Below, piece after piece: positions 1-64,000 of a stretch of 64,000 nt of DNA. The first letter of the stretch is position 1. Every line of letters begins with the position of its first letter. The notes beneath the pieces were generated by a model. That model was not told the DNA's origin. It saw only the letters and a program-made list of their open reading frames with translations, and searched no databases. The position numbers were made by a program, and so were the translations under genes. The DNA is from Nostoc sp. PCC 7524 (GTDB lineage Bacteria; Cyanobacteriota; Cyanobacteriia; Cyanobacteriales; Nostocaceae), in the NCBI RefSeq assembly GCF_000316645.1, contig NC_019684.1:3067501-3131500 (forward strand). The letters are read 5' to 3'.

Positions 1-536
1 GTGATTAGCGGTTGAATCAAGGGTGATTCGGCAATAGTTTTACCTAAGTCCGAGTTGACTATTAATTGTCGAAATCGCCTGACATACCAGCTCAATGACT
101 CTGGCATACCAAACAGTCGCAGGTTGGAAGAGTCACCCGTGCCGTTGTAGACGATCGCATCATACTTGCCACTGGCATCATATTCACGGATAGCATTCAG
201 GGCAAGGGCATGATCCATGCCTGGTAATACCACCAGTTCTTGACCGTAGACATCTTTAATGATGGGCGTTTTGAGGTATTGCGCCTCAAGTTTTTTCACT
301 TCATCCCAACTACGCTCTAAGAGTACAGATGCTTGGAACTGTACAACATCTAGATTAGGTGCAATTTCCTGGGGGTCAGTTGCCAGGGTTTGCTCTAAGA
401 GTATGGGTAGTATTGGTTCTGCTAATCCTGCTAGCAGGACACGCTTGCCTTGAGTTGCCAATGACTTAGCAGCAGCGATCGCTATTTTGGTACGCGTAAT
501 GCTGCTTGCACCCAAAAATGTCAATATCTGGGACAT
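1..536 (-). CDS. ArsA/Get3-like ATPase, N-terminal part (runs off the left edge)
   Basis: The reverse strand opens with ATG at 534-536 and stays open to base 1, giving about 178 residues of an unfinished protein that begins MSQILTFLGASSITRTK. The order of a short beta strand, a P-loop position, a long helix and then RVLLAGLAEP fits the ArsA/Get3 family of transport or membrane-insertion ATPases. The loop is degenerate: where the family has GKGGVGKT this protein reads GASSITRT, so the Walker A lysine and most glycines are missing. ATP hydrolysis is therefore doubtful and a structural or regulatory role is possible. The family call is inference from the fold pattern; the C-terminal half is outside the window. 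Confidence 0.6.
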   Translation of the reverse strand, partial: MSQILTFLGASSITRTKIAIAAAKSLATQGKRVLLAGLAEPILPILLEQTLATDPQEIAPNLDVVQFQASVLLERSWDEVKKLEAQYLKTPIIKDVYGQELVVLPGMDHALALNAIREYDASGKYDAIVYNGTGDSSNLRLFGMPESLSWYVRRFRQLIVNSDLGKTIAESPLIQPLI

Positions 537-622
537 TATCTTGATTTCCAATTACCGCCGGTCTTTCCAATTCCAACTTAGCACTAGGCAAATACTCTTA
601 GCTTCTACCTTGAGTGCCGATG

Positions 623-814
623 CTAGACGGCTTTAATTTCATCCTCAAAAAACCAAGTGGCAGTATTATCATCAAACTTTACGACTACACCTACACCGCT
701 ACCATCGGTAACTTTATAACCTTCAATTATGCCAATTTTTCCTAGTTTCTGAGCGATGCCAGTAGAAACGCGATCGCGTAAACGAAACACCTTAACCTTT
801 TGTCCGATTTCCAT
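623..814 (-). CDS. petP: PetP-like cytochrome b6f small subunit (DUF2862)
   Basis: A 63-residue soluble protein starting MEIGQKVKVFRLRDRVS and ending WFFEDEIKAV. This length, the SH3-like small beta-barrel pattern and the closing WFF-E-E-I motif match the DUF2862 family, known in cyanobacteria and red algae as PetP, a peripheral subunit on the cytoplasmic side of cytochrome b6f that affects linear electron flow. It lies 86 bp upstream (in reverse orientation) of the ArsA-like gene and reads toward it, so the two could be co-transcribed. The family call rests on remembered sequence resemblance, not a search. Confidence 0.7.
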   Translation of the reverse strand: MEIGQKVKVFRLRDRVSTGIAQKLGKIGIIEGYKVTDGSGVGVVVKFDDNTATWFFEDEIKAV

Positions 815-1063
815 GCCTACATTAAATGCAATAAACCAAGAATTAGTTTAGCTGAATCTGGTACTATCCGAAATTCAAAATTCCAAATTGACTATTGACT
901 AAAAGTTTAAAATTAAATCAACTAGCAATCAGTTGCAAGAGTTTAACTTCAACCAGCAATTGCTTTCAAAAACCTCATGGGAAAAACTCACAACCAATAT
1001 GAAAAAGTTTTTCCCTTACACCCCATTCCCAACTCCCCACTCCCTACTCCCCATTTCATAACC

Positions 1064-1861
1064 ATGTATCAAACTGATCCACCCCGTCCACCCCAAGAAA
1101 CCATGCCGACAATGTATGATTTACCCAGTGAATTGGTAGGGGAATCAGGCTTGCCAGACGAATTTCATTGTATACAGGCAGATTTGCTCAGTGAGACTTG
1201 TCAGCCTCCTAATTATCTACCAGAGGAGATTTTACTGGTTAGTGACTTAAACCTTTACTACGATCCCCGCCATCCTTTATGGTACAAGCGTCCTGATTGG
1301 TACATGGTTTTGGGAGTATCCGGTGCTACTCAACAGCAAGACCTACGTTTAAGTTACGTTATATGGCAAGAGGGAGTAGCCCCGTTTTTAGTAGTGGAAT
1401 TACTTTCACCAGGGACAGAACAGGAAGATTTAGGGCAAACGCTACGAGAAGTAAACAAACCGCCAACCAAGTGGGAAGTGTATGAACGCATTTTGCGTGT
1501 TCCCTACTACGTTGTTTATGACCGTTATGAAAATAATTTGCGGGCGTTTCGACTCAATGGTACTCGTTATGAGGCAATACCTTTACCAGAGAAGCGATTT
1601 TGGTTAGAAGAGTTAGAACTAGGTTTAGGTCTTTGGCAGGGTACTTATCAACAGACAACGGGTTTATGGTTACGTTGGTATGATGCAGCAGATTGGCTAC
1701 CAACCTCAGATGAACAAGCACAACGAGAACGCCAACGGGCTGAACAAGAACGGCAACGGGCTGAACGAGAACGGCAACGGGCTGAACAAGAACGCCAACG
1801 GGCTGATAGACTAGCTGAATATTTGCGATCGCAAGGAATTGACCCAGACAACTTACCGTAG
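1064..1861 (+). CDS. Uma2-family (DUF820) putative nuclease with C-terminal heptad repeat
   Basis: I start at the ATG at 1064 (MYQTDPPRPP); an in-frame ATG at 977 would only add a run of prolines encoded by a low-complexity spacer of CCCCAC-type repeats. The core carries the Uma2 PD-(D/E)XK pattern: RPDWYMVLG, then FLVVELLSPGTE, then a VPYYVVYD strand. The last 50 residues are four perfect 7-residue units (ERQRAEQ type) followed by RADRLAEYLRSQGIDPDNL, a charged coiled coil. Uma2 genes are highly multiplied in filamentous cyanobacteria and their biological role is not settled. A second Uma2 gene follows 12 bp downstream with the same tail. Confidence 0.8.
   Translation: MYQTDPPRPPQETMPTMYDLPSELVGESGLPDEFHCIQADLLSETCQPPNYLPEEILLVSDLNLYYDPRHPLWYKRPDWYMVLGVSGATQQQDLRLSYVIWQEGVAPFLVVELLSPGTEQEDLGQTLREVNKPPTKWEVYERILRVPYYVVYDRYENNLRAFRLNGTRYEAIPLPEKRFWLEELELGLGLWQGTYQQTTGLWLRWYDAADWLPTSDEQAQRERQRAEQERQRAERERQRAEQERQRADRLAEYLRSQGIDPDNLP
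1727..1810 (+). repeat. Four 21-bp tandem repeats encoding a heptad coiled coil
   Basis: Units at 1727-1747, 1748-1768, 1769-1789 and 1790-1810 are near-identical copies of GAACGCCAACGGGCTGAACA plus one base. Each encodes one heptad (ERQRAEQ-like), so gain or loss of units keeps frame and coiled-coil register. A three-unit version lies at 2456-2518 in the next gene. Confidence 0.9.
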
Positions 1862-1873
1862 TCAGAGGTAGCT

Positions 1874-2569
1874 ATGACGACAAGCATCAAGTTAGTCAAT
1901 CCTAATATTGAATATCCCAGCTCTGACGGTGAACCATTGGCGGAATCTTACATCCATCTCTACGCAATTCTGACTACTCTAGAAGTAATCAAACAATACC
2001 TAGCAGGCAGACAAGCAACCGTTCTGGCTAATCAGTTTCTCTACTATGCTCAAGGTTTTCCCAAACTCAGGGTTGCACCGGATGTCATGGTAATTTTTGA
2101 TGTGCCGCCTGGAGGTCGAGATAGTTATAAAGTCTGGGAAGAAGGTCAAGTTCCCCAGGTAGTCTTTGAAATGACTTCTCAAGGAACCCAAAAACAAGAC
2201 CAAGAGCAAAAGAAAAACCTGTATGAACAGTTAGGAATTGTAGAATATTGGTTATTTGACCCGAAAGGGGAATGGATTACAGAAAAGTTAAGAGGATATA
2301 GGTTAGAGGATGAGACTTATCAATTAATTACTGATGGGATATGTCAACCTTTACAATTGCGGGTAACAGTTGAGGGGGAATTATTGGGATTTTATCGTCT
2401 AGATACGGGTGATAAATTACTCATACCCACAGAACTAGCCCAACAGTTACAGCAGGAACGTCAAAGAACTGAACAGGAACGCCAACGGGCGGAACAGGAA
2501 CGTCAACGAGCTGATAGACTAGCTGAGTATTTGCGCGCTCAAGGAATTGACCCTGATAGTCTCAGTTAA
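1874..2569 (+). CDS. Uma2-family putative nuclease, second tandem copy
   Basis: A 231-residue protein starting MTTSIKLVNPNIEYP. The PD-(D/E)XK layout is visible as VAPDVMVIFDVP, QVVFEMTSQGTQ, then KKNLYEQLGIVEYWLFDP, giving the acidic residues and lysine of the Uma2 active site. The tail has three heptads of the ERQRAEQ type and then RADRLAEYLRAQGIDPDSLS, almost the same as the tail of the gene 12 bp upstream. The two cores are much less alike than the tails, so the tail was probably shared by recombination or is under separate selection. The two genes look like one transcription unit. Confidence 0.8.
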   Translation: MTTSIKLVNPNIEYPSSDGEPLAESYIHLYAILTTLEVIKQYLAGRQATVLANQFLYYAQGFPKLRVAPDVMVIFDVPPGGRDSYKVWEEGQVPQVVFEMTSQGTQKQDQEQKKNLYEQLGIVEYWLFDPKGEWITEKLRGYRLEDETYQLITDGICQPLQLRVTVEGELLGFYRLDTGDKLLIPTELAQQLQQERQRTEQERQRAEQERQRADRLAEYLRAQGIDPDSLS

Positions 2570-2686
2570 ACCAGAAATTACTCTGAAACTGACAAGCATT
2601 AAGAAGCACAATGATTGATAAATTTATTTTTGCTAAAAATAGACTCAGGTATATTTAGTTGATTTTCTGATTACGCAAGTAAGATT

Positions 2687-2698
2687 GTATTATAATAC
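2687..2698 (+). promoter_or_regulatory. Candidate -10 element in a perfect palindrome, upstream of the exporter operon
   Basis: GTATTATAATAC is a perfect 12-bp palindrome containing TATAAT (2691-2696), about 100 bp upstream of the ABC permease start. No convincing -35 hexamer is visible at the right spacing. The GTA and TAC half sites are 6 bp apart, not the 8 of an NtcA box. Weak call. Confidence 0.3.
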
Positions 2699-2795
2699 GC
2701 CAAGAAATCATGGTTGATATAAATCATTCATACCAGGGGAACTTTCATCAATAGTCAGCTTCATTGAAGAATTAAATGTGTGGTGGTTGTTGAGG

Positions 2796-3602
2796 ATGAC
2801 AATTTCGATTAAAGGCAATTCAAATTGGGTGCAAATGCGCCGCTACTGGGAACTGCTGCACGTCTTAGTCACGCGAAATCTCAAAGTGCGTTACCGAGGT
2901 TCTTTATTAGGCGTATATTGGTCACTACTCAACCCGTTAATTATGACAGCACTTTATAGTGCGATATTCGGTACAACATTTGCTTCCTACTATGGAAATT
3001 CTATACTGAACTACGTGCTAGCTGCCTTCACTGGCTTGGTGGTGATTAATTTTTTTTCAGCCTCCACATCCCAAGCTTTGTCAAGTGTAGTAGGCAATGG
3101 GGCATTATTAAACAAAATTCGCTTACCCGTAAGTGTTTTTCCTGTCTCAATGGTAGTAGCCAATATCTTTCAGTTTGCAGTTGGGGCATTTCCGTTATTG
3201 GCTGCGATCGCTCTCATTAATTCTAAAAGTTTTGTCAATGTTTTAGCACTACTGTTTCCTTTCCTATCTTTGGTTTTAGTTTGTACCGGAGTAGGATTTC
3301 TAGTGAGTGCATTGTATGTGTTTTTTAGAGATTTACCTTATTTCTACGAGTTAGTTGTATTTGTACTGTGGATTAGCAGCCCTGTATTTTACCCAGCAGC
3401 TATTGTGCCATTGCAAGTTCAAAAATTTTTATTTCTCAATCCCCTCTCACCAATTATTGAAAGTTTGCGTCAAATCACCTTATCCGGTAATTTACCTGAT
3501 TTAACACTAATTTGGGGTGGTTTGTTAAGTGGTATCATTATTTTGTCATTGGGATGGGTTAGTTTTCATATGTGGCGACATCAATTTATGGATCTGTTGT
3601 AG
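2796..3602 (+). CDS. ABC-2 type polysaccharide export permease
   Basis: A protein of about 268 residues starting MTISIKGNSNW; an in-frame GTG at 2778 would add six residues. It has the Wzm/TagG layout: a cytoplasmic N-terminus with VTRNLKVRYRGSLLGVYWSLLNPL, the signature of the ABC2_membrane family, then about six hydrophobic segments and a conserved SPVFYPAAIVP region before the last helices. Such permeases pair with a Wzt-type ATPase to flip a lipid-linked glycan across the cytoplasmic membrane. The ATPase gene starts on the base right after this stop codon, which supports tight co-translation. Glycosyltransferase and dTDP-sugar genes follow in the same direction. Confidence 0.9.
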   Translation: MTISIKGNSNWVQMRRYWELLHVLVTRNLKVRYRGSLLGVYWSLLNPLIMTALYSAIFGTTFASYYGNSILNYVLAAFTGLVVINFFSASTSQALSSVVGNGALLNKIRLPVSVFPVSMVVANIFQFAVGAFPLLAAIALINSKSFVNVLALLFPFLSLVLVCTGVGFLVSALYVFFRDLPYFYELVVFVLWISSPVFYPAAIVPLQVQKFLFLNPLSPIIESLRQITLSGNLPDLTLIWGGLLSGIIILSLGWVSFHMWRHQFMDLL

Positions 3603-4334
3603 ATGGAAGTTATTCGTCTAGATCAAGTTTCACTGTGGCGAAGAACACAAGAAGAGTTTTCTTACGACCTCAAGAAAACAATTTTATCTATTATTGAAGG
3701 GAAATACCGCCAACCTGCCAGAAAATTAGTAATTGATCAAATTAATCTGGTTGTTAATTCAGGTGAAAAGATAGGTATTATCGGCGCAAATGGTTCTGGT
3801 AAATCTACTCTCTTGAAAATTATTTGTGGGATTTTGCAACCAACAAAAGGTACAGTCAGAGTAAGAGGACAAATAGCACCCTTAATTGAACTAGGTGCAG
3901 GGTTTGATCCAGAAATTGCTGTAATGGATAATATTTTGCTGTATGGTGTATTACTAGGTTTTTCTAGAGCCGAGATGAAACAGAGAGTGCGGTCTATTTT
4001 AGAGTTTGCAGAATTGGAGGATTATGCTTTAGTTCCAGTGAAGGGTTTATCTTCAGGTATGGTTGCTCGTTTGGGTTTTTCTATTGCTACCGATGTACAA
4101 CCTGATATCTTGATTTTAGATGAAGTTTTATCTGTAGGAGATGAAAAGTTTAAAAATAAATGTAAGCAAAGAATTGATAAATTTTGGAACATGGACGCAA
4201 CCGTTTTAGTTGTATCTCATGATTTAGACTTTGTGAAACAATATTGTGAACGTGTAGTTTGGTTAGATAAAGGCACAATAGTGTTTATTGGTGAACCTCA
4301 AAAGACTATATCTTGCTATTTAAGTGGACTTTGA
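3603..4334 (+). CDS. ABC transporter ATPase for polysaccharide export (Wzt/TagH type)
   Basis: A 243-residue nucleotide-binding protein with Walker A GANGSGKST at residues 61-69, a variant signature motif (LSSGM in place of LSGGQ), Walker B ILILDEVLSVGD and the switch histidine in VVSHDLDF. The N-terminal 45 residues ahead of the P-loop, the LIELGAGFDPE stretch and the FKNKCKQRI segment are typical of exporters of O-antigen or teichoic-acid type. It lacks the C-terminal carbohydrate-binding domain found in longer Wzt proteins, so it probably exports without reading a chain-end cap. It abuts the permease gene directly. Confidence 0.9.
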   Translation: MEVIRLDQVSLWRRTQEEFSYDLKKTILSIIEGKYRQPARKLVIDQINLVVNSGEKIGIIGANGSGKSTLLKIICGILQPTKGTVRVRGQIAPLIELGAGFDPEIAVMDNILLYGVLLGFSRAEMKQRVRSILEFAELEDYALVPVKGLSSGMVARLGFSIATDVQPDILILDEVLSVGDEKFKNKCKQRIDKFWNMDATVLVVSHDLDFVKQYCERVVWLDKGTIVFIGEPQKTISCYLSGL

Positions 4335-4426
4335 ATCAATTTTGGTTAAATATAAAATTAGATTAAATTAAATCACCTTGGTTGAGATGTTGAGTCTCAA
4401 AAATTTAAGTAGACACTATAAAAAAT

Positions 4427-5614
4427 ATGGTCGAGCTAAAGCATTTACATCCTAAAATAACTGTTATAATGCCAGTTTTTAATGGAGAAAAATATATTCA
4501 AACAGCAATTGATAGTATTTTAAATCAAACTTTTACTGATTTTGAATTAATAGTTATTGACGATTGTTCATGTGATAAAAGCTTAGAAATTATAAAATCT
4601 TATAATGATAACCGAATAAAACTATTAGAAAACAATACTAACTTAGGAGTCACGAAAACAAAAAATAAAGGGATAGAAAAATCTTTAGGTGAATATATTG
4701 CTTTTTTAGATTGTGATGACTATGCCTATCCTTCGAGGTTAGCAGAACAACTTGAATTTATGGAAAGTAACCCAGATTTTGGTATGATTGGGTCTTGGGT
4801 TGAGGTAATGGATGAAAATGGTGTTTTAACAGGAGAGGTTTGGAAATATGTAGAACCTGCTCAAAAAATTCCATCTATACTTCTCTTCCACAACTATTTT
4901 GCTCAATCAGCAGTTTTCCTCAGAAAAAGTGTATTGTGTGATGAATGGTATAGACGACAAAGAGCAGAAGATTACGACCTATGGGTAAGAATAGCAAGAA
5001 AATCCAAAGTAGGGAATATTCAAAAAGTTCTAATAAAGTATCGACTACATCCGAGTTCTCGCAGTCAAAAAGCAGTACATGCAATTGAAACGAATGTAGT
5101 AGATATTGTTTCAGAGCAGATCAACTATTTAGGTATAACACCGACATCTGAAGAGTTAGCCTTACATAGACAATTAGGTGCATATAATTACAACGATATT
5201 AATTTATCTTTAAAATTTATTCAAGAATCAGCAGAGTGGTTGACGAAGTTGAGGAACGCCAACTCACAAGTAAACATATATCAGAATAATGATTTTAATC
5301 AAGTATTAGCAGATATACAGTTAGCCGTATTTTGCAAATGTTTAGAAAACCAAGAAATACAAGTCACAACCAAACAATGGGAATTGGAACAAAAGCAGTA
5401 TCAAATTCAAGCCACTCAAAATGAATTGGAAGAATGTAAACATTGGATAAAAGAGCTTCAGGAAGGAAAAGATTGGCTGGAATCTCAGTATTATATTTGG
5501 ATTAAAGTTGCCAAAGATAAACAGACAGAAATCGAACAATATCAAACTCAATTACAATATCTAAAGCTTGAGTTAGAAAATTTGCAATTAAAATTACAAA
5601 AATTTCAAAATTGA
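4427..5614 (+). CDS. GT2 glycosyltransferase with C-terminal coiled coil
   Basis: The first 230 residues form a GT-A fold: ITVIMPVFNGEKYIQTAIDSIL, then FELIVIDDCSCDKS for the nucleotide pocket and IAFLDCDDYA as the DXD-like metal site. A QRAEDYDLWVRIA motif carries the acidic acceptor-site residues. The last 100 residues are strongly charged with repeated Q-W-E-L-E-Q-K patterns and form a predicted coiled coil, probably for docking to partners. Base composition is clearly AT-richer than the rfb genes further on. The sugar donor cannot be told from sequence. Confidence 0.85.
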   Translation: MVELKHLHPKITVIMPVFNGEKYIQTAIDSILNQTFTDFELIVIDDCSCDKSLEIIKSYNDNRIKLLENNTNLGVTKTKNKGIEKSLGEYIAFLDCDDYAYPSRLAEQLEFMESNPDFGMIGSWVEVMDENGVLTGEVWKYVEPAQKIPSILLFHNYFAQSAVFLRKSVLCDEWYRRQRAEDYDLWVRIARKSKVGNIQKVLIKYRLHPSSRSQKAVHAIETNVVDIVSEQINYLGITPTSEELALHRQLGAYNYNDINLSLKFIQESAEWLTKLRNANSQVNIYQNNDFNQVLADIQLAVFCKCLENQEIQVTTKQWELEQKQYQIQATQNELEECKHWIKELQEGKDWLESQYYIWIKVAKDKQTEIEQYQTQLQYLKLELENLQLKLQKFQN

Positions 5615-5710
5615 TAACAGAATTACAGTCCGGCATAGTCTGGAAAATGCGAAATCAATGGCTTAAATAAAAAGATTTTTTTTAAATTAAAAAATTATAA
5701 GGATTCAAGA

Positions 5711-8062
5711 ATGACTACACCTAGACCTTCAAAAAACGTCAATGAATTTATTAATTTAATACTTGCGAACAAGCAAAATTACAAAATTGAATCGAGCAAG
5801 GAAGTACCTGTTGTTTCTATAATATCTTCCTTTTATAATGCTGATAAATACTTTGAACAATGCTATAGCTGTCTAGCCAACCAAAATTTTCAAGAATTTG
5901 AATGGATTATCGTCAATGATGGTTCTACCGACAAAAATGCTCTCGAATTATTTGATTCGCTACCAGAAAGAGACTCAAGAATTAAAACTGTGCATCATCA
6001 AGTAAATAATGGAGTTTCTGCTGGAAGGAATACAGCAGTTTCTTATGCAAAAGGCAAATATTTATTTTTCCTAGATCTAGATGATTTGCTAGATCCTACT
6101 TACATAGAGAAGTGCGTTTTATTCTTAGAATCTCATCCGGAAATTTCTTTAGTTAATTCATATTCTGTGGGCTTTCAAGAGCAAGAATATTGGTGGTCTC
6201 ATGGTTTTGAGAAAGTCTCTGATTTTATTGAACAGAACTGGTTGACAGTAATGTTAATGTATAGAAAAGAAGACTTTGTTAAACTAGGAGGTTTTGATGA
6301 AAGTCTGAGATTTTATGAAGATTGGGAAAGATGGCTAAGAGCGATCGTTAATCAACAAAAGTGCTGGACAATACCGGAGTATTTACATTGTTACCGACGT
6401 AGTAATTCTGGTCTTTTACTCACTTCAATAAATAATACACTGCAAAAAAATCAGGCAACTGACCTAATACAGTCACGCTATAAGCAATTTTTTAAAGACA
6501 ATAATATACAAAATACTTACTTAAAACGTCCTTCAGCATTTGAAGTTGATTTACAGAGCTATAACTTTTCAATAAACAATTATGTTGGTAACCGACAAAC
6601 ACGTAAGCGTATTCTTTGTTTTTTCCCCTGGCTAGAAGTAGGTGGAGCAGATAAGTTTAATCTTGATTTAGTTACATTGCTAAGTGAGAGAGGGTATGAT
6701 ATTACCATTACTACTACTTTAAAATCTGAACATCCTTGGCATCATCATTTCTATCAAGTCACTTATGATATTTTCCATTTAAATAATTTTTTACATTATA
6801 CTTACTTCCTTGCTTTTGCACGCTATTTAATAAAATCTCGCCAAATTGATATTGTTTTTATTTCTAATTCATACATTGCCTATTACTTAGTACCCCTTCT
6901 AAAAGTAGAATTTCCCAATGTTGTTTTTATAGATTATGTCCACACTGGTGATCCAGGTTGGCGTAAATGTGGCTATCCACGAATATCTTGTCAACTCAAC
7001 CAATTTCTTGACTGTCAAGTAGTGTCATCAAAACATCTATTAAACTTTTATAAAAATCTCCATCCTGAAACTGAAAGTAAGTTGAGAGTTTGTTACACCA
7101 ACGAAGATACTCAAAAATGGACTCGCAATCAAGAAAAAGGTAAAAAATTACGTGACCAACTCAGGATTGATGAACACAATGTAATTTTATTATATCCTGC
7201 CAGAATTGTTGGTCAGAAAAGACCTTTATTGCTAGTAGATATTGTTCAGGAACTAGTAAGTAAATCTTTGCCAATATCGGTTATTGTTCTGGGACAGGGA
7301 GAACTACTGTCTCAAATGCAAGCTAAAATTACTCAGCTAGGATTGGAATCAGTATTTCATATCCTCCCACCATGTGAACCAGAACAGATGATTGATTTTT
7401 ACTCAGCATCTGACATATTGCTATTACCTTCAGAATATGAAGGTCTTTCTTTAGCTATTTATGAAGCTATGTCTATGCAGTTACCAATCGTAGCTTCAGA
7501 CGTAGGTGGACAAAGTGAATTAGTTATACCGGGAACTGGATTTTTGATTCCTAAAGGAAATGGCGACGCTAATGAAATAAAAGCATATATAGAAGTATTA
7601 ATGCCATTAATCCAAGATTCTGTTTTGCGCGATAAGGTAGGATTTGCAGCTCGACAGCGAATTCAAGAATCTTTTTGTTTAGAGGCGATGGGCGATCGAA
7701 TGGAAAGTATTTTCGCAGAAGCGATAGCCAACAATCAAACTAAACCTAAAATATCCATTAATCCAGATATAGCAGAGGAAATGCTGCGTTTAGGGCTAGA
7801 GTATCTTCATCAAGAGCAAGTCTTAAACGACATATGGCAAGAAAAATGCCAAATAGAACAAGAAAATAAAGCACTCTGGTTAGAAAAATGCCAAATAGAA
7901 CAAGAAAATAAAGCACTCTGGTTAGAAAAATGCCAAATAGAACAAGAAAAAAATGTACTCTTCTCAAGAAAGAATGCAATGGAGACATCCAAGTTTTGGC
8001 AACTCAGAAAATTGTGGTTTAAATTCAAACGGAAACTACGATTAACTGATGAAGAACCATAA
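5711..8062 (+). CDS. Bifunctional GT2-GT4 glycosyltransferase with coiled-coil tail
   Basis: A 783-residue fusion. Residues 35-260 are a GT2 domain (VSIISSFYNADKYFEQ, WIIVNDGSTDKN, FFLDLDDLLD, then ED-W acceptor motif). Residues about 295-690 are a GT4 domain (RILCFFPWLEVGGADKFNLD, and the donor-site EYEGLSLAIYEAMSMQLPIV). The remaining tail contains a 14-residue unit present two and a half times. The start is supported by AAGGA eight bases upstream of ATG. Two glycosyltransferases in one chain suggest that two consecutive sugars are added in order. Acceptor and sugars are unknown. Confidence 0.88.
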   Translation: MTTPRPSKNVNEFINLILANKQNYKIESSKEVPVVSIISSFYNADKYFEQCYSCLANQNFQEFEWIIVNDGSTDKNALELFDSLPERDSRIKTVHHQVNNGVSAGRNTAVSYAKGKYLFFLDLDDLLDPTYIEKCVLFLESHPEISLVNSYSVGFQEQEYWWSHGFEKVSDFIEQNWLTVMLMYRKEDFVKLGGFDESLRFYEDWERWLRAIVNQQKCWTIPEYLHCYRRSNSGLLLTSINNTLQKNQATDLIQSRYKQFFKDNNIQNTYLKRPSAFEVDLQSYNFSINNYVGNRQTRKRILCFFPWLEVGGADKFNLDLVTLLSERGYDITITTTLKSEHPWHHHFYQVTYDIFHLNNFLHYTYFLAFARYLIKSRQIDIVFISNSYIAYYLVPLLKVEFPNVVFIDYVHTGDPGWRKCGYPRISCQLNQFLDCQVVSSKHLLNFYKNLHPETESKLRVCYTNEDTQKWTRNQEKGKKLRDQLRIDEHNVILLYPARIVGQKRPLLLVDIVQELVSKSLPISVIVLGQGELLSQMQAKITQLGLESVFHILPPCEPEQMIDFYSASDILLLPSEYEGLSLAIYEAMSMQLPIVASDVGGQSELVIPGTGFLIPKGNGDANEIKAYIEVLMPLIQDSVLRDKVGFAARQRIQESFCLEAMGDRMESIFAEAIANNQTKPKISINPDIAEEMLRLGLEYLHQEQVLNDIWQEKCQIEQENKALWLEKCQIEQENKALWLEKCQIEQEKNVLFSRKNAMETSKFWQLRKLWFKFKRKLRLTDEEP
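7841..7950 (+). repeat. 42-bp tandem repeat in a coiled-coil coding region
   Basis: Units at 7841-7882 and 7883-7924 are identical over 42 bp, and a third partial copy covers 7925-7950. Each unit encodes 14 residues (EKCQIEQENKALWL), exactly two heptads. The lack of synonymous differences points to recent expansion. Confidence 0.92.
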
Positions 8063-8087
8063 TAGTAAGCAATCTTAAATAAAAATT

Positions 8088-10358
8088 ATGAAAATATTTT
8101 TAATTGCTAGTGAATGTCCCCCAATACCAGGTGGCATAGCTACGTATGTACAAAATGTTACAACAATGTTTGCTGATGCAGGGCATGAAATGACTGTATT
8201 TGCTCGTAATAATCAAGGTGGTATCGAGCAACGAGGAAATCTGAAATTTATTAAAATACCTCCAAAAGATGTTCACTTAATAGCCTCTACAAATATATCC
8301 CCACTTTCAGAAAAGCATCCTGCTTTTCCATACAATGTTATGGGTTATTGGGCTGCACTGAGTTATCAGTTAGCAGAGGAAGTCATTAGTTACATTCGTA
8401 GTCATGGGAAACCAGATGTTATTGAGAGTGAAGACTTCAGCGGTATTGCATATTTCCTAATTCAGAGAAAATTATTAGGTAGCCCTGAATTACAAGGAGT
8501 ACCAATCGTATTAACATTGCACAGTTGCCAATATATGCTATACCCAGCAGATAAGATGCCTAGCTATCAACTATCTGACTATTGGGTAGGACGTATGGAA
8601 AAATTCTGCACTTTAGCTGCTGATGGTATTATTGCCCCAACTCACTACATCGCAAAACAAGCAACAGATGCTTTGGGTACTGATTTAGATATTGACATTA
8701 TTCCATTACCAGCACCGAAAACTTTATTAGATGAAACTCAATACCCTAAATCAAATCCTACACCTAGAGATATTGTTTATTTTGGCAGATTAGAAGTAAG
8801 AAAAGGTGTCATACCTTTATTTGAAGCTTGTAGTCATTTATGGGATGCTGGTATTGATTTTAAATTAACAGCTATTGGTGGCGACACTTGGTATCACTTA
8901 CAGGGTTGCCATGTCAAAGAATATCTTAGGGATAAATATTCCGCATATATAAATAATGGTCGCTTAATTATCTCGCCTCCCCTCAAACAAACTGAACTTT
9001 ATGAACGGATATCTAAAGCATGGTGTGTAGTTATTCCTTCACTGTGGGAAAATTTTCCTAACACTTGCCTAGAGTCCATGCTGCTAGGAAAACTTATACT
9101 AGCATCTTCTGATGTTGGTCATGTAGAGATGCTTCAACATTCAGACAGACAAGGTGGGTTTATTTTTGATTGGAAACAGCCAGAAGATTTTGGCATAAAA
9201 TTACAACATATTTTAAATTTATCTATTGCAGAAAATTTAGAAATTGGGCAAAAAGCTCGTGCTTTAATAAGTGACATTTCTGGATATAAGAATGTATTAA
9301 ATCAACGGGTTCAACACTTTGAAAAAGTTATTAAAGCTTCTTATATTAAAGATAAAAATATTTTTCCTTCGTTAAATTATCCTCCACATGGAAAGGTAGC
9401 TTATCCCAAATTTCTGTCTGTGGAAGATAGAGAAAAAGGTATAGTATCTGTTTGTATACCTTTTTATAATCACGGCGCATATATTAGAGATACGTTAAAT
9501 TCTGTATATGCGTCTGATTATTCTAACTTAGAAGTAATCATTTTCAATGATGGTAGTACAGATAGCTCTAGTCTCAAGGTACTAGCTGAAGTTGAAAAAG
9601 AGTATAGCGATCTCACAGTTATTCATAGCCATAATCAAGGTGTCGCCACGGCAAGAAATAAAATGGCCGAAATAGCTAGGGGAGAATACATAGCATTTCT
9701 TGATTCAGATGACAAAATATCTCCTAGCTTTTATTCACAAGCTGTAAAAGTTTTGAATCAGTATGAAAATGTTGGTTTTGTCGCTTCTTGGATTAAAGAG
9801 TTTGGTGATTCGCAAAAAGTTTGGGTTGCATGGAATACAGAATTTCCATACTTACTTTGTCATAACACTCTTGGTGTTTGTACTGTAGTCCGGAAGGGTG
9901 CTTACATAGCATCTGGGGGTATGAAGCCGTTATTAGCTGAAAATTTAGAAGATTATGAGTGTTGGATCAGCATTTGTGAACAAGGTTGGCTAGGTGTAGT
10001 AATTCCAGACCTTCACTATTTTTATCGCATTCGTTCAGATTCTCGATTGAGAAATAGTAATCGCGATCAACTACTTTATCTTTATGAAGTAATTGCTGCT
10101 TTACACCCAAATTTGTATCGTGAATATGGAGAAGAAATTTACCATCTATTAAATCAAAATGGTGCATCCTGGTTATGGGATAATCCTTCAATGAAAGTGG
10201 GAGGAGTTAATACAGATATGACAGGTATGGAAATATTGTCTCTAGTTGTCAATAAGTTGAAAAGGGTTTATGGTGATGGGGGTTTATCTTTAATATCAAA
10301 CAGATTATTGAGAGTTACAAAATCATGGCTATTTAGCAAAATATCAGATCAGAAGTGA
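8088..10358 (+). CDS. Bifunctional GT4-GT2 glycosyltransferase
   Basis: A 756-residue fusion with the reverse domain order of its neighbour. Residues 1-420 are GT4: the N-terminus MKIFLIASECPPIPGGIATY is typical of the first Rossmann domain, and the donor site reads SLWENFPNTCLESMLLGKLI. Residues about 445-690 are GT2: VSVCIPFYNHGAYIRDTL, VIIFNDGSTDSS and IAFLDSDDKIS, followed by an EDYECWI acceptor motif. It starts 25 bp after the previous stop and ends 7 bp before the next gene, so it is in the same operon. Confidence 0.88.
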   Translation: MKIFLIASECPPIPGGIATYVQNVTTMFADAGHEMTVFARNNQGGIEQRGNLKFIKIPPKDVHLIASTNISPLSEKHPAFPYNVMGYWAALSYQLAEEVISYIRSHGKPDVIESEDFSGIAYFLIQRKLLGSPELQGVPIVLTLHSCQYMLYPADKMPSYQLSDYWVGRMEKFCTLAADGIIAPTHYIAKQATDALGTDLDIDIIPLPAPKTLLDETQYPKSNPTPRDIVYFGRLEVRKGVIPLFEACSHLWDAGIDFKLTAIGGDTWYHLQGCHVKEYLRDKYSAYINNGRLIISPPLKQTELYERISKAWCVVIPSLWENFPNTCLESMLLGKLILASSDVGHVEMLQHSDRQGGFIFDWKQPEDFGIKLQHILNLSIAENLEIGQKARALISDISGYKNVLNQRVQHFEKVIKASYIKDKNIFPSLNYPPHGKVAYPKFLSVEDREKGIVSVCIPFYNHGAYIRDTLNSVYASDYSNLEVIIFNDGSTDSSSLKVLAEVEKEYSDLTVIHSHNQGVATARNKMAEIARGEYIAFLDSDDKISPSFYSQAVKVLNQYENVGFVASWIKEFGDSQKVWVAWNTEFPYLLCHNTLGVCTVVRKGAYIASGGMKPLLAENLEDYECWISICEQGWLGVVIPDLHYFYRIRSDSRLRNSNRDQLLYLYEVIAALHPNLYREYGEEIYHLLNQNGASWLWDNPSMKVGGVNTDMTGMEILSLVVNKLKRVYGDGGLSLISNRLLRVTKSWLFSKISDQK

Positions 10359-10365
10359 GTATTTT

Positions 10366-11310
10366 GTGTTATCTTATTCTATCTCTATTGTTATCTGTAC
10401 TGTTGATAGATGTCATTCTTTACGCAATACTTTAAATTCTATTGCTGAATGGCAATCCTCTTTCTCAGAATTAATTGTTGTTCATGGACCTTCGCAAGAT
10501 GAAACTAACGATTTACTGCAAGAATATGAACATTTAATTGATAAAGTTATCGTTACTGCTAGCAAAAATGTTAGTGTAGCTAGGAATTTAGGCTTAAAAG
10601 AGGCAACTCAAGATATTGTTATGTATCTTGATGATGATGTTATACCACCTCAAGATTGGCTAGAAACACATTTAAGTTTTTACAAATTATATGGTCAAAA
10701 GTGTGGCTGTGTCGCAGGGGATGTTAGGGATAAAACTAAACCTGATGCACCTTTACAATTTTCTAGAGGAGTTAACAGTTTACTTAGTGAATCTAAGCCG
10801 ATTTTATCTGAGGATACTGCTACAAAATATTTATCTAGTCCGTATTGGTTCAGTGCAGTCATGGGAGCAAATGCATCTTATAGAAGAGATGCTTTATTAA
10901 AGATTGGTGGATTTGATGAATTTTTTGAATATTTTTTAGAAGAAACTGATGTTTGTCTAAGACTTATTCAATCAGGATATAAAGTTTATTATACAGAAAA
11001 TACTGTAGATCATTATCCTGCACAAAGCCATAATCGCCAAGACCAAAAACATCTTACTTGTTGGTATTCACTGGGCAAGAATACTACTTATTTTGCCTTA
11101 AAACACGCTTTCCACAAAATTCCATTTCCTATTTTAATTACACGTCTTTATCTACTACTAAATTATCGTTGCTTTTTAAGAATTATACGCCTCAAATTTA
11201 TTTATAATCTTTCTAATAAGCTTATATTAAAGTATTTGCAGGAGTCTATAGAAGGTATTCGTGTAGGCTGGACTGCTGGTTTTGCTTTGCATAAAGTAAA
11301 TAGCAACTAA
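10366..11310 (+). CDS. GT2 glycosyltransferase
   Basis: A 314-residue protein with a GTG start, since no in-frame ATG fits the domain edge. The N-terminal sequence SYSISIVICTVDRCHSLRNT is the first strand and helix of a GT-A fold, VARNLGLKEA is the ARN donor motif and MYLDDDVIPP is the metal-binding DDD. EETDVCLRLIQSG supplies the ED acceptor-site pair. The last 60 residues are rich in arginine and leucine and may touch the membrane. It lies 7 bp after the previous gene and 10 bp before the next. Confidence 0.85.
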   Translation: MLSYSISIVICTVDRCHSLRNTLNSIAEWQSSFSELIVVHGPSQDETNDLLQEYEHLIDKVIVTASKNVSVARNLGLKEATQDIVMYLDDDVIPPQDWLETHLSFYKLYGQKCGCVAGDVRDKTKPDAPLQFSRGVNSLLSESKPILSEDTATKYLSSPYWFSAVMGANASYRRDALLKIGGFDEFFEYFLEETDVCLRLIQSGYKVYYTENTVDHYPAQSHNRQDQKHLTCWYSLGKNTTYFALKHAFHKIPFPILITRLYLLLNYRCFLRIIRLKFIYNLSNKLILKYLQESIEGIRVGWTAGFALHKVNSN

Positions 11311-11320
11311 ATTTGATATT

Positions 11321-12391
11321 GTGTCTCAGAAATTCCTGATTAATTTTTCATTTCTACTCACTAAGCCTACAGGTACAACTACTTATGCACTGAACCTACT
11401 ACCTTACTTGCAGCAGCTTCAGCCTACACTATTAGCGGCACAGTCCTGTACTAATTACAACTGCTATCCAACACCTCCTGAGCAAACAGCAGAACAAGGA
11501 ATTAAAGGCCATGTTCGACGCTTAGTTTGGACTCAATTTCAACTACCGCGAATATATACACAGATCAAAACAAAGCTTTTATTTTCCCCAATTCCAGAAG
11601 CACCTTTATATAGCAATTGCCGTTATGTTGTCATGTTTCATGACTTAATACCGTTGCGTTTTCCCAAACGCTTCTCGCCTATCACACCCTACTATCGGTA
11701 CTACGTTCCTCAAGTGCTGAAACAGGCGCAACACATCATCTGCAATTCTCAGGCTACAGCTAGGGACATGATCGAATTTTACCAAGTCCCAGCCAACAAA
11801 ATTACCCCCATTCCCTTAGCACACGATCGCACTCACTTCCGCTATCTCAATTTACCAACTGGCAACTATTTTCTCTACATTGGTAGACAAGATACTTATA
11901 AAAATCTACATCGCCTCATCGCCGCCTTTGCTGCGCTACCCAATAACGACTATGAACTATGGCTAGCAGGCCCCACTGACAAGCGTTATACCCCGCTTCT
12001 ACAAACACAGATTGAGGAACTGGGTATAACTCACCGAGTCAAGTTCCTCAATTATGTAGCGTATAGTGAATTACCTACCATTATTAATCAAGCGATCGCA
12101 CTTGTCTTTCCTAGTCTGTGGGAAGGCTTTGGTTTCCCTGTATTAGAAGCAATGGCTTGCGGTACACCAGTCATCACTTCTAATCTCTCCTCACTTCCAG
12201 AAGTTGCTGGTGATGCAGCCATTTTAATTAATCCCTACAACACAGCAGAAATCACTGATGCAATGCAAATGGTAGCTAATGATATTAAATTGCGATCGCA
12301 GATTTCAACCCAAGGTATCATCAGAGCAAATCAATTTAGTTGGGACAAAACAGGAGAAACTACCGTTGACGTTTTATTACGCTTTTTGTAA
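11321..12391 (+). CDS. GT4 glycosyltransferase
   Basis: A 356-residue GT-B protein with a GTG start. The VMFHDLIPLRFPKRF stretch and NYFLYIGRQDTYKNLHRLI at the start of the second Rossmann domain are typical of mannosyl- or rhamnosyl-type GT4 enzymes. The donor-site motif is SLWEGFGFPVLEAMACGTPV, with the two glutamates of the EX7E signature. It is the last glycosyltransferase before the dTDP-rhamnose genes, which makes a deoxysugar donor possible but unproven. Confidence 0.88.
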   Translation: MSQKFLINFSFLLTKPTGTTTYALNLLPYLQQLQPTLLAAQSCTNYNCYPTPPEQTAEQGIKGHVRRLVWTQFQLPRIYTQIKTKLLFSPIPEAPLYSNCRYVVMFHDLIPLRFPKRFSPITPYYRYYVPQVLKQAQHIICNSQATARDMIEFYQVPANKITPIPLAHDRTHFRYLNLPTGNYFLYIGRQDTYKNLHRLIAAFAALPNNDYELWLAGPTDKRYTPLLQTQIEELGITHRVKFLNYVAYSELPTIINQAIALVFPSLWEGFGFPVLEAMACGTPVITSNLSSLPEVAGDAAILINPYNTAEITDAMQMVANDIKLRSQISTQGIIRANQFSWDKTGETTVDVLLRFL

Positions 12392-12488
12392 AAGTATCTG
12401 ACGATGCAGTGAGAAGTTTAACCTTTGTTGCTGTAAACTACCAAATTTACAATCGCCAGATTTACAAAGCATAAATGAAAATATTCCC

Positions 12489-13034
12489 ATGAACATCATC
12501 CCAACGCCCATCCTCGATGTTCTCCTCATCGAACCGCAAATATTTCAAGATGATCGCGGTTTTTTCTTTGAATCCTACAATTACCAAAAATTCACGGATA
12601 AACTAGGTATTACAGCTAACTTTGTTCAAGATAACCACTCTTGTTCAAACAAAAATGTCCTGCGTGGACTGCACTACCAAATCATTCAACCCCAAGGTAA
12701 ACTTATTCGTACTGTCGTCGGTACTATCTTTGACGTAGCTGTAGACTTGAGAAAAAGTTCTCCCACCTTCGGACAATGGGTGGGTTATGAACTCAGTACC
12801 GAGAACAAACAGCAAATGTGGATACCTCCAGGTTTTGCTCACGGGTTTCTCGTACTTTCCGAAACAGCAGAGGTTATTTACAAAACTACAGATTACTATA
12901 CGCCTCAAGGCGATCGCACTATTCTATGGAATGATCCTGATTTAGCTATAGATTGGCCTCTCAAAGTACCACCAATACTATCAGCTAAAGATAGCAACGG
13001 TCAGGCATTTAAAAGCGCAGAAGTCTATGGGTAA
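12489..13034 (+). CDS. rfbC: dTDP-4-dehydrorhamnose 3,5-epimerase
   Basis: A 181-residue cupin-fold protein. DRGFFFESYN, the catalytic-histidine segment LRGLHYQ, FDVAVDLRKSSPTFGQW and IPPGFAHGFLVLSE are the standard RmlC motifs. The enzyme epimerises C3 and C5 of dTDP-4-keto-6-deoxyglucose on the way to dTDP-L-rhamnose. The last 8 bases overlap the next gene, the reductase, so translation is coupled. Confidence 0.95.
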   Translation: MNIIPTPILDVLLIEPQIFQDDRGFFFESYNYQKFTDKLGITANFVQDNHSCSNKNVLRGLHYQIIQPQGKLIRTVVGTIFDVAVDLRKSSPTFGQWVGYELSTENKQQMWIPPGFAHGFLVLSETAEVIYKTTDYYTPQGDRTILWNDPDLAIDWPLKVPPILSAKDSNGQAFKSAEVYG

Positions 13035-13920
13035 ATCAATCTTACTACTGGGTAGCAACGGTCAAGTAGGTCAAGAAATCCAACAACTCCTCTCACCACA
13101 TCACAAAATTATCCCAGTTGCGCGCCCCACTGTAGACTTGACTCAACCCGAAAACCTGCGTCCAATTATCAGAGACACTCAACCACAAATCATTATTAAC
13201 GCCGCCGCTTACACTGCTGTCGATAAAGCCGAAACCGAACCAGAACTAGCCACAACCATCAATGCTACAGCACCTCAAATTATCGCGGAAGAAAGTCAAA
13301 AACTCGGCTCGTTTTTAATTCACCTTTCTACAGATTATGTATTTGATGGTCAACAAAGTCACCCATATCAAGAAACTGATACCACTAACCCATTAAATGT
13401 TTACGGTAAAACCAAACTAGCCGGAGAAATAGCAATTGGGCAAACTCACCCTGATCACATTATTCTCCGCACAGCTTGGGTTTATGGCAGTTTTGGGAAA
13501 AGTAACTTTGTCAAAACTATGCTGCGACTGGGTAAAGAACGCCAAGAAATCCGTGTAGTCGCAGATCAAATTGGTAGTCCTACCTGGGCGCAAGATATTG
13601 CTGACGTAATCGCTCAAATCATACCCCAGCTAAAACCAGAAATTGCTGGCACTTACCACTATACCAACAGTGGTGTTATTAGCTGGTACGACTTTGCTGT
13701 TGCCATTTTGGAGGAATCCCGACAGCTAGGCTTTCCTCTCACAGTCCACAACATTGTCCCTATAACCACTGCTGAATATCCGACCTTAGCCCGTCGCCCG
13801 GCTTATCCTGTTCTGGCTTGTAGGAAAATATCACAAATTATAGGGAATTATCCACCCCATTGGCGACAAAGACTAAGACTAATGCTCAAAGACTGGCTCT
13901 CTAAATCTTCATCATTATGA
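13027..13920 (+). CDS. rfbD: dTDP-4-dehydrorhamnose reductase
   Basis: A 297-residue extended short-chain dehydrogenase. The N-terminal ILLLGSNGQVGQEI is the dinucleotide-binding GxxGxxG motif, STDYVFDG and the YGKTKLAGE segment give the YxxxK catalytic pair, and RTAWVYGSFGKSNFV is characteristic of RmlD. It catalyses the last step of dTDP-L-rhamnose synthesis with NADPH. It overlaps rfbC by 8 bp and the following gene by 4 bp (ATGA). Confidence 0.95.
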   Translation: MGKSILLLGSNGQVGQEIQQLLSPHHKIIPVARPTVDLTQPENLRPIIRDTQPQIIINAAAYTAVDKAETEPELATTINATAPQIIAEESQKLGSFLIHLSTDYVFDGQQSHPYQETDTTNPLNVYGKTKLAGEIAIGQTHPDHIILRTAWVYGSFGKSNFVKTMLRLGKERQEIRVVADQIGSPTWAQDIADVIAQIIPQLKPEIAGTYHYTNSGVISWYDFAVAILEESRQLGFPLTVHNIVPITTAEYPTLARRPAYPVLACRKISQIIGNYPPHWRQRLRLMLKDWLSKSSSL

Positions 13921-14993
13921 AAGCACTAATTCTCTCCGGCGGTAAAGGTACACGTCTGCGTCCACTCACCTATACAGGCGCAAAACAACTTGTTCCAGTT
14001 GCTAATAAACCAATTTTGTGGTACGGCATAGAGGAAATGGTCGCTGCTGGAATCACTGATATTGGTATCGTGATTAGCCCAGAAACAGGGACAGAAGTAA
14101 AAAATCAAACTGGAGATGGCAACCTTTTTGGAGCTAAAATCACATATATCTTACAAGATGAGCCGGCTGGACTAGCTCATGCTGTCAAAGTTGCCCGTCC
14201 TTTTTTGACAGATTCACCCTTTATTATGTATCTAGGTGATAACCTGATTCAACAAGGTGATTTAAAAAACTTTCTGCAAAAATTTACCCAACAACAACCA
14301 GATGCTTTAATTCTTTTACATGAGGTTGTCAATCCTACTGCCTTTGGTGTGGCTAAAGTAGATGATACGGGACGGGTATTACAATTGATTGAAAAGCCTA
14401 AAGTTCCCCCGTCAAATTTAGCATTAGTGGGTGTTTATTTCTTTTCACCTATTATTCATGATGCGATATCTCTAATTCAACCTTCAAACCGAGGTGAGTT
14501 AGAAATTACCGATGCTATTCAAAGTTTAATAGATCAGCAAAAACAAGTTTTAGCTTGTAACTTAGATGGTTGGTGGCTAGACACTGGTAAAAAAGATGAT
14601 TTATTAGAAGCTAACCGGATAATTCTTGATACCTATTTGACTCCATCTAATGTAGGCGAAGTTGATGCCAAAAGTCAGATTATTGGAAGAGTCCAAATTG
14701 GTGCTAATTCTAAAATTATCAATTGTACAATTCGCGGTCCAGTGGTTATTGGCAGCAATTGTTATTTAGAAAATTGCTTCATTGGCCCTTATAGTAGCAT
14801 TGCTCATAATACAACCCTGATTGATACGGATTTAGAACACAGCGTTATTTTAGAAGGTGCTAAAATTGTCGGAATTAATCAGCGTATTATTGATAGCGTC
14901 ATTGGTCAACGGGCAGAATTAACCATCGCCCCCCGTCGTCCTAAAGCTTTAAGATTTTTGATTGGTGATGATTGCCAAATTGAACTGACATGA
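13917..14993 (+). CDS. rfbA: Glucose-1-phosphate thymidylyltransferase, long form
   Basis: A 358-residue nucleotidyltransferase. The N-terminus has the ALILSGGKGTRLRPLTYTGA pyrophosphorylase signature and the PVANKPILWYGIEEM segment. After residue 240 come hexapeptide-type repeats (IIGRVQIGANSKI, IRGPVVIGSNCYLENCFIGP), a left-handed beta helix. This matches the long RmlA form, about 65 residues longer than classical RmlA, often found in actinobacterial and cyanobacterial sugar clusters. It makes dTDP-glucose. The dehydratase step (rfbB) is not encoded in this window. Confidence 0.9.
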   Translation: MKALILSGGKGTRLRPLTYTGAKQLVPVANKPILWYGIEEMVAAGITDIGIVISPETGTEVKNQTGDGNLFGAKITYILQDEPAGLAHAVKVARPFLTDSPFIMYLGDNLIQQGDLKNFLQKFTQQQPDALILLHEVVNPTAFGVAKVDDTGRVLQLIEKPKVPPSNLALVGVYFFSPIIHDAISLIQPSNRGELEITDAIQSLIDQQKQVLACNLDGWWLDTGKKDDLLEANRIILDTYLTPSNVGEVDAKSQIIGRVQIGANSKIINCTIRGPVVIGSNCYLENCFIGPYSSIAHNTTLIDTDLEHSVILEGAKIVGINQRIIDSVIGQRAELTIAPRRPKALRFLIGDDCQIELT

Positions 14994-15040
14994 TTGAATT
15001 TTTAGCAGTTAACTATTTTTCTAGCAATCTCTTATAGCAG

Positions 15041-15089
15041 GTGACAGGTGACAGGTGACAGGTGACAGGTGACAGGTGACAGGTGACAG
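15041..15089 (+). repeat. Seven tandem copies of GTGACAG
   Basis: Seven perfect heptamers in a row between convergent genes. Such short tandem repeats are characteristic of filamentous cyanobacterial genomes. The complementary version (CTGTCAC, four copies) lies at 22760-22787. Confidence 0.97.
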
Positions 15090-15248
15090 GTTGAAAAGCC
15101 TCTGATGGTAATGGTTTTATGATTCCCTGATGTCCTAAACTCATTACCTACAGCTATAATTGTCAAATTATTAATCAAGCGATCGCACTTGATTTTTAAG
15201 AAAATTTAGTGATACAAGTATTAAAATCACAATCAAAATAAAAAACTA

Positions 15249-15301
15249 GCGATGAAGAATAAGTTTCAACTGTTGTTAAAAACAACCAAATTCTTCATCG
15301 C
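15249..15301 (+). terminator. Inverted repeat, candidate terminator of the rfb operon
   Basis: GCGATGAAGAAT at 15249-15260 pairs perfectly with ATTCTTCATCGC at 15290-15301. An inner GTTGTT/AACAAC pair could extend the stem. There is no T-run, and it lies about 255 bp after rfbA, so a terminator role is only plausible. Confidence 0.4.
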
Positions 15302-15333
15302 CAGATTTATGAATCTATCAATATTTATTAACT

Positions 15334-15370
15334 AATTCAAAATCCAAAATGATTTTTTGGATTTTGAATT
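15334..15370 (-). terminator. Perfect 16-bp-arm hairpin directly after pyk
   Basis: AATTCAAAATCCAAAA (15334-15349) and its exact reverse complement (15355-15370) enclose a 5-base loop. It begins one base past the pyk stop on the reverse strand. The sequence resembles the AATTCAAAATTC-type spacers common in this genome group, so it may be a repeat that also ends transcription. Confidence 0.55.
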
Positions 15371-15371
15371 G

Positions 15372-17141
15372 TTACGGTGTTCCCACTGCCCCAGAGTAAA
15401 CTATACCCCGTTGCAAATCCATAGTGAGAATCGCCCCATCACGAATGACTTGGGTAGCTTGCTTCACACCCACAATCACAGGTACACCTAAGCGTAAACC
15501 AATCACAGCTGCGTGACTCGTCAAACTTTCATCTTCTGTAATAATCCCGCCAGCTTTGCGAATTGCGTCCACATAATCTGCACCAGTGCGAGAAGCAACT
15601 AAAATATCGCCAGGGTTAAAGTTACTCGCATCCATTCCGGTGTGAGCTACCCTAGCACGACCACTGATTGAACCTTGTCCCAGTCCAATACCCTGGCCGA
15701 GTATAGCTGTCACCACCTCAACTTTAATTAAATCCGTTGAGCCGGAAACCCCTTGGAGTGTACCGGCTGTCATCACCACCAAATCACCTTCAAACAGCAA
15801 TTTATGCTCCTGTGCCACATTAATCGCAGCTTGGAAGGTTTGACCAGTGGAAGGTAATTCTAATACTAACAACGGCTTAACTCCCCATACCATCTGTAGC
15901 TGTCGCGCTACATTGACATGAGGTGTCACTGCCAAAATGGGTGTGTGAGGACGGAATTTCGACACGTTGCGAGCTGTCGCCCCAGTTTGGGTTAAGGTCA
16001 TAATTGCTGCTGCTCCCAATTGTTCAGCAATTTGCCCTACAGCTTGGCTAATGGCATTGGGAATAGAACGGCGATTATCTCGCAGTTGCCGTAGTTTGCT
16101 GGCGTTGGCTTCTTCCTCCTCTATACGTTCGGCAATACGTGCCATTGTCGCCACTGCTTCCACAGGGTAGCTACCTACAGCCGTTTCATTGGAAAGCATC
16201 ACCGCGTCTGTACCATCTAAAATGGCGTTGGCTACATCTGACACTTCCGCACGAGTGGGACGGGGGTTACTCACCATGCTGTCTAGCATTTGGGTAGCGG
16301 TGATGATGGGAATCCCCAAACGGTTGGCTGTGGCAATTAGCCGTTTTTGGAGTACGGGTACATCTTCTGCTGGTAGTTCTACCCCTAAGTCACCTCTCGC
16401 CACCATTACGCCATCGCATAAAGCTAGAACTGCTTCCATTTGTTCAATAGCTTCATGTTTTTCAATCTTGGCAACTACTGGGACTTGCTTACCGGTGCTG
16501 GAAATGAGTTCTTTAATTTCGATGATGTCTTGGGGGTTGCGGACAAAGGACAATGCTACCCAATCTACACCCTGGTCTAGACCGAACATCAGATCCTCTC
16601 GGTCTTTGTCGGTCATGGCTTTAATCGAAAGGTACACCCCAGGAAAGTTTACGCCTTTATTATTAGATAACTTACCAGCAACCGTCACACGGCAATGTAA
16701 ATCACCTTTCTCACGGTTGATCTCCTCCACTACCATTTCTACACGGCCATCATCGAGGAGGATTTTTGCACCTACAGGGACTTCTTCTGCCAAATAATCG
16801 TAGGTGACACAGCTAATTTCTTGGGTACCGACAACTGGGCGATTTGTCAAGGTGAAGCGATCGCCTTTAGCTAAAACTATAGACCCGTTTTCAAACTTTC
16901 CTAAACGAATTTTTGGCCCTTGCAAATCTTGGAGAATTGCCACTGGCTGATTGAGTTCAAAAGCAGTTTGCCGAATTAAGCGAATATTACGCTGATGGTC
17001 GGCATGGGAGCCGTGGGAGAAGTTGAGCCGCAGCGTTGTTGCACCCGCTTCAATAATTGCTTTTAGCATTTCTGGGCTGCTAGTGGCGGGGCCGATTGTC
17101 GCGACAATTTTTGTCCGGCGTACAGAATCTCTTAATTGCAT
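15372..17141 (-). CDS. pyk: Pyruvate kinase with C-terminal phosphohistidine-type domain
   Basis: A 589-residue protein. TKIVATIGPATSSPEML and LRLNFSHGSHADH start the TIM barrel, VMVARGDLGVEL and the MLDSMVSNPRPTRAEVSDVA signature carry the metal and substrate residues, and the allosteric domain follows to about residue 475. The last 110 residues add a PEP-utilising swivelling domain: GRARVAHTG, ILVASRTGADYVDAI and the TSHAAVIGLRLGVPVIVG motif whose histidine is phosphorylated in PPDK and PEP synthase. This extra domain is known in cyanobacterial and Bacillus pyruvate kinases; its role there is regulatory or structural. The enzyme makes pyruvate and ATP from PEP and ADP. Confidence 0.96.
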   Translation of the reverse strand: MQLRDSVRRTKIVATIGPATSSPEMLKAIIEAGATTLRLNFSHGSHADHQRNIRLIRQTAFELNQPVAILQDLQGPKIRLGKFENGSIVLAKGDRFTLTNRPVVGTQEISCVTYDYLAEEVPVGAKILLDDGRVEMVVEEINREKGDLHCRVTVAGKLSNNKGVNFPGVYLSIKAMTDKDREDLMFGLDQGVDWVALSFVRNPQDIIEIKELISSTGKQVPVVAKIEKHEAIEQMEAVLALCDGVMVARGDLGVELPAEDVPVLQKRLIATANRLGIPIITATQMLDSMVSNPRPTRAEVSDVANAILDGTDAVMLSNETAVGSYPVEAVATMARIAERIEEEEANASKLRQLRDNRRSIPNAISQAVGQIAEQLGAAAIMTLTQTGATARNVSKFRPHTPILAVTPHVNVARQLQMVWGVKPLLVLELPSTGQTFQAAINVAQEHKLLFEGDLVVMTAGTLQGVSGSTDLIKVEVVTAILGQGIGLGQGSISGRARVAHTGMDASNFNPGDILVASRTGADYVDAIRKAGGIITEDESLTSHAAVIGLRLGVPVIVGVKQATQVIRDGAILTMDLQRGIVYSGAVGTP

Positions 17142-17507
17142 AGGGGCTGATTCTAGGGAGCTATTTAGTGAGTCATAGTAAATTGAGGAGCGTTTAATTT
17201 TCAGTCACTACTATATCCGTGACTTAAACAACGCCAGAGGTAGGGGAACTGTGACACAGAGTAGATATCGTACACCAATCTGGGTTCCATCCTCCCTCAG
17301 TGAGAGATTTTTACATCAAGATTATTCCTTAAGCGGATAGCACACCCTAATCAGCAAATCATGGAGTCTTGTCTGGAATCATAGCGTTATTCATCTACTA
17401 ATCGACAAAGATATAGATAAATCTTGCTATGGAAATCCTTACAAAAGTTTATTATTCACTAATCTTTGTCGTATATTCGTAATTATTTGATCAAAAAGGA
17501 GATATTA
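17142..17507. other. Divergent promoter region between pyk and crtR
   Basis: No gene is visible. An inverted repeat with 10-bp perfect arms, CGACAAAGAT at 17403-17412 and ATCTTTGTCG at 17462-17471, ends about 36 bp upstream of the crtR start. It could be an operator or the base of a 5' leader structure. An AAAAGGAGAT ribosome site lies at 17494-17503. Confidence 0.5.
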
Positions 17508-18398
17508 ATGCTCACATTGGAGGCACAGCAACGACTAAAAGTCCCACCGAAGGAATTTTTAGCGCCTCCTGGTGATTTTAACCCCACAATGCTGTTATTT
17601 CTGTCAGCTGTGGTCATGTTGGTGTTGTCGAACTTTGGCTATTGGCTTTGGCAATGGCCCCATTGGTTATGTTTTGGCATCAATACTCTAGCTTTGCATT
17701 GTTCAGGGACGGTGATTCATGATGCTTGTCATCAATCTGCTCACCGTAACCGGTTAATTAATGCGATGTTGGGTCATGGTAGCGCCTTGATATTAGCTTT
17801 TGCGTTTCCTGTGTTTACGCGGGTGCATTTGCAGCATCATGCCCATGTCAATCATCCCAAAGACGACCCAGATCATTACGTCTCTACAGGTGGGCCACTC
17901 TGGTTAATTGCTGTGCGGTTTTTGTATCACGAAGTATTTTTCTTTCAACGGAAACTTTGGCGTAAGTATGAATTACTAGAGTGGTTTATTAGTCGCTTGA
18001 TTGTGGTAACAATTGTCTATATTTCCGTGCAGTACCACTTTTTAGGATACCTTCTCAATTTTTGGTTTATCCCAGCTTTTATCGTGGGGATAGCACTGGG
18101 GTTATTTTTTGATTATCTGCCCCATCGTCCCTTTGTTGAGCGCGATCGCTGGAAAAATGCCCGCGTCTACCCTGGGAAACTGCTCAACATCTTGATTCTT
18201 GGTCAGAATTATCACCTAATTCATCATTTGTGGCCTTCTATCCCTTGGTATAACTATCAGCCTGCTTATTATGTGATGAAGCCATTGTTAGATGAGAAAG
18301 GCTGTTATCAAACTTCAGGTTTGTTGCAGAAAAAAGACTTTTTTGAGTTTGTTTATGACATCTTTTTAGGGATTCGATTTCATCATGATCAGGAATAA
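17508..18398 (+). CDS. crtR: Beta-carotene hydroxylase CrtR
   Basis: I start at ATG 17508, because AAGGAG lies seven bases upstream; an in-frame ATG at 17466 would add 14 residues with no ribosome site. The 296-residue protein has hydrophobic segments and the three histidine clusters of membrane di-iron desaturases and hydroxylases: HDACHQSAH (71-79), HLQHHAHVNHP (106-116) and HLIHHLWPSIPWYN near the C-terminus. The last motif is typical of CrtR, which adds 3-hydroxyl groups to beta-carotene or related carotenoids to form zeaxanthin-type pigments in the thylakoid or plasma membrane. A general fatty-acid desaturase is the alternative. Confidence 0.88.
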   Translation: MLTLEAQQRLKVPPKEFLAPPGDFNPTMLLFLSAVVMLVLSNFGYWLWQWPHWLCFGINTLALHCSGTVIHDACHQSAHRNRLINAMLGHGSALILAFAFPVFTRVHLQHHAHVNHPKDDPDHYVSTGGPLWLIAVRFLYHEVFFFQRKLWRKYELLEWFISRLIVVTIVYISVQYHFLGYLLNFWFIPAFIVGIALGLFFDYLPHRPFVERDRWKNARVYPGKLLNILILGQNYHLIHHLWPSIPWYNYQPAYYVMKPLLDEKGCYQTSGLLQKKDFFEFVYDIFLGIRFHHDQE

Positions 18399-18585
18399 AT
18401 TTCGCTGATGATGTTTGCTTTGTTGTATCAATAATTTCGTTGTGCTGAGAATATGGGTTAAAAGTTCGCGCCAAGGCAGCGCGCTGGACGGGTTTCCCGA
18501 CTTGAAGCGACTGCCGCGCAAAGGCGCAAAGATTCCAAGTAGCTTCTCGCAGATTGGGCGCAAAGAAGAATAATGATTAAACTCT

Positions 18586-19176
18586 ATGTTTAGTCCTGCA
18601 TATCTCCAACTTAACAAGGTTTTGCAAAATCTGGTTGAGATGCCAGCAGATGAAATCGCGAAATTAACCCGTGTCTTTCAACCACTAACCTTAAAGAATG
18701 GAGAGTTTTTAGTTCGGGCGGGTGAAATTCCCTCCCAAATTGGATTTGTGGTTTCAGGTATTTTACGTCTTTACTATGTGAATTCAGCCGGGACTGAATT
18801 CACAAAATCATTTTGTCCAGAAAATCATTTTGTTACTGCCTACAGTGCGCTAGTTTTAAATCAACCTGCCAAATTTTTTATTGAAGCTTTAGAAGAATCT
18901 TTATTGTTAGTTGTAGATTATAGTCAGTACGTGCAATTATGTGCAGGTCATTCATGCTGGCAAACTATTGATCATAAATTGGTTGAGGCGTTGTTTATTA
19001 AGAAGGAAAAACGGGAGGCGGAGTTACTTCTTGATGACGCTACCACACGATATCAAAAGTTTTTGAAAGAGTACCCCGATTTAGAAAATAGAGTTAAGCA
19101 ATATCACATAGCGTCTTATCTGGGAATTTCACCTGTTTCTCTCAGCCGCATTCGTAAAAATCTTCAGCAGAATTAA
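18586..19176 (+). CDS. Crp/Fnr-family transcriptional regulator
   Basis: A 196-residue protein with an N-terminal cyclic-nucleotide-binding-like barrel (residues 15-115; GEFLVRAGEIPSQIGFVVSGILRLYYV) and a C-terminal helix-turn-helix (QYHIASYLGISPVSLSRIRKNL). The usual phosphate-binding arginine-serine pair is not obvious, so the ligand is unknown. The MFS-SDR gene starts 9 bp after its stop, so it probably regulates that gene and itself. Related regulators sit next to drug-efflux or dehydrogenase genes in many bacteria. Confidence 0.85.
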   Translation: MFSPAYLQLNKVLQNLVEMPADEIAKLTRVFQPLTLKNGEFLVRAGEIPSQIGFVVSGILRLYYVNSAGTEFTKSFCPENHFVTAYSALVLNQPAKFFIEALEESLLLVVDYSQYVQLCAGHSCWQTIDHKLVEALFIKKEKREAELLLDDATTRYQKFLKEYPDLENRVKQYHIASYLGISPVSLSRIRKNLQQN

Positions 19177-19185
19177 CATAAGTTA

Positions 19186-21159
19186 ATGACTTCACCATTG
19201 TTTCAGATTACATCTGAACAAGATGTTATCAAATGCGATCGCACTCAACTGGCAATGGTGAAAACAACGCTACATCCTTTTATCCTTTACACAGGCTTTT
19301 TAGCATTTTTGGGCTTCGGAGTCCTAAATCCGATTATGCCGACTTTGGTGGGGCTTTATGGTGGCACAGCATGGGAAGTTGGACTGCTATATGCCGCATA
19401 CTCACTAGCCCAATTTTTGACGCTGCCAGGAATCGGCTGTCTTAGTGATGTCTATGGGCGGCGATTTATGATGCTGGTGAGCCTTTTCGGGGCTAGTTTG
19501 GGATATTTCATCTTTGGGAGTGGCGGCGCATTAGCGTTACTGTTTGCGGGATGGCTGATTGTGGGGCTAACCGATGGTACTGCTAGCATGGTGTTTGCAG
19601 CGATCGCAGATTCTACCACCCATCAACAGCGCACTCGTGCTTTTTCCTGGGTGAGTGCGATGATAGCCCTAGGGTTGATTATCGGCCCCATTTTGAGTGG
19701 AGTCATGTCTGGGATTCATCCTAGTTTACCTGTGTATGTTGTGGCGATCGCCTTTTTTGTGGCTTTGGTGTGGGGGTATTTCGCCATGCCAGAAACTTTA
19801 CCGCCAGCCCAGCGTTCTCCCAAACCTAGCTTTGCTCAATTAAATCCCTTCACGCAATTGCAAGCCTGTCTCGCATTGCCGCATCTGCGCTGGCTGATGT
19901 TCAGCTTTTTGATTGTCAATATGGCTATGTTTGCGCTCATTTCTAACTTGCCTGCTTTAGCAAATGAGCAATTTAATTGGCAAGCATCACAAATTGCCCC
20001 GTTATTTGCCCTATTTGGTGTAATTAGCGTTTTCGATCAAGCAATTATTATTCCGTGGTTATTGCCCAGATGGGGCGAAGTCCGCATGGCATTTTATGGC
20101 GCGTTAATCACCGGATTAGCTTTTACTTTGTCTGGCGTATTCGCAATTACTGGCTCAGTAATGGTTCTCTATATCAGTATTGTACTTGTAGGAATTGGAC
20201 AGCCTTTAGCAGAAACTTCCTTAATTGGATTGATGTCCAAAAGCGTTGGGGAAAAAACTCAAGGGCGAATCAACAGCAATATTCAGACAGTACAAGCTTT
20301 AGCTAGAATGATTGCCCCATTGTTAGCTGGTTGGTTATATCAAAACATTAGCCCATCTACACCTTATTGGTTAAGTGCTGCCCAAATCCTTGTAGCTGCT
20401 GTTGCTGTCAAGTTGTCAGTGCAGAAATCTACAATGTCAACCCAAAATAATACAGTTTTAATTACTGGCGGTTCATCAGGAATTGGTTTAGCACTGGCGC
20501 GAAAGTTTCTGCAAGAAAACAATACAGTGATTATTACTGGACGTAATCCCCAAAAATTAGCTGATGTCAAGAAAATATTTCCTGATATTATCACTGAAGT
20601 TGCTGATTTAAATGATTTCAATGCCTTGCAACAGCTAGTCAATCGCTACCCAAATGTAAATATTTTGATTAACAATGCAGGAATTCAATACAACTATGAA
20701 TTTATTAATCCAGAGATAAAAGTAGAGTTAATTGAGACAGAATTACGCACCAATTTAATTGCTCCATTGCAATTAATTAAATTGATGTTACCCCATCTGC
20801 TGACAAAAAAAGAAGCGGCTATTGTCAATGTTTCCTCTGGTTTAGGATTAGTTCCTAAACAAAGTGCGCCTGTCTACTGCGGTAGTAAAGCTGGACTACA
20901 TATTGCTACAAAAGCTTTGCGCTGGCAATTGGAAACCACATCTATTAAAGTGTTTGAAATTATTGCGCCTTTAGTGGATACACCGATGACTCAAGGACGG
21001 GGTAAAGGGAAAATCTCACCTGATGCGTTAGTAGATGAATTCTGGGATAATTTTACACGCGATGGCTATGAGATGCGAATCGGTAAAACTAAACTGCTGT
21101 TTTTCCTCCAGAGATGGTTTCCCCAAGTAGCTGAGAAGATTCTCCGCCCTGGACTTTAG
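19186..21159 (+). CDS. MFS efflux transporter fused to a short-chain dehydrogenase
   Basis: A single 657-residue open frame. Residues 25-410 are a 12-segment MFS carrier of the Tet(A)-like type: GFGVLNPIMPTLVGLYG in the first helix, GCLSDVYGRRFMML as motif A between helices 2 and 3. Residues 417-657 are a complete DltE-like SDR: NTVLITGGSSGIGLALA, the NNAG motif in NILINNAGIQYN, SS in VNVSSGLG and the catalytic Y564xxxK568. An in-frame ATG at 20434 sits exactly at the domain boundary (MSTQNNTVLI), so the SDR may once have been, or still be, separately translated; no strong ribosome site precedes it. A second possible N-terminus is ATG 19255. Confidence 0.85.
   Translation: MTSPLFQITSEQDVIKCDRTQLAMVKTTLHPFILYTGFLAFLGFGVLNPIMPTLVGLYGGTAWEVGLLYAAYSLAQFLTLPGIGCLSDVYGRRFMMLVSLFGASLGYFIFGSGGALALLFAGWLIVGLTDGTASMVFAAIADSTTHQQRTRAFSWVSAMIALGLIIGPILSGVMSGIHPSLPVYVVAIAFFVALVWGYFAMPETLPPAQRSPKPSFAQLNPFTQLQACLALPHLRWLMFSFLIVNMAMFALISNLPALANEQFNWQASQIAPLFALFGVISVFDQAIIIPWLLPRWGEVRMAFYGALITGLAFTLSGVFAITGSVMVLYISIVLVGIGQPLAETSLIGLMSKSVGEKTQGRINSNIQTVQALARMIAPLLAGWLYQNISPSTPYWLSAAQILVAAVAVKLSVQKSTMSTQNNTVLITGGSSGIGLALARKFLQENNTVIITGRNPQKLADVKKIFPDIITEVADLNDFNALQQLVNRYPNVNILINNAGIQYNYEFINPEIKVELIETELRTNLIAPLQLIKLMLPHLLTKKEAAIVNVSSGLGLVPKQSAPVYCGSKAGLHIATKALRWQLETTSIKVFEIIAPLVDTPMTQGRGKGKISPDALVDEFWDNFTRDGYEMRIGKTKLLFFLQRWFPQVAEKILRPGL
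21119..21158 (+). repeat. 40-bp direct repeat, copy A (end of the SDR coding region)
   Basis: This stretch encodes the SDR C-terminus PQVAEKILRPGL and the first bases of its stop codon. It matches 22164-22203 at 36 of 40 positions. The pair flanks the toxin-antitoxin genes. Confidence 0.9.
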
Positions 21160-21405
21160 GTTTTGCTAACGCTTTTTCATGACTTTCTGGGATAGTTCTG
21201 TTGTGTTCATCTATCTTCTGTTATCGGTTGCTGAAAGCATCATCATTATTTGCAGCACATGATTTCATTGAATAACTATGAACAAAAAACAGCGTGGTAT
21301 ATTGGTTTATAGCCAGCATATTTGACGGCTCTGTATGTAGTTAAAGTATAAAATTTATGTAATATTTCAAAATGTTCTAAACCACAAAATAAAATAGGTC
21401 AAGTT

Positions 21406-21687
21406 ATGAGTACAAAAGAAGAACTAATCAAAGAAATTGCTCAAGCACCTGATTTTATAATTGAAGAAGTCTTAAATTTCTTACTCTTCATCAAAAACAG
21501 ATTTAAGCAAAGGATTTCCGAAAGCCAAACAGGTGATCATACCGAAAACTTACCAGAAGAACCTTTTTTAAACTTAGTTGATGATATGACCAACCAAATT
21601 CCTCAATCAGAGTGGGAAAAGCTACCATCTGACCTGTCAAAAAATTTAGATTACTATCTATATGGTTCACCAAAAATTGAAGAATGA
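21406..21687 (+). CDS. Putative antitoxin (DUF2281-like)
   Basis: A 93-residue protein starting MSTKEELIKEIAQAPDFIIEEVLNFLLFIKNRF. This N-terminal helix pair resembles DUF2281-type antitoxins, where a short amphipathic segment precedes an acidic, flexible, toxin-neutralising tail (here EEPFLNLVDDMTNQIPQSEWEKLP). It overlaps the PIN gene by 4 bp (ATGA), the usual antitoxin-before-toxin order. There is no clear DNA-binding domain. Confidence 0.7.
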   Translation: MSTKEELIKEIAQAPDFIIEEVLNFLLFIKNRFKQRISESQTGDHTENLPEEPFLNLVDDMTNQIPQSEWEKLPSDLSKNLDYYLYGSPKIEE

Positions 21688-22100
21688 GAAAGGTATTTGC
21701 TGATACAGGTTATTGGATTGCTCTACTAAATCCTAACGATGAATTAAATCTGAAAGCTAGAAGTGTAACTGCATCTTTATCAGCTAATGCACGCATAGTT
21801 ACCAGTGAAATGGTATTCACGGAATTATTGAATGCTTTTTCTAAACAAGGAAGTATTTTAAAAAAAACAGCAATTAGTTTAATTAATAAATCTTTTAGTA
21901 ACCCTAATATTGAGATTATCCCCCAAACGAGTGAATTGTTTATTGGCGCACTCGAATTGTATAGCCAACGTCTAGATCAAGGTTGGAGTCATACAGATTG
22001 CGCTTCATTTAAAATCATGGAAATGCAAAATCTTTCAGAGGCTCTAGCTTATGATAAACACTTTGAACAAGCAGGTTTTATAGCTTTGCTTCGGTATTGA
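21684..22100 (+). CDS. PIN-domain toxin (VapC-like ribonuclease)
   Basis: A 138-residue PIN domain with the expected acidic residues: D7 in VFADTGYW, E42 and E47 in SEMVFTELL, D105 in SHTDCASF and D124 in AYDKHFEQAG. PIN toxins of this class cleave tRNA or other RNA and are silenced by the partner encoded just upstream. The start is within the antitoxin stop. The module is bracketed by copies of a neighbour gene end. Confidence 0.87.
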   Translation: MRKVFADTGYWIALLNPNDELNLKARSVTASLSANARIVTSEMVFTELLNAFSKQGSILKKTAISLINKSFSNPNIEIIPQTSELFIGALELYSQRLDQGWSHTDCASFKIMEMQNLSEALAYDKHFEQAGFIALLRY

Positions 22101-22163
22101 ATTTTTAAATTTCCTAGATTATTGTATAGCAGTCATAACTTAGGCAACTGATAAAGCGATCGC

Positions 22164-22203
22164 TTCCCCAAGTAGCTGAAAAAAATCTCCGCCCTGGAAT
22201 TTA
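22164..22203 (+). repeat. 40-bp direct repeat, copy B (orphan SDR gene end)
   Basis: It reads in frame as PQVAEKNLRPGI and a TAA stop, with two conservative changes from copy A. No SDR-like sequence lies upstream of it, so it is a detached gene end. Part of it also forms the stem of the aroH terminator. Confidence 0.88.
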
Positions 22204-22218
22204 ACGAAATCGGGCGGA
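22179..22218 (-). terminator. Rho-independent terminator of aroH
   Basis: On the reverse strand TCCGCCC (from 22218) pairs with GGGCGGA (to 22188) and is followed closely by a run of seven T (complement of 22179-22185). It starts 24 bases after the aroH stop. Confidence 0.8.
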
Positions 22219-22241
22219 AGCGAGTTTTTCAAATAATCGAG

Positions 22242-22655
22242 TTAAACTTTTGACTCCACTACTTGCTGCGGGGCTTGTAACACCTGGGGTAAACTCCAAT
22301 CAGGACGCAACTTTTTAGCTTCGCGCAAATAAATATGATGAATGGGCGTAGAGGTGGGTAGATAGGCGTGGATTAAAAACCGAATGCAACGCTGTAAACT
22401 GCCTTCGACGTGCATTTGCTGCACATCTAGCATAGCGACATTATCCCAACCTGGGCGGGGTCTGGCGATCGCAGCTGGAAAAACCGCGTCTAAATCACGG
22501 GTTACAGAAAACGTCACACTAATCATGTCTTCTGGCTGGAGTTGATTTCGCCTTTCCAGTTCGTCTAGCAGTTCTGTCACCGCTTCTCGCATGGCTTCCA
22601 CTGTGTTTTCAGAAACTGTTGTTGCTCCACGAATCGCCTGCATTCGCCACTCCAC
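22242..22655 (-). CDS. aroH: Chorismate mutase, AroH type
   Basis: A 137-residue monofunctional enzyme converting chorismate to prephenate for phenylalanine and tyrosine synthesis. By alignment to Bacillus AroH by eye, Arg7 corresponds to R9 (IRGATTV), Arg90 to R92 (RCIRF) and Tyr108 to Y109 (HHIYLREA). The position of catalytic Glu78 is glutamine (Q80, in LDVQQMHV). Length and overall pattern are otherwise standard. It is followed by a strong terminator and lies downstream of sppA on the same strand, with 137 bp between. Confidence 0.93.
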   Translation of the reverse strand: MEWRMQAIRGATTVSENTVEAMREAVTELLDELERRNQLQPEDMISVTFSVTRDLDAVFPAAIARPRPGWDNVAMLDVQQMHVEGSLQRCIRFLIHAYLPTSTPIHHIYLREAKKLRPDWSLPQVLQAPQQVVESKV

Positions 22656-22759
22656 GCCAAAATCCTCCTGAATTAGTTAATAGTTAATAGTCATTAGTCA
22701 ATAGTCATTAGTCAATAGCCATTACCTATCTTCCTCTGCATCCTCTGCTCCCCACTCCC

Positions 22760-22787
22760 CTGTCACCTGTCACCTGTCACCTGTCAC
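22760..22787 (-). repeat. Four tandem copies of the GTGACAG heptamer (reverse orientation)
   Basis: The plus strand reads CTGTCAC four times. Upstream, 22676-22725 is a run of TAGTCAATAGTCAT-like words, so the whole aroH-sppA gap is low-complexity spacer. Confidence 0.95.
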
Positions 22788-22792
22788 CTTCA

Positions 22793-23620
22793 TCACGGCC
22801 TATATAACCACAACGGTAAACCACTGGTAGACATTTCAAATTCGAGCCAGTCAACTCCTGCACCTAGTCTAGAAGAAACTTGGCGACTCCCAGGTAGAAT
22901 CCGACTCAACAAGGGTTTTCTTTCTTCTAGCGTATAACAGGGTGTTTTCTCTGGATCAAGTCCAACTAACTCTGCTGTCCAACGGCGGGCTTCTTCTTCA
23001 GTTCCCAGGCGATCTACAATACCCAATTCTAAAGCTTGCTGCCCAGTGAAAATCCGTCCATCAGCAAAGCTTTTAACTTTTTCTACTGCTAAAGACCGTC
23101 CCTCGGCAACAGTCTGGACAAACTGCTGATAACTGGTGTCAATCAACTCCTGCAAAATATCTTGTTCTGGTGCGGTTAGTTCCCGATCAAATGCCAAAAT
23201 ATCTTTATAAGGGCCAGACTTAATTACTTTGAAGGAAACACCAATCTTTTCTAACAGGCGTTCTAAGTTATTCCCCCGCAGAATTACACCAATGCTACCT
23301 GTGATAGTTCCAGGGTTAGCCATGATATGTTCAGCGCCCATACCAATGTAAACGCCACCGGAAGCCGAAATATTGCCAAAACTGGCGACTATTTTGATTT
23401 TTTCCCGTAACCGCTTCAAGGCACTGTAAATTTCTTGGGAATCCCCAACTGTTCCGCCGGGGCTATCGATGCGTAGCAGTAAAGCCGGAAATTTCTTTTC
23501 CTCGACAGTTTTTAAGGCTTCTAGTACCCGTTTGCGCGTAGCACTAGCGATCGCACCTGTAATTTCAATTCGAGCAATTTGTTTACGAAACTTGGACTTG
23601 AAAGGCCAAACCATGAGCAA
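22793..23620 (-). CDS. sppA: Signal peptide peptidase SppA, short form
   Basis: A 275-residue S49 protease. ALLLRIDSPGGTVGDSQEIY is the family hallmark; the nucleophile is Ser87 in NISASGGVYIG and the general base is Lys139 in KSGPYKDILAF. The short form works as a membrane-bound oligomer that clears cleaved signal peptides. There is only a weak hydrophobic N-terminus (MLMVWPF), so membrane attachment is uncertain. A second in-frame ATG at 23614 is an equal candidate start. In cyanobacteria a relative is linked to light acclimation, but that role cannot be read here. Confidence 0.93.
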   Translation of the reverse strand: MLMVWPFKSKFRKQIARIEITGAIASATRKRVLEALKTVEEKKFPALLLRIDSPGGTVGDSQEIYSALKRLREKIKIVASFGNISASGGVYIGMGAEHIMANPGTITGSIGVILRGNNLERLLEKIGVSFKVIKSGPYKDILAFDRELTAPEQDILQELIDTSYQQFVQTVAEGRSLAVEKVKSFADGRIFTGQQALELGIVDRLGTEEEARRWTAELVGLDPEKTPCYTLEERKPLLSRILPGSRQVSSRLGAGVDWLEFEMSTSGLPLWLYRP

Positions 23621-24191
23621 ATAACAAACTTAGTAATAATCTCAATATAAATTGTCTAGCGCCCAAATAACCTGATTTGAACGAGTTCTATTATTAGCGT
23701 AGCTAGTGCTGAGTGCTGAGTAAAAATACTAATCTCTAGTTTCTAGTCTCTAACCTCTAGCCTCCAGCCTCCCATCTAAGCAGTAGGTACTGCGCCATGA
23801 AAAATTTTAATGAAATTTTTCTGGTTTACATGGATGTTTGTTTGCTATCCTCGATTCATAGCAATTACAACCTGCTCAAAATTAAATTTAATCCTTCACG
23901 AGTTAAACAATTAAAAGATACATCCCTTGTTATTACACACAGATCTGTTTCTTTTACTTAGTCCAGGCAACCAGAAAAAATTGGATGTAGCCATATTCAG
24001 GCAACATGAATACATATAAAATTTAGTAACTTAATAACTTTTAAATTATTTTAAATAAAATTAATTAATACAAACCGATTAATTTCTATCCCAACTGAAA
24101 TCAGGACTCACAATAACTCCTTTTTTTTAGGAACAATGCTTTAACGTCTCGGTATTTAGTTAGTCAAAACCTGACAAAGGCAATTCCATCA
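23621..24191. other. Gene-free stretch upstream of sppA
   Basis: No convincing coding frame. 23699-23778 is a low-complexity run of TCTAGTTTCTAG-like words. A perfect 9-bp-arm hairpin (GAAAAATTT at 23799-23807, AAATTTTTC at 23813-23821) follows. The rest is AT-rich and should hold the sppA promoter on the reverse strand. Confidence 0.6.
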
Positions 24192-24488
24192 TTAGGAGTC
24201 TAGACGCAAGATTTGATAGCGGTAGTAAACATAAGTATCAAATAGCCCACCGACGAAACCGCAAGTCAAGCTAATCACTAAAATACCATTCAAGATCGAA
24301 CCACTACCAAAAACAGACAGAAAGTTCAAAATGCTAGTGGCACATACCTCAGCCAACTCTTGCAACAAAGGAACATAGCCACCAACAGATAAAAATAGCA
24401 ATACGCCGCCGATGAAAACAAAAGGAGTCACGAAACTAAAAATAATCGTGAGCATTAAAGAGCGAAGATAGTTAGTGAAAGTAGACAT
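24192..24488 (-). CDS. Small membrane protein of unknown function
   Basis: A 98-residue protein with two or three hydrophobic segments: residues 10-34 (LMLTIIFSFVTPFVFIGGVL), a region around 45-60, and ILVISLTCGFVGGLFDTYVYY near the end. It has no charged active-site pattern. The glycine-rich hydrophobic stretches suggest helix packing in the membrane. I do not recognise the family. It is a stand-alone gene with long spacers on both sides. Confidence 0.7.
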   Translation of the reverse strand: MSTFTNYLRSLMLTIIFSFVTPFVFIGGVLLFLSVGGYVPLLQELAEVCATSILNFLSVFGSGSILNGILVISLTCGFVGGLFDTYVYYRYQILRLDS

Positions 24489-24908
24489 TTCAGACCAACT
24501 CCTAGAATTCGAGTCAACAATAGCTAATTAGCTATACGTCCTCTTCTACAATACGTGCGATCGCTCCTCTGTGGGCAAGATGTCAAAAATCTTAAGTTTT
24601 CATTAAAAAAATAGTTACCTGTTACACTCGGTGATTAAGTCCCAAAAAAGATAAAAATCCCTAAAACCCCTGTTAAATCAAGCTTATATTTCCAGATATC
24701 GGGACTTTACAACTTGTAACGTGTTTATGCAAAGCTATATTATCTGAGAAAATCATTAAGCTAAGTTAACAATGTCTGGGGAGCAGGGAGAAAAGGGGAA
24801 AGTCCTCCCCCTTGCAGCCTACCCCAATGCCTAATACCCAATACCTATTGACTATTAACTATTGCCTTTCGCTATTCTTAAGGCAGTCACTGAGTTAGCT
24901 ACAGAACA
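24489..24908. other. Gene-free stretch upstream of the MlaE-like permease
   Basis: I see no coding frame. 24775-24880 is low-complexity spacer (GGGGAGCAGGGAG, then CCCAATACCTATTGACTATT). The reverse part should contain the promoter of the small membrane protein. Confidence 0.6.
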
Positions 24909-25706
24909 TTGAGTCAAACTACATCTAAATTCGGGTTAGGAACGTGGGGTCAGCGATTGCTGGCGGCGGTTTTTTTAGGTGGACAAGCTATCATTCACCT
25001 ATTGAGGGGTAAAATCCACTGGCGCAATACTACAGAGCAAATGGCAGCCGTAGGGCCAGATTCCTTATTTATTGCATTGTTAACTGCTATTTTTGTCGGC
25101 GCAGTATTTACTATTCAGGTGGCGAGGGAATTTATTAATTTTGGTGCGGGGAATCTTGTAGGGGGTGTATTGGCGGTAGCCTTAACACGAGAATTATCAC
25201 CAGTGCTGACAGCAGTCATATTAGCCGGGCGTGTTGGTTCTGCCTTCGCCGCAGAAATTGGCACAATGCGAGTTACTGAACAAATTGATGCCATGTTAAT
25301 GCTCAGAACCGACCCGATTGATTATTTAGTTATTCCCCGTCTCATAGCTTGTGGCTTGATGCTACCAATTTTAACCCTTCTATCTCTGGTGACAGGAATG
25401 TTGGGAGGGTTGCTGATTGCATCTAATATGTATGGCATCTCGGACACTGTATTTTTAGATTCTGCACGCAATCTTGTCGTCAGTTGGGATATTTTAAGTG
25501 CCATGATCAAAGCCTGTTGCTTTGGGATGTTAATTGCCATCATCGGTTGTAGTTGGGGTTTAACCACTACAGGAGGAGCCAAAGGCGTAGGACAATCAAC
25601 CACAACTGCCGTTGTCACCGCTTTGCTCATTATCTTTATCAGCAATTTTTTCCTATCATGGATAATGTTCCAGGGTCCCGGTAGCGCACTATTGAAAGGT
25701 TTTTAA
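24909..25706 (+). CDS. mlaE: MlaE-family ABC transporter permease
   Basis: A 265-residue permease with a TTG start (no ATG fits). GPDSLFIALLTAIFVGAVF, the LTRELSPVLTAVILAGRVGSA segment and EIGTMRVTEQIDAM are the MlaE/YrbE hallmarks. The family moves phospholipids between the inner membrane and the outer membrane or, in chloroplasts (TGD1), imports lipid. The partner ATPase and the substrate-binding protein are not adjacent. Downstream genes of cyanobacterial DUF families and plsY suggest a lipid neighbourhood. Confidence 0.9.
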   Translation: MSQTTSKFGLGTWGQRLLAAVFLGGQAIIHLLRGKIHWRNTTEQMAAVGPDSLFIALLTAIFVGAVFTIQVAREFINFGAGNLVGGVLAVALTRELSPVLTAVILAGRVGSAFAAEIGTMRVTEQIDAMLMLRTDPIDYLVIPRLIACGLMLPILTLLSLVTGMLGGLLIASNMYGISDTVFLDSARNLVVSWDILSAMIKACCFGMLIAIIGCSWGLTTTGGAKGVGQSTTTAVVTALLIIFISNFFLSWIMFQGPGSALLKGF

Positions 25707-25898
25707 GATGGATGTGTTAGTCAATAGTAGTAGGCAATAGGCAATCACTCTTCCTCCTCTTCCCCATCTCCCACCCTGTGGGTAGGCTTACGCCATCGTA
25801 AGAGAAGCTAAAGCTACATCTTCCCCCATCTCCCCGATCTAACCCATAACTTTTACAATGGTGAAAGTGTCTACTTAAAGAAAGCAGGACGGGAAACT

Positions 25899-26285
25899 GT
25901 GACAAGTTCAATTGCTCCAAACTCCGCAGCAACTGTGGAACTGAAACCTAGTTACAATATCCCTGTAATTCTGGTAATTACTGCCATTCCACTCATGTTT
26001 ATACAACCCTTGTTAGGAGCGGTGTTTGCGTTTTTGGGTTTATTTCTCTTATTTCAAACCGTGACGTTACGTTTGGAATTTACCGCCACTGATTTAGATA
26101 TTAAACGCGGCGAAACCCTAATTCGGCGTTTTCCTTACCGAGAATGGCAAAACTGGCGGATATTCTGGAACAGAGTGCCTATTTTGTTTTATTTTAAAGA
26201 AATTAACAGCATTCACTTTTTGCCGATTTTATTTGACCCTAATACCCTCAGAAGTTGCTTAGAAGAACGTTGCCCACGTATTTAG
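25899..26285 (+). CDS. DUF3119 family membrane protein
   Basis: A 128-residue protein with a GTG start. Two hydrophobic segments lie back to back at residues 22-58 (NIPVILVITAIPLMFI and AVFAFLGLFLLFQTV), followed by a PH-like soluble part (LRLEFTATDLDIKRGETLIRRFPYREWQNW). This matches cyanobacterial and plastid DUF3119. The biochemical role is unknown. It sits between MlaE and a DUF3086 gene in the same direction. Confidence 0.78.
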   Translation: MTSSIAPNSAATVELKPSYNIPVILVITAIPLMFIQPLLGAVFAFLGLFLLFQTVTLRLEFTATDLDIKRGETLIRRFPYREWQNWRIFWNRVPILFYFKEINSIHFLPILFDPNTLRSCLEERCPRI

Positions 26286-26405
26286 CGCCAAATGCTGAGT
26301 GTTGAGTAGTTTCGAGTTAGACTGATAACTCAGGAATTTTCAGGCAAGTCAAGAGTATATTTCTGAAAGCTATTTATTCGCATTATAGGGATTGCACTAT
26401 AGTTT

Positions 26406-27689
26406 ATGAACCCAGAGGAATCTCAAACCCCAGAACAAATTGATGAATGGTTGGAGCAAATCCAATTAGAAAACCCTCAGCCGGAGAATCAAGAGAACTC
26501 ATCCGTAGAGATAGCTGTGGACTTAGAAGCCCAAAATCAATTTGTTGAGCCACAATCAGACAATACAAATTTTGACTCACCTGTCTTTAATGAAGTTGGA
26601 GATAGTACAGGAGATTCAACAGAAGAGTTTGTCCAGCAATTGGCAGAGGAAAGCACAACACTGGGATCAGAAATAGAATCAGACACACAAGAAAGTTCAC
26701 TATACGCACAAGCAGAACAACGCATCGCTGAACTGCAAAGCACCGAAGCAGCCCTGAAACAAGAAATAGCTACTCTGCAAACTACATACAATACTCTGAA
26801 GGCACAACTGGGTGAAACTCAATCTGCACTAGGAAAAATTGTGCAAGAGTCTTTAGGGCAATTAGAACAACGCAAACAAACCCTACAAATTTCTATAGAG
26901 CAATTAGAACGCCGCCAAGAAAGGATTCGCAATGAAATGCGAACAACTTTTGCGGGTGCGTCTCAAGACTTGGCAATTCGGGTACAAGGTTTTAAAGATT
27001 ATCTCACGGGTAGTTTACAGGATTTGGCAGCAGCAGCAGAACAATTACAGTTAGTACCTCCTGTGACTGAAAGAGAAAAACCAGCTGTAGTTGTCAAAGA
27101 AGCTAAACAGGCACAACCCCAACCAGGAACTCCGCAATTTGCCGCACAACAATTTCAAGACACAACTAAGCAAATCCGTCGTCTAATTGACCAATACCGC
27201 AATAAGCCTGATTACTATGGCCCGGCTTGGCAGCTACGCCGTACATTTGAACCAGTCCATGCTGAACGAGTAGCTAATTGGTTTTTTAACCAAGGTGGAC
27301 GGGGTGCTTTGCGAACAATGGGTAGCCGCTTGCAGAATGTTTTGATTGCTTCGGCGGCAATTTCGATATTGCATAAACTGTATGGCGATCGCCTCCGTAC
27401 CCTGGTTTTAGCTAACACACCAGAACGCCTCGGTGAATGGCGGCGTGGTTTACAAGATTGTCTAGGTATAGGTCGTCCAGATTTTGGACCTGACCGGGGG
27501 GTAGTATTATTTGAAACAGCAGATGCCTTAGCTCAAAAAGCAGATCGTTTAGTGAAAGCCAATCAACTACCCTTAATTCTGATTGACGATTCTGAGGAGC
27601 AGATTAGCCTGGGACTACTGCAATTTCCCCTGTGGTTAGCTTTTGCTCCTGATCCTAAAACCATGAGAAGTTATGATGATGATTTTTGA
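26406..27689 (+). CDS. DUF3086 family protein with coiled coil
   Basis: A 427-residue soluble protein. Residues 1-95 are acidic and low in complexity, residues about 100-180 form a coiled coil (EQRIAELQSTEAALKQEIAT, LEQRKQTLQISIEQLERRQE), and residues 250-427 are a conserved globular domain (DYYGPAWQLRRTFEPVHAER, LIASAAISILHKLYGDRL, LILIDDSEEQISLGLLQFPL). The conserved part matches cyanobacterial DUF3086. Function is unknown. Neighbouring MlaE, DUF3119 and plsY genes hint at an envelope-lipid link. Confidence 0.8.
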   Translation: MNPEESQTPEQIDEWLEQIQLENPQPENQENSSVEIAVDLEAQNQFVEPQSDNTNFDSPVFNEVGDSTGDSTEEFVQQLAEESTTLGSEIESDTQESSLYAQAEQRIAELQSTEAALKQEIATLQTTYNTLKAQLGETQSALGKIVQESLGQLEQRKQTLQISIEQLERRQERIRNEMRTTFAGASQDLAIRVQGFKDYLTGSLQDLAAAAEQLQLVPPVTEREKPAVVVKEAKQAQPQPGTPQFAAQQFQDTTKQIRRLIDQYRNKPDYYGPAWQLRRTFEPVHAERVANWFFNQGGRGALRTMGSRLQNVLIASAAISILHKLYGDRLRTLVLANTPERLGEWRRGLQDCLGIGRPDFGPDRGVVLFETADALAQKADRLVKANQLPLILIDDSEEQISLGLLQFPLWLAFAPDPKTMRSYDDDF

Positions 27690-27750
27690 TAGTGAAAATA
27701 GCTGAAGATTGGTAATAGATTTAACAAAAGTGTGGAACTAACCCCGAACA

Positions 27751-28422
27751 ATGAACGGTACGGAGGATCAAATGGTTGTTACACTGCAACTACGTCAAAT
27801 TGATGTTCAACCAGGGCAGTGCTTGACATTGCGGGATATTAGTTGGGCAGAGTTTAAAGCAATTTTAGAAGAACTGGGAGAACATCGCGCCGCACGAGTC
27901 GCTTATTATCAAGGGGTGCTAGAGATTCGGATGCCGTTACCAGAACATGAATTTACCAAGGAACTCATTGGTGACATGGTTAAGCTTGTACTGGATGAGT
28001 TAGATCTTGACTGGGAACCTTACGGCTCAACCACATTTAAGCGTCCAGAAATGTCAGCAGGTGTAGAACCAGATACCTGTTTCTATATCCAAAACGCTCG
28101 TCAAATGATCGGCAAGCGACGGTTAGATTTATTAGTTGATCCACCACCGGATTTAGCCATTGAAATCGATGTCACTTCCAAAACTCAGTTGTCAGCTTAT
28201 GTGGCGTTGAAAGTACCTGAAATCTGGTGTTATGCAGATGGCAAGTTAAAAGTTTTTGTGCTGCATCAACAAGAGTATATTGAGGTAGAAACTAGCCCCA
28301 TATTTGGGAAATTGCCTGTGATTGAGGGAATATTGCAGTTTTTAAAATTGAGTTTGACAAAAGGATCTAGTACAGCAAGACGAGCATTTCGTCAGTGGTT
28401 GCATGAAGTGTTAACAAAATAA
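27751..28422 (+). CDS. Uma2-family putative nuclease, third copy
   Basis: A protein of 223 residues, or 216 if ATG 27772 (MVVTLQLRQI) is used. The Uma2 core is clear: GVLEIRMPLPEHEFTKELIG, GVEPDTCFYIQNA, PDLAIEIDVTSKTQLSAYVALKVPEIWCY. D, E and K positions of the PD-(D/E)XK centre are kept. It has no heptad tail, unlike the pair at 1-2.6 kb. It interrupts the DUF3086-plsY neighbourhood and may be an inserted accessory gene. Confidence 0.85.
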   Translation: MNGTEDQMVVTLQLRQIDVQPGQCLTLRDISWAEFKAILEELGEHRAARVAYYQGVLEIRMPLPEHEFTKELIGDMVKLVLDELDLDWEPYGSTTFKRPEMSAGVEPDTCFYIQNARQMIGKRRLDLLVDPPPDLAIEIDVTSKTQLSAYVALKVPEIWCYADGKLKVFVLHQQEYIEVETSPIFGKLPVIEGILQFLKLSLTKGSSTARRAFRQWLHEVLTK

Positions 28423-28514
28423 TGCTCTTTGAAGTAATCAATTGCTTCTTGAGGAGAATAATTATGGAATTGATTAACATCTTCCTCATCGATTTGGAAT
28501 GAAAAATTAATCAT
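28392..28514 (-). CDS. Possible small ORF converging on the Uma2 gene
   Basis: A 40-residue reverse-strand frame (MINFSFQIDEEDVNQFHNYS and so on, ending YFKEHYFVNTSCNH) that overlaps the Uma2 3' end by 31 bp. Composition is protein-like, but there is no recognised family. It could be a fragment of a longer lost gene. Confidence 0.25.
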   Translation of the reverse strand: MINFSFQIDEEDVNQFHNYSPQEAIDYFKEHYFVNTSCNH

Positions 28515-28663
28515 CAAATATTATGAGTCAATAATTTTGCTACTAGCAGTATATGGATAATTGCCTTTATTTCTTGATTTGGTTAAAGCTTGACTAATAG
28601 TATTAACTTAGACAACTCAATATAGACTATTGACTATAAACTATTGAAGCTTGTGAATTTCCT

Positions 28664-29344
28664 ATGGCTGTTTGGTTAAGTTTGTGTGGTGCAGTTGTAC
28701 TTTTAGCTTACCTTTTAGGTTCTTTCCCCACTGGGTATATTGCTGTCAAACAACTCAAGGGTATTGATATCCGGGAAGTGGGTTCAGGCTCAACAGGTGC
28801 AACCAATGTTCTCAGAACCTTGGGTAAAGGGCCAGGGGCATTCGTTTTATTAGTAGATTGTTTAAAGGGAGTATTAGCGATCGCTCTAGTCTACTATTTA
28901 TTCAACTTCGCCTCTATGCAAAATCTGATTCCCAGCACAGTAGATGTAAAACTTTGGCAACCTTGGCTAGTTACTTTAGTAGGTTTAGCCGCTATCTTGG
29001 GACACAGTAAGTCTATCTTTTTAGGCTTTACAGGTGGTAAATCTGTCGCCACCAGCTTGGGGATTTTGTTGGCGATGTGTTGGCAAGTGGGTTTGGCTAC
29101 ATTGGGTGTGTTTGCCATCGTGGTAGGAATATCGCGGATTGTATCATTGAGTTCAATTGCTGGAGCGATCGCAGTTTCTATTTTCATGGTAATTTTCCAC
29201 CAACCCTTACCCTATATTTTGTTTGGTGTGGCTGGTGGGGTGTATGTCATTTTGCGACACCGAGGTAACATTGAGCGTTTGCTAGCAGGTACAGAACCAA
29301 AAATTGGACAGAAGCTAGCAACTGAAACAGAAAATAACGCATAA
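28664..29344 (+). CDS. plsY: Glycerol-3-phosphate acyltransferase PlsY
   Basis: A 226-residue membrane protein with the PlsY signatures: AYLLGSFPTGYIAVKQLKGIDIREVGSGSTGATNV in pieces at the N-terminus, GHSKSIFLGFTGGKSVATSLG in the middle and VYVILRHRGNIERLLAGTE at the end. It transfers an acyl group from acyl-phosphate to glycerol-3-phosphate, the first step of phospholipid and glycolipid synthesis, on the cytoplasmic face of the membrane. Five to seven hydrophobic segments are visible. Start ATG at 28664 fits the family N-terminus. Confidence 0.95.
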   Translation: MAVWLSLCGAVVLLAYLLGSFPTGYIAVKQLKGIDIREVGSGSTGATNVLRTLGKGPGAFVLLVDCLKGVLAIALVYYLFNFASMQNLIPSTVDVKLWQPWLVTLVGLAAILGHSKSIFLGFTGGKSVATSLGILLAMCWQVGLATLGVFAIVVGISRIVSLSSIAGAIAVSIFMVIFHQPLPYILFGVAGGVYVILRHRGNIERLLAGTEPKIGQKLATETENNA

Positions 29345-29399
29345 AATTAATTAATCAATGCAAACTTGCTAAATTAGTTTGTGCCACTCCAGTCAAAAT

Positions 29400-29651
29400 A
29401 TGAACTTACCCGAACTAGATTCTACAACCATAGATCGCATTATAGAAATGGCCTGGGAAGATAGAACACCTTTTGATGCTATTGAAATTCAATTTGGCTT
29501 ATCAGAAAAAGAGGTAATTAACCTCATGAGGCGAGAAATGAAAGAATCTAGTTTTCGGATGTGGAGGGAACGAGTTACCAAGCGCAAAACGAAACACCTA
29601 CGTAAGCGAAATTTTATTGCAGGCAGGTTTAAATCAGATAATCAAAAATAA
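29400..29651 (+). CDS. TIGR03643-type small conserved protein
   Basis: An 83-residue protein from ATG 29400 (MNLPELDSTTIDRIIEMAWE); a TTG at 29379 would add seven residues. DRTPFDAIEIQFGLSEKEVINLMR, MKESSFRMWRERV and the basic end KTKHLRKRNFIAGRF match the TIGR03643 family. The middle looks like a helix-turn-helix and the tail is strongly basic, so nucleic-acid binding is likely. Function is not established. Confidence 0.75.
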   Translation: MNLPELDSTTIDRIIEMAWEDRTPFDAIEIQFGLSEKEVINLMRREMKESSFRMWRERVTKRKTKHLRKRNFIAGRFKSDNQK

Positions 29652-29743
29652 GCTGATTGGTCAGCAATGCGACAGTTTACTGAAGAATGAAATCGTCAAT
29701 GCCTATTAATGGAAGATTTTTATCGGCAAGGCTAATAATATTA

Positions 29744-30076
29744 CTAATCATATCGATGTTTTTTGGATTTAATAACTTCTATCACATCATCATGACGCTG
29801 ACCTTCAATGATGTCATTCAAATGAATTTTACCTTCAATATATTGCAAATGAATACGCCATCCAGATAATTTATCAATATCAGCACGGTAGATTGCCTGT
29901 TTAATACCTTTAACTTTACGGAGTCTTGTCTTGGGAAAAGTTCTGGTTCTATGACATTCATTATCTTCTAATTCAGCCAAAGCTTCTAGAAAATCTATTT
30001 TGAGATTGTCCGGTAAAATCTCCATAGCTTCATGGATAACACCATGCTCATCTAGAAGGGGTTTAATCCGTGACAT
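29744..30076 (-). CDS. Small protein, second gene of a two-gene unit (RelE-like candidate)
   Basis: A 110-residue basic protein. The C-terminal part (KQAIYRADIDKLSGWRIHLQY, IHLNDIIEGQRHDDVIEVIK, then KKHRY) follows the strand pattern of RelE/ParE ribonuclease-type folds, ending in basic residues. The N-terminal part is helical. Its ATG overlaps the stop of the partner gene (TAATG), so translation is coupled. I cannot name the family with certainty. Confidence 0.5.
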   Translation of the reverse strand: MSRIKPLLDEHGVIHEAMEILPDNLKIDFLEALAELEDNECHRTRTFPKTRLRKVKGIKQAIYRADIDKLSGWRIHLQYIEGKIHLNDIIEGQRHDDVIEVIKSKKHRYD

Positions 30077-30462
30077 TAGCTAGAACTAACCTCAATTTCT
30101 TGATGTTTTACGCTAAAGTCTTGGTAGAGAGACTCGGCGACTAAAGTATATGCTTTTGAAGCATTTTCAGTATTGACAACCCTGAATAATGTAATTACTG
30201 TAGTATCAAAAATTGGATCATCATCAATAGTCAGGATCAATCTGATATCTTTATCAATAATTAAGGCATAAAGTGAAGAATCATAATCATCACTAAGCTT
30301 AATTTCTTTGAGTTTGAAAGCTTGATTTTCTAATAATTTTTTGTTTTTCGATAGTAGTTCAACATATCGATTTAACTTTTTGACAATTTTAAATTTTTCT
30401 TTATTAGTAAATTTATCTAAATCTTGCTCAAAATCTTTGGTTGACTCAATAAGTATTTCCAT
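30076..30462 (-). CDS. Small protein, first gene of a two-gene unit (RelE/ParE-like candidate)
   Basis: A 128-residue protein starting MEILIESTKDFEQDLDKF. The region YALIIDKDIRLILTIDDDPIFDTTVITLFRVV looks like the central strands of a RelE/ParE toxin. It carries no evident DNA-binding domain, so it is not a standard antitoxin. The one-base stop-start overlap with the next gene shows the two work as a unit; which one is toxic cannot be told. Confidence 0.5.
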   Translation of the reverse strand: MEILIESTKDFEQDLDKFTNKEKFKIVKKLNRYVELLSKNKKLLENQAFKLKEIKLSDDYDSSLYALIIDKDIRLILTIDDDPIFDTTVITLFRVVNTENASKAYTLVAESLYQDFSVKHQEIEVSSS

Positions 30463-30696
30463 TTAACTGATTCCAGAACTGAAATACTAAACTAATTTCA
30501 AATTTAACGTATAACTGGAGATGTTTGAAGTATTCCAAGTATATTCATTGGAAAAATAAATGATGTTAATAGAGTTATAATTATAGTCCAATTTTCTAAG
30601 TTAAATATTACATAAATTATAGATAGCGATCGCCTTCAGAAATCAGCTTAAATACAGTTGTATTTAACATAGGTTATCTTTAGCACCCAATTTCTT

Positions 30697-32106
30697 ATGC
30701 CAACTAAATTAATATCACCTTTATTGATAATTTTATTAGGGTTGACTCTGACTCCAACTGCCGGATGTACTAAAAATAAAAGTGATTCAGCCGTTGCTCA
30801 AAATTCACCCAATCCAGCACACCAAATCATTGTCCAACCTGGAGAAGTAAGACCTTTACCTGGCAAGTTAGATAACATCCCTGTCTTTAACAGTAATAGT
30901 CCAGAATGGATTAAAACTGAGGGCATTTTACTGTCTACCTTCCCAGCAACTGGCAGAAAAACCACAACCGCGCACCTCAATTTTCCTTTACAGGGACGCT
31001 TTGATTTATTTGCTCACCACTATACTCACACGCCCAAAGACTTACAAACTCTATACCTGGGGGTAATTGTCCAAAACCCTGGTAAGCAACCTGTAACCAT
31101 TAATGTATTGCAAGCAGCTAGTTATTTGATGCAGGATGCACCCTTTGTCACCTTACCCTCTTACAGAGAAAATAATGATGGTAAAGTATACTCCGGGCCG
31201 GGTGCTAGGGCTGTTGCTGATGTACTGCGGGGTGTGCGACAAGCTGACTTTCCAGCCAAGTTAGTCATTCCTCCAGGACAAAGCCGGATGTTGTTGAATC
31301 ATCCTATTCCAGTGCGGAATTTGGAAAGACCTGTGAACGGTCGGTCTAGCTTTATGCGATTGCGGAGTAATGGTAAGGTTTATGCGGCGAGTTTGGCGAT
31401 GTTTGCCAAGAAAAATGCTGATGGTTCTGATCGCGCACCAACTCAGGCTGAATGGCAAGCTTTGCTCAATAACGGTAACTTCGCCGGGCCAAGGGATAAA
31501 ACACCCACTCCTCCTAATGCTACCAGTGGGGCGTTGATTTATGGACGGGTGGCTGGCGTTTCCCAAGGTTCGAGGTGGCAAGCGAACTTAGTAAATCCTC
31601 AAGCGACAACACTTACTATTCCTGAATCTGGTAAAGGTATTTCTTACCCGTTAGTGAGTTTGCGGGGTGGACGTTTAGGCACTGGACAAAACCAAACCGC
31701 CAAATTGCTGGTACGGTATCCTGACACAGCCTATGAAGCGCATGGTAATTATGGAGTGGAATATAATCTCAGTTTGCCCTTAAAAAATAATACCAATCAA
31801 ACTCAAAAGGTGACAGTCACCTTAGAAACACCTTTGAAGGAAGATAAATTATCTCAAGGTGGGATACGTTTTCGTAAACCTTCCCTTGATTTTCCCTTTT
31901 TTAGAGGGACTGTTAGGTTACGTTATGTGGATGACCAAGGCAAACAACAAAGTCGCTACATACATCTATGGCATAGAACTGGTCAGGTTTTAGAACCATT
32001 GGTGCAGTTGGTTATGCCACCATCTAGTAACCGTAATGTGCAGGTAGATGTGATTTATCCTCCAGATTCCACTCCACCGCAGGTTTTGACGGTGAGAACT
32101 TTGTAA
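30697..32106 (+). CDS. DUF3370-type secreted protein, probable lipoprotein
   Basis: A 469-residue protein with an N-terminal signal sequence (LISPLLIILLGLTLTPTAGC) ending in a lipobox-like TAGC at residue 24, so it is probably a lipoprotein, although the -3 residue is not ideal. The body matches DUF3370 (VQPGEVRPLPGKLDNIPVFN, SGPGARAVADVLRG, GRSSFMRLRSNGKVYAASLA). It is beta-rich with no recognised enzyme motif. Likely location is the periplasm or outer membrane. Function is unknown. Confidence 0.8.
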   Translation: MPTKLISPLLIILLGLTLTPTAGCTKNKSDSAVAQNSPNPAHQIIVQPGEVRPLPGKLDNIPVFNSNSPEWIKTEGILLSTFPATGRKTTTAHLNFPLQGRFDLFAHHYTHTPKDLQTLYLGVIVQNPGKQPVTINVLQAASYLMQDAPFVTLPSYRENNDGKVYSGPGARAVADVLRGVRQADFPAKLVIPPGQSRMLLNHPIPVRNLERPVNGRSSFMRLRSNGKVYAASLAMFAKKNADGSDRAPTQAEWQALLNNGNFAGPRDKTPTPPNATSGALIYGRVAGVSQGSRWQANLVNPQATTLTIPESGKGISYPLVSLRGGRLGTGQNQTAKLLVRYPDTAYEAHGNYGVEYNLSLPLKNNTNQTQKVTVTLETPLKEDKLSQGGIRFRKPSLDFPFFRGTVRLRYVDDQGKQQSRYIHLWHRTGQVLEPLVQLVMPPSSNRNVQVDVIYPPDSTPPQVLTVRTL

Positions 32107-32185
32107 AAGCTGATGAATTAATTAACTGGTGTGAAACATATCAATACTGGTAGACTAGCAGATAAAACTTTTACCTGCTGATGCC

Positions 32186-32902
32186 ATGAGCCTCTGCATA
32201 AACCCCAGTTGTACACAGCCGCAAAATCGTGATGATGAGCTATTTTGTTTGACTTGTGGCTCAGAACTGCTATTAAAAGGACGTTATCGAGTAATGCGTC
32301 AGTTGGGTGGTGGTGGCTTTGGCTTAACTTTTGAAGTCAACGAAGTGCGTAGTAACACCCCCAAGGTTCTCAAAGTCCTGATTAACAATCAAGAGTGGCT
32401 GCAATGGATGTTAGCAAACACTGTGGCGTGGGTTGTAGGGTTTACTATGTTCAATATGAACCGATTTAATAGTAATTTTTTGATTGGTTTCACGCTTGTT
32501 ATTTTATTGCCCGCTACTTTGTGGGGGGGTATGCAATGGTTCATACTGAGGAGGTTGTTTCCCTGCAAGTGGTGGGTTGTGTTAACAGTTTTAGGCGTGA
32601 CTGTAGGATTTTTTTTGTCTGCTGGGATTTACGATAATTGGAGGTTTTTAGGTTGGGTTTGGGTAGCTATGTCTGGTGCGGTGTGGGGAGGTGTACTTGG
32701 CATAACGCAATGGTTAATGCTGAGGTGGCAATTCTCTCACAGTAGTTGGTGGCTTGTAGCAAATACTATCTTGGGTTCACTAATAATTTACAGTTTTTAT
32801 GCGGGTAGTTTAGTTTATGGTTTTGTGGCTCTTACAGGTTTCGGAGCAGTTACAGGGGGTACTCTAGTTTGGCTGATGAGACAGCCTGCTGTAAAATATT
32901 AA
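32186..32902 (+). CDS. Remnant of a membrane Ser/Thr kinase: zinc ribbon and P-loop joined to six membrane helices
   Basis: A 238-residue protein. Residues 1-30 hold a four-cysteine zinc ribbon (C4, C9, C21, C24), as found at the start of cyanobacterial Pkn2-like kinases. RYRVMRQLGGGGFGLTFEV is the glycine-rich loop and PKVLKVL contains the ATP-anchoring lysine. After NNQE the kinase stops abruptly, and residues 70-235 are about six hydrophobic helices. No catalytic HRD, DFG or APE motif is present, so kinase activity is lost. An in-frame internal deletion of a longer kinase-membrane protein would explain this. Confidence 0.7.
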   Translation: MSLCINPSCTQPQNRDDELFCLTCGSELLLKGRYRVMRQLGGGGFGLTFEVNEVRSNTPKVLKVLINNQEWLQWMLANTVAWVVGFTMFNMNRFNSNFLIGFTLVILLPATLWGGMQWFILRRLFPCKWWVVLTVLGVTVGFFLSAGIYDNWRFLGWVWVAMSGAVWGGVLGITQWLMLRWQFSHSSWWLVANTILGSLIIYSFYAGSLVYGFVALTGFGAVTGGTLVWLMRQPAVKY

Positions 32903-32998
32903 GTCTTTGACGTAGGGGCGATCGCTCTCGATAAAATATGGCAAGGCGATGCTTATAATTACAAGTGTAGGTGCAGCCCACCGCAGGCATCATTTCCC

Positions 32999-33208
32999 TT
33001 AAGAATCTGAACCTTTATTCAACTTGTTGAGAAATTCAGGGTAATTTTGCAAGTCATCTAAAGATTGCAAAGGTGGCATTTCAATCCATGTTGCTTGTAC
33101 GTGTAGTTTGTCCACGTAAGTATGGAAGGCTTCTATATTTTCTCGGTGCGCCAAAACATACGTATGTAGTTCTTTTATACTCATTGCTTGGAAATTAGGC
33201 TGACTCAC
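32999..33208 (-). CDS. DUF6887-type small protein
   Basis: A 69-residue acidic protein. I start at GTG 33208 (MSQPNFQAMSIKELHTYVLA), because this GTG overlaps the stop of the preceding DUF6888-like frame (GTGA), the usual layout of this pair. An ATG at 33223 would add five residues. NFQAMSIKELHTYVLAHREN-EAF is the family core. The pair is widespread in cyanobacteria and behaves like a small toxin-antitoxin-type module, but its role is unknown. Confidence 0.65.
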   Translation of the reverse strand: MSQPNFQAMSIKELHTYVLAHRENIEAFHTYVDKLHVQATWIEMPPLQSLDDLQNYPEFLNKLNKGSDS

Positions 33209-33384
33209 ACTACATACCTCCATTTGCCATTGGGATATATCTCTATAATATTTTCTTCACCCGCTAATAGAAAGGTATTGCCTGTACGCTCATCCACTCT
33301 TACAAGACTAATAGGCAAGTACAATTTTGTTAACCAACAGCACAAGATAAAGCACTGGGTTTTTTGCTCAAGTGTAGGAATAAT
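33205..33384 (-). CDS. DUF6888-type small protein lacking a standard start codon
   Basis: A reverse frame of 59 codons reads IIPTLEQKTQCFILCCWLTK and continues LYLPISLVRVDERTGNTFLL to WRYVV and TGA. The order PT-EQ, LC-WLT-LYLPI, VDERTGNTF, LAGEE and IEIYPNGKW matches DUF6888. The frame is bounded upstream by TAG at 33388-33390 and has no ATG, GTG or TTG ahead of the conserved core; only two ATT codons (33384, 33381) fit, with GAGG upstream. It is either an AUU-started gene or a start-lost pseudogene. Its stop overlaps the DUF6887 start. Confidence 0.5.
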   Translation of the reverse strand: MIPTLEQKTQCFILCCWLTKLYLPISLVRVDERTGNTFLLAGEENIIEIYPNGKWRYVV

Positions 33385-33490
33385 TTGCTAACCTCAGTAT
33401 TGATCACAAAACAATAACACGATGAGCGATGCCTACGGCTGACTGCGCCTATGCCTATCCTCATCATTACAGGCGATGTCTGGGTTCAAT

Positions 33491-34342
33491 TTAATTCATT
33501 CTTGCCTGTAACCAAGCTTGCAAATCAGCCACACTCGTAAAATCCAGTAACGCTTCCCCCAACTCTTCCAGCATTGGTAATTGCAAACCTCCTACCACAG
33601 AAAGCACATCTTGGGGAATTTCCCCCAATCGCTTCGTTAACTGTCGGCTAATCATATTAGCCATTGCCTCTCGTCCTTCCTCTCGTCCCTCTTCCTTGAT
33701 TTCTCGATAAACTCGTGTTTCTTTCAATGTGATGTCTAACATTGACTCCACCTCCGTTCGACTTAGTTGCTCAAACCGATAAGCGATGATCGTGGTAATT
33801 ATTTCAATTATCGCATTGCTGAGTGGTGCAGCAGTTTCTTGACGAGTTCTACTCAACAAATACCTGGCTTCTGAGGGGGCTTGCTCTTCCTTGATAGTAG
33901 TTAACACCATCACCGCCATCCATAAGGGTAAAGAACGAATATCTCCCAACTCATCTAAATATATCCGATGCACTTGGTCGCCGTTGAGTAATGTGCGATG
34001 GGGACGAGTATCACTTTGCTCAATACTCCGTGATGGATAAATGATTACAGCTTGCCAATCACTAAATCGGTCACGGTTGCGGTAGAAATAGAGTGAAGAT
34101 TCTGCAAATACTCTTTCATACAGCTTTTCGTCTTTTTGGAATTGGACTTCACAAAAATAAACAGTCCCTGGAGTTGCATTTTCTGGAGGTAAAAATACCC
34201 CATCAATTTCAAACTTGGGTTCTTTAACAGCTACCGAGTCGAATGTATATTTATCTGCGTTTTCTGGGCGATTTGTCAATAATTCAAATAATAAACTAGG
34301 CGACTGTTGGAATATTTTGTAAAAAATCGAATCTCGACGCAT
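33491..34342 (-). CDS. Rpn/DUF2887-family putative nuclease with DUF4351 tail
   Basis: A 283-residue protein. The N-terminal PD-(D/E)XK domain has FEIDGVFLPP (D47) and VYFCEVQFQ (E65, Q67), as in Rpn recombination-promoting nucleases. The segment EIKEEGREEGREAMANM is a charged linker, and ISRQLTKRLGEIPQDVLSVVGGL to LQAWLQ is a DUF4351-like C-terminal helical domain. Such genes are multi-copy in cyanobacteria and may act on mobile or foreign DNA. It is a stand-alone gene. Confidence 0.85.
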   Translation of the reverse strand: MRRDSIFYKIFQQSPSLLFELLTNRPENADKYTFDSVAVKEPKFEIDGVFLPPENATPGTVYFCEVQFQKDEKLYERVFAESSLYFYRNRDRFSDWQAVIIYPSRSIEQSDTRPHRTLLNGDQVHRIYLDELGDIRSLPLWMAVMVLTTIKEEQAPSEARYLLSRTRQETAAPLSNAIIEIITTIIAYRFEQLSRTEVESMLDITLKETRVYREIKEEGREEGREAMANMISRQLTKRLGEIPQDVLSVVGGLQLPMLEELGEALLDFTSVADLQAWLQARMN

Positions 34343-34492
34343 GATACCAATTCAAAATTCAAAATTCAGACAATAAGATTTGCTATGGCTTTTGCAGTTT
34401 GCAGATGTATGAGGTTTTGTGTGAATTGGTATGAAAAAATGAGAGTGGAATATTATGTAGAAGTAATGCGTAGGCTAGGCCTACGCATAAAC

Positions 34493-34798
34493 TTACTTAC
34501 CGCCGTAGAAAAAGGCAACTTCTTTTTCTTTCAGGGGGGCGAAACCTGCGTCTGCTAGTAATTGATCAAGTTCTGCTTGGGGGATGTGTTTTGCACCTAT
34601 GCGGACAATGCGCGATCGCATAGTATTAGATACACCACTACGCTGTCTGTTTGCTTCTAATGCCATGACTTTGGTGTATAGTTCTAACTTGGCAGTTGGA
34701 ATCGGTGTACCATCAAAATCGATGCCGTTAGCGATCGCTTCATCAATGGCATCAGCACCCTTGGTAGTAGAATTTACTTGTGTAGTGTCAGCAGTCAT
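34493..34798 (-). CDS. Conserved cyanobacterial protein (DUF4090-like)
   Basis: A 101-residue soluble protein: a threonine-rich start, then AIDEAIANGIDFDGTPIPTAKLEL, VMALEANRQRSGVSNTMRSRIVRIG, and a C-terminus ending VAFFYGGK. It is helical and has no cysteines or clear catalytic residues. From memory it resembles DUF4090, a small family of cyanobacteria; I am unsure of that name. No operon partner is evident. Confidence 0.55.
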   Translation of the reverse strand: MTADTTQVNSTTKGADAIDEAIANGIDFDGTPIPTAKLELYTKVMALEANRQRSGVSNTMRSRIVRIGAKHIPQAELDQLLADAGFAPLKEKEVAFFYGGK

Positions 34799-34882
34799 GG
34801 TAATTTTTCCTGAAAGTTCTAGGCATATATTACCAGTTATGCTGATACCGGAGATTGGGGGTTAGGTAGGAGTATTTATTCA

Positions 34883-35137
34883 CTAATAACGATTTTCCCG
34901 TATTACCAAACCACCAGCAAAAGCACCTAATATTGTCCCTGTCCAAATGCCGGTTGTACTACCTTGCCATGTTGCGCCGGGTGTTATCCAAACTTGGCAC
35001 ATTTGCTGTAAACCCCAAGCCTGATTTTGACACTTTTGGCGATGAAGCATTAAGGTAATTTGTCCGCCGATATAACCGCCGAAAAATCCTGATGTTAGTG
35101 CTAAGAATGTACAAATTAAAATGGGATTTTTAGTCAT
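34883..35137 (-). CDS. Small two-helix membrane protein, unknown function
   Basis: An 84-residue protein with hydrophobic segments at residues 6-30 (ILICTFLALTSGFFGGYIGG) and 63-78 (WTGTILGAFAGGLVI). Both are rich in glycine, as in tightly packed helices. Between them lie two cysteines (KCQNQAWGLQQMCQVW) that could form a disulfide or bind metal. No family recognised. The next gene on the same strand upstream is unrelated. Confidence 0.55.
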   Translation of the reverse strand: MTKNPILICTFLALTSGFFGGYIGGQITLMLHRQKCQNQAWGLQQMCQVWITPGATWQGSTTGIWTGTILGAFAGGLVIRENRY

Positions 35138-35172
35138 CTCCAGCCATGAAATATGCGTTATCCAAAAACCTT

Positions 35173-35201
35173 GTAGAGACGTAGCACTCCTACGCCTCTA
35201 C
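35173..35201 (-). terminator. Inverted repeat after ppc
   Basis: GTAGAGACGTAG (35173-35184) and CTACGCCTCTAC (35190-35201) form a 12-bp stem with one mismatch, 13 bases past the ppc stop. A related sequence follows zipN at 61181-61208, so it is a dispersed repeat probably serving as a terminator. Confidence 0.55.
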
Positions 35202-35213
35202 ATGATTTATCAA

Positions 35214-38200
35214 TCAACCTGTATTTCTCATCCCTGCGGCAATACCGTTAATGGTTAATAGTGCGCCTCTGAGTAACTCGCCTTTGCTGTAACGCGAATG
35301 AATTACGCCGGAGGTGGCAATATTTTTGGATTGGCGCAGGCGCTTGAGGAGGGAAACTTGGATAAAACCAAGGGGGACGATTGTACCGTTGCGTAACTGT
35401 ACAGAACGTTGTAGCACGGGATCGCCATCTAATAACCGATGATGATCGGTAATTTTGAGAACTAAATCCCTAGTAAGGTAGAATTCACTGGCAATTTGCT
35501 CAAACACTTTTTCAAACCGGGCTTTGTCTTCTGGGTTAGATAATTCTTGGACGTAATGGCGTGCCATTTGCATATCTACCTTTGCCAGTGTCATTTCCGC
35601 TTTGGAAATGACCATTTTGAAGAACGGCCACTTAACGTAAAAGTAGCGGAGTAATTTTAGGTGTTCTTCTGCTTCTTCACCCAAAAATTCTTGTAAAGCT
35701 GTACCTACACCGTACCAAGAAGGTAGCAAAAAGCGGGTTTGTGTCCAACTAAATACCCAGGGGATAGCGCGGAGACTGCTTAAATCTTTTTTGCCAGAGG
35801 GACGACGGGCGGGACGAGAACTAATTTGTAGCTGGCTGATTTCTTCAATTGGGGTGACTTGGTGGAAAAAATCAATAAAATCCGGCTGTTCGTAAATTAA
35901 AGCACGATAATGTTGCCGCGATCGCGCTGCCAATTCTTCCATAATCTCGTTCCAAGGTTCGATGTCATCAAACCCTGTCCGTAACAAGCTGGCTTGAATT
36001 ACTGCCGTGGTGATGGTTTCCAGGTTGTATAAAGCCAAATCTAGTAAGGAGTATTTGGAAGCTAACACTTCCCCTTGTTCCGTAATCTTGATGCGGCCGT
36101 TGATACTATGGCCTGGTTGTGCCAAAATTGCTTCGTGGGCAGGGCCGCCTCCTCGTCCTACAGAACCGCCGCGTCCATGAAAAATGCGGAGCTTAACGCC
36201 GTATTCTTCAGCTATCTTTTGCAAGGATTTTTGGGCTTTGTGAATTTCCCAGTTACTACTTAAGAAACCAGAATCTTTGTTACTGTCAGAATACCCCAGC
36301 ATTACCTCCTGTAAGTCAGGGGTGAGAGAAAACGCCTCGGTGGGGAGGGGGAGATGGGGCGAGGGAGGTAGGGTTTCTTGGCTACCGTTGAGTACGGCGT
36401 AACCACCTGCTAACAAGGCACGATATAAAGGAAGTTCAAACAGTTGCCGCATGATGCTGCGGGAACGTTGCAAGTCTTCGACTGTTTCAAATAATGGTAC
36501 AACGTGAATTGTGCCGACCGCGATCGCCGGATCAAATAATCTGGCTTCCTTGGCTAATAGCAACACTTCCAGGACATCGCTTACCTGACGACACATACTA
36601 ATGATGTAGGTTTTGCAGATGTTCACGCCAAATTCTTGCTGTAGCGATCGCACTACCCGGAAGGTTTTAATGACATCATTAGTCTTATCAGAAAATGGCA
36701 ACTCTGATGAGATTAAGGGGCGGCGGGTTTGGAGTTCACTGGTTAACCATTCAACGCGCTGCTCTTCCGAGAGTTCGTTGTAAGGTTGGGGCAGAATTTG
36801 TAGGTATTCCAGAATCTCGTTTAAAGCATCTGAGTGTCGGGAAGATTCTTGGCGGATGTCTAGCTGGGTGAGATGAAAGTCAAAAATTTCGACTTGACAG
36901 ATGAGATTATCTAACTCTCGACAACTTAATCCGGTTTCCGTCAAGTTACGCTGAATCAAGCGCAGTTCCGCCAAAAACTCTGCACCAGAACGGTACATAG
37001 GGCTATCTTCATTGGTGGGAGTTTCGCCCTTATACAAAGCTAAATTGCGATCGCGGGTATTTTCCAACCGCTTCAGGACATAAGATAGCTTGAGGCGATA
37101 GGGTTCTTGGCGATATCTTAACGCTAGTGCGTCGTAAACTTCACTTAACTGGGATTGATCTAACTCCAGAGACTCCAGCAAATCTGGTAAAACATCACTC
37201 CAGTGCATAGAAATACTCAGTAATTCAATCAATTGTTTGACTGACTTGATATATCTCTCTAGCACCATTTTGCGCTGATAGCAGGCTGTCTGCCAGCTCA
37301 CTTCCGGGGTGACAGATGGATTTCCATCCCTATCTGAACCTACCCAAGAACCAAAGGAACAAAAATCTGTACTTGGTGGTTCTAGCCAAGGAAATGTTTT
37401 CCCCAAGGAGTATTTGAAGCGTTTATACAGTTGAGGGATACCATCAAATAATACTTCTTGGAAGTAGTGCAAGGCATAATCTACTTCATCCAAAACCGTA
37501 GGCTTAAACTGGTGCAGTTCATCAGTGCGCCACCAGAGGCGAATTTCTTCTAATAGTTTTTCCCGTAGTTCTCCTGCTTCCCAAGGGTAGCCGCTACCAT
37601 TATTAGCGCCAGTTTCCACAGCATCGAGTTGTTGCAGCAATTTGACTACCTGCCGTTGTTTATCGCGGATGGTGTGGCGGACAATTTCCGTCGGGTGGGC
37701 TGTAAATACCAAACGCACGTCCAACTGGGAAATCAAGCGTTGAATCTGTTGGGGTGGGACATTCAACTTATGTAATAGGGGAAATAGAGCGGCGAATGTG
37801 CCTCTTTGTCTATTTTGTTCTCTAGAAGAACCATTTTTTGTTAGCCAATCCATGCCTCCAGCACCATTTAAGGTGAAATCATCTTCATTTTGGTTGGAGG
37901 AATAGTTAATATTGTGAGAATTTTCCTGATGGGCTAATTCTTGTTCTACTTCCGAGTAGCGAGTTAATTGCTGCTTTTGTTCGTATTCCTGCTCTATGAT
38001 GTTGATCAGCTGAAAATACAAAGCAAAACCCCGTGCTGCTCTGATCGCTTCGTTAATATTTAACTGTTCAATCAATTTGACAGCAGAAGTGGCTTGATCT
38101 TTTGTCGCTTGTCCTTCTGGTGAACACAAGTCACGCAACTGCCGCAATAGATCCACCATATTCTGCCCGCATTCTTGCCGGAGTACGGACTCCCACAATT

Positions 38201-38291
38201 CTTCTACGATTTGCAGACGACGGCGCAAAAATAATTCTGAGGCGGGGTATAGATTGGCAGATTCAGATAGAGAGTATAAAACAGAACTCAT
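35214..38291 (-). CDS. ppc: Phosphoenolpyruvate carboxylase
   Basis: A 1025-residue enzyme starting [20 protein letters not shown]; an upstream in-frame ATG at 38357 would add 22 residues with no family match. Hallmarks: the catalytic-histidine motif [40 protein letters not shown], the mobile-loop [14 protein letters not shown] and the C-terminal GMRNTG. The enzyme fixes bicarbonate onto PEP to give oxaloacetate, feeding amino-acid synthesis. The plant phosphorylation site is absent, as expected. An insertion after residue 130 ([15 protein letters not shown]) is low in complexity. Confidence 0.98.
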
Positions 38292-38464
38292 ATTTGCTTC
38301 TCTTGTAAAGCCGATTGCTGTCCGACGGTGTGCCGCTACGCGGAAGTCAAAATTCAAAAGTCAAAATTCTTAATCTAGTAAGCTTTTGGGGCATTTTGAA
38401 TCAGGATTCTGTTGACATCGCATTAAGCAGTTTTTGGTAAGTATATTTTTTTAACTTTGATGAT

Positions 38465-38689
38465 TTAATCAGTTACATCTGGAAAGGGAAGAATAGGCAG
38501 GCGATCGCCGCGAAATAATTCTTCACTGGCTTGTCCTAGGGATTCTAGGGCTTTTACTGAAACTTTTCCAGTGGTGAGCAGCAGTAGTATAGACGCTGAA
38601 CCTAGTTGTAAGAGGAGAGATTGGGGAATGCTAAACAGAACCAAATTCAATCCGGAGTTATCTGTGGACTGTTGGGTAGTAGGAGGCAT
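38465..38689 (-). CDS. Small protein with one membrane segment, unknown function
   Basis: A 74-residue protein: polar start (PPTTQQSTDNSGLNL), a hydrophobic stretch LVLFSIPQSLLLQLGSASIL, then KALESLGQASEELFRGDRLP. It is probably a single-pass membrane protein. No family recognised. It ends 173 bp upstream of the ppc start on the same strand, so co-expression is possible. Confidence 0.5.
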   Translation of the reverse strand: MPPTTQQSTDNSGLNLVLFSIPQSLLLQLGSASILLLLTTGKVSVKALESLGQASEELFRGDRLPILPFPDVTD

Positions 38690-38905
38690 TGTTTGTTTTT
38701 AGTAATTGGCCAAAGAGTAGAATGAAACGCAAAACTTCAAATCTGTATGACTTGCAACCTTATAAGACTATTCTGTCTCACTTAGCAAGCCCAAAAGGTA
38801 ACAAAAGTGTTAACAAAAAACTGCAAAATGTGATAGACCTATGGTTCTAGTTTACAAGTGCAGGCACTATCCCCCAACAATCACTTCCTGTAAAGTTAAC
38901 TGCCC

Positions 38906-41905
38906 ATGAAAACATTAATATCAGATAGCCAGCAATCCTTATTGCAATGGGTCAGCCAAGCAACAGGGATTAACAGTTTCGGGGTAAAAGTCCGATTACG
39001 GGGAAATGACCTTCATATTCTGTGTGAAGGGTCAGAGTGTCCTCAACGCTGGCGTACTCTATCCGACTTGCTTCATGCACTCCAGCAAACAAACTTAGAT
39101 GCCTTAACAAGCAGCGAACAACCCTCAATATACCAAGTATTCGTCTACGGGCGAAAGAAAGGGGAATATCGTCCCCAATGGTGTCATAAAGTTTACTTAA
39201 ATCAACTAGAACGCCATTTAGAACAGGTAGAACAGGCTTTATTAGAAGACGCTGCTAAAGCCCCTGGAGGGGCGCTGATCATTTCTAATGAAAGTTTGGC
39301 ACGCCGGGGTGATCCTAATGCTATTGCCCGCTATCTCAGCGAAACTCTAAGTGCTATGGGGGTGGCGGTACAGGTACAAGTCAAGCAGCACCAATTAAGT
39401 GACGGTAATACGGCTGTATTTGATCGTCTGTGGATATTTTGTCAGTCGAGTTATAGTCCTGATCCTTCCTTGTTGGCAGAACCAGTAGCCCAGCAATTGC
39501 GACAGTTGAAGTTGTCTGGCTACAAAGATGCCGTGATTGTTTCCCAAATTACTGGTGAGACAAAACATGAGTGGCGGTTACGAATTGACTTAACGCCGCC
39601 AGAGGTGATGCTGAAAGAGTGGGCGCGGTGGGGTGATGTGCAGGCGATCGCCCGACTGTTAACCGCAGTATTATCAGAGTTACAAATTAATGTCCAAGTT
39701 TCTCTACAAGAATCAACTTTACATATTTTTTGTGTACCAGCTGTTCCCAATGGAGAAGATTCCCGCGCCCCAGGAAAGGCAGTTTGTTTAGAAAAAATAT
39801 CACAACAACTGGAAGCGATCGCACCCCAAGGTATTCTGGCGGCTACGGTTTACGGACAGAAAACCCCTGACGATAAACAACCAGAATGGATTGATTGGCT
39901 GACTTTACCTGCTAAAGAATATCCAGCTTTGGCTATCCCAGCTTTAGAATTAGCAACTGACGGTGATGAACCGGCAATTATTTTCTTACTAGAACGCCTA
40001 CTTAACCCTAATCTGGATCGCAAGTTAAAAACAGGTGGATTACGAGTTTTGCTGCTGCGGAAAGATGATTTATTTCACATTATGTGTGATGCACCAATTT
40101 GTCCCAGTCGCAAACAAGTAGCGCCGAAAGTTACCCAGTTTATTCGCCAATTAAATATTGCTGGGATTGCTGGTGTCAGGGTTTATGGTAGACGTGCTGG
40201 TAATAAAGAACCTTTTTGGCATCATGGCGTAGATTTAGCCCAACGCCAACGCTTAGTTCCAGAAGCTACCCCAGAATTTGCCGCTACGGCTGAATATGTC
40301 AGTGAATTAATCACCCAAGACAACGACGAACCAATTTTACGTCCTGACTTAACTACGGAAGAAGTTCACAGTTTTGTCACCGAAGTGGCGAGGGATTGGG
40401 TAACAACTGCAACTACAACAGTCAAAAAATGGCTGTTGCATACCCAGCTATTTACAGAAAGTGATCAATCAGGCAGCCAAATTCCTGATGCTCAAGGAAT
40501 TAAAGTTGCCTTAGTTTGGGGTACTCTAGGCTTACTGCTGACCTTGCAAACTGATTGGATCTTGGGTTACATCGTCACTCGCACTCTACCAAGTAACAAT
40601 GTGGTATCTCCATCATCTTCTGGGCAAAATTCATCTGTAAACGAGAGAGATCAGCAAAACGAAAGAACAGCATTTTTCACCAGTAATCCTCAGCAGAAAA
40701 ATTCCACCTTTAATGCTTCTGGTTTTACTCAAGAAGATGACAGCCAGCCTAAAAATCTAAACGCTGCACCCTTAAGAAAAAAAGCAAGTGCTACAGCAAT
40801 TTTGTTAGCTGCGCGGTCTTCCATGCCCAGCTTTAATGTTAGGCAATTAGATGAGCAACTAGCTTTATATAGACAACGTATTGCCAGAAAGGGTAAACCT
40901 GCCGACGTGTTAATTATCGGTTCTTCCCGTGCGCTGAGAGGAATTGATCCAATGGCTTTATCTAAAGCCTTAGCACGTCAAGGTTATCCCAATGTGGACA
41001 TATTTAATTTTGGTATTAATGGTGCAACTGCCCAAGTTGTAGATTTTGTGATTCGTCAAGTTTTACAACCATCAGAATTACCCAAATTAATTTTGTGGGC
41101 AGACGGTTCTCGTGCTTTTAATAGTGGTCGTGACGACTTAACATTTAAAGCGATCGCTACATCTAAAGGTTATGAATATATCTTACAGAAAGCACAAACT
41201 TCTCCCAGTAGCGATGACTCAGCAACAACTCAGGCAAATGCTGCTGCAAGTGAGAAAACCACACCCCAGCCAGAAATTAATCCCTATCAAGCTCTTAATC
41301 AATCTTTCAATCAAATTCTTGCTACAGTTTCCCTGAGCTATCAGAACCGCAACCATGTTAAAGCTTTACTCCAAAAACAATTGGAGTCTTTGCCGATATT
41401 GAGTGAATCGCAAAATAACCAATCACCAATACAGGCAAATACAGATAATGCTGAAGATGAAAATAATTTATTACAAGCAGTAGATTTTGATGGTTTCTTG
41501 CCTTTATCCGTACGCTTTCATCCTGCAAGATACTATCAAAAACATCCTAGAGTTTCTGGTAAATATGATAACGACTATAAAGCTTTTCAAATGGGGGGAG
41601 AACAAGACGCTGCTTTACAAGATTTATTGCAGTTTACCCAATCTCAAAATATTCCTTTAGTCTTTATTAATCTACCCCTCACAGCAGAATATTTAGATTC
41701 ATTTCGTCGCCCACATGAGCAAGAATTTCAGAGGTATATGTTAAAACTAGCCACGACTCCTAACTTTATTTATCGAGATTTAAGTGAACTATGGCCAAAA
41801 GCCCATGACTACTTTTCTGACCCCAGCCACCTGAACCGTTTTGGTGCTTACGAAGTTTCACAAAAGCTAGCCAATGACCCGATGATTTCCTGGCCAGTGA
41901 AGTAG
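38906..41905 (+). CDS. 999-residue SGNH/DUF1574-like protein with a repeated N-terminal module
   Basis: Residues 1-470 contain about four copies of a 110-130 residue module with the recurring pattern hydrophobic-R-x-(D/N)-LHI-C, CP, L--L, GI, V-VYGR and P-W (copies near 1-110, 115-235, 236-350 and 352-460). A membrane helix lies near 530-552 (VALVWGTLGLLLTLQTDWIL). Residues 660-999 are an SGNH-hydrolase-like domain with VLIIGSSRALRGIDP (nucleophile serine) and DPSHLNRFGA (Asp-x-x-His). The MBOAT gene follows 74 bp later. Together they resemble the DltD/DltB and AlgJ/AlgI pairs, so O-acylation of a surface glycan is likely. The repeated module has no known role. Confidence 0.75.
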   Translation: MKTLISDSQQSLLQWVSQATGINSFGVKVRLRGNDLHILCEGSECPQRWRTLSDLLHALQQTNLDALTSSEQPSIYQVFVYGRKKGEYRPQWCHKVYLNQLERHLEQVEQALLEDAAKAPGGALIISNESLARRGDPNAIARYLSETLSAMGVAVQVQVKQHQLSDGNTAVFDRLWIFCQSSYSPDPSLLAEPVAQQLRQLKLSGYKDAVIVSQITGETKHEWRLRIDLTPPEVMLKEWARWGDVQAIARLLTAVLSELQINVQVSLQESTLHIFCVPAVPNGEDSRAPGKAVCLEKISQQLEAIAPQGILAATVYGQKTPDDKQPEWIDWLTLPAKEYPALAIPALELATDGDEPAIIFLLERLLNPNLDRKLKTGGLRVLLLRKDDLFHIMCDAPICPSRKQVAPKVTQFIRQLNIAGIAGVRVYGRRAGNKEPFWHHGVDLAQRQRLVPEATPEFAATAEYVSELITQDNDEPILRPDLTTEEVHSFVTEVARDWVTTATTTVKKWLLHTQLFTESDQSGSQIPDAQGIKVALVWGTLGLLLTLQTDWILGYIVTRTLPSNNVVSPSSSGQNSSVNERDQQNERTAFFTSNPQQKNSTFNASGFTQEDDSQPKNLNAAPLRKKASATAILLAARSSMPSFNVRQLDEQLALYRQRIARKGKPADVLIIGSSRALRGIDPMALSKALARQGYPNVDIFNFGINGATAQVVDFVIRQVLQPSELPKLILWADGSRAFNSGRDDLTFKAIATSKGYEYILQKAQTSPSSDDSATTQANAAASEKTTPQPEINPYQALNQSFNQILATVSLSYQNRNHVKALLQKQLESLPILSESQNNQSPIQANTDNAEDENNLLQAVDFDGFLPLSVRFHPARYYQKHPRVSGKYDNDYKAFQMGGEQDAALQDLLQFTQSQNIPLVFINLPLTAEYLDSFRRPHEQEFQRYMLKLATTPNFIYRDLSELWPKAHDYFSDPSHLNRFGAYEVSQKLANDPMISWPVK

Positions 41906-41979
41906 ATAAGGCATGGGGCATTGGATAGAAAAAATAGAAGAAGAAGAATAATTAATGATTATTAACTATTAACTAAAAT

Positions 41980-43479
41980 ATGAACTTTATATCTATCATT
42001 TACGGAATTTTTCTACTGAGTGTTATAGGAATTTATTGGTCTTTTGTCCGTCAGCAAATGCGGCTATGGACTTTACTAATTGCTAGTCTGATATTCTACG
42101 CATCCCTCAGCTTTCAATATGTACCACTGCTATTAACTCTCACTTTTATTAACTTTCAGTTAGGTAGAGAAATTGGTAAAAACACTACACCAGGAAAACA
42201 TAATCAAGAATGGGAAATTTCTAATGAAGAATGGCAGTTTGCTAATGTAGATTGGAATCGCCGCCGTTGGAAATTATTATGGTTTGGTATAGGTATAAAT
42301 GTTGTAATTTTATTAACGTTTAAATATATAAATGGGTTACTAAAATTAATTTTTGATTTGCCAACTAACTCGCTAGATGGCTCTTTAAAAATTATTGCTC
42401 CTTTGGGAATTTCTTTTTTCACCTTTGAGTGTATTGCCTATTTAGTAGATGTCTATCGTGGTGCGCCTGCCACCAATCAATTTCTCAAATTTGCCACATA
42501 CAAATTATTTTTTGCCAAATTGATTTCTGGCCCCATTACTCGCTATCACAATCTAGCCAGTCAATTTAACGTCCAAGAATTTCCCACTACTGAGCAAGTG
42601 TCAGAAGCATTGTGGTTAATTGCTAGAGGTGCTGTGAAAAAAGGGATTTTGGCAGATAATTTAGGTGTATTTGTCGATTTATGTTTTGGGAATCTACAAC
42701 GGGCTGGTAGCAACGACTTATGGCTGGCGACTCTTGCCTATGGTTTGCAGTTGTATTTAGATTTCAGTGGTTATGTAGATATTGCCCGTGGAAGTGCTTT
42801 GCTGTTTGGTTTGGTGCTACCAGAAAATTTTGATTTTCCCTACTTCAGCACTAGCATTGCGGAATTTTGGCGACGTTGGCACATGACTTTAGGAGATTGG
42901 TTACGTAACTATGTCTACTTTCCTTTAGGCGGTTCTCGTCAAGGTTTAATTCGCACCTGCTGGAATCTATTTATTGTCATGCTCATCGCTGGGATTTGGC
43001 ACGGCTCTGTTTGGGGTTTTATTGTTTGGGGTGTGTATCACGGTTTAGCTTTGGTGGTGCATCGATTGACTGATGTCGTGAGCGATCGCTATGAAAAATT
43101 AGAGCTATTCTGGCAAAATCCTCTAGGTGTAGTTATTGCTTGGCTATTAACCCAATTGATGGTATTCACATCTTGGATTTGGTTCCGTCTGCCAAACTTG
43201 CAAGACTCTTCTTGGGTATTTCAGCACCTTTGGGGACAGACTGCTGATGCCCAGTTTTATCAAAAAGTCTATATTGAAGCCCTGAATACTAGCCCCAATC
43301 AAATTGCTTGGATGATGGGAATTTTGGCTATGTTCATGGGTATAACTTATATCTTTAAAGGTAGACTCAAGCTAGACTTGAACTGGCCTCTAAAATTGGT
43401 ATTTGTGCCTCTATTTCTCTACGCTGTCTGGTTATTTGCTCCAGAGGGCAGCCTTCCTTATATTTACTTCGATTTTTAA
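41980..43479 (+). CDS. MBOAT-family O-acyltransferase (AlgI-like)
   Basis: A 499-residue protein with about ten hydrophobic segments. GISFFTFECIAYLVDVYRG, the KLISGPITRYHN segment, EFWRRWHMTLGDWLRNYVYFPLGGSR and AGIWHGSVWGFIVWGVYHG are the MBOAT signature, with the conserved membrane histidine in the last motif. AlgI and DltB proteins pass acyl groups across the membrane to an extracytoplasmic acyltransferase. The gene just upstream carries that SGNH-type partner, so the two probably form one O-acylation system. Confidence 0.93.
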   Translation: MNFISIIYGIFLLSVIGIYWSFVRQQMRLWTLLIASLIFYASLSFQYVPLLLTLTFINFQLGREIGKNTTPGKHNQEWEISNEEWQFANVDWNRRRWKLLWFGIGINVVILLTFKYINGLLKLIFDLPTNSLDGSLKIIAPLGISFFTFECIAYLVDVYRGAPATNQFLKFATYKLFFAKLISGPITRYHNLASQFNVQEFPTTEQVSEALWLIARGAVKKGILADNLGVFVDLCFGNLQRAGSNDLWLATLAYGLQLYLDFSGYVDIARGSALLFGLVLPENFDFPYFSTSIAEFWRRWHMTLGDWLRNYVYFPLGGSRQGLIRTCWNLFIVMLIAGIWHGSVWGFIVWGVYHGLALVVHRLTDVVSDRYEKLELFWQNPLGVVIAWLLTQLMVFTSWIWFRLPNLQDSSWVFQHLWGQTADAQFYQKVYIEALNTSPNQIAWMMGILAMFMGITYIFKGRLKLDLNWPLKLVFVPLFLYAVWLFAPEGSLPYIYFDF

Positions 43480-43625
43480 TCACAGCAAGTAGTTTATTGA
43501 ACATATTCAGTCAACACACAATCTGTAATGAGTATTATTTTATAAGTAAATCTAATTAATAGATTGGCAATACATAAGAACTTTGTTTATTGAAATTGCG
43601 TAAATAGATGTAAAGTTTATGAGAC

Positions 43626-43646
43626 AGGCGTTAATTTTACACGCCT
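43626..43646 (+). promoter_or_regulatory. psbA: Small hairpin in the psbA 5' leader
   Basis: AGGCG (43626-43630) pairs with CGCCT (43642-43646), 38 bases before the psbA ATG. No Shine-Dalgarno sequence precedes that ATG (AATCATAAAAAA), so leader structure may matter for translation. Short stem, weak evidence. Confidence 0.3.
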
Positions 43647-43683
43647 AATTCATTTGGTAAACATTCCAAGCAATCATAAAAAA

Positions 43684-44766
43684 ATGACCACAACCTTACA
43701 ACAGCGCAAAAGCGCCAATGTATGGGAGCAGTTCTGCGAGTGGATCACCAGCACCGACAACCGGATTTACATCGGTTGGTTCGGCGTGTTAATGATCCCC
43801 ACCCTGCTAGCTGCAACCACCTGCTTCATCATCGCCTTCATCGCTGCACCTCCAGTAGACATCGATGGTATCCGCGAACCAGTTGCAGGTTCTTTAATCT
43901 ACGGAAACAACATCATCTCTGGTGCAGTTGTTCCTTCTTCTAACGCTATCGGTTTGCACTTCTACCCCATCTGGGAAGCAGCTTCCTTAGATGAGTGGTT
44001 GTACAACGGTGGTCCTTACCAATTGGTAATTTTCCACTTCTTGATCGGTTGCGCTTGCTACCTAGGTCGTCAGTGGGAATTGTCCTACCGCTTAGGTATG
44101 CGTCCTTGGATCTGCGTAGCATACTCTGCACCTTTGGCATCTGCTACAGCAGTATTCTTGATCTACCCCATCGGTCAAGGTTCCTTCTCTGACGGTATGC
44201 CCTTGGGTATCTCCGGCACCTTCAACTTCATGATCGTGTTCCAAGCAGAACACAACATCCTGATGCACCCCTTCCACATGTTAGGTGTGGCTGGTGTATT
44301 CGGCGGTAGCTTGTTCTCTGCAATGCACGGTTCCTTGGTAACTTCCTCCTTGGTGCGTGAAACCACCGAAACCGAATCTCAAAACTACGGTTACAAATTC
44401 GGTCAAGAAGAAGAAACCTACAACATCGTTGCAGCCCACGGCTACTTCGGTCGTTTGATCTTCCAATACGCATCTTTCAACAACAGCCGTTCCTTGCACT
44501 TCTTCTTGGCTGCATGGCCAGTAGTAGGCATCTGGTTCACCGCATTGGGCATCAGCACAATGGCGTTCAACTTGAACGGTTTCAACTTCAACCAATCCGT
44601 GATTGACTCCCAAGGTCGCGTTATCAACACCTGGGCTGATATCATCAACCGCGCTAACTTGGGTATGGAAGTAATGCACGAGCGTAACGCTCACAACTTC
44701 CCCTTAGACTTGGCTGCTGGTGAAGTTGCTCCTGTTGCTTTAACTGCACCTGCAATCAACGGCTAA
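43684..44766 (+). CDS. psbA: Photosystem II reaction-centre protein D1
   Basis: A 360-residue D1 protein from ATG 43684 ([20 protein letters not shown]); an in-frame ATG at 43654 is spurious. Residue 130 is glutamine (YLGRQWELS), the D1:1 or low-light type, and Asp170 is in SFSDGMPLG. The manganese-cluster ligands H332, E333, H337 and D342 lie in [14 protein letters not shown]. The C-terminal 16 residues after Ala344 ([16 protein letters not shown]) are removed by CtpA. D1 binds the primary pigments and QB. The codon use is highly biased (GGT, TTG, AAC), as for very strongly expressed genes. Confidence 0.99.
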
Positions 44767-44786
44767 TCTTCAAGCTTTAGCTAAAT

Positions 44787-44819
44787 AAAAAGCGTTCCTC
44801 TTTCTGAGGGACGCTTTTT
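44787..44819 (+). terminator. Rho-independent terminator of psbA
   Basis: AAAAAGCGTTCCTC pairs with GAGGGACGCTTTTT around a TTTCT loop, with one G-T pair and a closing T-run followed by GCTTTT. It lies 21 bases after the stop. Confidence 0.92.
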
Positions 44820-44835
44820 GCTTTTGATTAAGTTC

Positions 44836-44885
44836 GTAGTAAGGACTTTAGTCCTGAAAAGCGTGAGGACTAAAGTCCTTACTAC
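44836..44885. repeat. Perfect 20-bp inverted repeat between psbA and recR
   Basis: GTAGTAAGGACTTTAGTCCT at 44836-44855 and its exact reverse complement at 44866-44885 enclose 10 bases. Each arm is itself nearly palindromic (AGGACT/AGTCCT). It looks like a dispersed palindromic element of the REP or small MITE type. Confidence 0.9.
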
Positions 44886-44946
44886 AAACCCTGCTAAAAA
44901 TGGCATGATAGTTAAGGTATAAACTAAGCATTCTGGAGATACGACT

Positions 44947-45543
44947 ACGGTTTACGCACGTCCTTTAGCAAGATTAATTGAACAGTTGCAACGCCTACCC
45001 GGAGTCGGCCCCAAATCTGCCCAGAGATTGGCTTTGCATATTTTGAAGCGTCCGGAAGCGGAAGTCGAGGCTTTGGCGCAAGCTTTGATTGATGCGAAAA
45101 AACAAGTGGGTTTATGTTCTGTTTGTTTTCATCTGTCGGCTGAACCTGTTTGTGAAATTTGTCGTAACCCCAACCGTGATAATCAGACTATTTGTGTAGT
45201 AGCTGATTCCCGTGATGTGATTGCGCTGGAAAAAACCCGTGAGTATAGGGGTAAATATCATGTTTTGGGTGGGGTGATTTCTCCTATAGATGGTATTGGC
45301 CCAGAACAGTTGAATGTGCAAGCTTTGGTAAGGCGGGTAAGTCAGCAGAAACCGCAAGAAGTGATTATGGCGATTAGTCCTAGTGTTGAGGGGGAAACTA
45401 CGACATTATATTTGGGACAGTTACTTAAGCCATTTACGAAGGTGACGCGCATTGCTTTTGGTTTACCTGTGGGCGGTGATTTGGAATACGCTGATGAGGT
45501 GACTTTGGCGAGGGCTTTGGAAGGAAGAAGAGAGTTGGATTAG
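44947..45543 (+). CDS. recR: Recombination protein RecR with a non-standard (ACG) start
   Basis: The protein has the RecR layout: helix-hairpin-helix [18 protein letters not shown], a four-cysteine zinc finger (C-SVC...C-IC) and a Toprim domain ([30 protein letters not shown]). It works with RecO and RecF in recombinational repair. The first standard start codon is TTG 44986, but family homology extends upstream ([20 protein letters not shown]). The frame is bounded by TAA at 44920-44922 and contains no ATG, GTG or TTG before 44986. ACG at 44947 lies 8 bases after GGAG (44935-44938) and gives the normal length of 198 residues; ACG at 44941 is an alternative. Confidence 0.85.
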
Positions 45544-45552
45544 AGTGTTTTA

Positions 45553-45616
45553 ACGCAGAGGGGCGCGGAGTTCACGCGGAGGTACGCGGAGTATGTTTTC
45601 TCTCTGCGCCTCTGCG
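45553..45616. terminator. Inverted repeat between convergent recR and SWIM genes
   Basis: ACGCAGAGGGGCGCGGAG near 45553 and CTCTGCGCCTCTGCGT ending at 45616 form a long, slightly imperfect stem. The sequence is of the CTCTGCGCCTCTGCG spacer type common in filamentous cyanobacteria, and it may end transcription both ways. Confidence 0.6.
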
Positions 45617-45622
45617 TGAGAT

Positions 45623-46462
45623 TTACATTAAATTCTGATTCTTATTTTTAACTCGTTGATAAAGTTCTTCCATTGTCTCAATGAAAGAATTATCTTTGCG
45701 CCAGAAGGCTGGGAAGTCACCTTCTTTTTTGACTAAAATTGCTGAGACTCCGCTATCGTTGGTGACTTCAATTGTAGATGGTAAACGTTTTGTACCTAGC
45801 CAATATTCTCTTAAGTTTGGCTTGTCGCTGAGAGTCTGTTTTTCTGGTTTGGTGTAAAAAGATTGACTGGGTTCAATAGTTAATTCTTGTGCATCTAAGA
45901 CGGTGGATAGTGCTTTACCTAAAGGTGAATCAGCAAGTTTGGCTTGTAGTTCTGTTTTGGCCAGTCCCCGCAATTCAAATAGTAAAAAGGGGTTGTTATC
46001 GAGTTGGGAAGCTACTAAATAATAAACTCCGGCTATGTGCTTACAAGGGTTAGCATAATCTGGACAAGAACATTTGGTTTTGAAGTCTTTACTACAATGG
46101 GGTAATAAGTGTAATCCCATTTGGGAGAAAGTTTCTTCAATATTTTCGGGGACTTCGTTCAGTAATAAACGGGAAACAATACTAGCTTTGGCAGAAAGAT
46201 TTTTGATGGCTTCATTCCAGCGAGCTTTGGCAATGGGGGTAATTTCAATGACTATGTTATATGTGGGTTCTTTGTAAACTCCAAAGTAGGGATTAACTGA
46301 ACCTCTAACTTGAGCAGTGATGATATTTTTATCGATTTCAAAACTTTTAACTTTCCCACCACGAGCATAGGAACGTCCTCTTTGCAGGCGACCATCATCG
46401 GTAAAATCTTCTAATGCTTTAATAAAGCGATCGCCCCACCAAGTTCTGCTAAACTTATTCAT
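45623..46462 (-). CDS. SWIM zinc-finger protein
   Basis: A 279-residue protein. Residues 131-142 (C131, C133, C140, H142 in CSCPDYANPCKH) are a SWIM-type CxCx6CxH zinc finger, which binds DNA or proteins. The N-terminus (FSRTWWGDRFIKALEDFTDD) and RGRSYARGGKVKSFEI are typical of the SWIM proteins encoded next to SNF2 helicases in bacteria. It starts 5 bp after the SNF2 gene stop, so the two form an operon. The molecular role of the pair is not established. Confidence 0.9.
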   Translation of the reverse strand: MNKFSRTWWGDRFIKALEDFTDDGRLQRGRSYARGGKVKSFEIDKNIITAQVRGSVNPYFGVYKEPTYNIVIEITPIAKARWNEAIKNLSAKASIVSRLLLNEVPENIEETFSQMGLHLLPHCSKDFKTKCSCPDYANPCKHIAGVYYLVASQLDNNPFLLFELRGLAKTELQAKLADSPLGKALSTVLDAQELTIEPSQSFYTKPEKQTLSDKPNLREYWLGTKRLPSTIEVTNDSGVSAILVKKEGDFPAFWRKDNSFIETMEELYQRVKNKNQNLM

Positions 46463-46467
46463 AATAA

Positions 46468-48564
46468 CTACTCCATAATTGTGCTTTTATTCAGGGAAAT
46501 TAGTTTCTTAAAGGCTTCGTTATCTAATTCTGTCAGCCACGATTCATCACTACCAACGACGGCGGAAGAAAGTTTTTTCTTATCTTCAATCATTTGGTCA
46601 ATTCTTTCTTCTAAAGTGCCAAGTGCGACAAATTTATGTACAAACACATTCTTTTTCTGACCTATCCGAAAAGCGCGGTCTGTGGCTTGGTCTTCAACGG
46701 CTGGATTCCACCAACGGTCAAAATGAAAGACGTGATTGGCTTTAGTTAAAGTAATACCAACACCGCCAGCTTTTAAGGAAAGAACAAATACAGATGCTTC
46801 TGTATCGGGATTTTGGAAGTCATTAATCATTTGTTCCCGACGTTGGCGACTTGTACCTCCATGTAGGTAGTAGGTATTGCAATGTAAGTTGTGTTTGAGA
46901 TATTTATCTATTTGTTCGCAGACTTCTGTAAATTGACTAAATATTAAAAGACTTTCGCCTTCCGAAATCGCTTCATCTACCATTTCTACTAAGCGCGAAA
47001 GTTTGTGCGATCGCTCCGGTAAAAATTCGCTATTATCTTGGAGGAACTGTCTGGGATGGTTGCAAATCTGTTTCAATTTCATCAAGGTGGAGAGAATTAA
47101 GCCTTTGCGTTGTATTCCCTCAGCTTTTTGTAATTTCTCTTCCACATCTCGCACCACCACTTCATATAATGAAGCCTGTTCTTTGGTGAGGTTGGTGTAG
47201 AGTTTTTGTTCAACTTTATCCGGTAAGTCTTTAATAATTGATTGGTCTGTTTTTACCCGTCGTAAAATTAACGGTTCAACTAATTTCTTCAAGGTAGTTG
47301 ATTTTACCTTGTCGTTGTCCTTCTGGATGGGAATTTCAAAAGATTTGCGAAATTGTGCTTCTTTCCCCAAGTAACCAGGATTGAGAAAATTAAAAATTGA
47401 CCACAAATCAAGTAAGCGGTTCTCGACTGGTGTACCGGTTAAAGCGAGACGGTGTTTGGCTGAGAGTTTGAGAATAGCTTTGGTTTGTGCCGCTTTGGGA
47501 TTTTTAATATTTTGCGCTTCATCTAAAACTAGACGTTGCCATTTCACACTACCCAGGAGTTTTTCATCTTTGCGCGCCAAAGTAAAGGAGCTAATTACCA
47601 CATCATGCTGTTGACAGGCGGCTTTAAACTCCGCAGAGTCTTGCAGGCGATCGCTCCCATGATGCACCATAGTTTTTAAATGGGGTGCAAACTTGGCAAT
47701 TTCTCTTTCCCAGTTACCCACAACGGAAGTTGGCGCGATTAATAATGTCGGTAATGGGAAATTTTGGCTATCTTTCTCCTGTACTAATCTTGCAATTACC
47801 TGTACGGACTTACCCAGTCCCATATCATCGGCTAAACAGCCATTTAATCCCAATTTCTCTAAATATTGCAACCAAGCTACACCCCGCTTTTGATATTCTC
47901 GCAGGTTGCCTTGCAAATTTAAATCTTCAGAAATCGGCTCAAGCTGACTTTTATCTTGCAACTTCGCCATAATTTCCGATAAAGCCGCATCATATTCAAT
48001 TTCCCATTCTTCCCCCGCTTCCGCACTGCGTTGCATGAATTCCAACAAACTCATTTCCGGCTGTTCATCACCGTGAGACTGCCAAAATTCTAGTAACTGC
48101 TGCATTTTATCTCGGTCTAATTCCATCCACTGACCGCGAAAATGCACTAAGGGAGCTTTCGCATTAATCAATTGTTCCCATTCTTGAGGTGTGACAGTTT
48201 GCTCACCAATTGCCAACTCATACTGATACTGTACCAGGGAGTCTAAACCAAAATAGCTTTTGCTTTCCCCCTTAGTTGCAGCCTGTTTCCCACTGGAAGC
48301 TTTGAGGCGAATTTTCGCACGGCGACGACCAGCCGGAGTATACCAAGCTGGGACAATAACCTTAAATCCTGAGTCTTCCAACACCCAAGCACTATCTTTG
48401 AGGAAATCAAACGCCTCATCTAAAGTTAGCCGCATTCCCGTGGGAGAGTCCGTTTCTAACCCTTGCCAAAGTTTAGCTTGAACTGACAGAAGCCTCTCAC
48501 TTACCGCAATAGCGGAAGTGATGAGATGAATGGCAGGGCGGTGAGGAGTCCCACCCCCGACCAA
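46468..48564 (-). CDS. SNF2-family helicase, C-terminal part of a split gene
   Basis: A 698-residue frame. Residues 1-30 come from the inserted element; family homology begins at KLWQGLETDSPTGMRLTLDE. The ATPase core is complete: DDMGLGKS (246-253, Walker A), VLDEAQNIKNP (Walker B as DEAQ), and the second lobe with DQATDRAFRIGQ. The first 390 residues of the family lie in a separate frame at 49051-50232. The GTG at 48564 inside the element could allow a shortened helicase to be made, so this half may still be functional. The SWIM gene follows directly. Confidence 0.88.
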   Translation of the reverse strand: MVGGGTPHRPAIHLITSAIAVSERLLSVQAKLWQGLETDSPTGMRLTLDEAFDFLKDSAWVLEDSGFKVIVPAWYTPAGRRRAKIRLKASSGKQAATKGESKSYFGLDSLVQYQYELAIGEQTVTPQEWEQLINAKAPLVHFRGQWMELDRDKMQQLLEFWQSHGDEQPEMSLLEFMQRSAEAGEEWEIEYDAALSEIMAKLQDKSQLEPISEDLNLQGNLREYQKRGVAWLQYLEKLGLNGCLADDMGLGKSVQVIARLVQEKDSQNFPLPTLLIAPTSVVGNWEREIAKFAPHLKTMVHHGSDRLQDSAEFKAACQQHDVVISSFTLARKDEKLLGSVKWQRLVLDEAQNIKNPKAAQTKAILKLSAKHRLALTGTPVENRLLDLWSIFNFLNPGYLGKEAQFRKSFEIPIQKDNDKVKSTTLKKLVEPLILRRVKTDQSIIKDLPDKVEQKLYTNLTKEQASLYEVVVRDVEEKLQKAEGIQRKGLILSTLMKLKQICNHPRQFLQDNSEFLPERSHKLSRLVEMVDEAISEGESLLIFSQFTEVCEQIDKYLKHNLHCNTYYLHGGTSRQRREQMINDFQNPDTEASVFVLSLKAGGVGITLTKANHVFHFDRWWNPAVEDQATDRAFRIGQKKNVFVHKFVALGTLEERIDQMIEDKKKLSSAVVGSDESWLTELDNEAFKKLISLNKSTIME

Positions 48565-48573
48565 TAACGACTA

Positions 48574-48732
48574 TCACTCGTTGAGGGAGTGGGGTGGGCG
48601 ACGAATCGCCAAACTTTGGACTAAGGTTCTCAACGCTTCAGACATCGGGATATCCAGAGTCTCTGCGAACTCTTTTAAAAGTCCCAATTCCCTGTCGTTA
48701 AGTCTTGTTTCAACCCTGTGTTTTCTTGACAT
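48574..48732 (-). CDS. Ribbon-helix-helix-like small protein inside the element
   Basis: A 52-residue frame: SRKHRVETRLNDRELGLLKE, then FAETLDIPMSEALRTLVQSL. A short strand with alternating basic residues followed by two helices is the CopG/Arc pattern, so it may bind DNA, perhaps the element ends. It is oriented opposite to the element right end. Its stop lies 10 bases before the GTG start of the helicase fragment on the same strand. Confidence 0.6.
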   Translation of the reverse strand: MSRKHRVETRLNDRELGLLKEFAETLDIPMSEALRTLVQSLAIRRPPHSLNE

Positions 48733-48815
48733 AATTACGACAAATCACCGTAACCATGATATACTTAAGTCGTACAGGTTTAATCAAATTAATAGCTAAC
48801 CGCTTCCTGTGCGCC

Positions 48816-49070
48816 GAACCTTGACAACTCAGAGTATGGGGTTCTACCCAGTAACAGACATTTGTTTGTCGCTTCTGTGGGTAGGTAAAACTCTGACAGT
48901 ACAAAGGATTGAACATTTTTGTACTTGTTCAAGTCTGCGGAGGGGCATCTCGTGGACTCAAAACAAAGCTCATCGCCTCCGTTCGCGTAGCGTCTCCGTC
49001 AGGAGAAGCAATAGCTGGATTGGATGAGAAGCCCACACTGTATGCTTGCATCAGTGTGGGAGTATGTCAC
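48816..49070 (+). ncRNA. Candidate structured RNA, omega-RNA-like, at the right end of the element
   Basis: This gene-free part of the element holds several nested stems: CTACCCA (48844-48850) with TGGGTAG (48878-48884), TTGAACA (48909-48915) with TGTTCAA (48926-48932), and the terminal hairpin 49032-49060. In TnpB elements the right end is transcribed into the guide-type omega RNA. Similarity here is in layout only, so this is inference. Confidence 0.35.
49032..49060 (+). repeat. Right-end hairpin of the element
   Basis: CCCACACT pairs with AGTGTGGG, and the inner ATGC and GCAT extend the stem to a TT loop. AGTATGTCAC follows and then helicase coding sequence resumes. Confidence 0.85.
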
Positions 49071-50232
49071 GATACATCCGTGCTGCATAACCTAAATTCA
49101 GCAGTAAATTAGTATCAAAATCCTTACCAAATTCTTTGTATAAACCTGTTTTAGTTTTTTGATTCATTGTCCAGTAATCTCCTAAAGCCAACTTTAAAGA
49201 AGGGTCTTTTTTACTGGATACTAAAAATTGCATCTGCCAATTGTCGATTTGGTCAGATGGGGGAGAATGCAACTGGAAACAGAGATGAAATGGTGAGTCA
49301 GCTTGACTACGAGTAATTCTATTTTTCCATGCCAACCATTGCTGATACTCTTGCAGCGCAGTATTAGTTTTGAGTGGGTTGTGCTTTTGAGGATAAAGAC
49401 AATAGTAAATGAGAGAATCCTCAATTTTTTTGTCAAATGCTGCGGTTGAGGGTGTCTTAGTCACTAAATTATTGAGGAGATATTCTGAGAAGTGACGTAA
49501 GAGAGTTTCCTGATTAAAAAATTCTAATTTATCGCCTGGATTGCTATTACCTGCCACACAAATCAGTGGCATATATTCAATATATTTTTGGATATTTGCT
49601 TCATATTGTTCCGAGATAATTTCCCAGCCAGCATATATTTCAAAGGCTGGTGTGGGTGTTTGTTTAGTTTTTCTCTTAGTTGTAGCAGTTTCTATATTTT
49701 TATATTTTAGAGATGGAATGTATTGGTCTTTAATAATTATTTGTCTAAAGGCTTGCGTGTAATGATACCAAAATAATAAATCTGACCCTAGTTGAAATTC
49801 ATTAGGATTATACAGAGCCAAAAAATGAATATCCTTGAGTAATCTAATAATATTAATTGCTGTTACTGATTTATTAGTATTAACCGTCTCATAACAAGTC
49901 ACCTGCCAATATCGAAAATCTTCATATTCTTCAGGAATTTCTACTTCTAGATACTTGATTAATTCTGGGGAAGGTAACGGCTGATTATTTGCAGTTGGTA
50001 AAGCAAAATATTGGGAAGATATACGTTGTTTTAATTGAAACTCAGGGTCTTTAATGCCCAAAACTTGAGTTAAAAAAGAGATTAATGCCTCTGAAGATAG
50101 ATGTCCTGGGTGAACCTGTGATTGATTACGGCTTTTTTTCGTGATAGGAGTTTCTACCCATAGATAAAATGCACCCGACTGCACAAAATCCGCAGATGTG
50201 TTTGGTATCCACGAGCCATGAAGGACTTTCAT
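49051..50232 (-). pseudogene. SNF2-family helicase, N-terminal part of a split gene
   Basis: A 393-residue frame from ATG 50232 (MKVLHGSWIPNTSADFVQSG), with GGAGG five bases upstream. It matches the N-terminal region of bacterial SNF2-associated helicases, up to LLLNLGYAARMY. The last residues (RDILPH) are read into the inserted element and end at its TGA. It lacks the helicase core, so alone it is probably not functional. Excision of the element could rejoin it with the half at 46468-48564. Confidence 0.85.
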
Positions 50233-50435
50233 CTCAACCTCCGTTGGAATCCTCACCCTTAGTTAAGGGTGAGGTGATGTTGTTAAAAATTTTTTATCTC
50301 TGGAATTTCCAGAAAAGTTTGTACTTGTTGATTACTCTATCAAAAACCGTATTCTATTCTGCAAAAGATAGAAACTTTTTTACATCTGGGTTAGTCACTC
50401 CCTTGTATCAACTTGGTAGGTAGTGAGGAGTCAGC

Positions 50436-50825
50436 ATGAACAGAGCAATTATTGCCAAATCAATCATCACATCATTAGGATGTTTAGCTTTATTTGCTCC
50501 CAATCCAGCTGCGGCGCAAATCATCCCTCAACCTTGGGTTTCAGTCGGAGGGAAAGATGGGGATACAACATATGCAGTGGGAGCCAGAGCGTTAAATTTG
50601 GGTGTAGAGTTAGGTGTAGGCCCCGATGGTGCCACAGGGGTAGATGTGCTGAGATTTCTGCGGTTGCCAGTGGTTTCCCCTTATGTGGGAGTGGGATACT
50701 ATTCTGAAGATAAAGGCGTAGCGTTGTCTGGTGGTGTACAGATGGGTGCAGGCGATCGCTTCTTCGTCGGTGCTGGTTATAATTCTGTACGGGGAGTCAA
50801 TGGACAGTTAGGAATTAGATTCTAA
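50436..50825 (+). CDS. Secreted beta-barrel-like protein of unknown function
   Basis: A 129-residue protein with a clear signal peptide (SIITSLGCLALFAPNPAAAQ, cleavage probably after AAA). The mature part is glycine-rich with alternating hydrophobic residues (YAVGARALNLGVELGVG, SPYVGVGYYSEDKGVALSGG) and ends GQLGIRF, with a C-terminal phenylalanine as in outer-membrane barrels. About 100 mature residues would form a small barrel. No family recognised. Confidence 0.75.
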   Translation: MNRAIIAKSIITSLGCLALFAPNPAAAQIIPQPWVSVGGKDGDTTYAVGARALNLGVELGVGPDGATGVDVLRFLRLPVVSPYVGVGYYSEDKGVALSGGVQMGAGDRFFVGAGYNSVRGVNGQLGIRF

Positions 50826-51203
50826 ATATTAACTATAAATGTTGCTTAGTTATTGACAAAATCAAGCCCTTGGTATCTTTATTTCACCAAGCTAATCCCA
50901 ATCCCCAAGGTTAATCTAAATCATTCCCCGTCTAGGAAAATTAGCTGTTAATCAACAAAAGAGCAGGATAAAAAGCAAATGCTATATCTCGCTCTTTTTT
51001 TTGTGACTACAATTTTTTTAAAATCAACTTTTATGGCAAAAAGACTCCTGCAAGTAGTAGGATAGGCCATATCTAGAGATAACTTTAGATAGATGGCAAA
51101 AGTATTGAAATTGAAATGGATTGTATCAGTTATGTCCAGGGACTAACTAATACTGAGGTTGAAAGCAAAGTATTAAAGTTATTGATGTCACAGGAATCTC
51201 CTT
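50826..51203. other. Gene-free stretch before the WD40 gene
   Basis: It begins with a weak terminator (50957-51002: AAAAGAGC with GCTCTTTT then a T-run). A 63-codon frame from 51116 overlaps the WD40 start in another frame and has no family resemblance. Otherwise I see nothing. Confidence 0.5.
50957..51002 (+). terminator. Candidate terminator of the barrel-like gene
   Basis: AAAAGAGC pairs with GCTCTTTT across a 26-base loop, followed by more T. The loop is long, so support is moderate. Confidence 0.45.
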
Positions 51204-53543
51204 ATGGAGCAAGGGTTAAAGCTACTGATTCAATTAGTGGTAGAGTTTGCACCTGTAATTGTTGCTCTGATCAACAAAAGAACAGACGAAAGTCTAGATA
51301 TCACTAAATATCAAATTCCTCAAGCGATTCAAACATTTATTGAAATTGCTGATACTGTCACACCTAAAAAAACTGTAGAGACAGGGTTTGAGCAAGAAAA
51401 ACTCTTGCAACAGCAATTGTCAGCTTATCAGCGAGAGACACTATTAGAAGTAGCAAAACAAGAAAGAGATACGGCTCTTAAATTACCAGAAGTCAATAAA
51501 ATTCTTGATAGTTGGCCTTTAAGGCTATATCCTTCACAAATTTTAGAATCTCATGTTGGTTATGGTCGCACACCACTAAAAATTTTCCTTGCGCCTCCAC
51601 AAGTGAAATTTGATGAATTTGACCACAAACATGAAGAGACTGCTGGTATTGAGCTAATGTTAGCAGAAGGAATCAGGGAGTTTATCAACAACAACTACTC
51701 CCTCCATCATCCCATGCGTCCTATAGAATTTTTAGCAGGAGCTTGGGATAGTAAGCGGTTTCATAGTGAATCTAGTATCAAGGCTCTGTTTGGAATGTTA
51801 AAAACAGAGCCAGTTTTAATTTTAGAATCAGAAAATGATGGCGATTATTTAAATTTTCGCATTGCTTATTGGGGTTTAGGTCAAACAAATTACTACTATA
51901 AAACAATTTCTAGAATAAACTACAGAGAAATTATTCAGCAATCCGCTAAGAATAGAGCTTTGGAATGGAAAAAAATCCGCGATAATTTATTAGCTTTAGG
52001 GGAAGATATCGCAGAAATCAACAAATTTGGTCAAGATAATGTAGTAAATTTAGCCATTTTAGAGAAAGCAGAGAAATGGCAAGCTCAGGGAATTGATATT
52101 AGTAAGTTAGGGTTAAAATATCAAGTAAATCACCAAGATTTTGAGCAACTTGGTCAAGTATTAATTACTTGTCATCGTCTAGTAGCTGCATGGGTAGCAG
52201 ATATTTATCATCTGGTTCATCATGATGTACCCCCCTTACTGCCAGAGTTACTACCAAGCTTACTTAAAGATGCTTTTGACTTGCAATCAGTGCAAGCCAT
52301 TGCTATGGGTTACAAGCAAGTTTACCAAGCTTTGGAAAAAGAGCGTCTTTACTGGGTTCCAGAGCTAGCCTTACAATTAGCCCAGAGTTTAGCTCATTTA
52401 CCCGATCGCTCATGGTCACAAGAACAAATTAATTATTCCATCAATACCTGGTTAGATTTGCATCGAGTTTCACGCCATGAATTTGCTAATCCCCTAGAGG
52501 CGATGCAATCAGCTATCAGAGTTGAAGATGAGGAATATGTACACAAGTTAAAGGCATATTTCCTCGCTGTTAACGATCGCCAGAGTATTCTGGATGTGGA
52601 GAAATTATTAGTAGCGATCGCCCATCTCAAACACAAGCGTACCTTAGAAGCTCCCAGTTTGGGTTATACCCTCAAAGGTCATTCAGGTAGAGTCACATCT
52701 GTTGCTATTAGTCCGGAAGGTGAAGTTCTAGTCAGTGGGTGTACAGATCAAAATATCAACATCTGGAATCTTAATGATGGTAACTTTATCAAGACCATAG
52801 CCGGGAATTTGGGAGAAGTTTCATCAGTCGCCGTTAGTCCTAACGGTGATTTCCTAGCTGTGGGGAGTTGCGAACATCCTAGAAGTAACGTCAAAGTCTG
52901 GGATTTAAAGACAGGTAAACTCATCCATACCCTCCTAGGGCATCAAAAACCCGTCAATGTCGTAGTTATCAGCCCAGATGGACAGATTTTAGCAAGTGGT
53001 AGCAACAAAATCAAACTTTGGAACTTGCATAAAGGCGATCGCATTTGCACCCTTTGGCATTCTTCAGCAGTTCATGCGATCGCGATCAGCCCCGATGGTA
53101 CAATCCTGGCCAGTGGGAGTTCCGACACTAAAATCCGACTGTGGAATCCCCGCACAGGTGATCCTTTACGCACACTTGTCGGTCATGCTGGTGATGTTAA
53201 AGCGATCGCTATGAGTCCAGATGGTCAGTTACTATTTAGTGGTAGTGCAGACACCACCATCAAAATTTGGCACTTAATTACAGGTAAATTGCTTTACAGC
53301 TTAACAGAACACACCGACGAAATCACATCCTTAGCCGTGAGTCCTGATGGACAAACCCTCTTTAGTAGCAGTGCAGATACAACCATTAAAATCTGGCGAA
53401 TTTCTAACTGTGAAGCTGTACAAACTTTGACTGGACATTCCGAAAAAATCAACACTATTGCTCTAAGTCCTGATGGTAAGGTTCTCGCCAGTGGGAGTTC
53501 CGATCAAACCATCAAAATTTGGCAAATAGATAAAATACAATGA
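51204..53543 (+). CDS. WD40-propeller protein with an uncharacterised N-terminal domain
   Basis: A 779-residue protein. Residues about 490-779 hold seven WD40 repeats (for example GHSGRVTSVAISPEGEVLVS...IWNL), enough for one closed propeller, which should bind another protein. The first 480 residues match no domain I know: a hydrophobic opening helix, then GYGRTPLKIFLAPPQVKFDE and GIELMLAEGIREFINNNYSL, then helical sequence. No NTPase motif is present. Repeats 5 and 6 are close (SADTTIKIW), as in recently multiplied blades. The next two genes are toxin-antitoxin-like. Confidence 0.82.
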   Translation: MEQGLKLLIQLVVEFAPVIVALINKRTDESLDITKYQIPQAIQTFIEIADTVTPKKTVETGFEQEKLLQQQLSAYQRETLLEVAKQERDTALKLPEVNKILDSWPLRLYPSQILESHVGYGRTPLKIFLAPPQVKFDEFDHKHEETAGIELMLAEGIREFINNNYSLHHPMRPIEFLAGAWDSKRFHSESSIKALFGMLKTEPVLILESENDGDYLNFRIAYWGLGQTNYYYKTISRINYREIIQQSAKNRALEWKKIRDNLLALGEDIAEINKFGQDNVVNLAILEKAEKWQAQGIDISKLGLKYQVNHQDFEQLGQVLITCHRLVAAWVADIYHLVHHDVPPLLPELLPSLLKDAFDLQSVQAIAMGYKQVYQALEKERLYWVPELALQLAQSLAHLPDRSWSQEQINYSINTWLDLHRVSRHEFANPLEAMQSAIRVEDEEYVHKLKAYFLAVNDRQSILDVEKLLVAIAHLKHKRTLEAPSLGYTLKGHSGRVTSVAISPEGEVLVSGCTDQNINIWNLNDGNFIKTIAGNLGEVSSVAVSPNGDFLAVGSCEHPRSNVKVWDLKTGKLIHTLLGHQKPVNVVVISPDGQILASGSNKIKLWNLHKGDRICTLWHSSAVHAIAISPDGTILASGSSDTKIRLWNPRTGDPLRTLVGHAGDVKAIAMSPDGQLLFSGSADTTIKIWHLITGKLLYSLTEHTDEITSLAVSPDGQTLFSSSADTTIKIWRISNCEAVQTLTGHSEKINTIALSPDGKVLASGSSDQTIKIWQIDKIQ

Positions 53544-53570
53544 GCTAAAATAACTCTGACAAAAAACATC

Positions 53571-53888
53571 ATGTTTATTCCCATCATTAAAGAACACATC
53601 GAGATTACGCCTGGTGTGTGTGGAGGAAAACCCAGAATTGCCGGACATCGCATCAGAGTTCAAGATATTGTGATCTGGCATGAAAAAATGGGAATGTCAC
53701 CCGATGAAATTCTTTATCATCATCCTAGTATTAGCCTAGCTGATGTTTATGCAGCCTTAGCTTATTATCATGATCATCAAGAAGAAATTCGCCAACAAAT
53801 TGCTACAGATGAAGAATTTGCTCGTCAACTGCAAGAACAAAATCCATCATTATTACAACAAAAACTAAAACATCGTCAGCATGGCTAA
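53571..53888 (+). CDS. DUF433 antitoxin-like protein
   Basis: A 105-residue protein. HIEITPGVCGGKPRIAGHRI, VQDIVIWHEKMGMSPDEIL and LADVYAALAYYHDHQEEI are the DUF433 (VapB-type) pattern: a DNA-binding part of winged-helix type and a partner-binding helix. It overlaps the PIN-like gene by 8 bp. DUF433 and DUF5615 pairs are common in cyanobacteria and are regarded as toxin-antitoxin modules. Confidence 0.88.
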   Translation: MFIPIIKEHIEITPGVCGGKPRIAGHRIRVQDIVIWHEKMGMSPDEILYHHPSISLADVYAALAYYHDHQEEIRQQIATDEEFARQLQEQNPSLLQQKLKHRQHG

Positions 53889-54213
53889 GATTAAATTTCA
53901 TTTAGATGAAAATATAACTCTTGCCATAGCAAATGGATTACGAAGACGTGGTATTGATGTGACCACTACTCCAGAGAAAGGAATGATCGGAATATCTGAC
54001 GAACAACAATTAGAATTTGCGATTTCTGAAAATAGAGTGATTTTTACCCAAGATACTGATTTTCTGAGACTACATTACGCAGGTTGTTCTCATCGAGGTA
54101 TTATTTACTGTCCACAAACAAGTAAATCTATTGGAAAAATTTTACAAGGTTTAATATTAATTTGGGAAGTAATAGATTCTGAAGAAATACAGAATCATTT
54201 AGAATATTTATAA
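53881..54213 (+). CDS. DUF5615 PIN-like toxin
   Basis: A 110-residue protein. KFHLDENITLAIANGLRRRG, IGISDEQQLEFAISENRVIF and TQDTDFLRLH carry the acidic residues of the Mut7-C/PIN-like fold. It is the probable ribonuclease toxin of the DUF433 pair. Its start lies inside the DUF433 coding end, showing coupled translation. Confidence 0.88.
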   Translation: MAKIKFHLDENITLAIANGLRRRGIDVTTTPEKGMIGISDEQQLEFAISENRVIFTQDTDFLRLHYAGCSHRGIIYCPQTSKSIGKILQGLILIWEVIDSEEIQNHLEYL

Positions 54214-54352
54214 AGGTAGGCGATTACTGTTGTTTCTAATGTATCAATAGATGAGAGAATCAACGACCTAATTTATCCCTCTAGGATATAGGTTTTTTAG
54301 AGACAAGCATTGAACAGAAAATTTAGCCACTAAAAACTATCACTCACCCTAC

Positions 54353-54384
54353 AAAAAACCGGGAGACTTGACAATTTCCCGGTT
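54353..54384 (-). terminator. Rho-independent terminator of the aldolase gene
   Basis: On the reverse strand AACCGGGA and TCCCGGTT form an 8-bp stem around a 12-base loop, followed by a T-run (complement of 54353-54358). It starts 65 bases after the stop. Confidence 0.88.
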
Positions 54385-54449
54385 GATTGATATGAATATC
54401 AAAAATTTTGCAGGAGCAAATAATTGCCCCTATTTATCTTTGACTAAAA

Positions 54450-55529
54450 TTAAACTTTAGCAGCAGCCTTGGTGACAGCGTTAAGTTCACCTTTAGCATA
54501 CTTAGCAGCAAAATCTTCGAGAGTAACTTGCTTAATCTTGCTAGCATTACCAGCAGTGCCGAATTGTACATAGCGTTCAGCACAAACCTTCTGCATATAT
54601 TTAATAGAAGGCTTGAGGAAGTGACGGGGGTCAAATTCCTTGGGAGCTTTTGCTAAAGCTTCGCGCACAGCCGCAGTGATAGCCAAACGGTTGTCGGTGT
54701 CGATGTTAACTTTACGTACACCGCTCTGGATACCTTTTTGGATTTCTTCTACAGGTACACCATAGGTTTCAGGAATCGCACCGCCGAATTCGTTAATCAA
54801 AGCGATTAAATCTTCAGGAACGGAGGAAGAACCGTGCATTACCAAATGGGTGTTAGGTAGACGACGGTGAATTTCTTCAATGCGGCTGATAGCCAAAATT
54901 TCGCCGGTGGGTTTGCGGGTAAACTTGTAAGCACCGTGGCTTGTACCAATAGCTACAGCCAAAGCATCTACTTGGGTTGCTTCTACGAAGCTAACAGCTT
55001 CATCGGGGTCAGTTAACAGTTGAGAATGGTCAAGAGTACCTTCAAAACCATGTCCATCTTCAGCTTCACCTGCACCGGTTTCCAGAGAACCCAAGCAACC
55101 GAGTTCACCTTCTACACTTACGCCCAAGGCATGAGCTACATTTACAACTTCGCGGGTAACGTTAACGTTGTACTCGAAGCTAGCAGGGGTTTTAGCGTCA
55201 GCTTCCAAAGAACCATCCATCATTACGCTAGTGAAGTTGTTCTTGATAGCTGAGTAGCAGGTAGAAGGAGCATTGCCATGATCTTGGTGCATGACAATGG
55301 GAATGTGAGGATAGGTTTCTACCGCAGCCAAAATCAGGTGGCGCAGGAAGTTTTCACCTGCATAGTTACGCGCGCCACGGGAAGCTTGCAAAATGACGGG
55401 GCTATCTGTCTCTTCAGCCGCCTTCATAATTGCCTGAATCTGCTCCAGGTTGTTAACGTTAAAAGCTGGGATGCCGTAACCGTTCTCAGCCGCGTGATCC
55501 AACAACAGCCGCATTGGTACCAGCGCCAT
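54450..55529 (-). CDS. fba: Class II fructose-1,6-bisphosphate aldolase
   Basis: A 359-residue zinc aldolase. [37 protein letters not shown] (zinc-binding histidine), [20 protein letters not shown] and [13 protein letters not shown] are class II signatures. It acts in glycolysis, gluconeogenesis and the Calvin cycle, cleaving or forming FBP (and probably sedoheptulose bisphosphate). The start ATG at 55529 follows GGAGG. Codon use is biased as for strongly expressed genes. It is monocistronic with a strong terminator. Confidence 0.97.
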
Positions 55530-56023
55530 AGATAGTCCTCCTAATAATGATTTTTAGCTAGTCGGCGTGAGACAAGCGTAATCTTTACGCTAATCTTAAG
55601 AGTTTTTTCAACTTATAGGAAATTATAACTACTGTGGGGTGTTTATGTTGAAAAAGTTTACGCTGTTACTCATCAAGATGCCCTATACTTGACCTAGACT
55701 ACTGTACAGTGTGCTACGTCACAGGTAGATGCTTTGGTAGTCTAATATTCCAAATAGTCTACTCAATGTGTGAGTTTCTGGACAAATGCTGCTTGTTCAG
55801 CTATTTGTAAGACTGATTTTAAAACAGTCAATACATCCTGCATATTCCCTTGTAATAAATCTGGTATGAATTCTAAATATTCACCCTGTTCTAAATCAAA
55901 CCAACTCAGCTTTTGCTCCTATCCTATCGATAGGAGAGGTTTTCAGTAGATCAGGCAAACATAAGGGCTTGAATCCAAACTCAGTCTTTCATCACCCTTG
56001 CCTATGGGTTATTTATGATTTTA
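55530..56023. other. Stretch between the aldolase and tRNA-Lys
   Basis: It contains a Uma2-like gene fragment on the reverse strand (55763-55918) and a palindrome CCTATCGATAGG inside a longer 8-bp-arm hairpin just upstream of that fragment (about 55916-55936). The part next to 55529 should hold the aldolase promoter. Confidence 0.55.
55763..55918 (-). pseudogene. C-terminal fragment resembling a Uma2-type gene
   Basis: A reverse frame bounded by TAG (55919-55921) reads EQKLSWFDLEQGEYLEFIPD and continues through LLQGNMQDVLTVL to VQKLTH and TGA. Codon use is protein-like and there is no start codon in front of the conserved part. The ending (LLQGNM-VL-VLK, EQAAFVQKL) recalls the C-termini of Uma2-type proteins. 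Remnant call is moderately supported. Confidence 0.4.
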
Positions 56024-56095
56024 TGGGTCGCCCGGGATTCGAACCCGGAACTAATCGGTTAAAAGCCGAGTACTCTACCGTTGAGTTAGCGACCC
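56024..56095 (-). tRNA. tRNA-Lys (anticodon UUU)
   Basis: On the reverse strand the 72-base sequence begins GGGTCGC and ends GCGACCC plus discriminator A. The anticodon loop is CTTTTAA (TTT), the D-loop contains CAACGGTAGAGT and the T-arm is CCGGGTTCGAATCCCGG. CCA is not encoded. It decodes AAA and AAG. Confidence 0.97.
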
Positions 56096-56155
56096 ACATT
56101 GTTTTCGCAACTTCGCTATTATAGCACTAATATCTGGGGATTTGTAAAGGGGTAT

Positions 56156-57040
56156 CTAGAAAAAATTTGCCGTTAATCTCACAGATGCTGTGTGACTAGC
56201 CCCCGGTTCAAGCACAGTCAACTTTTCACCAGTGTTGAGAGCATTGCGGGGTGCGCTCCAAGGTTCGAGACAATAGAACTCTTTACCTTGTAATGTCCAA
56301 AATACCAACATGGAAAAGATATCGTCTGAGTCTAGGGTCAGTTTCAACTGGCGGCTATTGTCTGTCACACTAGCAGACTGACTGGTAATCTGCCCAAAAG
56401 CAAAATCAATTTCATCGCGGTTAAAGTCAAAATTACCGTTAAAGGGATGAATTTCTTTGCTTTTCTGGTCTTGATACTCCTGGGAGGGAATAGCAAACTC
56501 TAGCTGATTTTTATCCCCAGTCAGGAAGTAAGGATGAAAGCCTATAGAAAAAGGTAACTGTGTAGATGACAGGTTGTGATACTGCTGCCGAATTTCGAGA
56601 GTATTTCCTTGGAGTTCATAGGTGAATAAGAGTTGGAAATCAAACGGATAAACTGCCTTGGTTTGCTCGTTGCTGCTGAGAACAAGGGTGAGGGTAGCTT
56701 TATTCGTCGTTGTCTGCTCGATTACTTGCCAAGGTAAATCGCGGGCAAATCCATGTTGTTTGAGGATATACTGCTTGCCGTTGAGAGTGTAGGTATTTTC
56801 AGGTAAGTTACCACAGATAGGAAACAAAATCGGAATCCCACCTCTGACACTCAACTCTGGATTAGCAAAGCGTTCAGCGTCTAGGTAGAGAATTTCTTCG
56901 CCCTTAACTTGCCAACGGGTAATAATCCCACCGCGTTCTGGAACTATCTCTAAATGAGAGCCTGCTGTTTCATCAGAAAGGATGTAGGTTTTGTACTGTT
57001 GCTGTTGAATGGCAATGCTAAACACAAGATTAGTCCTCAT
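56156..57040 (-). CDS. Aldose 1-epimerase / hexose-6-phosphate mutarotase family protein
   Basis: A protein of about 294 residues. I start at ATG 57040 (MRTNLVFSIAIQQQQYKTYI); an upstream ATG at 57073 reads into low-complexity spacer. LEIVPERGGIITRWQVKGEE, RGGIPILFPICGNLPENTY and SIGFHPYFL (histidine) fit the galactose-mutarotase-like fold, and CLEPWSAPRNALNTGEKLTV carries the catalytic glutamate near the end. It probably interconverts sugar anomers; the substrate is unknown. It lies 83 bp downstream of pdhA on the same strand. Confidence 0.85.
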   Translation of the reverse strand: MRTNLVFSIAIQQQQYKTYILSDETAGSHLEIVPERGGIITRWQVKGEEILYLDAERFANPELSVRGGIPILFPICGNLPENTYTLNGKQYILKQHGFARDLPWQVIEQTTTNKATLTLVLSSNEQTKAVYPFDFQLLFTYELQGNTLEIRQQYHNLSSTQLPFSIGFHPYFLTGDKNQLEFAIPSQEYQDQKSKEIHPFNGNFDFNRDEIDFAFGQITSQSASVTDNSRQLKLTLDSDDIFSMLVFWTLQGKEFYCLEPWSAPRNALNTGEKLTVLEPGASHTASVRLTANFF

Positions 57041-57123
57041 GGGTATGGGCATGGGGCAGGGTGCAGGGCGCAAGGGGGGAAACTGTCCCCTTTTCTCCCT
57101 GCTCCTCTGCGCCTCTGCTTCTT

Positions 57124-58158
57124 CTACTCGTCTTCTGCAAAGATGAAGCGATACAATTCGCTAGGATCTGGTTCAGGGCTGCTTTCGGCGAATTTCACAG
57201 CATCGTCGATTACTGCCTGAATCCTGCGCTCAATGTCTTTGAGTTCTGCTGCATCTGCTAGGTTCTGCTCTACAAGATAAGTACCTAGTTTTTTGATGGG
57301 ATCGCGGGAGAACCAGAATTCTTTTTCATCTTTGCTTCGCAGTTCGTCTGGATCTGCTAAGGAGTGACCCCGGAAGCGATAGGTGAGGGCTTCGATGAGG
57401 GTGGGGCCTTCTCCAGCACGGGCGCGAGCTACTGCTTCTTGGGCTACAGAATGTACTGCTAGTACATCCATACCATCTACTTCTACGCCCACCATGTTGA
57501 ACACGCTGGCTTTTTTGTAAATCTCTGGATCGGAGGTAGCGCGATCGTGTGCCATCCCGATCGCCCATTTATTATTCTCTACTACAAAAATAATTGGCAA
57601 TTTCCACAGGGCTGCCATATTCAGAGTTTCAAAAAACTGCCCGTTGTTAGCAGCGCCATCACCAAAGAAGCAAGCGGTTACTTGATCGGCTTTGGGATCA
57701 CCCAAGACTTCCCGGCGGTATTTACTTTGAAAAGCTGCGCCAGCCGCTACGGGAATACCTTCCGCTACGAAAGCATAGCCACCAAGTAAGCGATGTTCGG
57801 CAGAAAACATGTGCATGGAACCACCGCGCCCTTTACTGCAACCTGTGGCTTTGCCGAATAATTCTGCCATGACTTCTCTTGCTGGTACTCCCGCACTCAG
57901 AGCATGAACGTGGTCACGGTAGGTACTGCTGACATAATCTTCACCAGGGCGCATGGCTTTAATTACGCCGCTAGAAACTGCTTCTTGTCCGTTATACAGG
58001 TGGACAAAACCAAACATTTTGCCTCTGTAGTACATTTCGGCGCACTTGTCTTCAAAGAAACGCCCTAAAATCATGTCTTCGTATAACAGTAACCCTTCTT
58101 CTTTGGTGATCTGGGCTGTGGCAGTATCAAATTTAGGTAATGTACGTTCTTGAACCAT
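57124..58158 (-). CDS. pdhA: Pyruvate dehydrogenase E1 component, alpha subunit
   Basis: A 344-residue thiamine-dependent enzyme. The TPP motif reads [20 protein letters not shown] through [21 protein letters not shown] is a substrate-channel segment and [13 protein letters not shown] carries the loop normally subject to control in mitochondria. It makes acetyl-CoA with the E1 beta, E2 and E3 subunits, none of which is in this window, so the complex is encoded at several loci. The start ATG at 58158 fits the family. Confidence 0.96.
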
Positions 58159-58877
58159 TATTTTTTAGTATTCCTGTCCTAAAATCGAAATTTACCATTT
58201 TAAATAGGTTGTTCTCTGAGCAATTTTGCTGTTTCTTAGTGAAGTTTTGCTAGAGCCAACCACCATTGTTTATGCACCGGAACCAATTCTAGGGAAGAGT
58301 CAGAAGAAAATGGATGAATTTGTCACTTTTGACCCAAATTTATATGATTATCTCACCCTAATCACAACATTCTTTCTCTGAGTCTTCTTAATTTCTACTT
58401 CATTTCTTAGGCTATCACTTAGGGTAGCTTAGTTTCTGCATATCCATGAACAATTTAGAGAAAATCGCCCCGAAAATTCTTCATTAGAAGTATATATCTA
58501 TATAGTTGTAAGAAAGTTCTAATTATGATAATCTCTTGCTCTTTATGTAATCAGCATCTATCCTAAGAAGCAGTGCATCTTTAACTCGGTATACAGGGAT
58601 TCCTCTAAAGGAAAGTTAATTATAACTTGTAGTGAGTACAACACTTGTACTACTAAGCAATAGTAGTTAGGTTTTGTATGCTCAAAAACTGATAACATTT
58701 ATTGCCAGGAAAAATACTAAGAAATAAGACAAAATATCACCACTTTCTAGGCGAAATCAAAATGTTGGGACTAAAATGTGACTCACATTTTGGGAAGCAA
58801 CAAAACTAATTGTTGCAATCTACACTTGTAGTGTAAGTCCGGCACGGTTTTACACGCCTGGATACTCTAGGTGAATT
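58159..58877. other. 719-bp divergent promoter region between pdhA and zipN
   Basis: No coding frame or known RNA is evident. It holds several palindromes: AGTACAA/TTGTACT (58635-58651), AAAATGTGA/TCACATTTT (58773-58791) and a TACACTTGTAGTGTA-like word near 58820. Their number suggests regulator sites for the two genes. Confidence 0.5.
58773..58791. promoter_or_regulatory. Perfect 9-bp-arm palindrome upstream of zipN
   Basis: AAAATGTGA, one C, then TCACATTTT. It lies 87 bases before the zipN ATG. The half site TGTGA resembles that of Crp-type regulators, but the spacing of one base instead of six argues against a classic Crp site. Confidence 0.4.
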
Positions 58878-61181
58878 ATGTTGATCACGGTGCAGGGGAA
58901 GCAGGCTGTGCGAATTCCGCTCGATTACTACCGAATTTTAGGACTACCGTTAGCGGCAAGTGATGAGCAATTGCGGCAAGCGTATAGCGATCGCATTGTC
59001 CAACTACCGCGACGCGAGTATTCTCACGCAGCAATTGCTTCCCGTAAACAACTTATAGAAGAAGCTTACGTGGTTTTATCAGATCCCAAAGAACGTAGCA
59101 GTTACAACCAGTTGTATCTAGCTCACGCCTACGACCCAGACACTACTACTACTCAAGTAGCAGTGGAACAGAGGTCACATGGTAATAATAGTCATTTTGA
59201 TGCCCAAAATCTCAGCATCGAAATTGCCTCAGAGGAGTTAGTTGGTGCTTTATTAATCCTGCAAGAGCTAGGAGAGTACGAACTTGTACTGAAACTAGGT
59301 CGTAACTACCTGGGTAATCAAAACGGTGCAGCCACAGCCAGAACAGTTAATCATCTAGCATCTGAAGAGTTTCTCGACAGTGCTGAACGTCCAGACATTC
59401 TGCTGACTGTTGCCCTGGCTTGTTTAGAACTAGGGCGTGAGCAATGGCAACAAGGGCATTACGAAAATGCGGCTATCTCTTTAGAAGCCGGATTAGAATT
59501 GCTCTATAGTGAAGGACTATTCACCAGCGTCCAGGCAGAAATCCAGGCTGACCTTTACAAGTTACGCCCATATCGGATTTTAGAACTATTAGCACTGCCT
59601 CAAGATAAGACTGTCGAACGCCATCAAGGTCTAGAACTATTACAAAGCATTCTAGACGATCGCGGTGGTATTGACGGCACTGGCAATGATGAATCAGGTC
59701 TCAACATAGATGATTTTCTCCGATTCATCCAGCAACTACGCAAATACTTAACAGTTGCCGAACAACACAAGCTGTTTGAAGCAGAAAGCAAGCGTCCTTC
59801 AGCTGTTGCTACCTACTTGGCTGTTTATGCCTCCATTGCACGGGGATTTACCCACCGCCAACCAGCCTTAATTCGTCATGCCAAGCAAATGCTCATGCGT
59901 TTAGCGAAGCGGCAAGATGTACATTTAGAACAGTCTTTATGTGCGCTGCTACTAGGGCAAACGGAAGAAGCCACCCGTGTTTTAGAACTGAGCCAGGAAT
60001 ACGAGGCTTTAGCTTTGATTCGGGAAAAATCACAAGATTCTCCGGATTTATTGCCGGGTTTGTGCCTTTATACTGAACAATGGTTACAAACGGAAGTATT
60101 TCCCCATTTTCGCGATTTAGCTGGGCAACAAGCATCCCTCAAAGATTATTTTGCTAACCCGCAAGTACAAGCTTACCTGGAAGCTCTGCCCAATGATGCA
60201 GAAACAACGAATGAATGGAATGTCATTAATCGTCAGTCCTTTTCTCAACCACCACAGATCAATCATCCCAGTGGGAGGAATCGACAGTTTTATCACAATA
60301 AAACGGTTGATCCAGAGTTGCCAGCAACCCGCAATCACAGCAGGCTAGAATCTCCCCATCCTCAGCCAACCAGAGAAAATACTTCTCCCATACCTCCTTA
60401 CACTGGCACACCACAACCAGAAACTTCTGCGGTGAGGCTTTCTGGTATGGAACGTACAGCTAAAGCCACTCATCCTGTAAATCACAAATCTCCAGCCACT
60501 GCAACACGCCCAACTACTAAGCGTAAGAGACGCAAGCCCTCTGAAGGTGTCAAGCAAGGACGGACTCGCCCACAACCAAGACACACTCTCAACCGGAGAA
60601 CCCGATTAGTGTGGACTGTATTTATGTCTTTAGCGGGAATTTTGGTTTTCTGGGTGTTAGTCTCAACGACTTTTGGTTTCGTCAAAAATCTGTTTTTCCC
60701 TGCACCTGTTTTGCAAGGTAAACAATTATCGATTCAACTCAATGAACCGCCAATTACTATTCCTGATGGCAACAGTCCATTACAACCAGCAGATGGGGTG
60801 CTAACAGAAGTAACTGCTGGGGAAGTGATTCAATCTTGGCTATCTACCAAAGCCACAGCCCTAGGCCCTAACCATGAACTTGGCGGTTTAGAAGAGATTT
60901 TAACTGGTTCTGCGCTGTCGCAATGGCGACTGGTTGCCCAACAAGTTAGAGCGCAAAACCACTATCGGCTGTATGACCACAGCGTTAAGGTGGAATATGT
61001 CAATAAATTTGAAACAGACCCCAATCGTGCTGTAGTGGGCGCTGCGGTTAGGGAAATTACCCAATTCTACGAAAATGGACAATTGAGAAAGACGGCTGAC
61101 GAAAGTCTACGTGTCCGCTATGAATTAGTTCGACAACAAAACCTGTGGCGCATTCAAGGTATGTCAGCCGTTGTCAATTAG
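58878..61181 (+). CDS. zipN: Cell division protein ZipN (Ftn2/ARC6 homologue)
   Basis: A 767-residue protein. The N-terminus is a J-like domain (PLDYYRILGLPLAASDEQLR, then VVLSDPKERSSYNQLY). A helical repeat region follows to about 410, then a polar linker rich in proline, threonine and arginine, a single membrane helix near 577-600 (LVWTVFMSLAGILVFWVLV), and a periplasmic ARC6-type domain (VIQSWLSTKATALGPNHEL...YRLYDHSVKVEYV...RYELVRQQNLWRI). ZipN tethers FtsZ to the membrane and organises the cyanobacterial divisome. The gene appears monocistronic. Confidence 0.94.
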   Translation: MLITVQGKQAVRIPLDYYRILGLPLAASDEQLRQAYSDRIVQLPRREYSHAAIASRKQLIEEAYVVLSDPKERSSYNQLYLAHAYDPDTTTTQVAVEQRSHGNNSHFDAQNLSIEIASEELVGALLILQELGEYELVLKLGRNYLGNQNGAATARTVNHLASEEFLDSAERPDILLTVALACLELGREQWQQGHYENAAISLEAGLELLYSEGLFTSVQAEIQADLYKLRPYRILELLALPQDKTVERHQGLELLQSILDDRGGIDGTGNDESGLNIDDFLRFIQQLRKYLTVAEQHKLFEAESKRPSAVATYLAVYASIARGFTHRQPALIRHAKQMLMRLAKRQDVHLEQSLCALLLGQTEEATRVLELSQEYEALALIREKSQDSPDLLPGLCLYTEQWLQTEVFPHFRDLAGQQASLKDYFANPQVQAYLEALPNDAETTNEWNVINRQSFSQPPQINHPSGRNRQFYHNKTVDPELPATRNHSRLESPHPQPTRENTSPIPPYTGTPQPETSAVRLSGMERTAKATHPVNHKSPATATRPTTKRKRRKPSEGVKQGRTRPQPRHTLNRRTRLVWTVFMSLAGILVFWVLVSTTFGFVKNLFFPAPVLQGKQLSIQLNEPPITIPDGNSPLQPADGVLTEVTAGEVIQSWLSTKATALGPNHELGGLEEILTGSALSQWRLVAQQVRAQNHYRLYDHSVKVEYVNKFETDPNRAVVGAAVREITQFYENGQLRKTADESLRVRYELVRQQNLWRIQGMSAVVN

Positions 61182-61208
61182 TAGAGATGTGTTGAATCGC
61201 GTCTCTAC
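61181..61208 (+). terminator. Inverted repeat after zipN
   Basis: GTAGAGA (61181-61187) pairs with TCTCTAC (61202-61208). It is related to the repeat after ppc at 35173-35201 and starts at the last base of the stop codon. Confidence 0.5.
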
Positions 61209-61285
61209 AAGAGCCATTAATTTATTTAATCCATCTGTGGGAATTATTTTTAAAATTGATATTAGTTAAATGATTATTAAGATTA

Positions 61286-62275
61286 ATGGCGGAATCTCTG
61301 GTTCATGCTTATACACCCCTCATTCTGTGGATGGGTTTGGGGTTATTGATTTTTAGATTTTTACCGCATTGGTTGCCAAAACTCTTAGGGCGTAGTCTTT
61401 ACTGGGTTGGTGTGCCGTTGGAATTAGTGGCACTGGCTCGTCAAGACAATCAAAATGAATTGGGTGGAGTAGAAGGTTTCCCGATAGTAGCTTCGTTGGT
61501 TACTGTAGGGACATTGCTGCTGGGTTTAGCGATGGCTTTGCTGGTGTGGTGGGGATGGGAATATATTTTGCCCCGTTTGTTCAAACCGGATTTAGGGGAA
61601 TCAGTTTCTCAATCGGTGCTTGACTCTGCCACTAAAGGCAGTTTTTTGTTGGCGGCTGTTTTGGGGAATACTGGTTTTGTCGGTTTAGCGATCGCACCCT
61701 ATTTAATCAAAATTGATGCACTCAATTGGGCTGTTATTTACAGCATTACTCACAATGTCATTGGCCCCTACGGAGTAGGAGTATTAATTGCCAGTTACTT
61801 TAGCCATGCACGCTCTACAAATCGCTGGTGGATGCAACTGTGGGATCTTTTGACAGTACCGCCTTTGTGGGGTTTTGTGATTGGTACGCTCACCCAACAG
61901 GTAAAACTCCCAGAAGTTTTAGAGTCAGGACTCCAAGGTTCTGTGAATGTGGTAATTGCAGCAGCTTTTTTATTGACTGGGATTCGTTTGGCTCAACTGC
62001 AAAGGTGGAAAAATTTGCAACTGGCCTTGATCCCCAGTGTTCTCAAAGTTGTCATTACACCCCTGCTGGTGGGTTTACTGACAACTTTGTGTTTGGGATT
62101 ATCAGGCGATCGCCGCTTGGCAATGGTTCTCATGTCGGGAATGCCCTCAGCCTTTGCTGGTGTGATTTTAGCGGAGGAGTACAACCTCAACCGTGATTTG
62201 ATTGTCAGCAGCATTATCCTCTCCACAGTTTTGTTACTCCTGGTTCTACCTTTGTGGATTCAGGTTTTTGGGTGA
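61286..62275 (+). CDS. AEC-family transporter
   Basis: A 329-residue membrane protein with about ten hydrophobic segments. [20 protein letters not shown] and the second half-repeat [20 protein letters not shown] show the paired NPxx-like and glycine motifs of the auxin efflux carrier (AEC) fold. Bacterial members export small organic acids. Substrate unknown. Start ATG at 61286 fits the first helix. A guanine-rich tandem repeat begins right after the stop codon. Confidence 0.85.
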
Positions 62276-62383
62276 GGGAGCAGGGGAGCAGGGGAGCAGG
62301 GGAGGCAGGGGAGGCAGGGGAGGCAGGGGAGGCAGGGGAGGCAGGGGAGGCAGGGGAGGCAGGGGAGGCAGGGGAGGCAGGGG
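62275..62383 (+). repeat. Guanine-rich 8- and 9-bp tandem repeats
   Basis: Three copies of GGGGAGCA are followed by nine perfect copies of GGGGAGGCA (62299-62379). The array starts at the AEC stop codon. The regular GGGG tracts could form G-quadruplexes. A frame reading GRGGRGG through it is spurious. Confidence 0.97.
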
Positions 62384-62802
62384 GAGAAAAATCCTATGCC
62401 CGATACCCTATTTCGGAAATGTCATGAAATCTTGATATAAATACCCTTATTCAAACTCGTTATGTCATGGAAACATAACAAATTGATCCCAGAAGGGCTG
62501 ATAAGTTCGTGAAATAGGCAAAAAAGCCTGTTGACACCCCTTGATCCCTACCGAGGGTTAATAGTTAATATTCATTTAACAACTTAGTAACAAGTGACTC
62601 CTCTGATCCCAAAGTGCTGATTTTGGCATGAGTAAGAAATTGAAAGGGAGTGACCTCTTTTAACAAAAGACTAACTAAAAAACACACTGGGCAAAACCAG
62701 GAGTCAGGAATAAGAAATTCATCTGGGACTAATCAAAATTTAATCAAGCATTCATTAACCCAGAGAAATCATTTACCTTTCAAACGACTGGAGGCCAAAA
62801 TC
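62384..62802. other. Leader region of the DUF4912 gene
   Basis: No gene. TGATCCC occurs at 62484-62490, 62542-62548 and 62604-62610; the first and third copies are followed by GCTGAT after 5-6 bases. These iterated words may be operator sites. GGAGG lies nine bases before the ATG. Confidence 0.5.
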
Positions 62803-64000
62803 ATGGCGAAAGAACGCCCACCGCTAGAAGAGATGACATTACGGCAATTACGTAAAGTTGCCAGCGAATGTAGCATCTCTCGCTATAGCCGGATGCGTAA
62901 ATCACAATTACTAGCAGCAATTCAAGAAGTCCAGCGCAACAAAGCATCACTTACCCCATCTCGTTCACTGGAGGCACAGGAAACCGTGGAAGCAGCAAAA
63001 TTTGAATTAGGTCAAGATGACCGTACTGGTGGCTCTCTGGCTGATGTTGATGAAGGATTAGCAGATTTACCAGGTGGTTACGGCGATAGTCGAATTGTGC
63101 TTTTACCGCGTGATCCCCAATGGGCTTATGCTTACTGGGATGTTCCTAATGATCATAAAGAAGAGTTGCGCCGCCAAGGTGGACAACAACTGGCGTTGCG
63201 GATTTATGACGTTACCGACATCAATCTGGAATACCAAAGCCCCCACAGCATCCAAGAGTATCCTGCTGATGAACTAGCTAGGGAATGGTATATACCAATT
63301 CCTGTGAGCGATCGCGATTACGTACTCGATATCGGTTATCGTACCTTTGATGGTCGTTGGTTGGTACTAGCTCGTTCAGCTCGCGTTCACATTCCGCCTG
63401 TTTATCCTTCTGACTGGATTGAAGATGTCTTCATCACCGTCAACTTTGAGGAAGATTTACGCGGCAAAACCCTTTACGAACTCGTTCCCCCCGCCAAAAA
63501 AACCGCCGCAGTGGGTGCAAATGGCAACCCCATCTACGAACAAATCTTTGGTATGGCAGAGTCCGCCGAAGCACAACGGGTTGCAGGTTCTCTGTTCGGT
63601 TCTATGCAGCACGTACCTGGTTCTGTCCGTCCCGAACAAGCTATCAGCTCCTATGTCTTCCCCTCTGGTGTAGGTATGTGGGCAGTTCCCACCGTTTCCG
63701 GCTTAACAATGTCCGGTGTGGGAATGTCAGGTGTAGGCTTCTCTGCTTCCGCCGTACCAATGCGTCCTCGTCAGTTCTGGTTAATTGCTGATGCGGAGTT
63801 GATTGTCTACGGTGCTACTGAACCTGATGCTACCGTAACAATCGGCGGTCGTCCCATCAAACTGAATCCCGATGGTACATTCCGCTTCCAGATGTCCTTC
63901 CAGGATGGTTTAATTGATTACCCCATTTTGGCTGTTGCAGCTGATGGTGAGCAAACACGCTCAATCCACATGAAGTTTAATCGTGAAACACCATCTCGTA
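62803..64000 (+). CDS. DUF4912 protein with Rho-N-like start (runs off the right edge)
   Basis: At least 399 residues, ATG 62803 preceded by GGAGG. Residues 7-45 (PLEEMTLRQLRKVASECSIS) are a Rho-N/SAP-like helical domain that could bind nucleic acid. Residues about 95-220 are DUF4912 (IVLLPRDPQWAYAYWDVP, IQEYPADELAREWYIPIPV, RWLVLARSARVHIPPVYPSD). A glycine- and methionine-rich stretch (SGVGMSGVGFSASAVPM) and an Ig-like beta segment (ADAELIVYGATEPDATVTIG) follow. Function is unknown. The C-terminus lies outside the window. Confidence 0.85.
   Translation, partial: MAKERPPLEEMTLRQLRKVASECSISRYSRMRKSQLLAAIQEVQRNKASLTPSRSLEAQETVEAAKFELGQDDRTGGSLADVDEGLADLPGGYGDSRIVLLPRDPQWAYAYWDVPNDHKEELRRQGGQQLALRIYDVTDINLEYQSPHSIQEYPADELAREWYIPIPVSDRDYVLDIGYRTFDGRWLVLARSARVHIPPVYPSDWIEDVFITVNFEEDLRGKTLYELVPPAKKTAAVGANGNPIYEQIFGMAESAEAQRVAGSLFGSMQHVPGSVRPEQAISSYVFPSGVGMWAVPTVSGLTMSGVGMSGVGFSASAVPMRPRQFWLIADAELIVYGATEPDATVTIGGRPIKLNPDGTFRFQMSFQDGLIDYPILAVAADGEQTRSIHMKFNRETPSR

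Follow-up and report, generated by a model that had tools for sequence, protein, structure and literature searches.

A non-autonomous IS200/IS605-type element with a TnpB guide-RNA-like structured RNA splits an SNF2 helicase gene in Nostoc sp. PCC 7524

What broke an SNF2 helicase gene in two in Nostoc sp. PCC 7524, and what does the intervening DNA carry? The question arises in a 64,000-nucleotide stretch of the genome (the window), where an SNF2 helicase gene is divided between the minus-strand frames 49051–50256 and 46468–48564. The N half lies at 49071–50232 (minus strand), as defined by its frame, ortholog alignment and a profile match. The C half, at 46468–48476 on the same strand, was defined by its frame, ortholog alignment and matches to the domains DUF3670, SNF2-rel_dom and Helicase_C. 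A SWIM zinc-finger gene (45623–46462, minus strand; PF04434) adjoins the C half, and beyond it are plus-strand ORFs (43654–45543) that resemble photosystem II D1 (psbA) and RecR.

We searched 40 genomes for orthologs, 13 of them from the genus and including Nostoc sp. PCC 7524 itself. A close ortholog (87–95%) was found in five of the 12 other same-genus genomes and is uninterrupted in every one; the best match in the remaining seven is a relative at 47–52%. Read at the insertion site, four of the five orthologs have one stop-free frame of 1057–1062 codons, and the fifth (G116) is open across 1074 codons. Aligned to the uninterrupted G102 protein, the N half covers residues 1–388 (83% identity) and the C half residues 390–1057 (95%), that is, adjoining parts of the same protein. 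The original prediction of two reverse-strand halves of a single SNF2-type helicase thus holds at both positions, and relatives with two separate frames, which it had named as contrary evidence, do not occur among the close orthologs found. An origin of the halves from two separate genes was rejected in view of the single-frame orthologs and the ortholog-like divergence of both halves. Between other ortholog pairs, the N part is 81.6–95.1% and the C part 93.1–97.8% identical; the window halves fall within these ranges, and neither contains an internal stop. We therefore consider the split to be recent. The two halves match positions 1–369 and 368–589 of the NCBIfam sll1366 helicase profile (NF058636), in order, and neither alone reaches its cut-off. 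NCBIfam terms this family intein-prone; the copy at 46468–50232 was struck by a transposon instead. An intact relative of 1090 codons (47%) is present elsewhere in the genome (G000:C2:4284201-4286219).

Comparison of the empty ortholog sites, TTTAG/GATACATTCG, with the occupied site, TTTAG[594 bp]GATACATCCG, placed the insert at 48477–49070 (plus strand), directly after TTAG (48473–48476). The approximately 600 bp of unrelated DNA noted originally between the halves is this 594 bp insert. The junction is exact (...TTTAG/GATAC...), with neither duplication nor loss of the target, and the insert lies between TTTAG and GATACATCC. When the element is removed, a stop-free frame runs across the junction for 1000 codons to the end of the locus, as expected from the earlier proposal that excision would restore an open frame. 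The rejoining suggested there is also in frame, but the exact one keeps three more bases (TATC/CTAAACTTTGG). From the sequence, rebuilding of the gene through excision is possible.

The helicase core had also been proposed to start from a GTG inside the element, but the insert contains no in-frame GTG. The sole ATG, GTG or TTG of the element that could serve the C half is TTG 48564, past both stops that end a small minus-strand ORF of the ribbon-helix-helix (RHH) type; the next starts, ATG 48435 and GTG 48384, are both within the helicase gene. The RHH gene and the C half share a frame, with TGA TAG and six bases preceding the TTG, and this shared frame is the support for the idea that reinitiation could yield a trimmed helicase core. 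Such an arrangement might reflect domestication, with the RHH transcript reading into the C half. The length of 594 bp is a multiple of 3, the RHH stop (48574) is near TTG 48564 in the same frame, and the C half retains its three domains. Yet there are two consecutive stops and no clear ribosome site ahead of the TTG, and the insertion is recent and found in one genome only. We consider domestication very improbable.

The left end of the insert (48489–48525, plus strand) consists of GAAGCC (48489–48494) and an imperfect hairpin, CTCTCACTTACCGC-AATA-GCGGAAGTGATGAG, and the same layout is seen in other copies. At the right end (49028–49070, plus strand), identified from the sequence and the RNA alignment described below, GAAGCC is followed by a hairpin (49032–49060) and then AGTATGTCAC. 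GAAGCC therefore precedes the subterminal hairpin at both ends. The strong hairpin and AGTATGTCAC had been predicted to form the right end, and 49032–49070 is indeed the true one. The genome holds four identical 594-bp copies, including that of the window, all located after TTAG; of the other three junctions, one coincides with the end of a 520-codon frame, and two fall within frames, at codon 309 of 914 in one and codon 254 of 286 in the other. Two further copies, one of them diverged, contain a nested 3.3 kb recombinase element. We gathered 46 distinct copies from the fetched loci by a strict RNA pattern. The left-end motif is absent from 14 of these, and among the 32 with the motif, TTAG is found 11–13 nt upstream of GAAGCC in 25. 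The seven copies without TTAG are L048, L053, L151, L154, L155, L159 and L163; two of these, L155 and L163, represent contig-edge artefacts.

Two longer relatives in the same genome, L024 and L025, encode a 142-aa Y1 TnpA (PF01797, E 1.9e-42) and a 457-aa TnpB, and they also contain a nested element, of 3.8 kb. Their left ends are identical to that of the insert over 31–36 nt, and the right ends agree at 84% over 38 nt. Because these Y1 transposase- and TnpB-encoding relatives share its ends, we class the insert as an IS200/IS605-type element, in agreement with the original prediction; the subterminal hairpins, the insertion 3' of a fixed short target and the absence of target duplication are all features of this family. 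No TnpA of its own is present within the 594 bp, so the element is non-autonomous. A blastn search of plasmid and phage records gave no match. Two other identities were considered. Derivation of the 594-bp element by deletion from a tyrosine-recombinase element was rejected, as the junctions show that the recombinase element entered the loop of the left-end hairpin. A group I/II intron or HEARO is unsupported; up to E 5, the only cmscan match of the insert was one by chance (Pab91, E 2.8).

On the side where L024 has tnpA, the element carries the RHH-type gene (48574–48732, minus strand), which encodes 52 aa and was assigned from Ka/Ks and from relatives with PF01402. Ka/Ks was calculated for eight copies (the window and seven other loci; the gapped L020 was excluded, and L030 and L169 are probably of one genome). 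The ratio is 0.01–0.19 in 26 of 28 pairs, and two pairs show no amino-acid change, which indicates that the protein is under purifying selection. PF01402 was detected in 32 of 52 homologues, but is absent from the seven closest, which have no domain. The window protein itself scores below the cut-off of every curated family (DUF6290, 20.4 bits vs 27; RelB, 16.8 vs 50). In its structure model (mean pLDDT 80.9), an extended N-terminus precedes two helices. RHH-type antitoxins and repressors head the Foldseek matches of this model, none of them significant (best E 0.38), and no RHH protein was found when solved structures were searched by sequence. An RHH-type match is present in 10 of the 30 loci with the RNA and in 11 of 29 further records; hence, the RNA is the constant part of these elements. 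A TnpB element, L052 (G175; 1512–3011), has a divergent 88-aa RHH-like ORF in the tnpA position, and RHH genes may accompany TnpB too.

The plus-strand half of the element, from 48818 onward, is conserved across genera and corresponds to a structured RNA of approximately 250 nt that is supported by covariation. Its core (48818–48964, plus strand; model R1) is mostly a 5' domain with a drawn pseudoknot. An Rfam search of the insert gave no credible match. From 30 rows (29 hits and the window), 11 were excluded (incomplete sequences, sequences without a right end, second pieces and same-genome copies), and a structure of 46 pairs was drawn from the remaining 19. As the structure was drawn from the same sequences on which it was tested, the following comparison is biased in its favor: pairing is seen in 94.5% of cells, compared with 88.3% after shuffling and 31.9–46.0% with the partners slid. 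Pairs changed on both sides number 16 (9.5 in shuffles), and the corresponding cells 59 (19.0 in shuffles). The observed pairing, two-sided changes and covariation score were each attained in 0 of 500 shuffles; a fifth measure, the number of further pair types, was not above the shuffles (197/500). The pseudoknot is formed by helices 5 and 6, with two of four pairs covarying in helix 5 and none in helix 6. Hairpin 7 covaries across the part common to tnpB. For a gappier alignment, the RNAalifold energy was −57.3 kcal/mol and the covariance term +4.6, and the single window sequence has a fold z of −3.0.

With the R1 model, from which L029, L046 and L053 were omitted, matches at E 0.001 were found in 76 of 184 family genomes and 32 of 56 genera, with six copies in this genome; the weak matches were inspected in part. 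The strict core pattern identified 29 stretches of the GTDB collection, and every title is cyanobacterial; Nostoc sp. CHAB 5836, Cylindrospermum sp. FACHB-282 and Scytonema sp. NIES-4073 are among the named hosts. Three elements of 335–340 bp with other ends, TTGAT...GGTTCAA (L109–L111), contain the core as well; all are from one genus, and no RHH, TnpA or TnpB match was found in them.

What could such an RNA do? From 48937 to the right end (48937–49070, plus strand), it aligns with the tnpB 3' end and right end of five TnpB-encoding elements, of which two, L023 and L024, are from this genome. According to PMC8612924, the guide RNA of ISDra2 derives from just this part, the tnpB 3' end plus the right end; its last ~16 nt come from the flank, and the cleavage motif is identical to the transposition target. 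The 3' part of the RNA is thus the likely counterpart of a TnpB guide-RNA scaffold. By analogy with ISDra2, the flanking SNF2 DNA at 49071–49090 (plus strand) would be in the guide position, an assignment made by position. The 5' half is an extra domain relative to a TnpB guide RNA. In PMC10278001, TnpB is described as producing its guide RNA from its own mRNA, and evidence is cited that TnpB improves transposon retention.

A full tnpB was not found beside the RNA in any of 30 loci, up to 1.5 kb; at most the last 27 TnpB residues are present. Among 29 further records, which are partly on the same contigs and 11 of which have less than 1 kb upstream of the RNA, TnpB is upstream in one (L159, with TnpA), and it points away. 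In L155, a distant TnpB lies on the opposite side of the RNA. These searches used two TnpB queries (tblastn, E 1e-3), which could miss distant TnpBs. Apart from six short scaffold matches, the genome itself has nine TnpB-like places. An internal stop is present in one of the nine (3280453–3281718), and the two closest to the query belong to L024 and L025. The scaffold of L024 and L025 is somewhat different, and the window variant is nearer to TnpB elements of other genomes (L052, L054). Compatibility of the RNA with the closest TnpB of its own genome is therefore not assured.

We slightly favor the view that the insert is a stand-alone guide-RNA element that uses TnpA and TnpB in trans; here, transcription, action in trans, loading, cleavage and retention are steps that we infer. 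In this reading, a non-autonomous element entered the SNF2 helicase gene after TTAG, a breakage that is reversible in principle. Both ends required by a Y1 transposase are retained. The RHH-type gene takes the place that tnpA has in the autonomous relatives, and a stand-alone RNA, made of a TnpB guide-RNA scaffold and the 5' domain, that of tnpB. TnpA from another copy would excise the element and insert it after TTAG. The RNA, extending into the SNF2 flank (49071–49090) as the guide, would load TnpB made elsewhere; the loaded TnpB would cut the emptied TTTAG/GATACATCC allele, and the element would be copied back during repair. The RHH protein may act across the 85-bp gap as a regulator of the divergent RNA.

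Alternatively, the element could be a passive IS605 derivative of the MITE/PATE kind, with ends mobile in trans, a non-working tnpB relic as its RNA and the RHH gene as cargo. The lack of an adjacent tnpB in 30 of 30 loci, a promoter scan at chance level (one found, 0.7 expected) and the absence of a terminator in the element scan all suit such a derivative, and right-end sequences would be kept for transposition anyway. However, covariation extends to the 5' domain, a part that is not needed for transposition and that elements with another type of end also have, and the RHH gene is under purifying selection; we regard a passive derivative as rather unlikely. Less likely still, the RNA and RHH could be a unit of other function, for example a regulator of transposition or of host genes, in which TnpB is not involved and the likeness to tnpB is inherited. 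The presence of the 5' domain with two types of ends and without tnpB, and the divergent RHH gene, are in line with such a unit. It is harder to reconcile with a core that continues into the tnpB-like scaffold and right end, and with the covariation of hairpin 7 over the part common to tnpB.

If the guide-RNA reading is extended to the other copies, filamentous cyanobacteria would harbor a widespread TnpB-less IS605-type class with a stand-alone guide RNA of its own, made of the TnpB scaffold and the conserved 5' domain that is also found with the TTGAT...GGTTCAA ends. The class would defend its insertion sites with TnpB borrowed in trans, and some copies would carry an RHH regulator. To this broader proposal we give a little under an even chance. 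Such elements would be guide-RNA-only parasites of RNA-guided transposons.

The element resembles IS200/IS605 members with TnpA and TnpB (ISDra2, IS608) in its TT-rich target 5' of the left end, the absence of duplication the subterminal hairpins and a right end that encodes the TnpB guide-RNA scaffold (PMC8612924). Unlike these, it has neither tnpA nor tnpB; in their place are an RHH-type gene and an RNA to which a 5' domain is added. Like a TnpB omegaRNA/reRNA, this RNA has a 3' scaffold, the right-end hairpin and flank in the guide position; it differs in lying outside a tnpB transcript and in the added 5' domain with its drawn pseudoknot. Non-autonomous IS605 derivatives and guide RNAs apart from the nuclease gene are both known in kind. 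PATEs and MITE-like IS605 derivatives are non-autonomous and keep both ends, as does this element, which in contrast has, besides its ends, a protein-coding gene and an RNA domain that are both conserved. In the trans-acting omegaRNAs of IscB, the guide RNA is likewise apart from the nuclease gene; the present element differs from these in its TnpB-type right-end scaffold and, in some copies, the RHH partner. In open-licence papers, where the Greek omega is not searchable, we found no title that dealt with TnpB-less elements combining a stand-alone guide RNA with an RHH gene, and no description of the RNA with its 5' domain or RHH partner.

If the RNA works with TnpB in trans, many insertion sites can be guarded by the product of a single nuclease gene, and non-autonomous elements would not be debris but would actively exploit RNA-guided retention. 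The 5' domain would then show a guide RNA gaining independence from the nuclease mRNA, a step related to the origin of the separate guides of CRISPR-Cas12. The split helicase gene lends itself to testing: its frame is restored by exact excision, and the empty allele is the predicted target.

The nested recombinase element is Tn554-like, measures 3.3–3.8 kb and encodes tyrosine recombinases of 371 and 529 aa and a DUF6262 protein. It is located within the loop of the IS605 left-end hairpin in all four copies of this genome that contain it (L019, L020, L024, L025), and the short cores at its junctions differ among the four. For 22 Tn554-like relatives of other genomes, the left flank alone was inspected. 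One relative, in L195 (G115), lies within the loop of an IS605 right-end hairpin, and another, in L196 (G048), is inside CCCCGCCCT...AGGGCGGGG. The Tn554-like element may choose palindromes, transposon ends among them.
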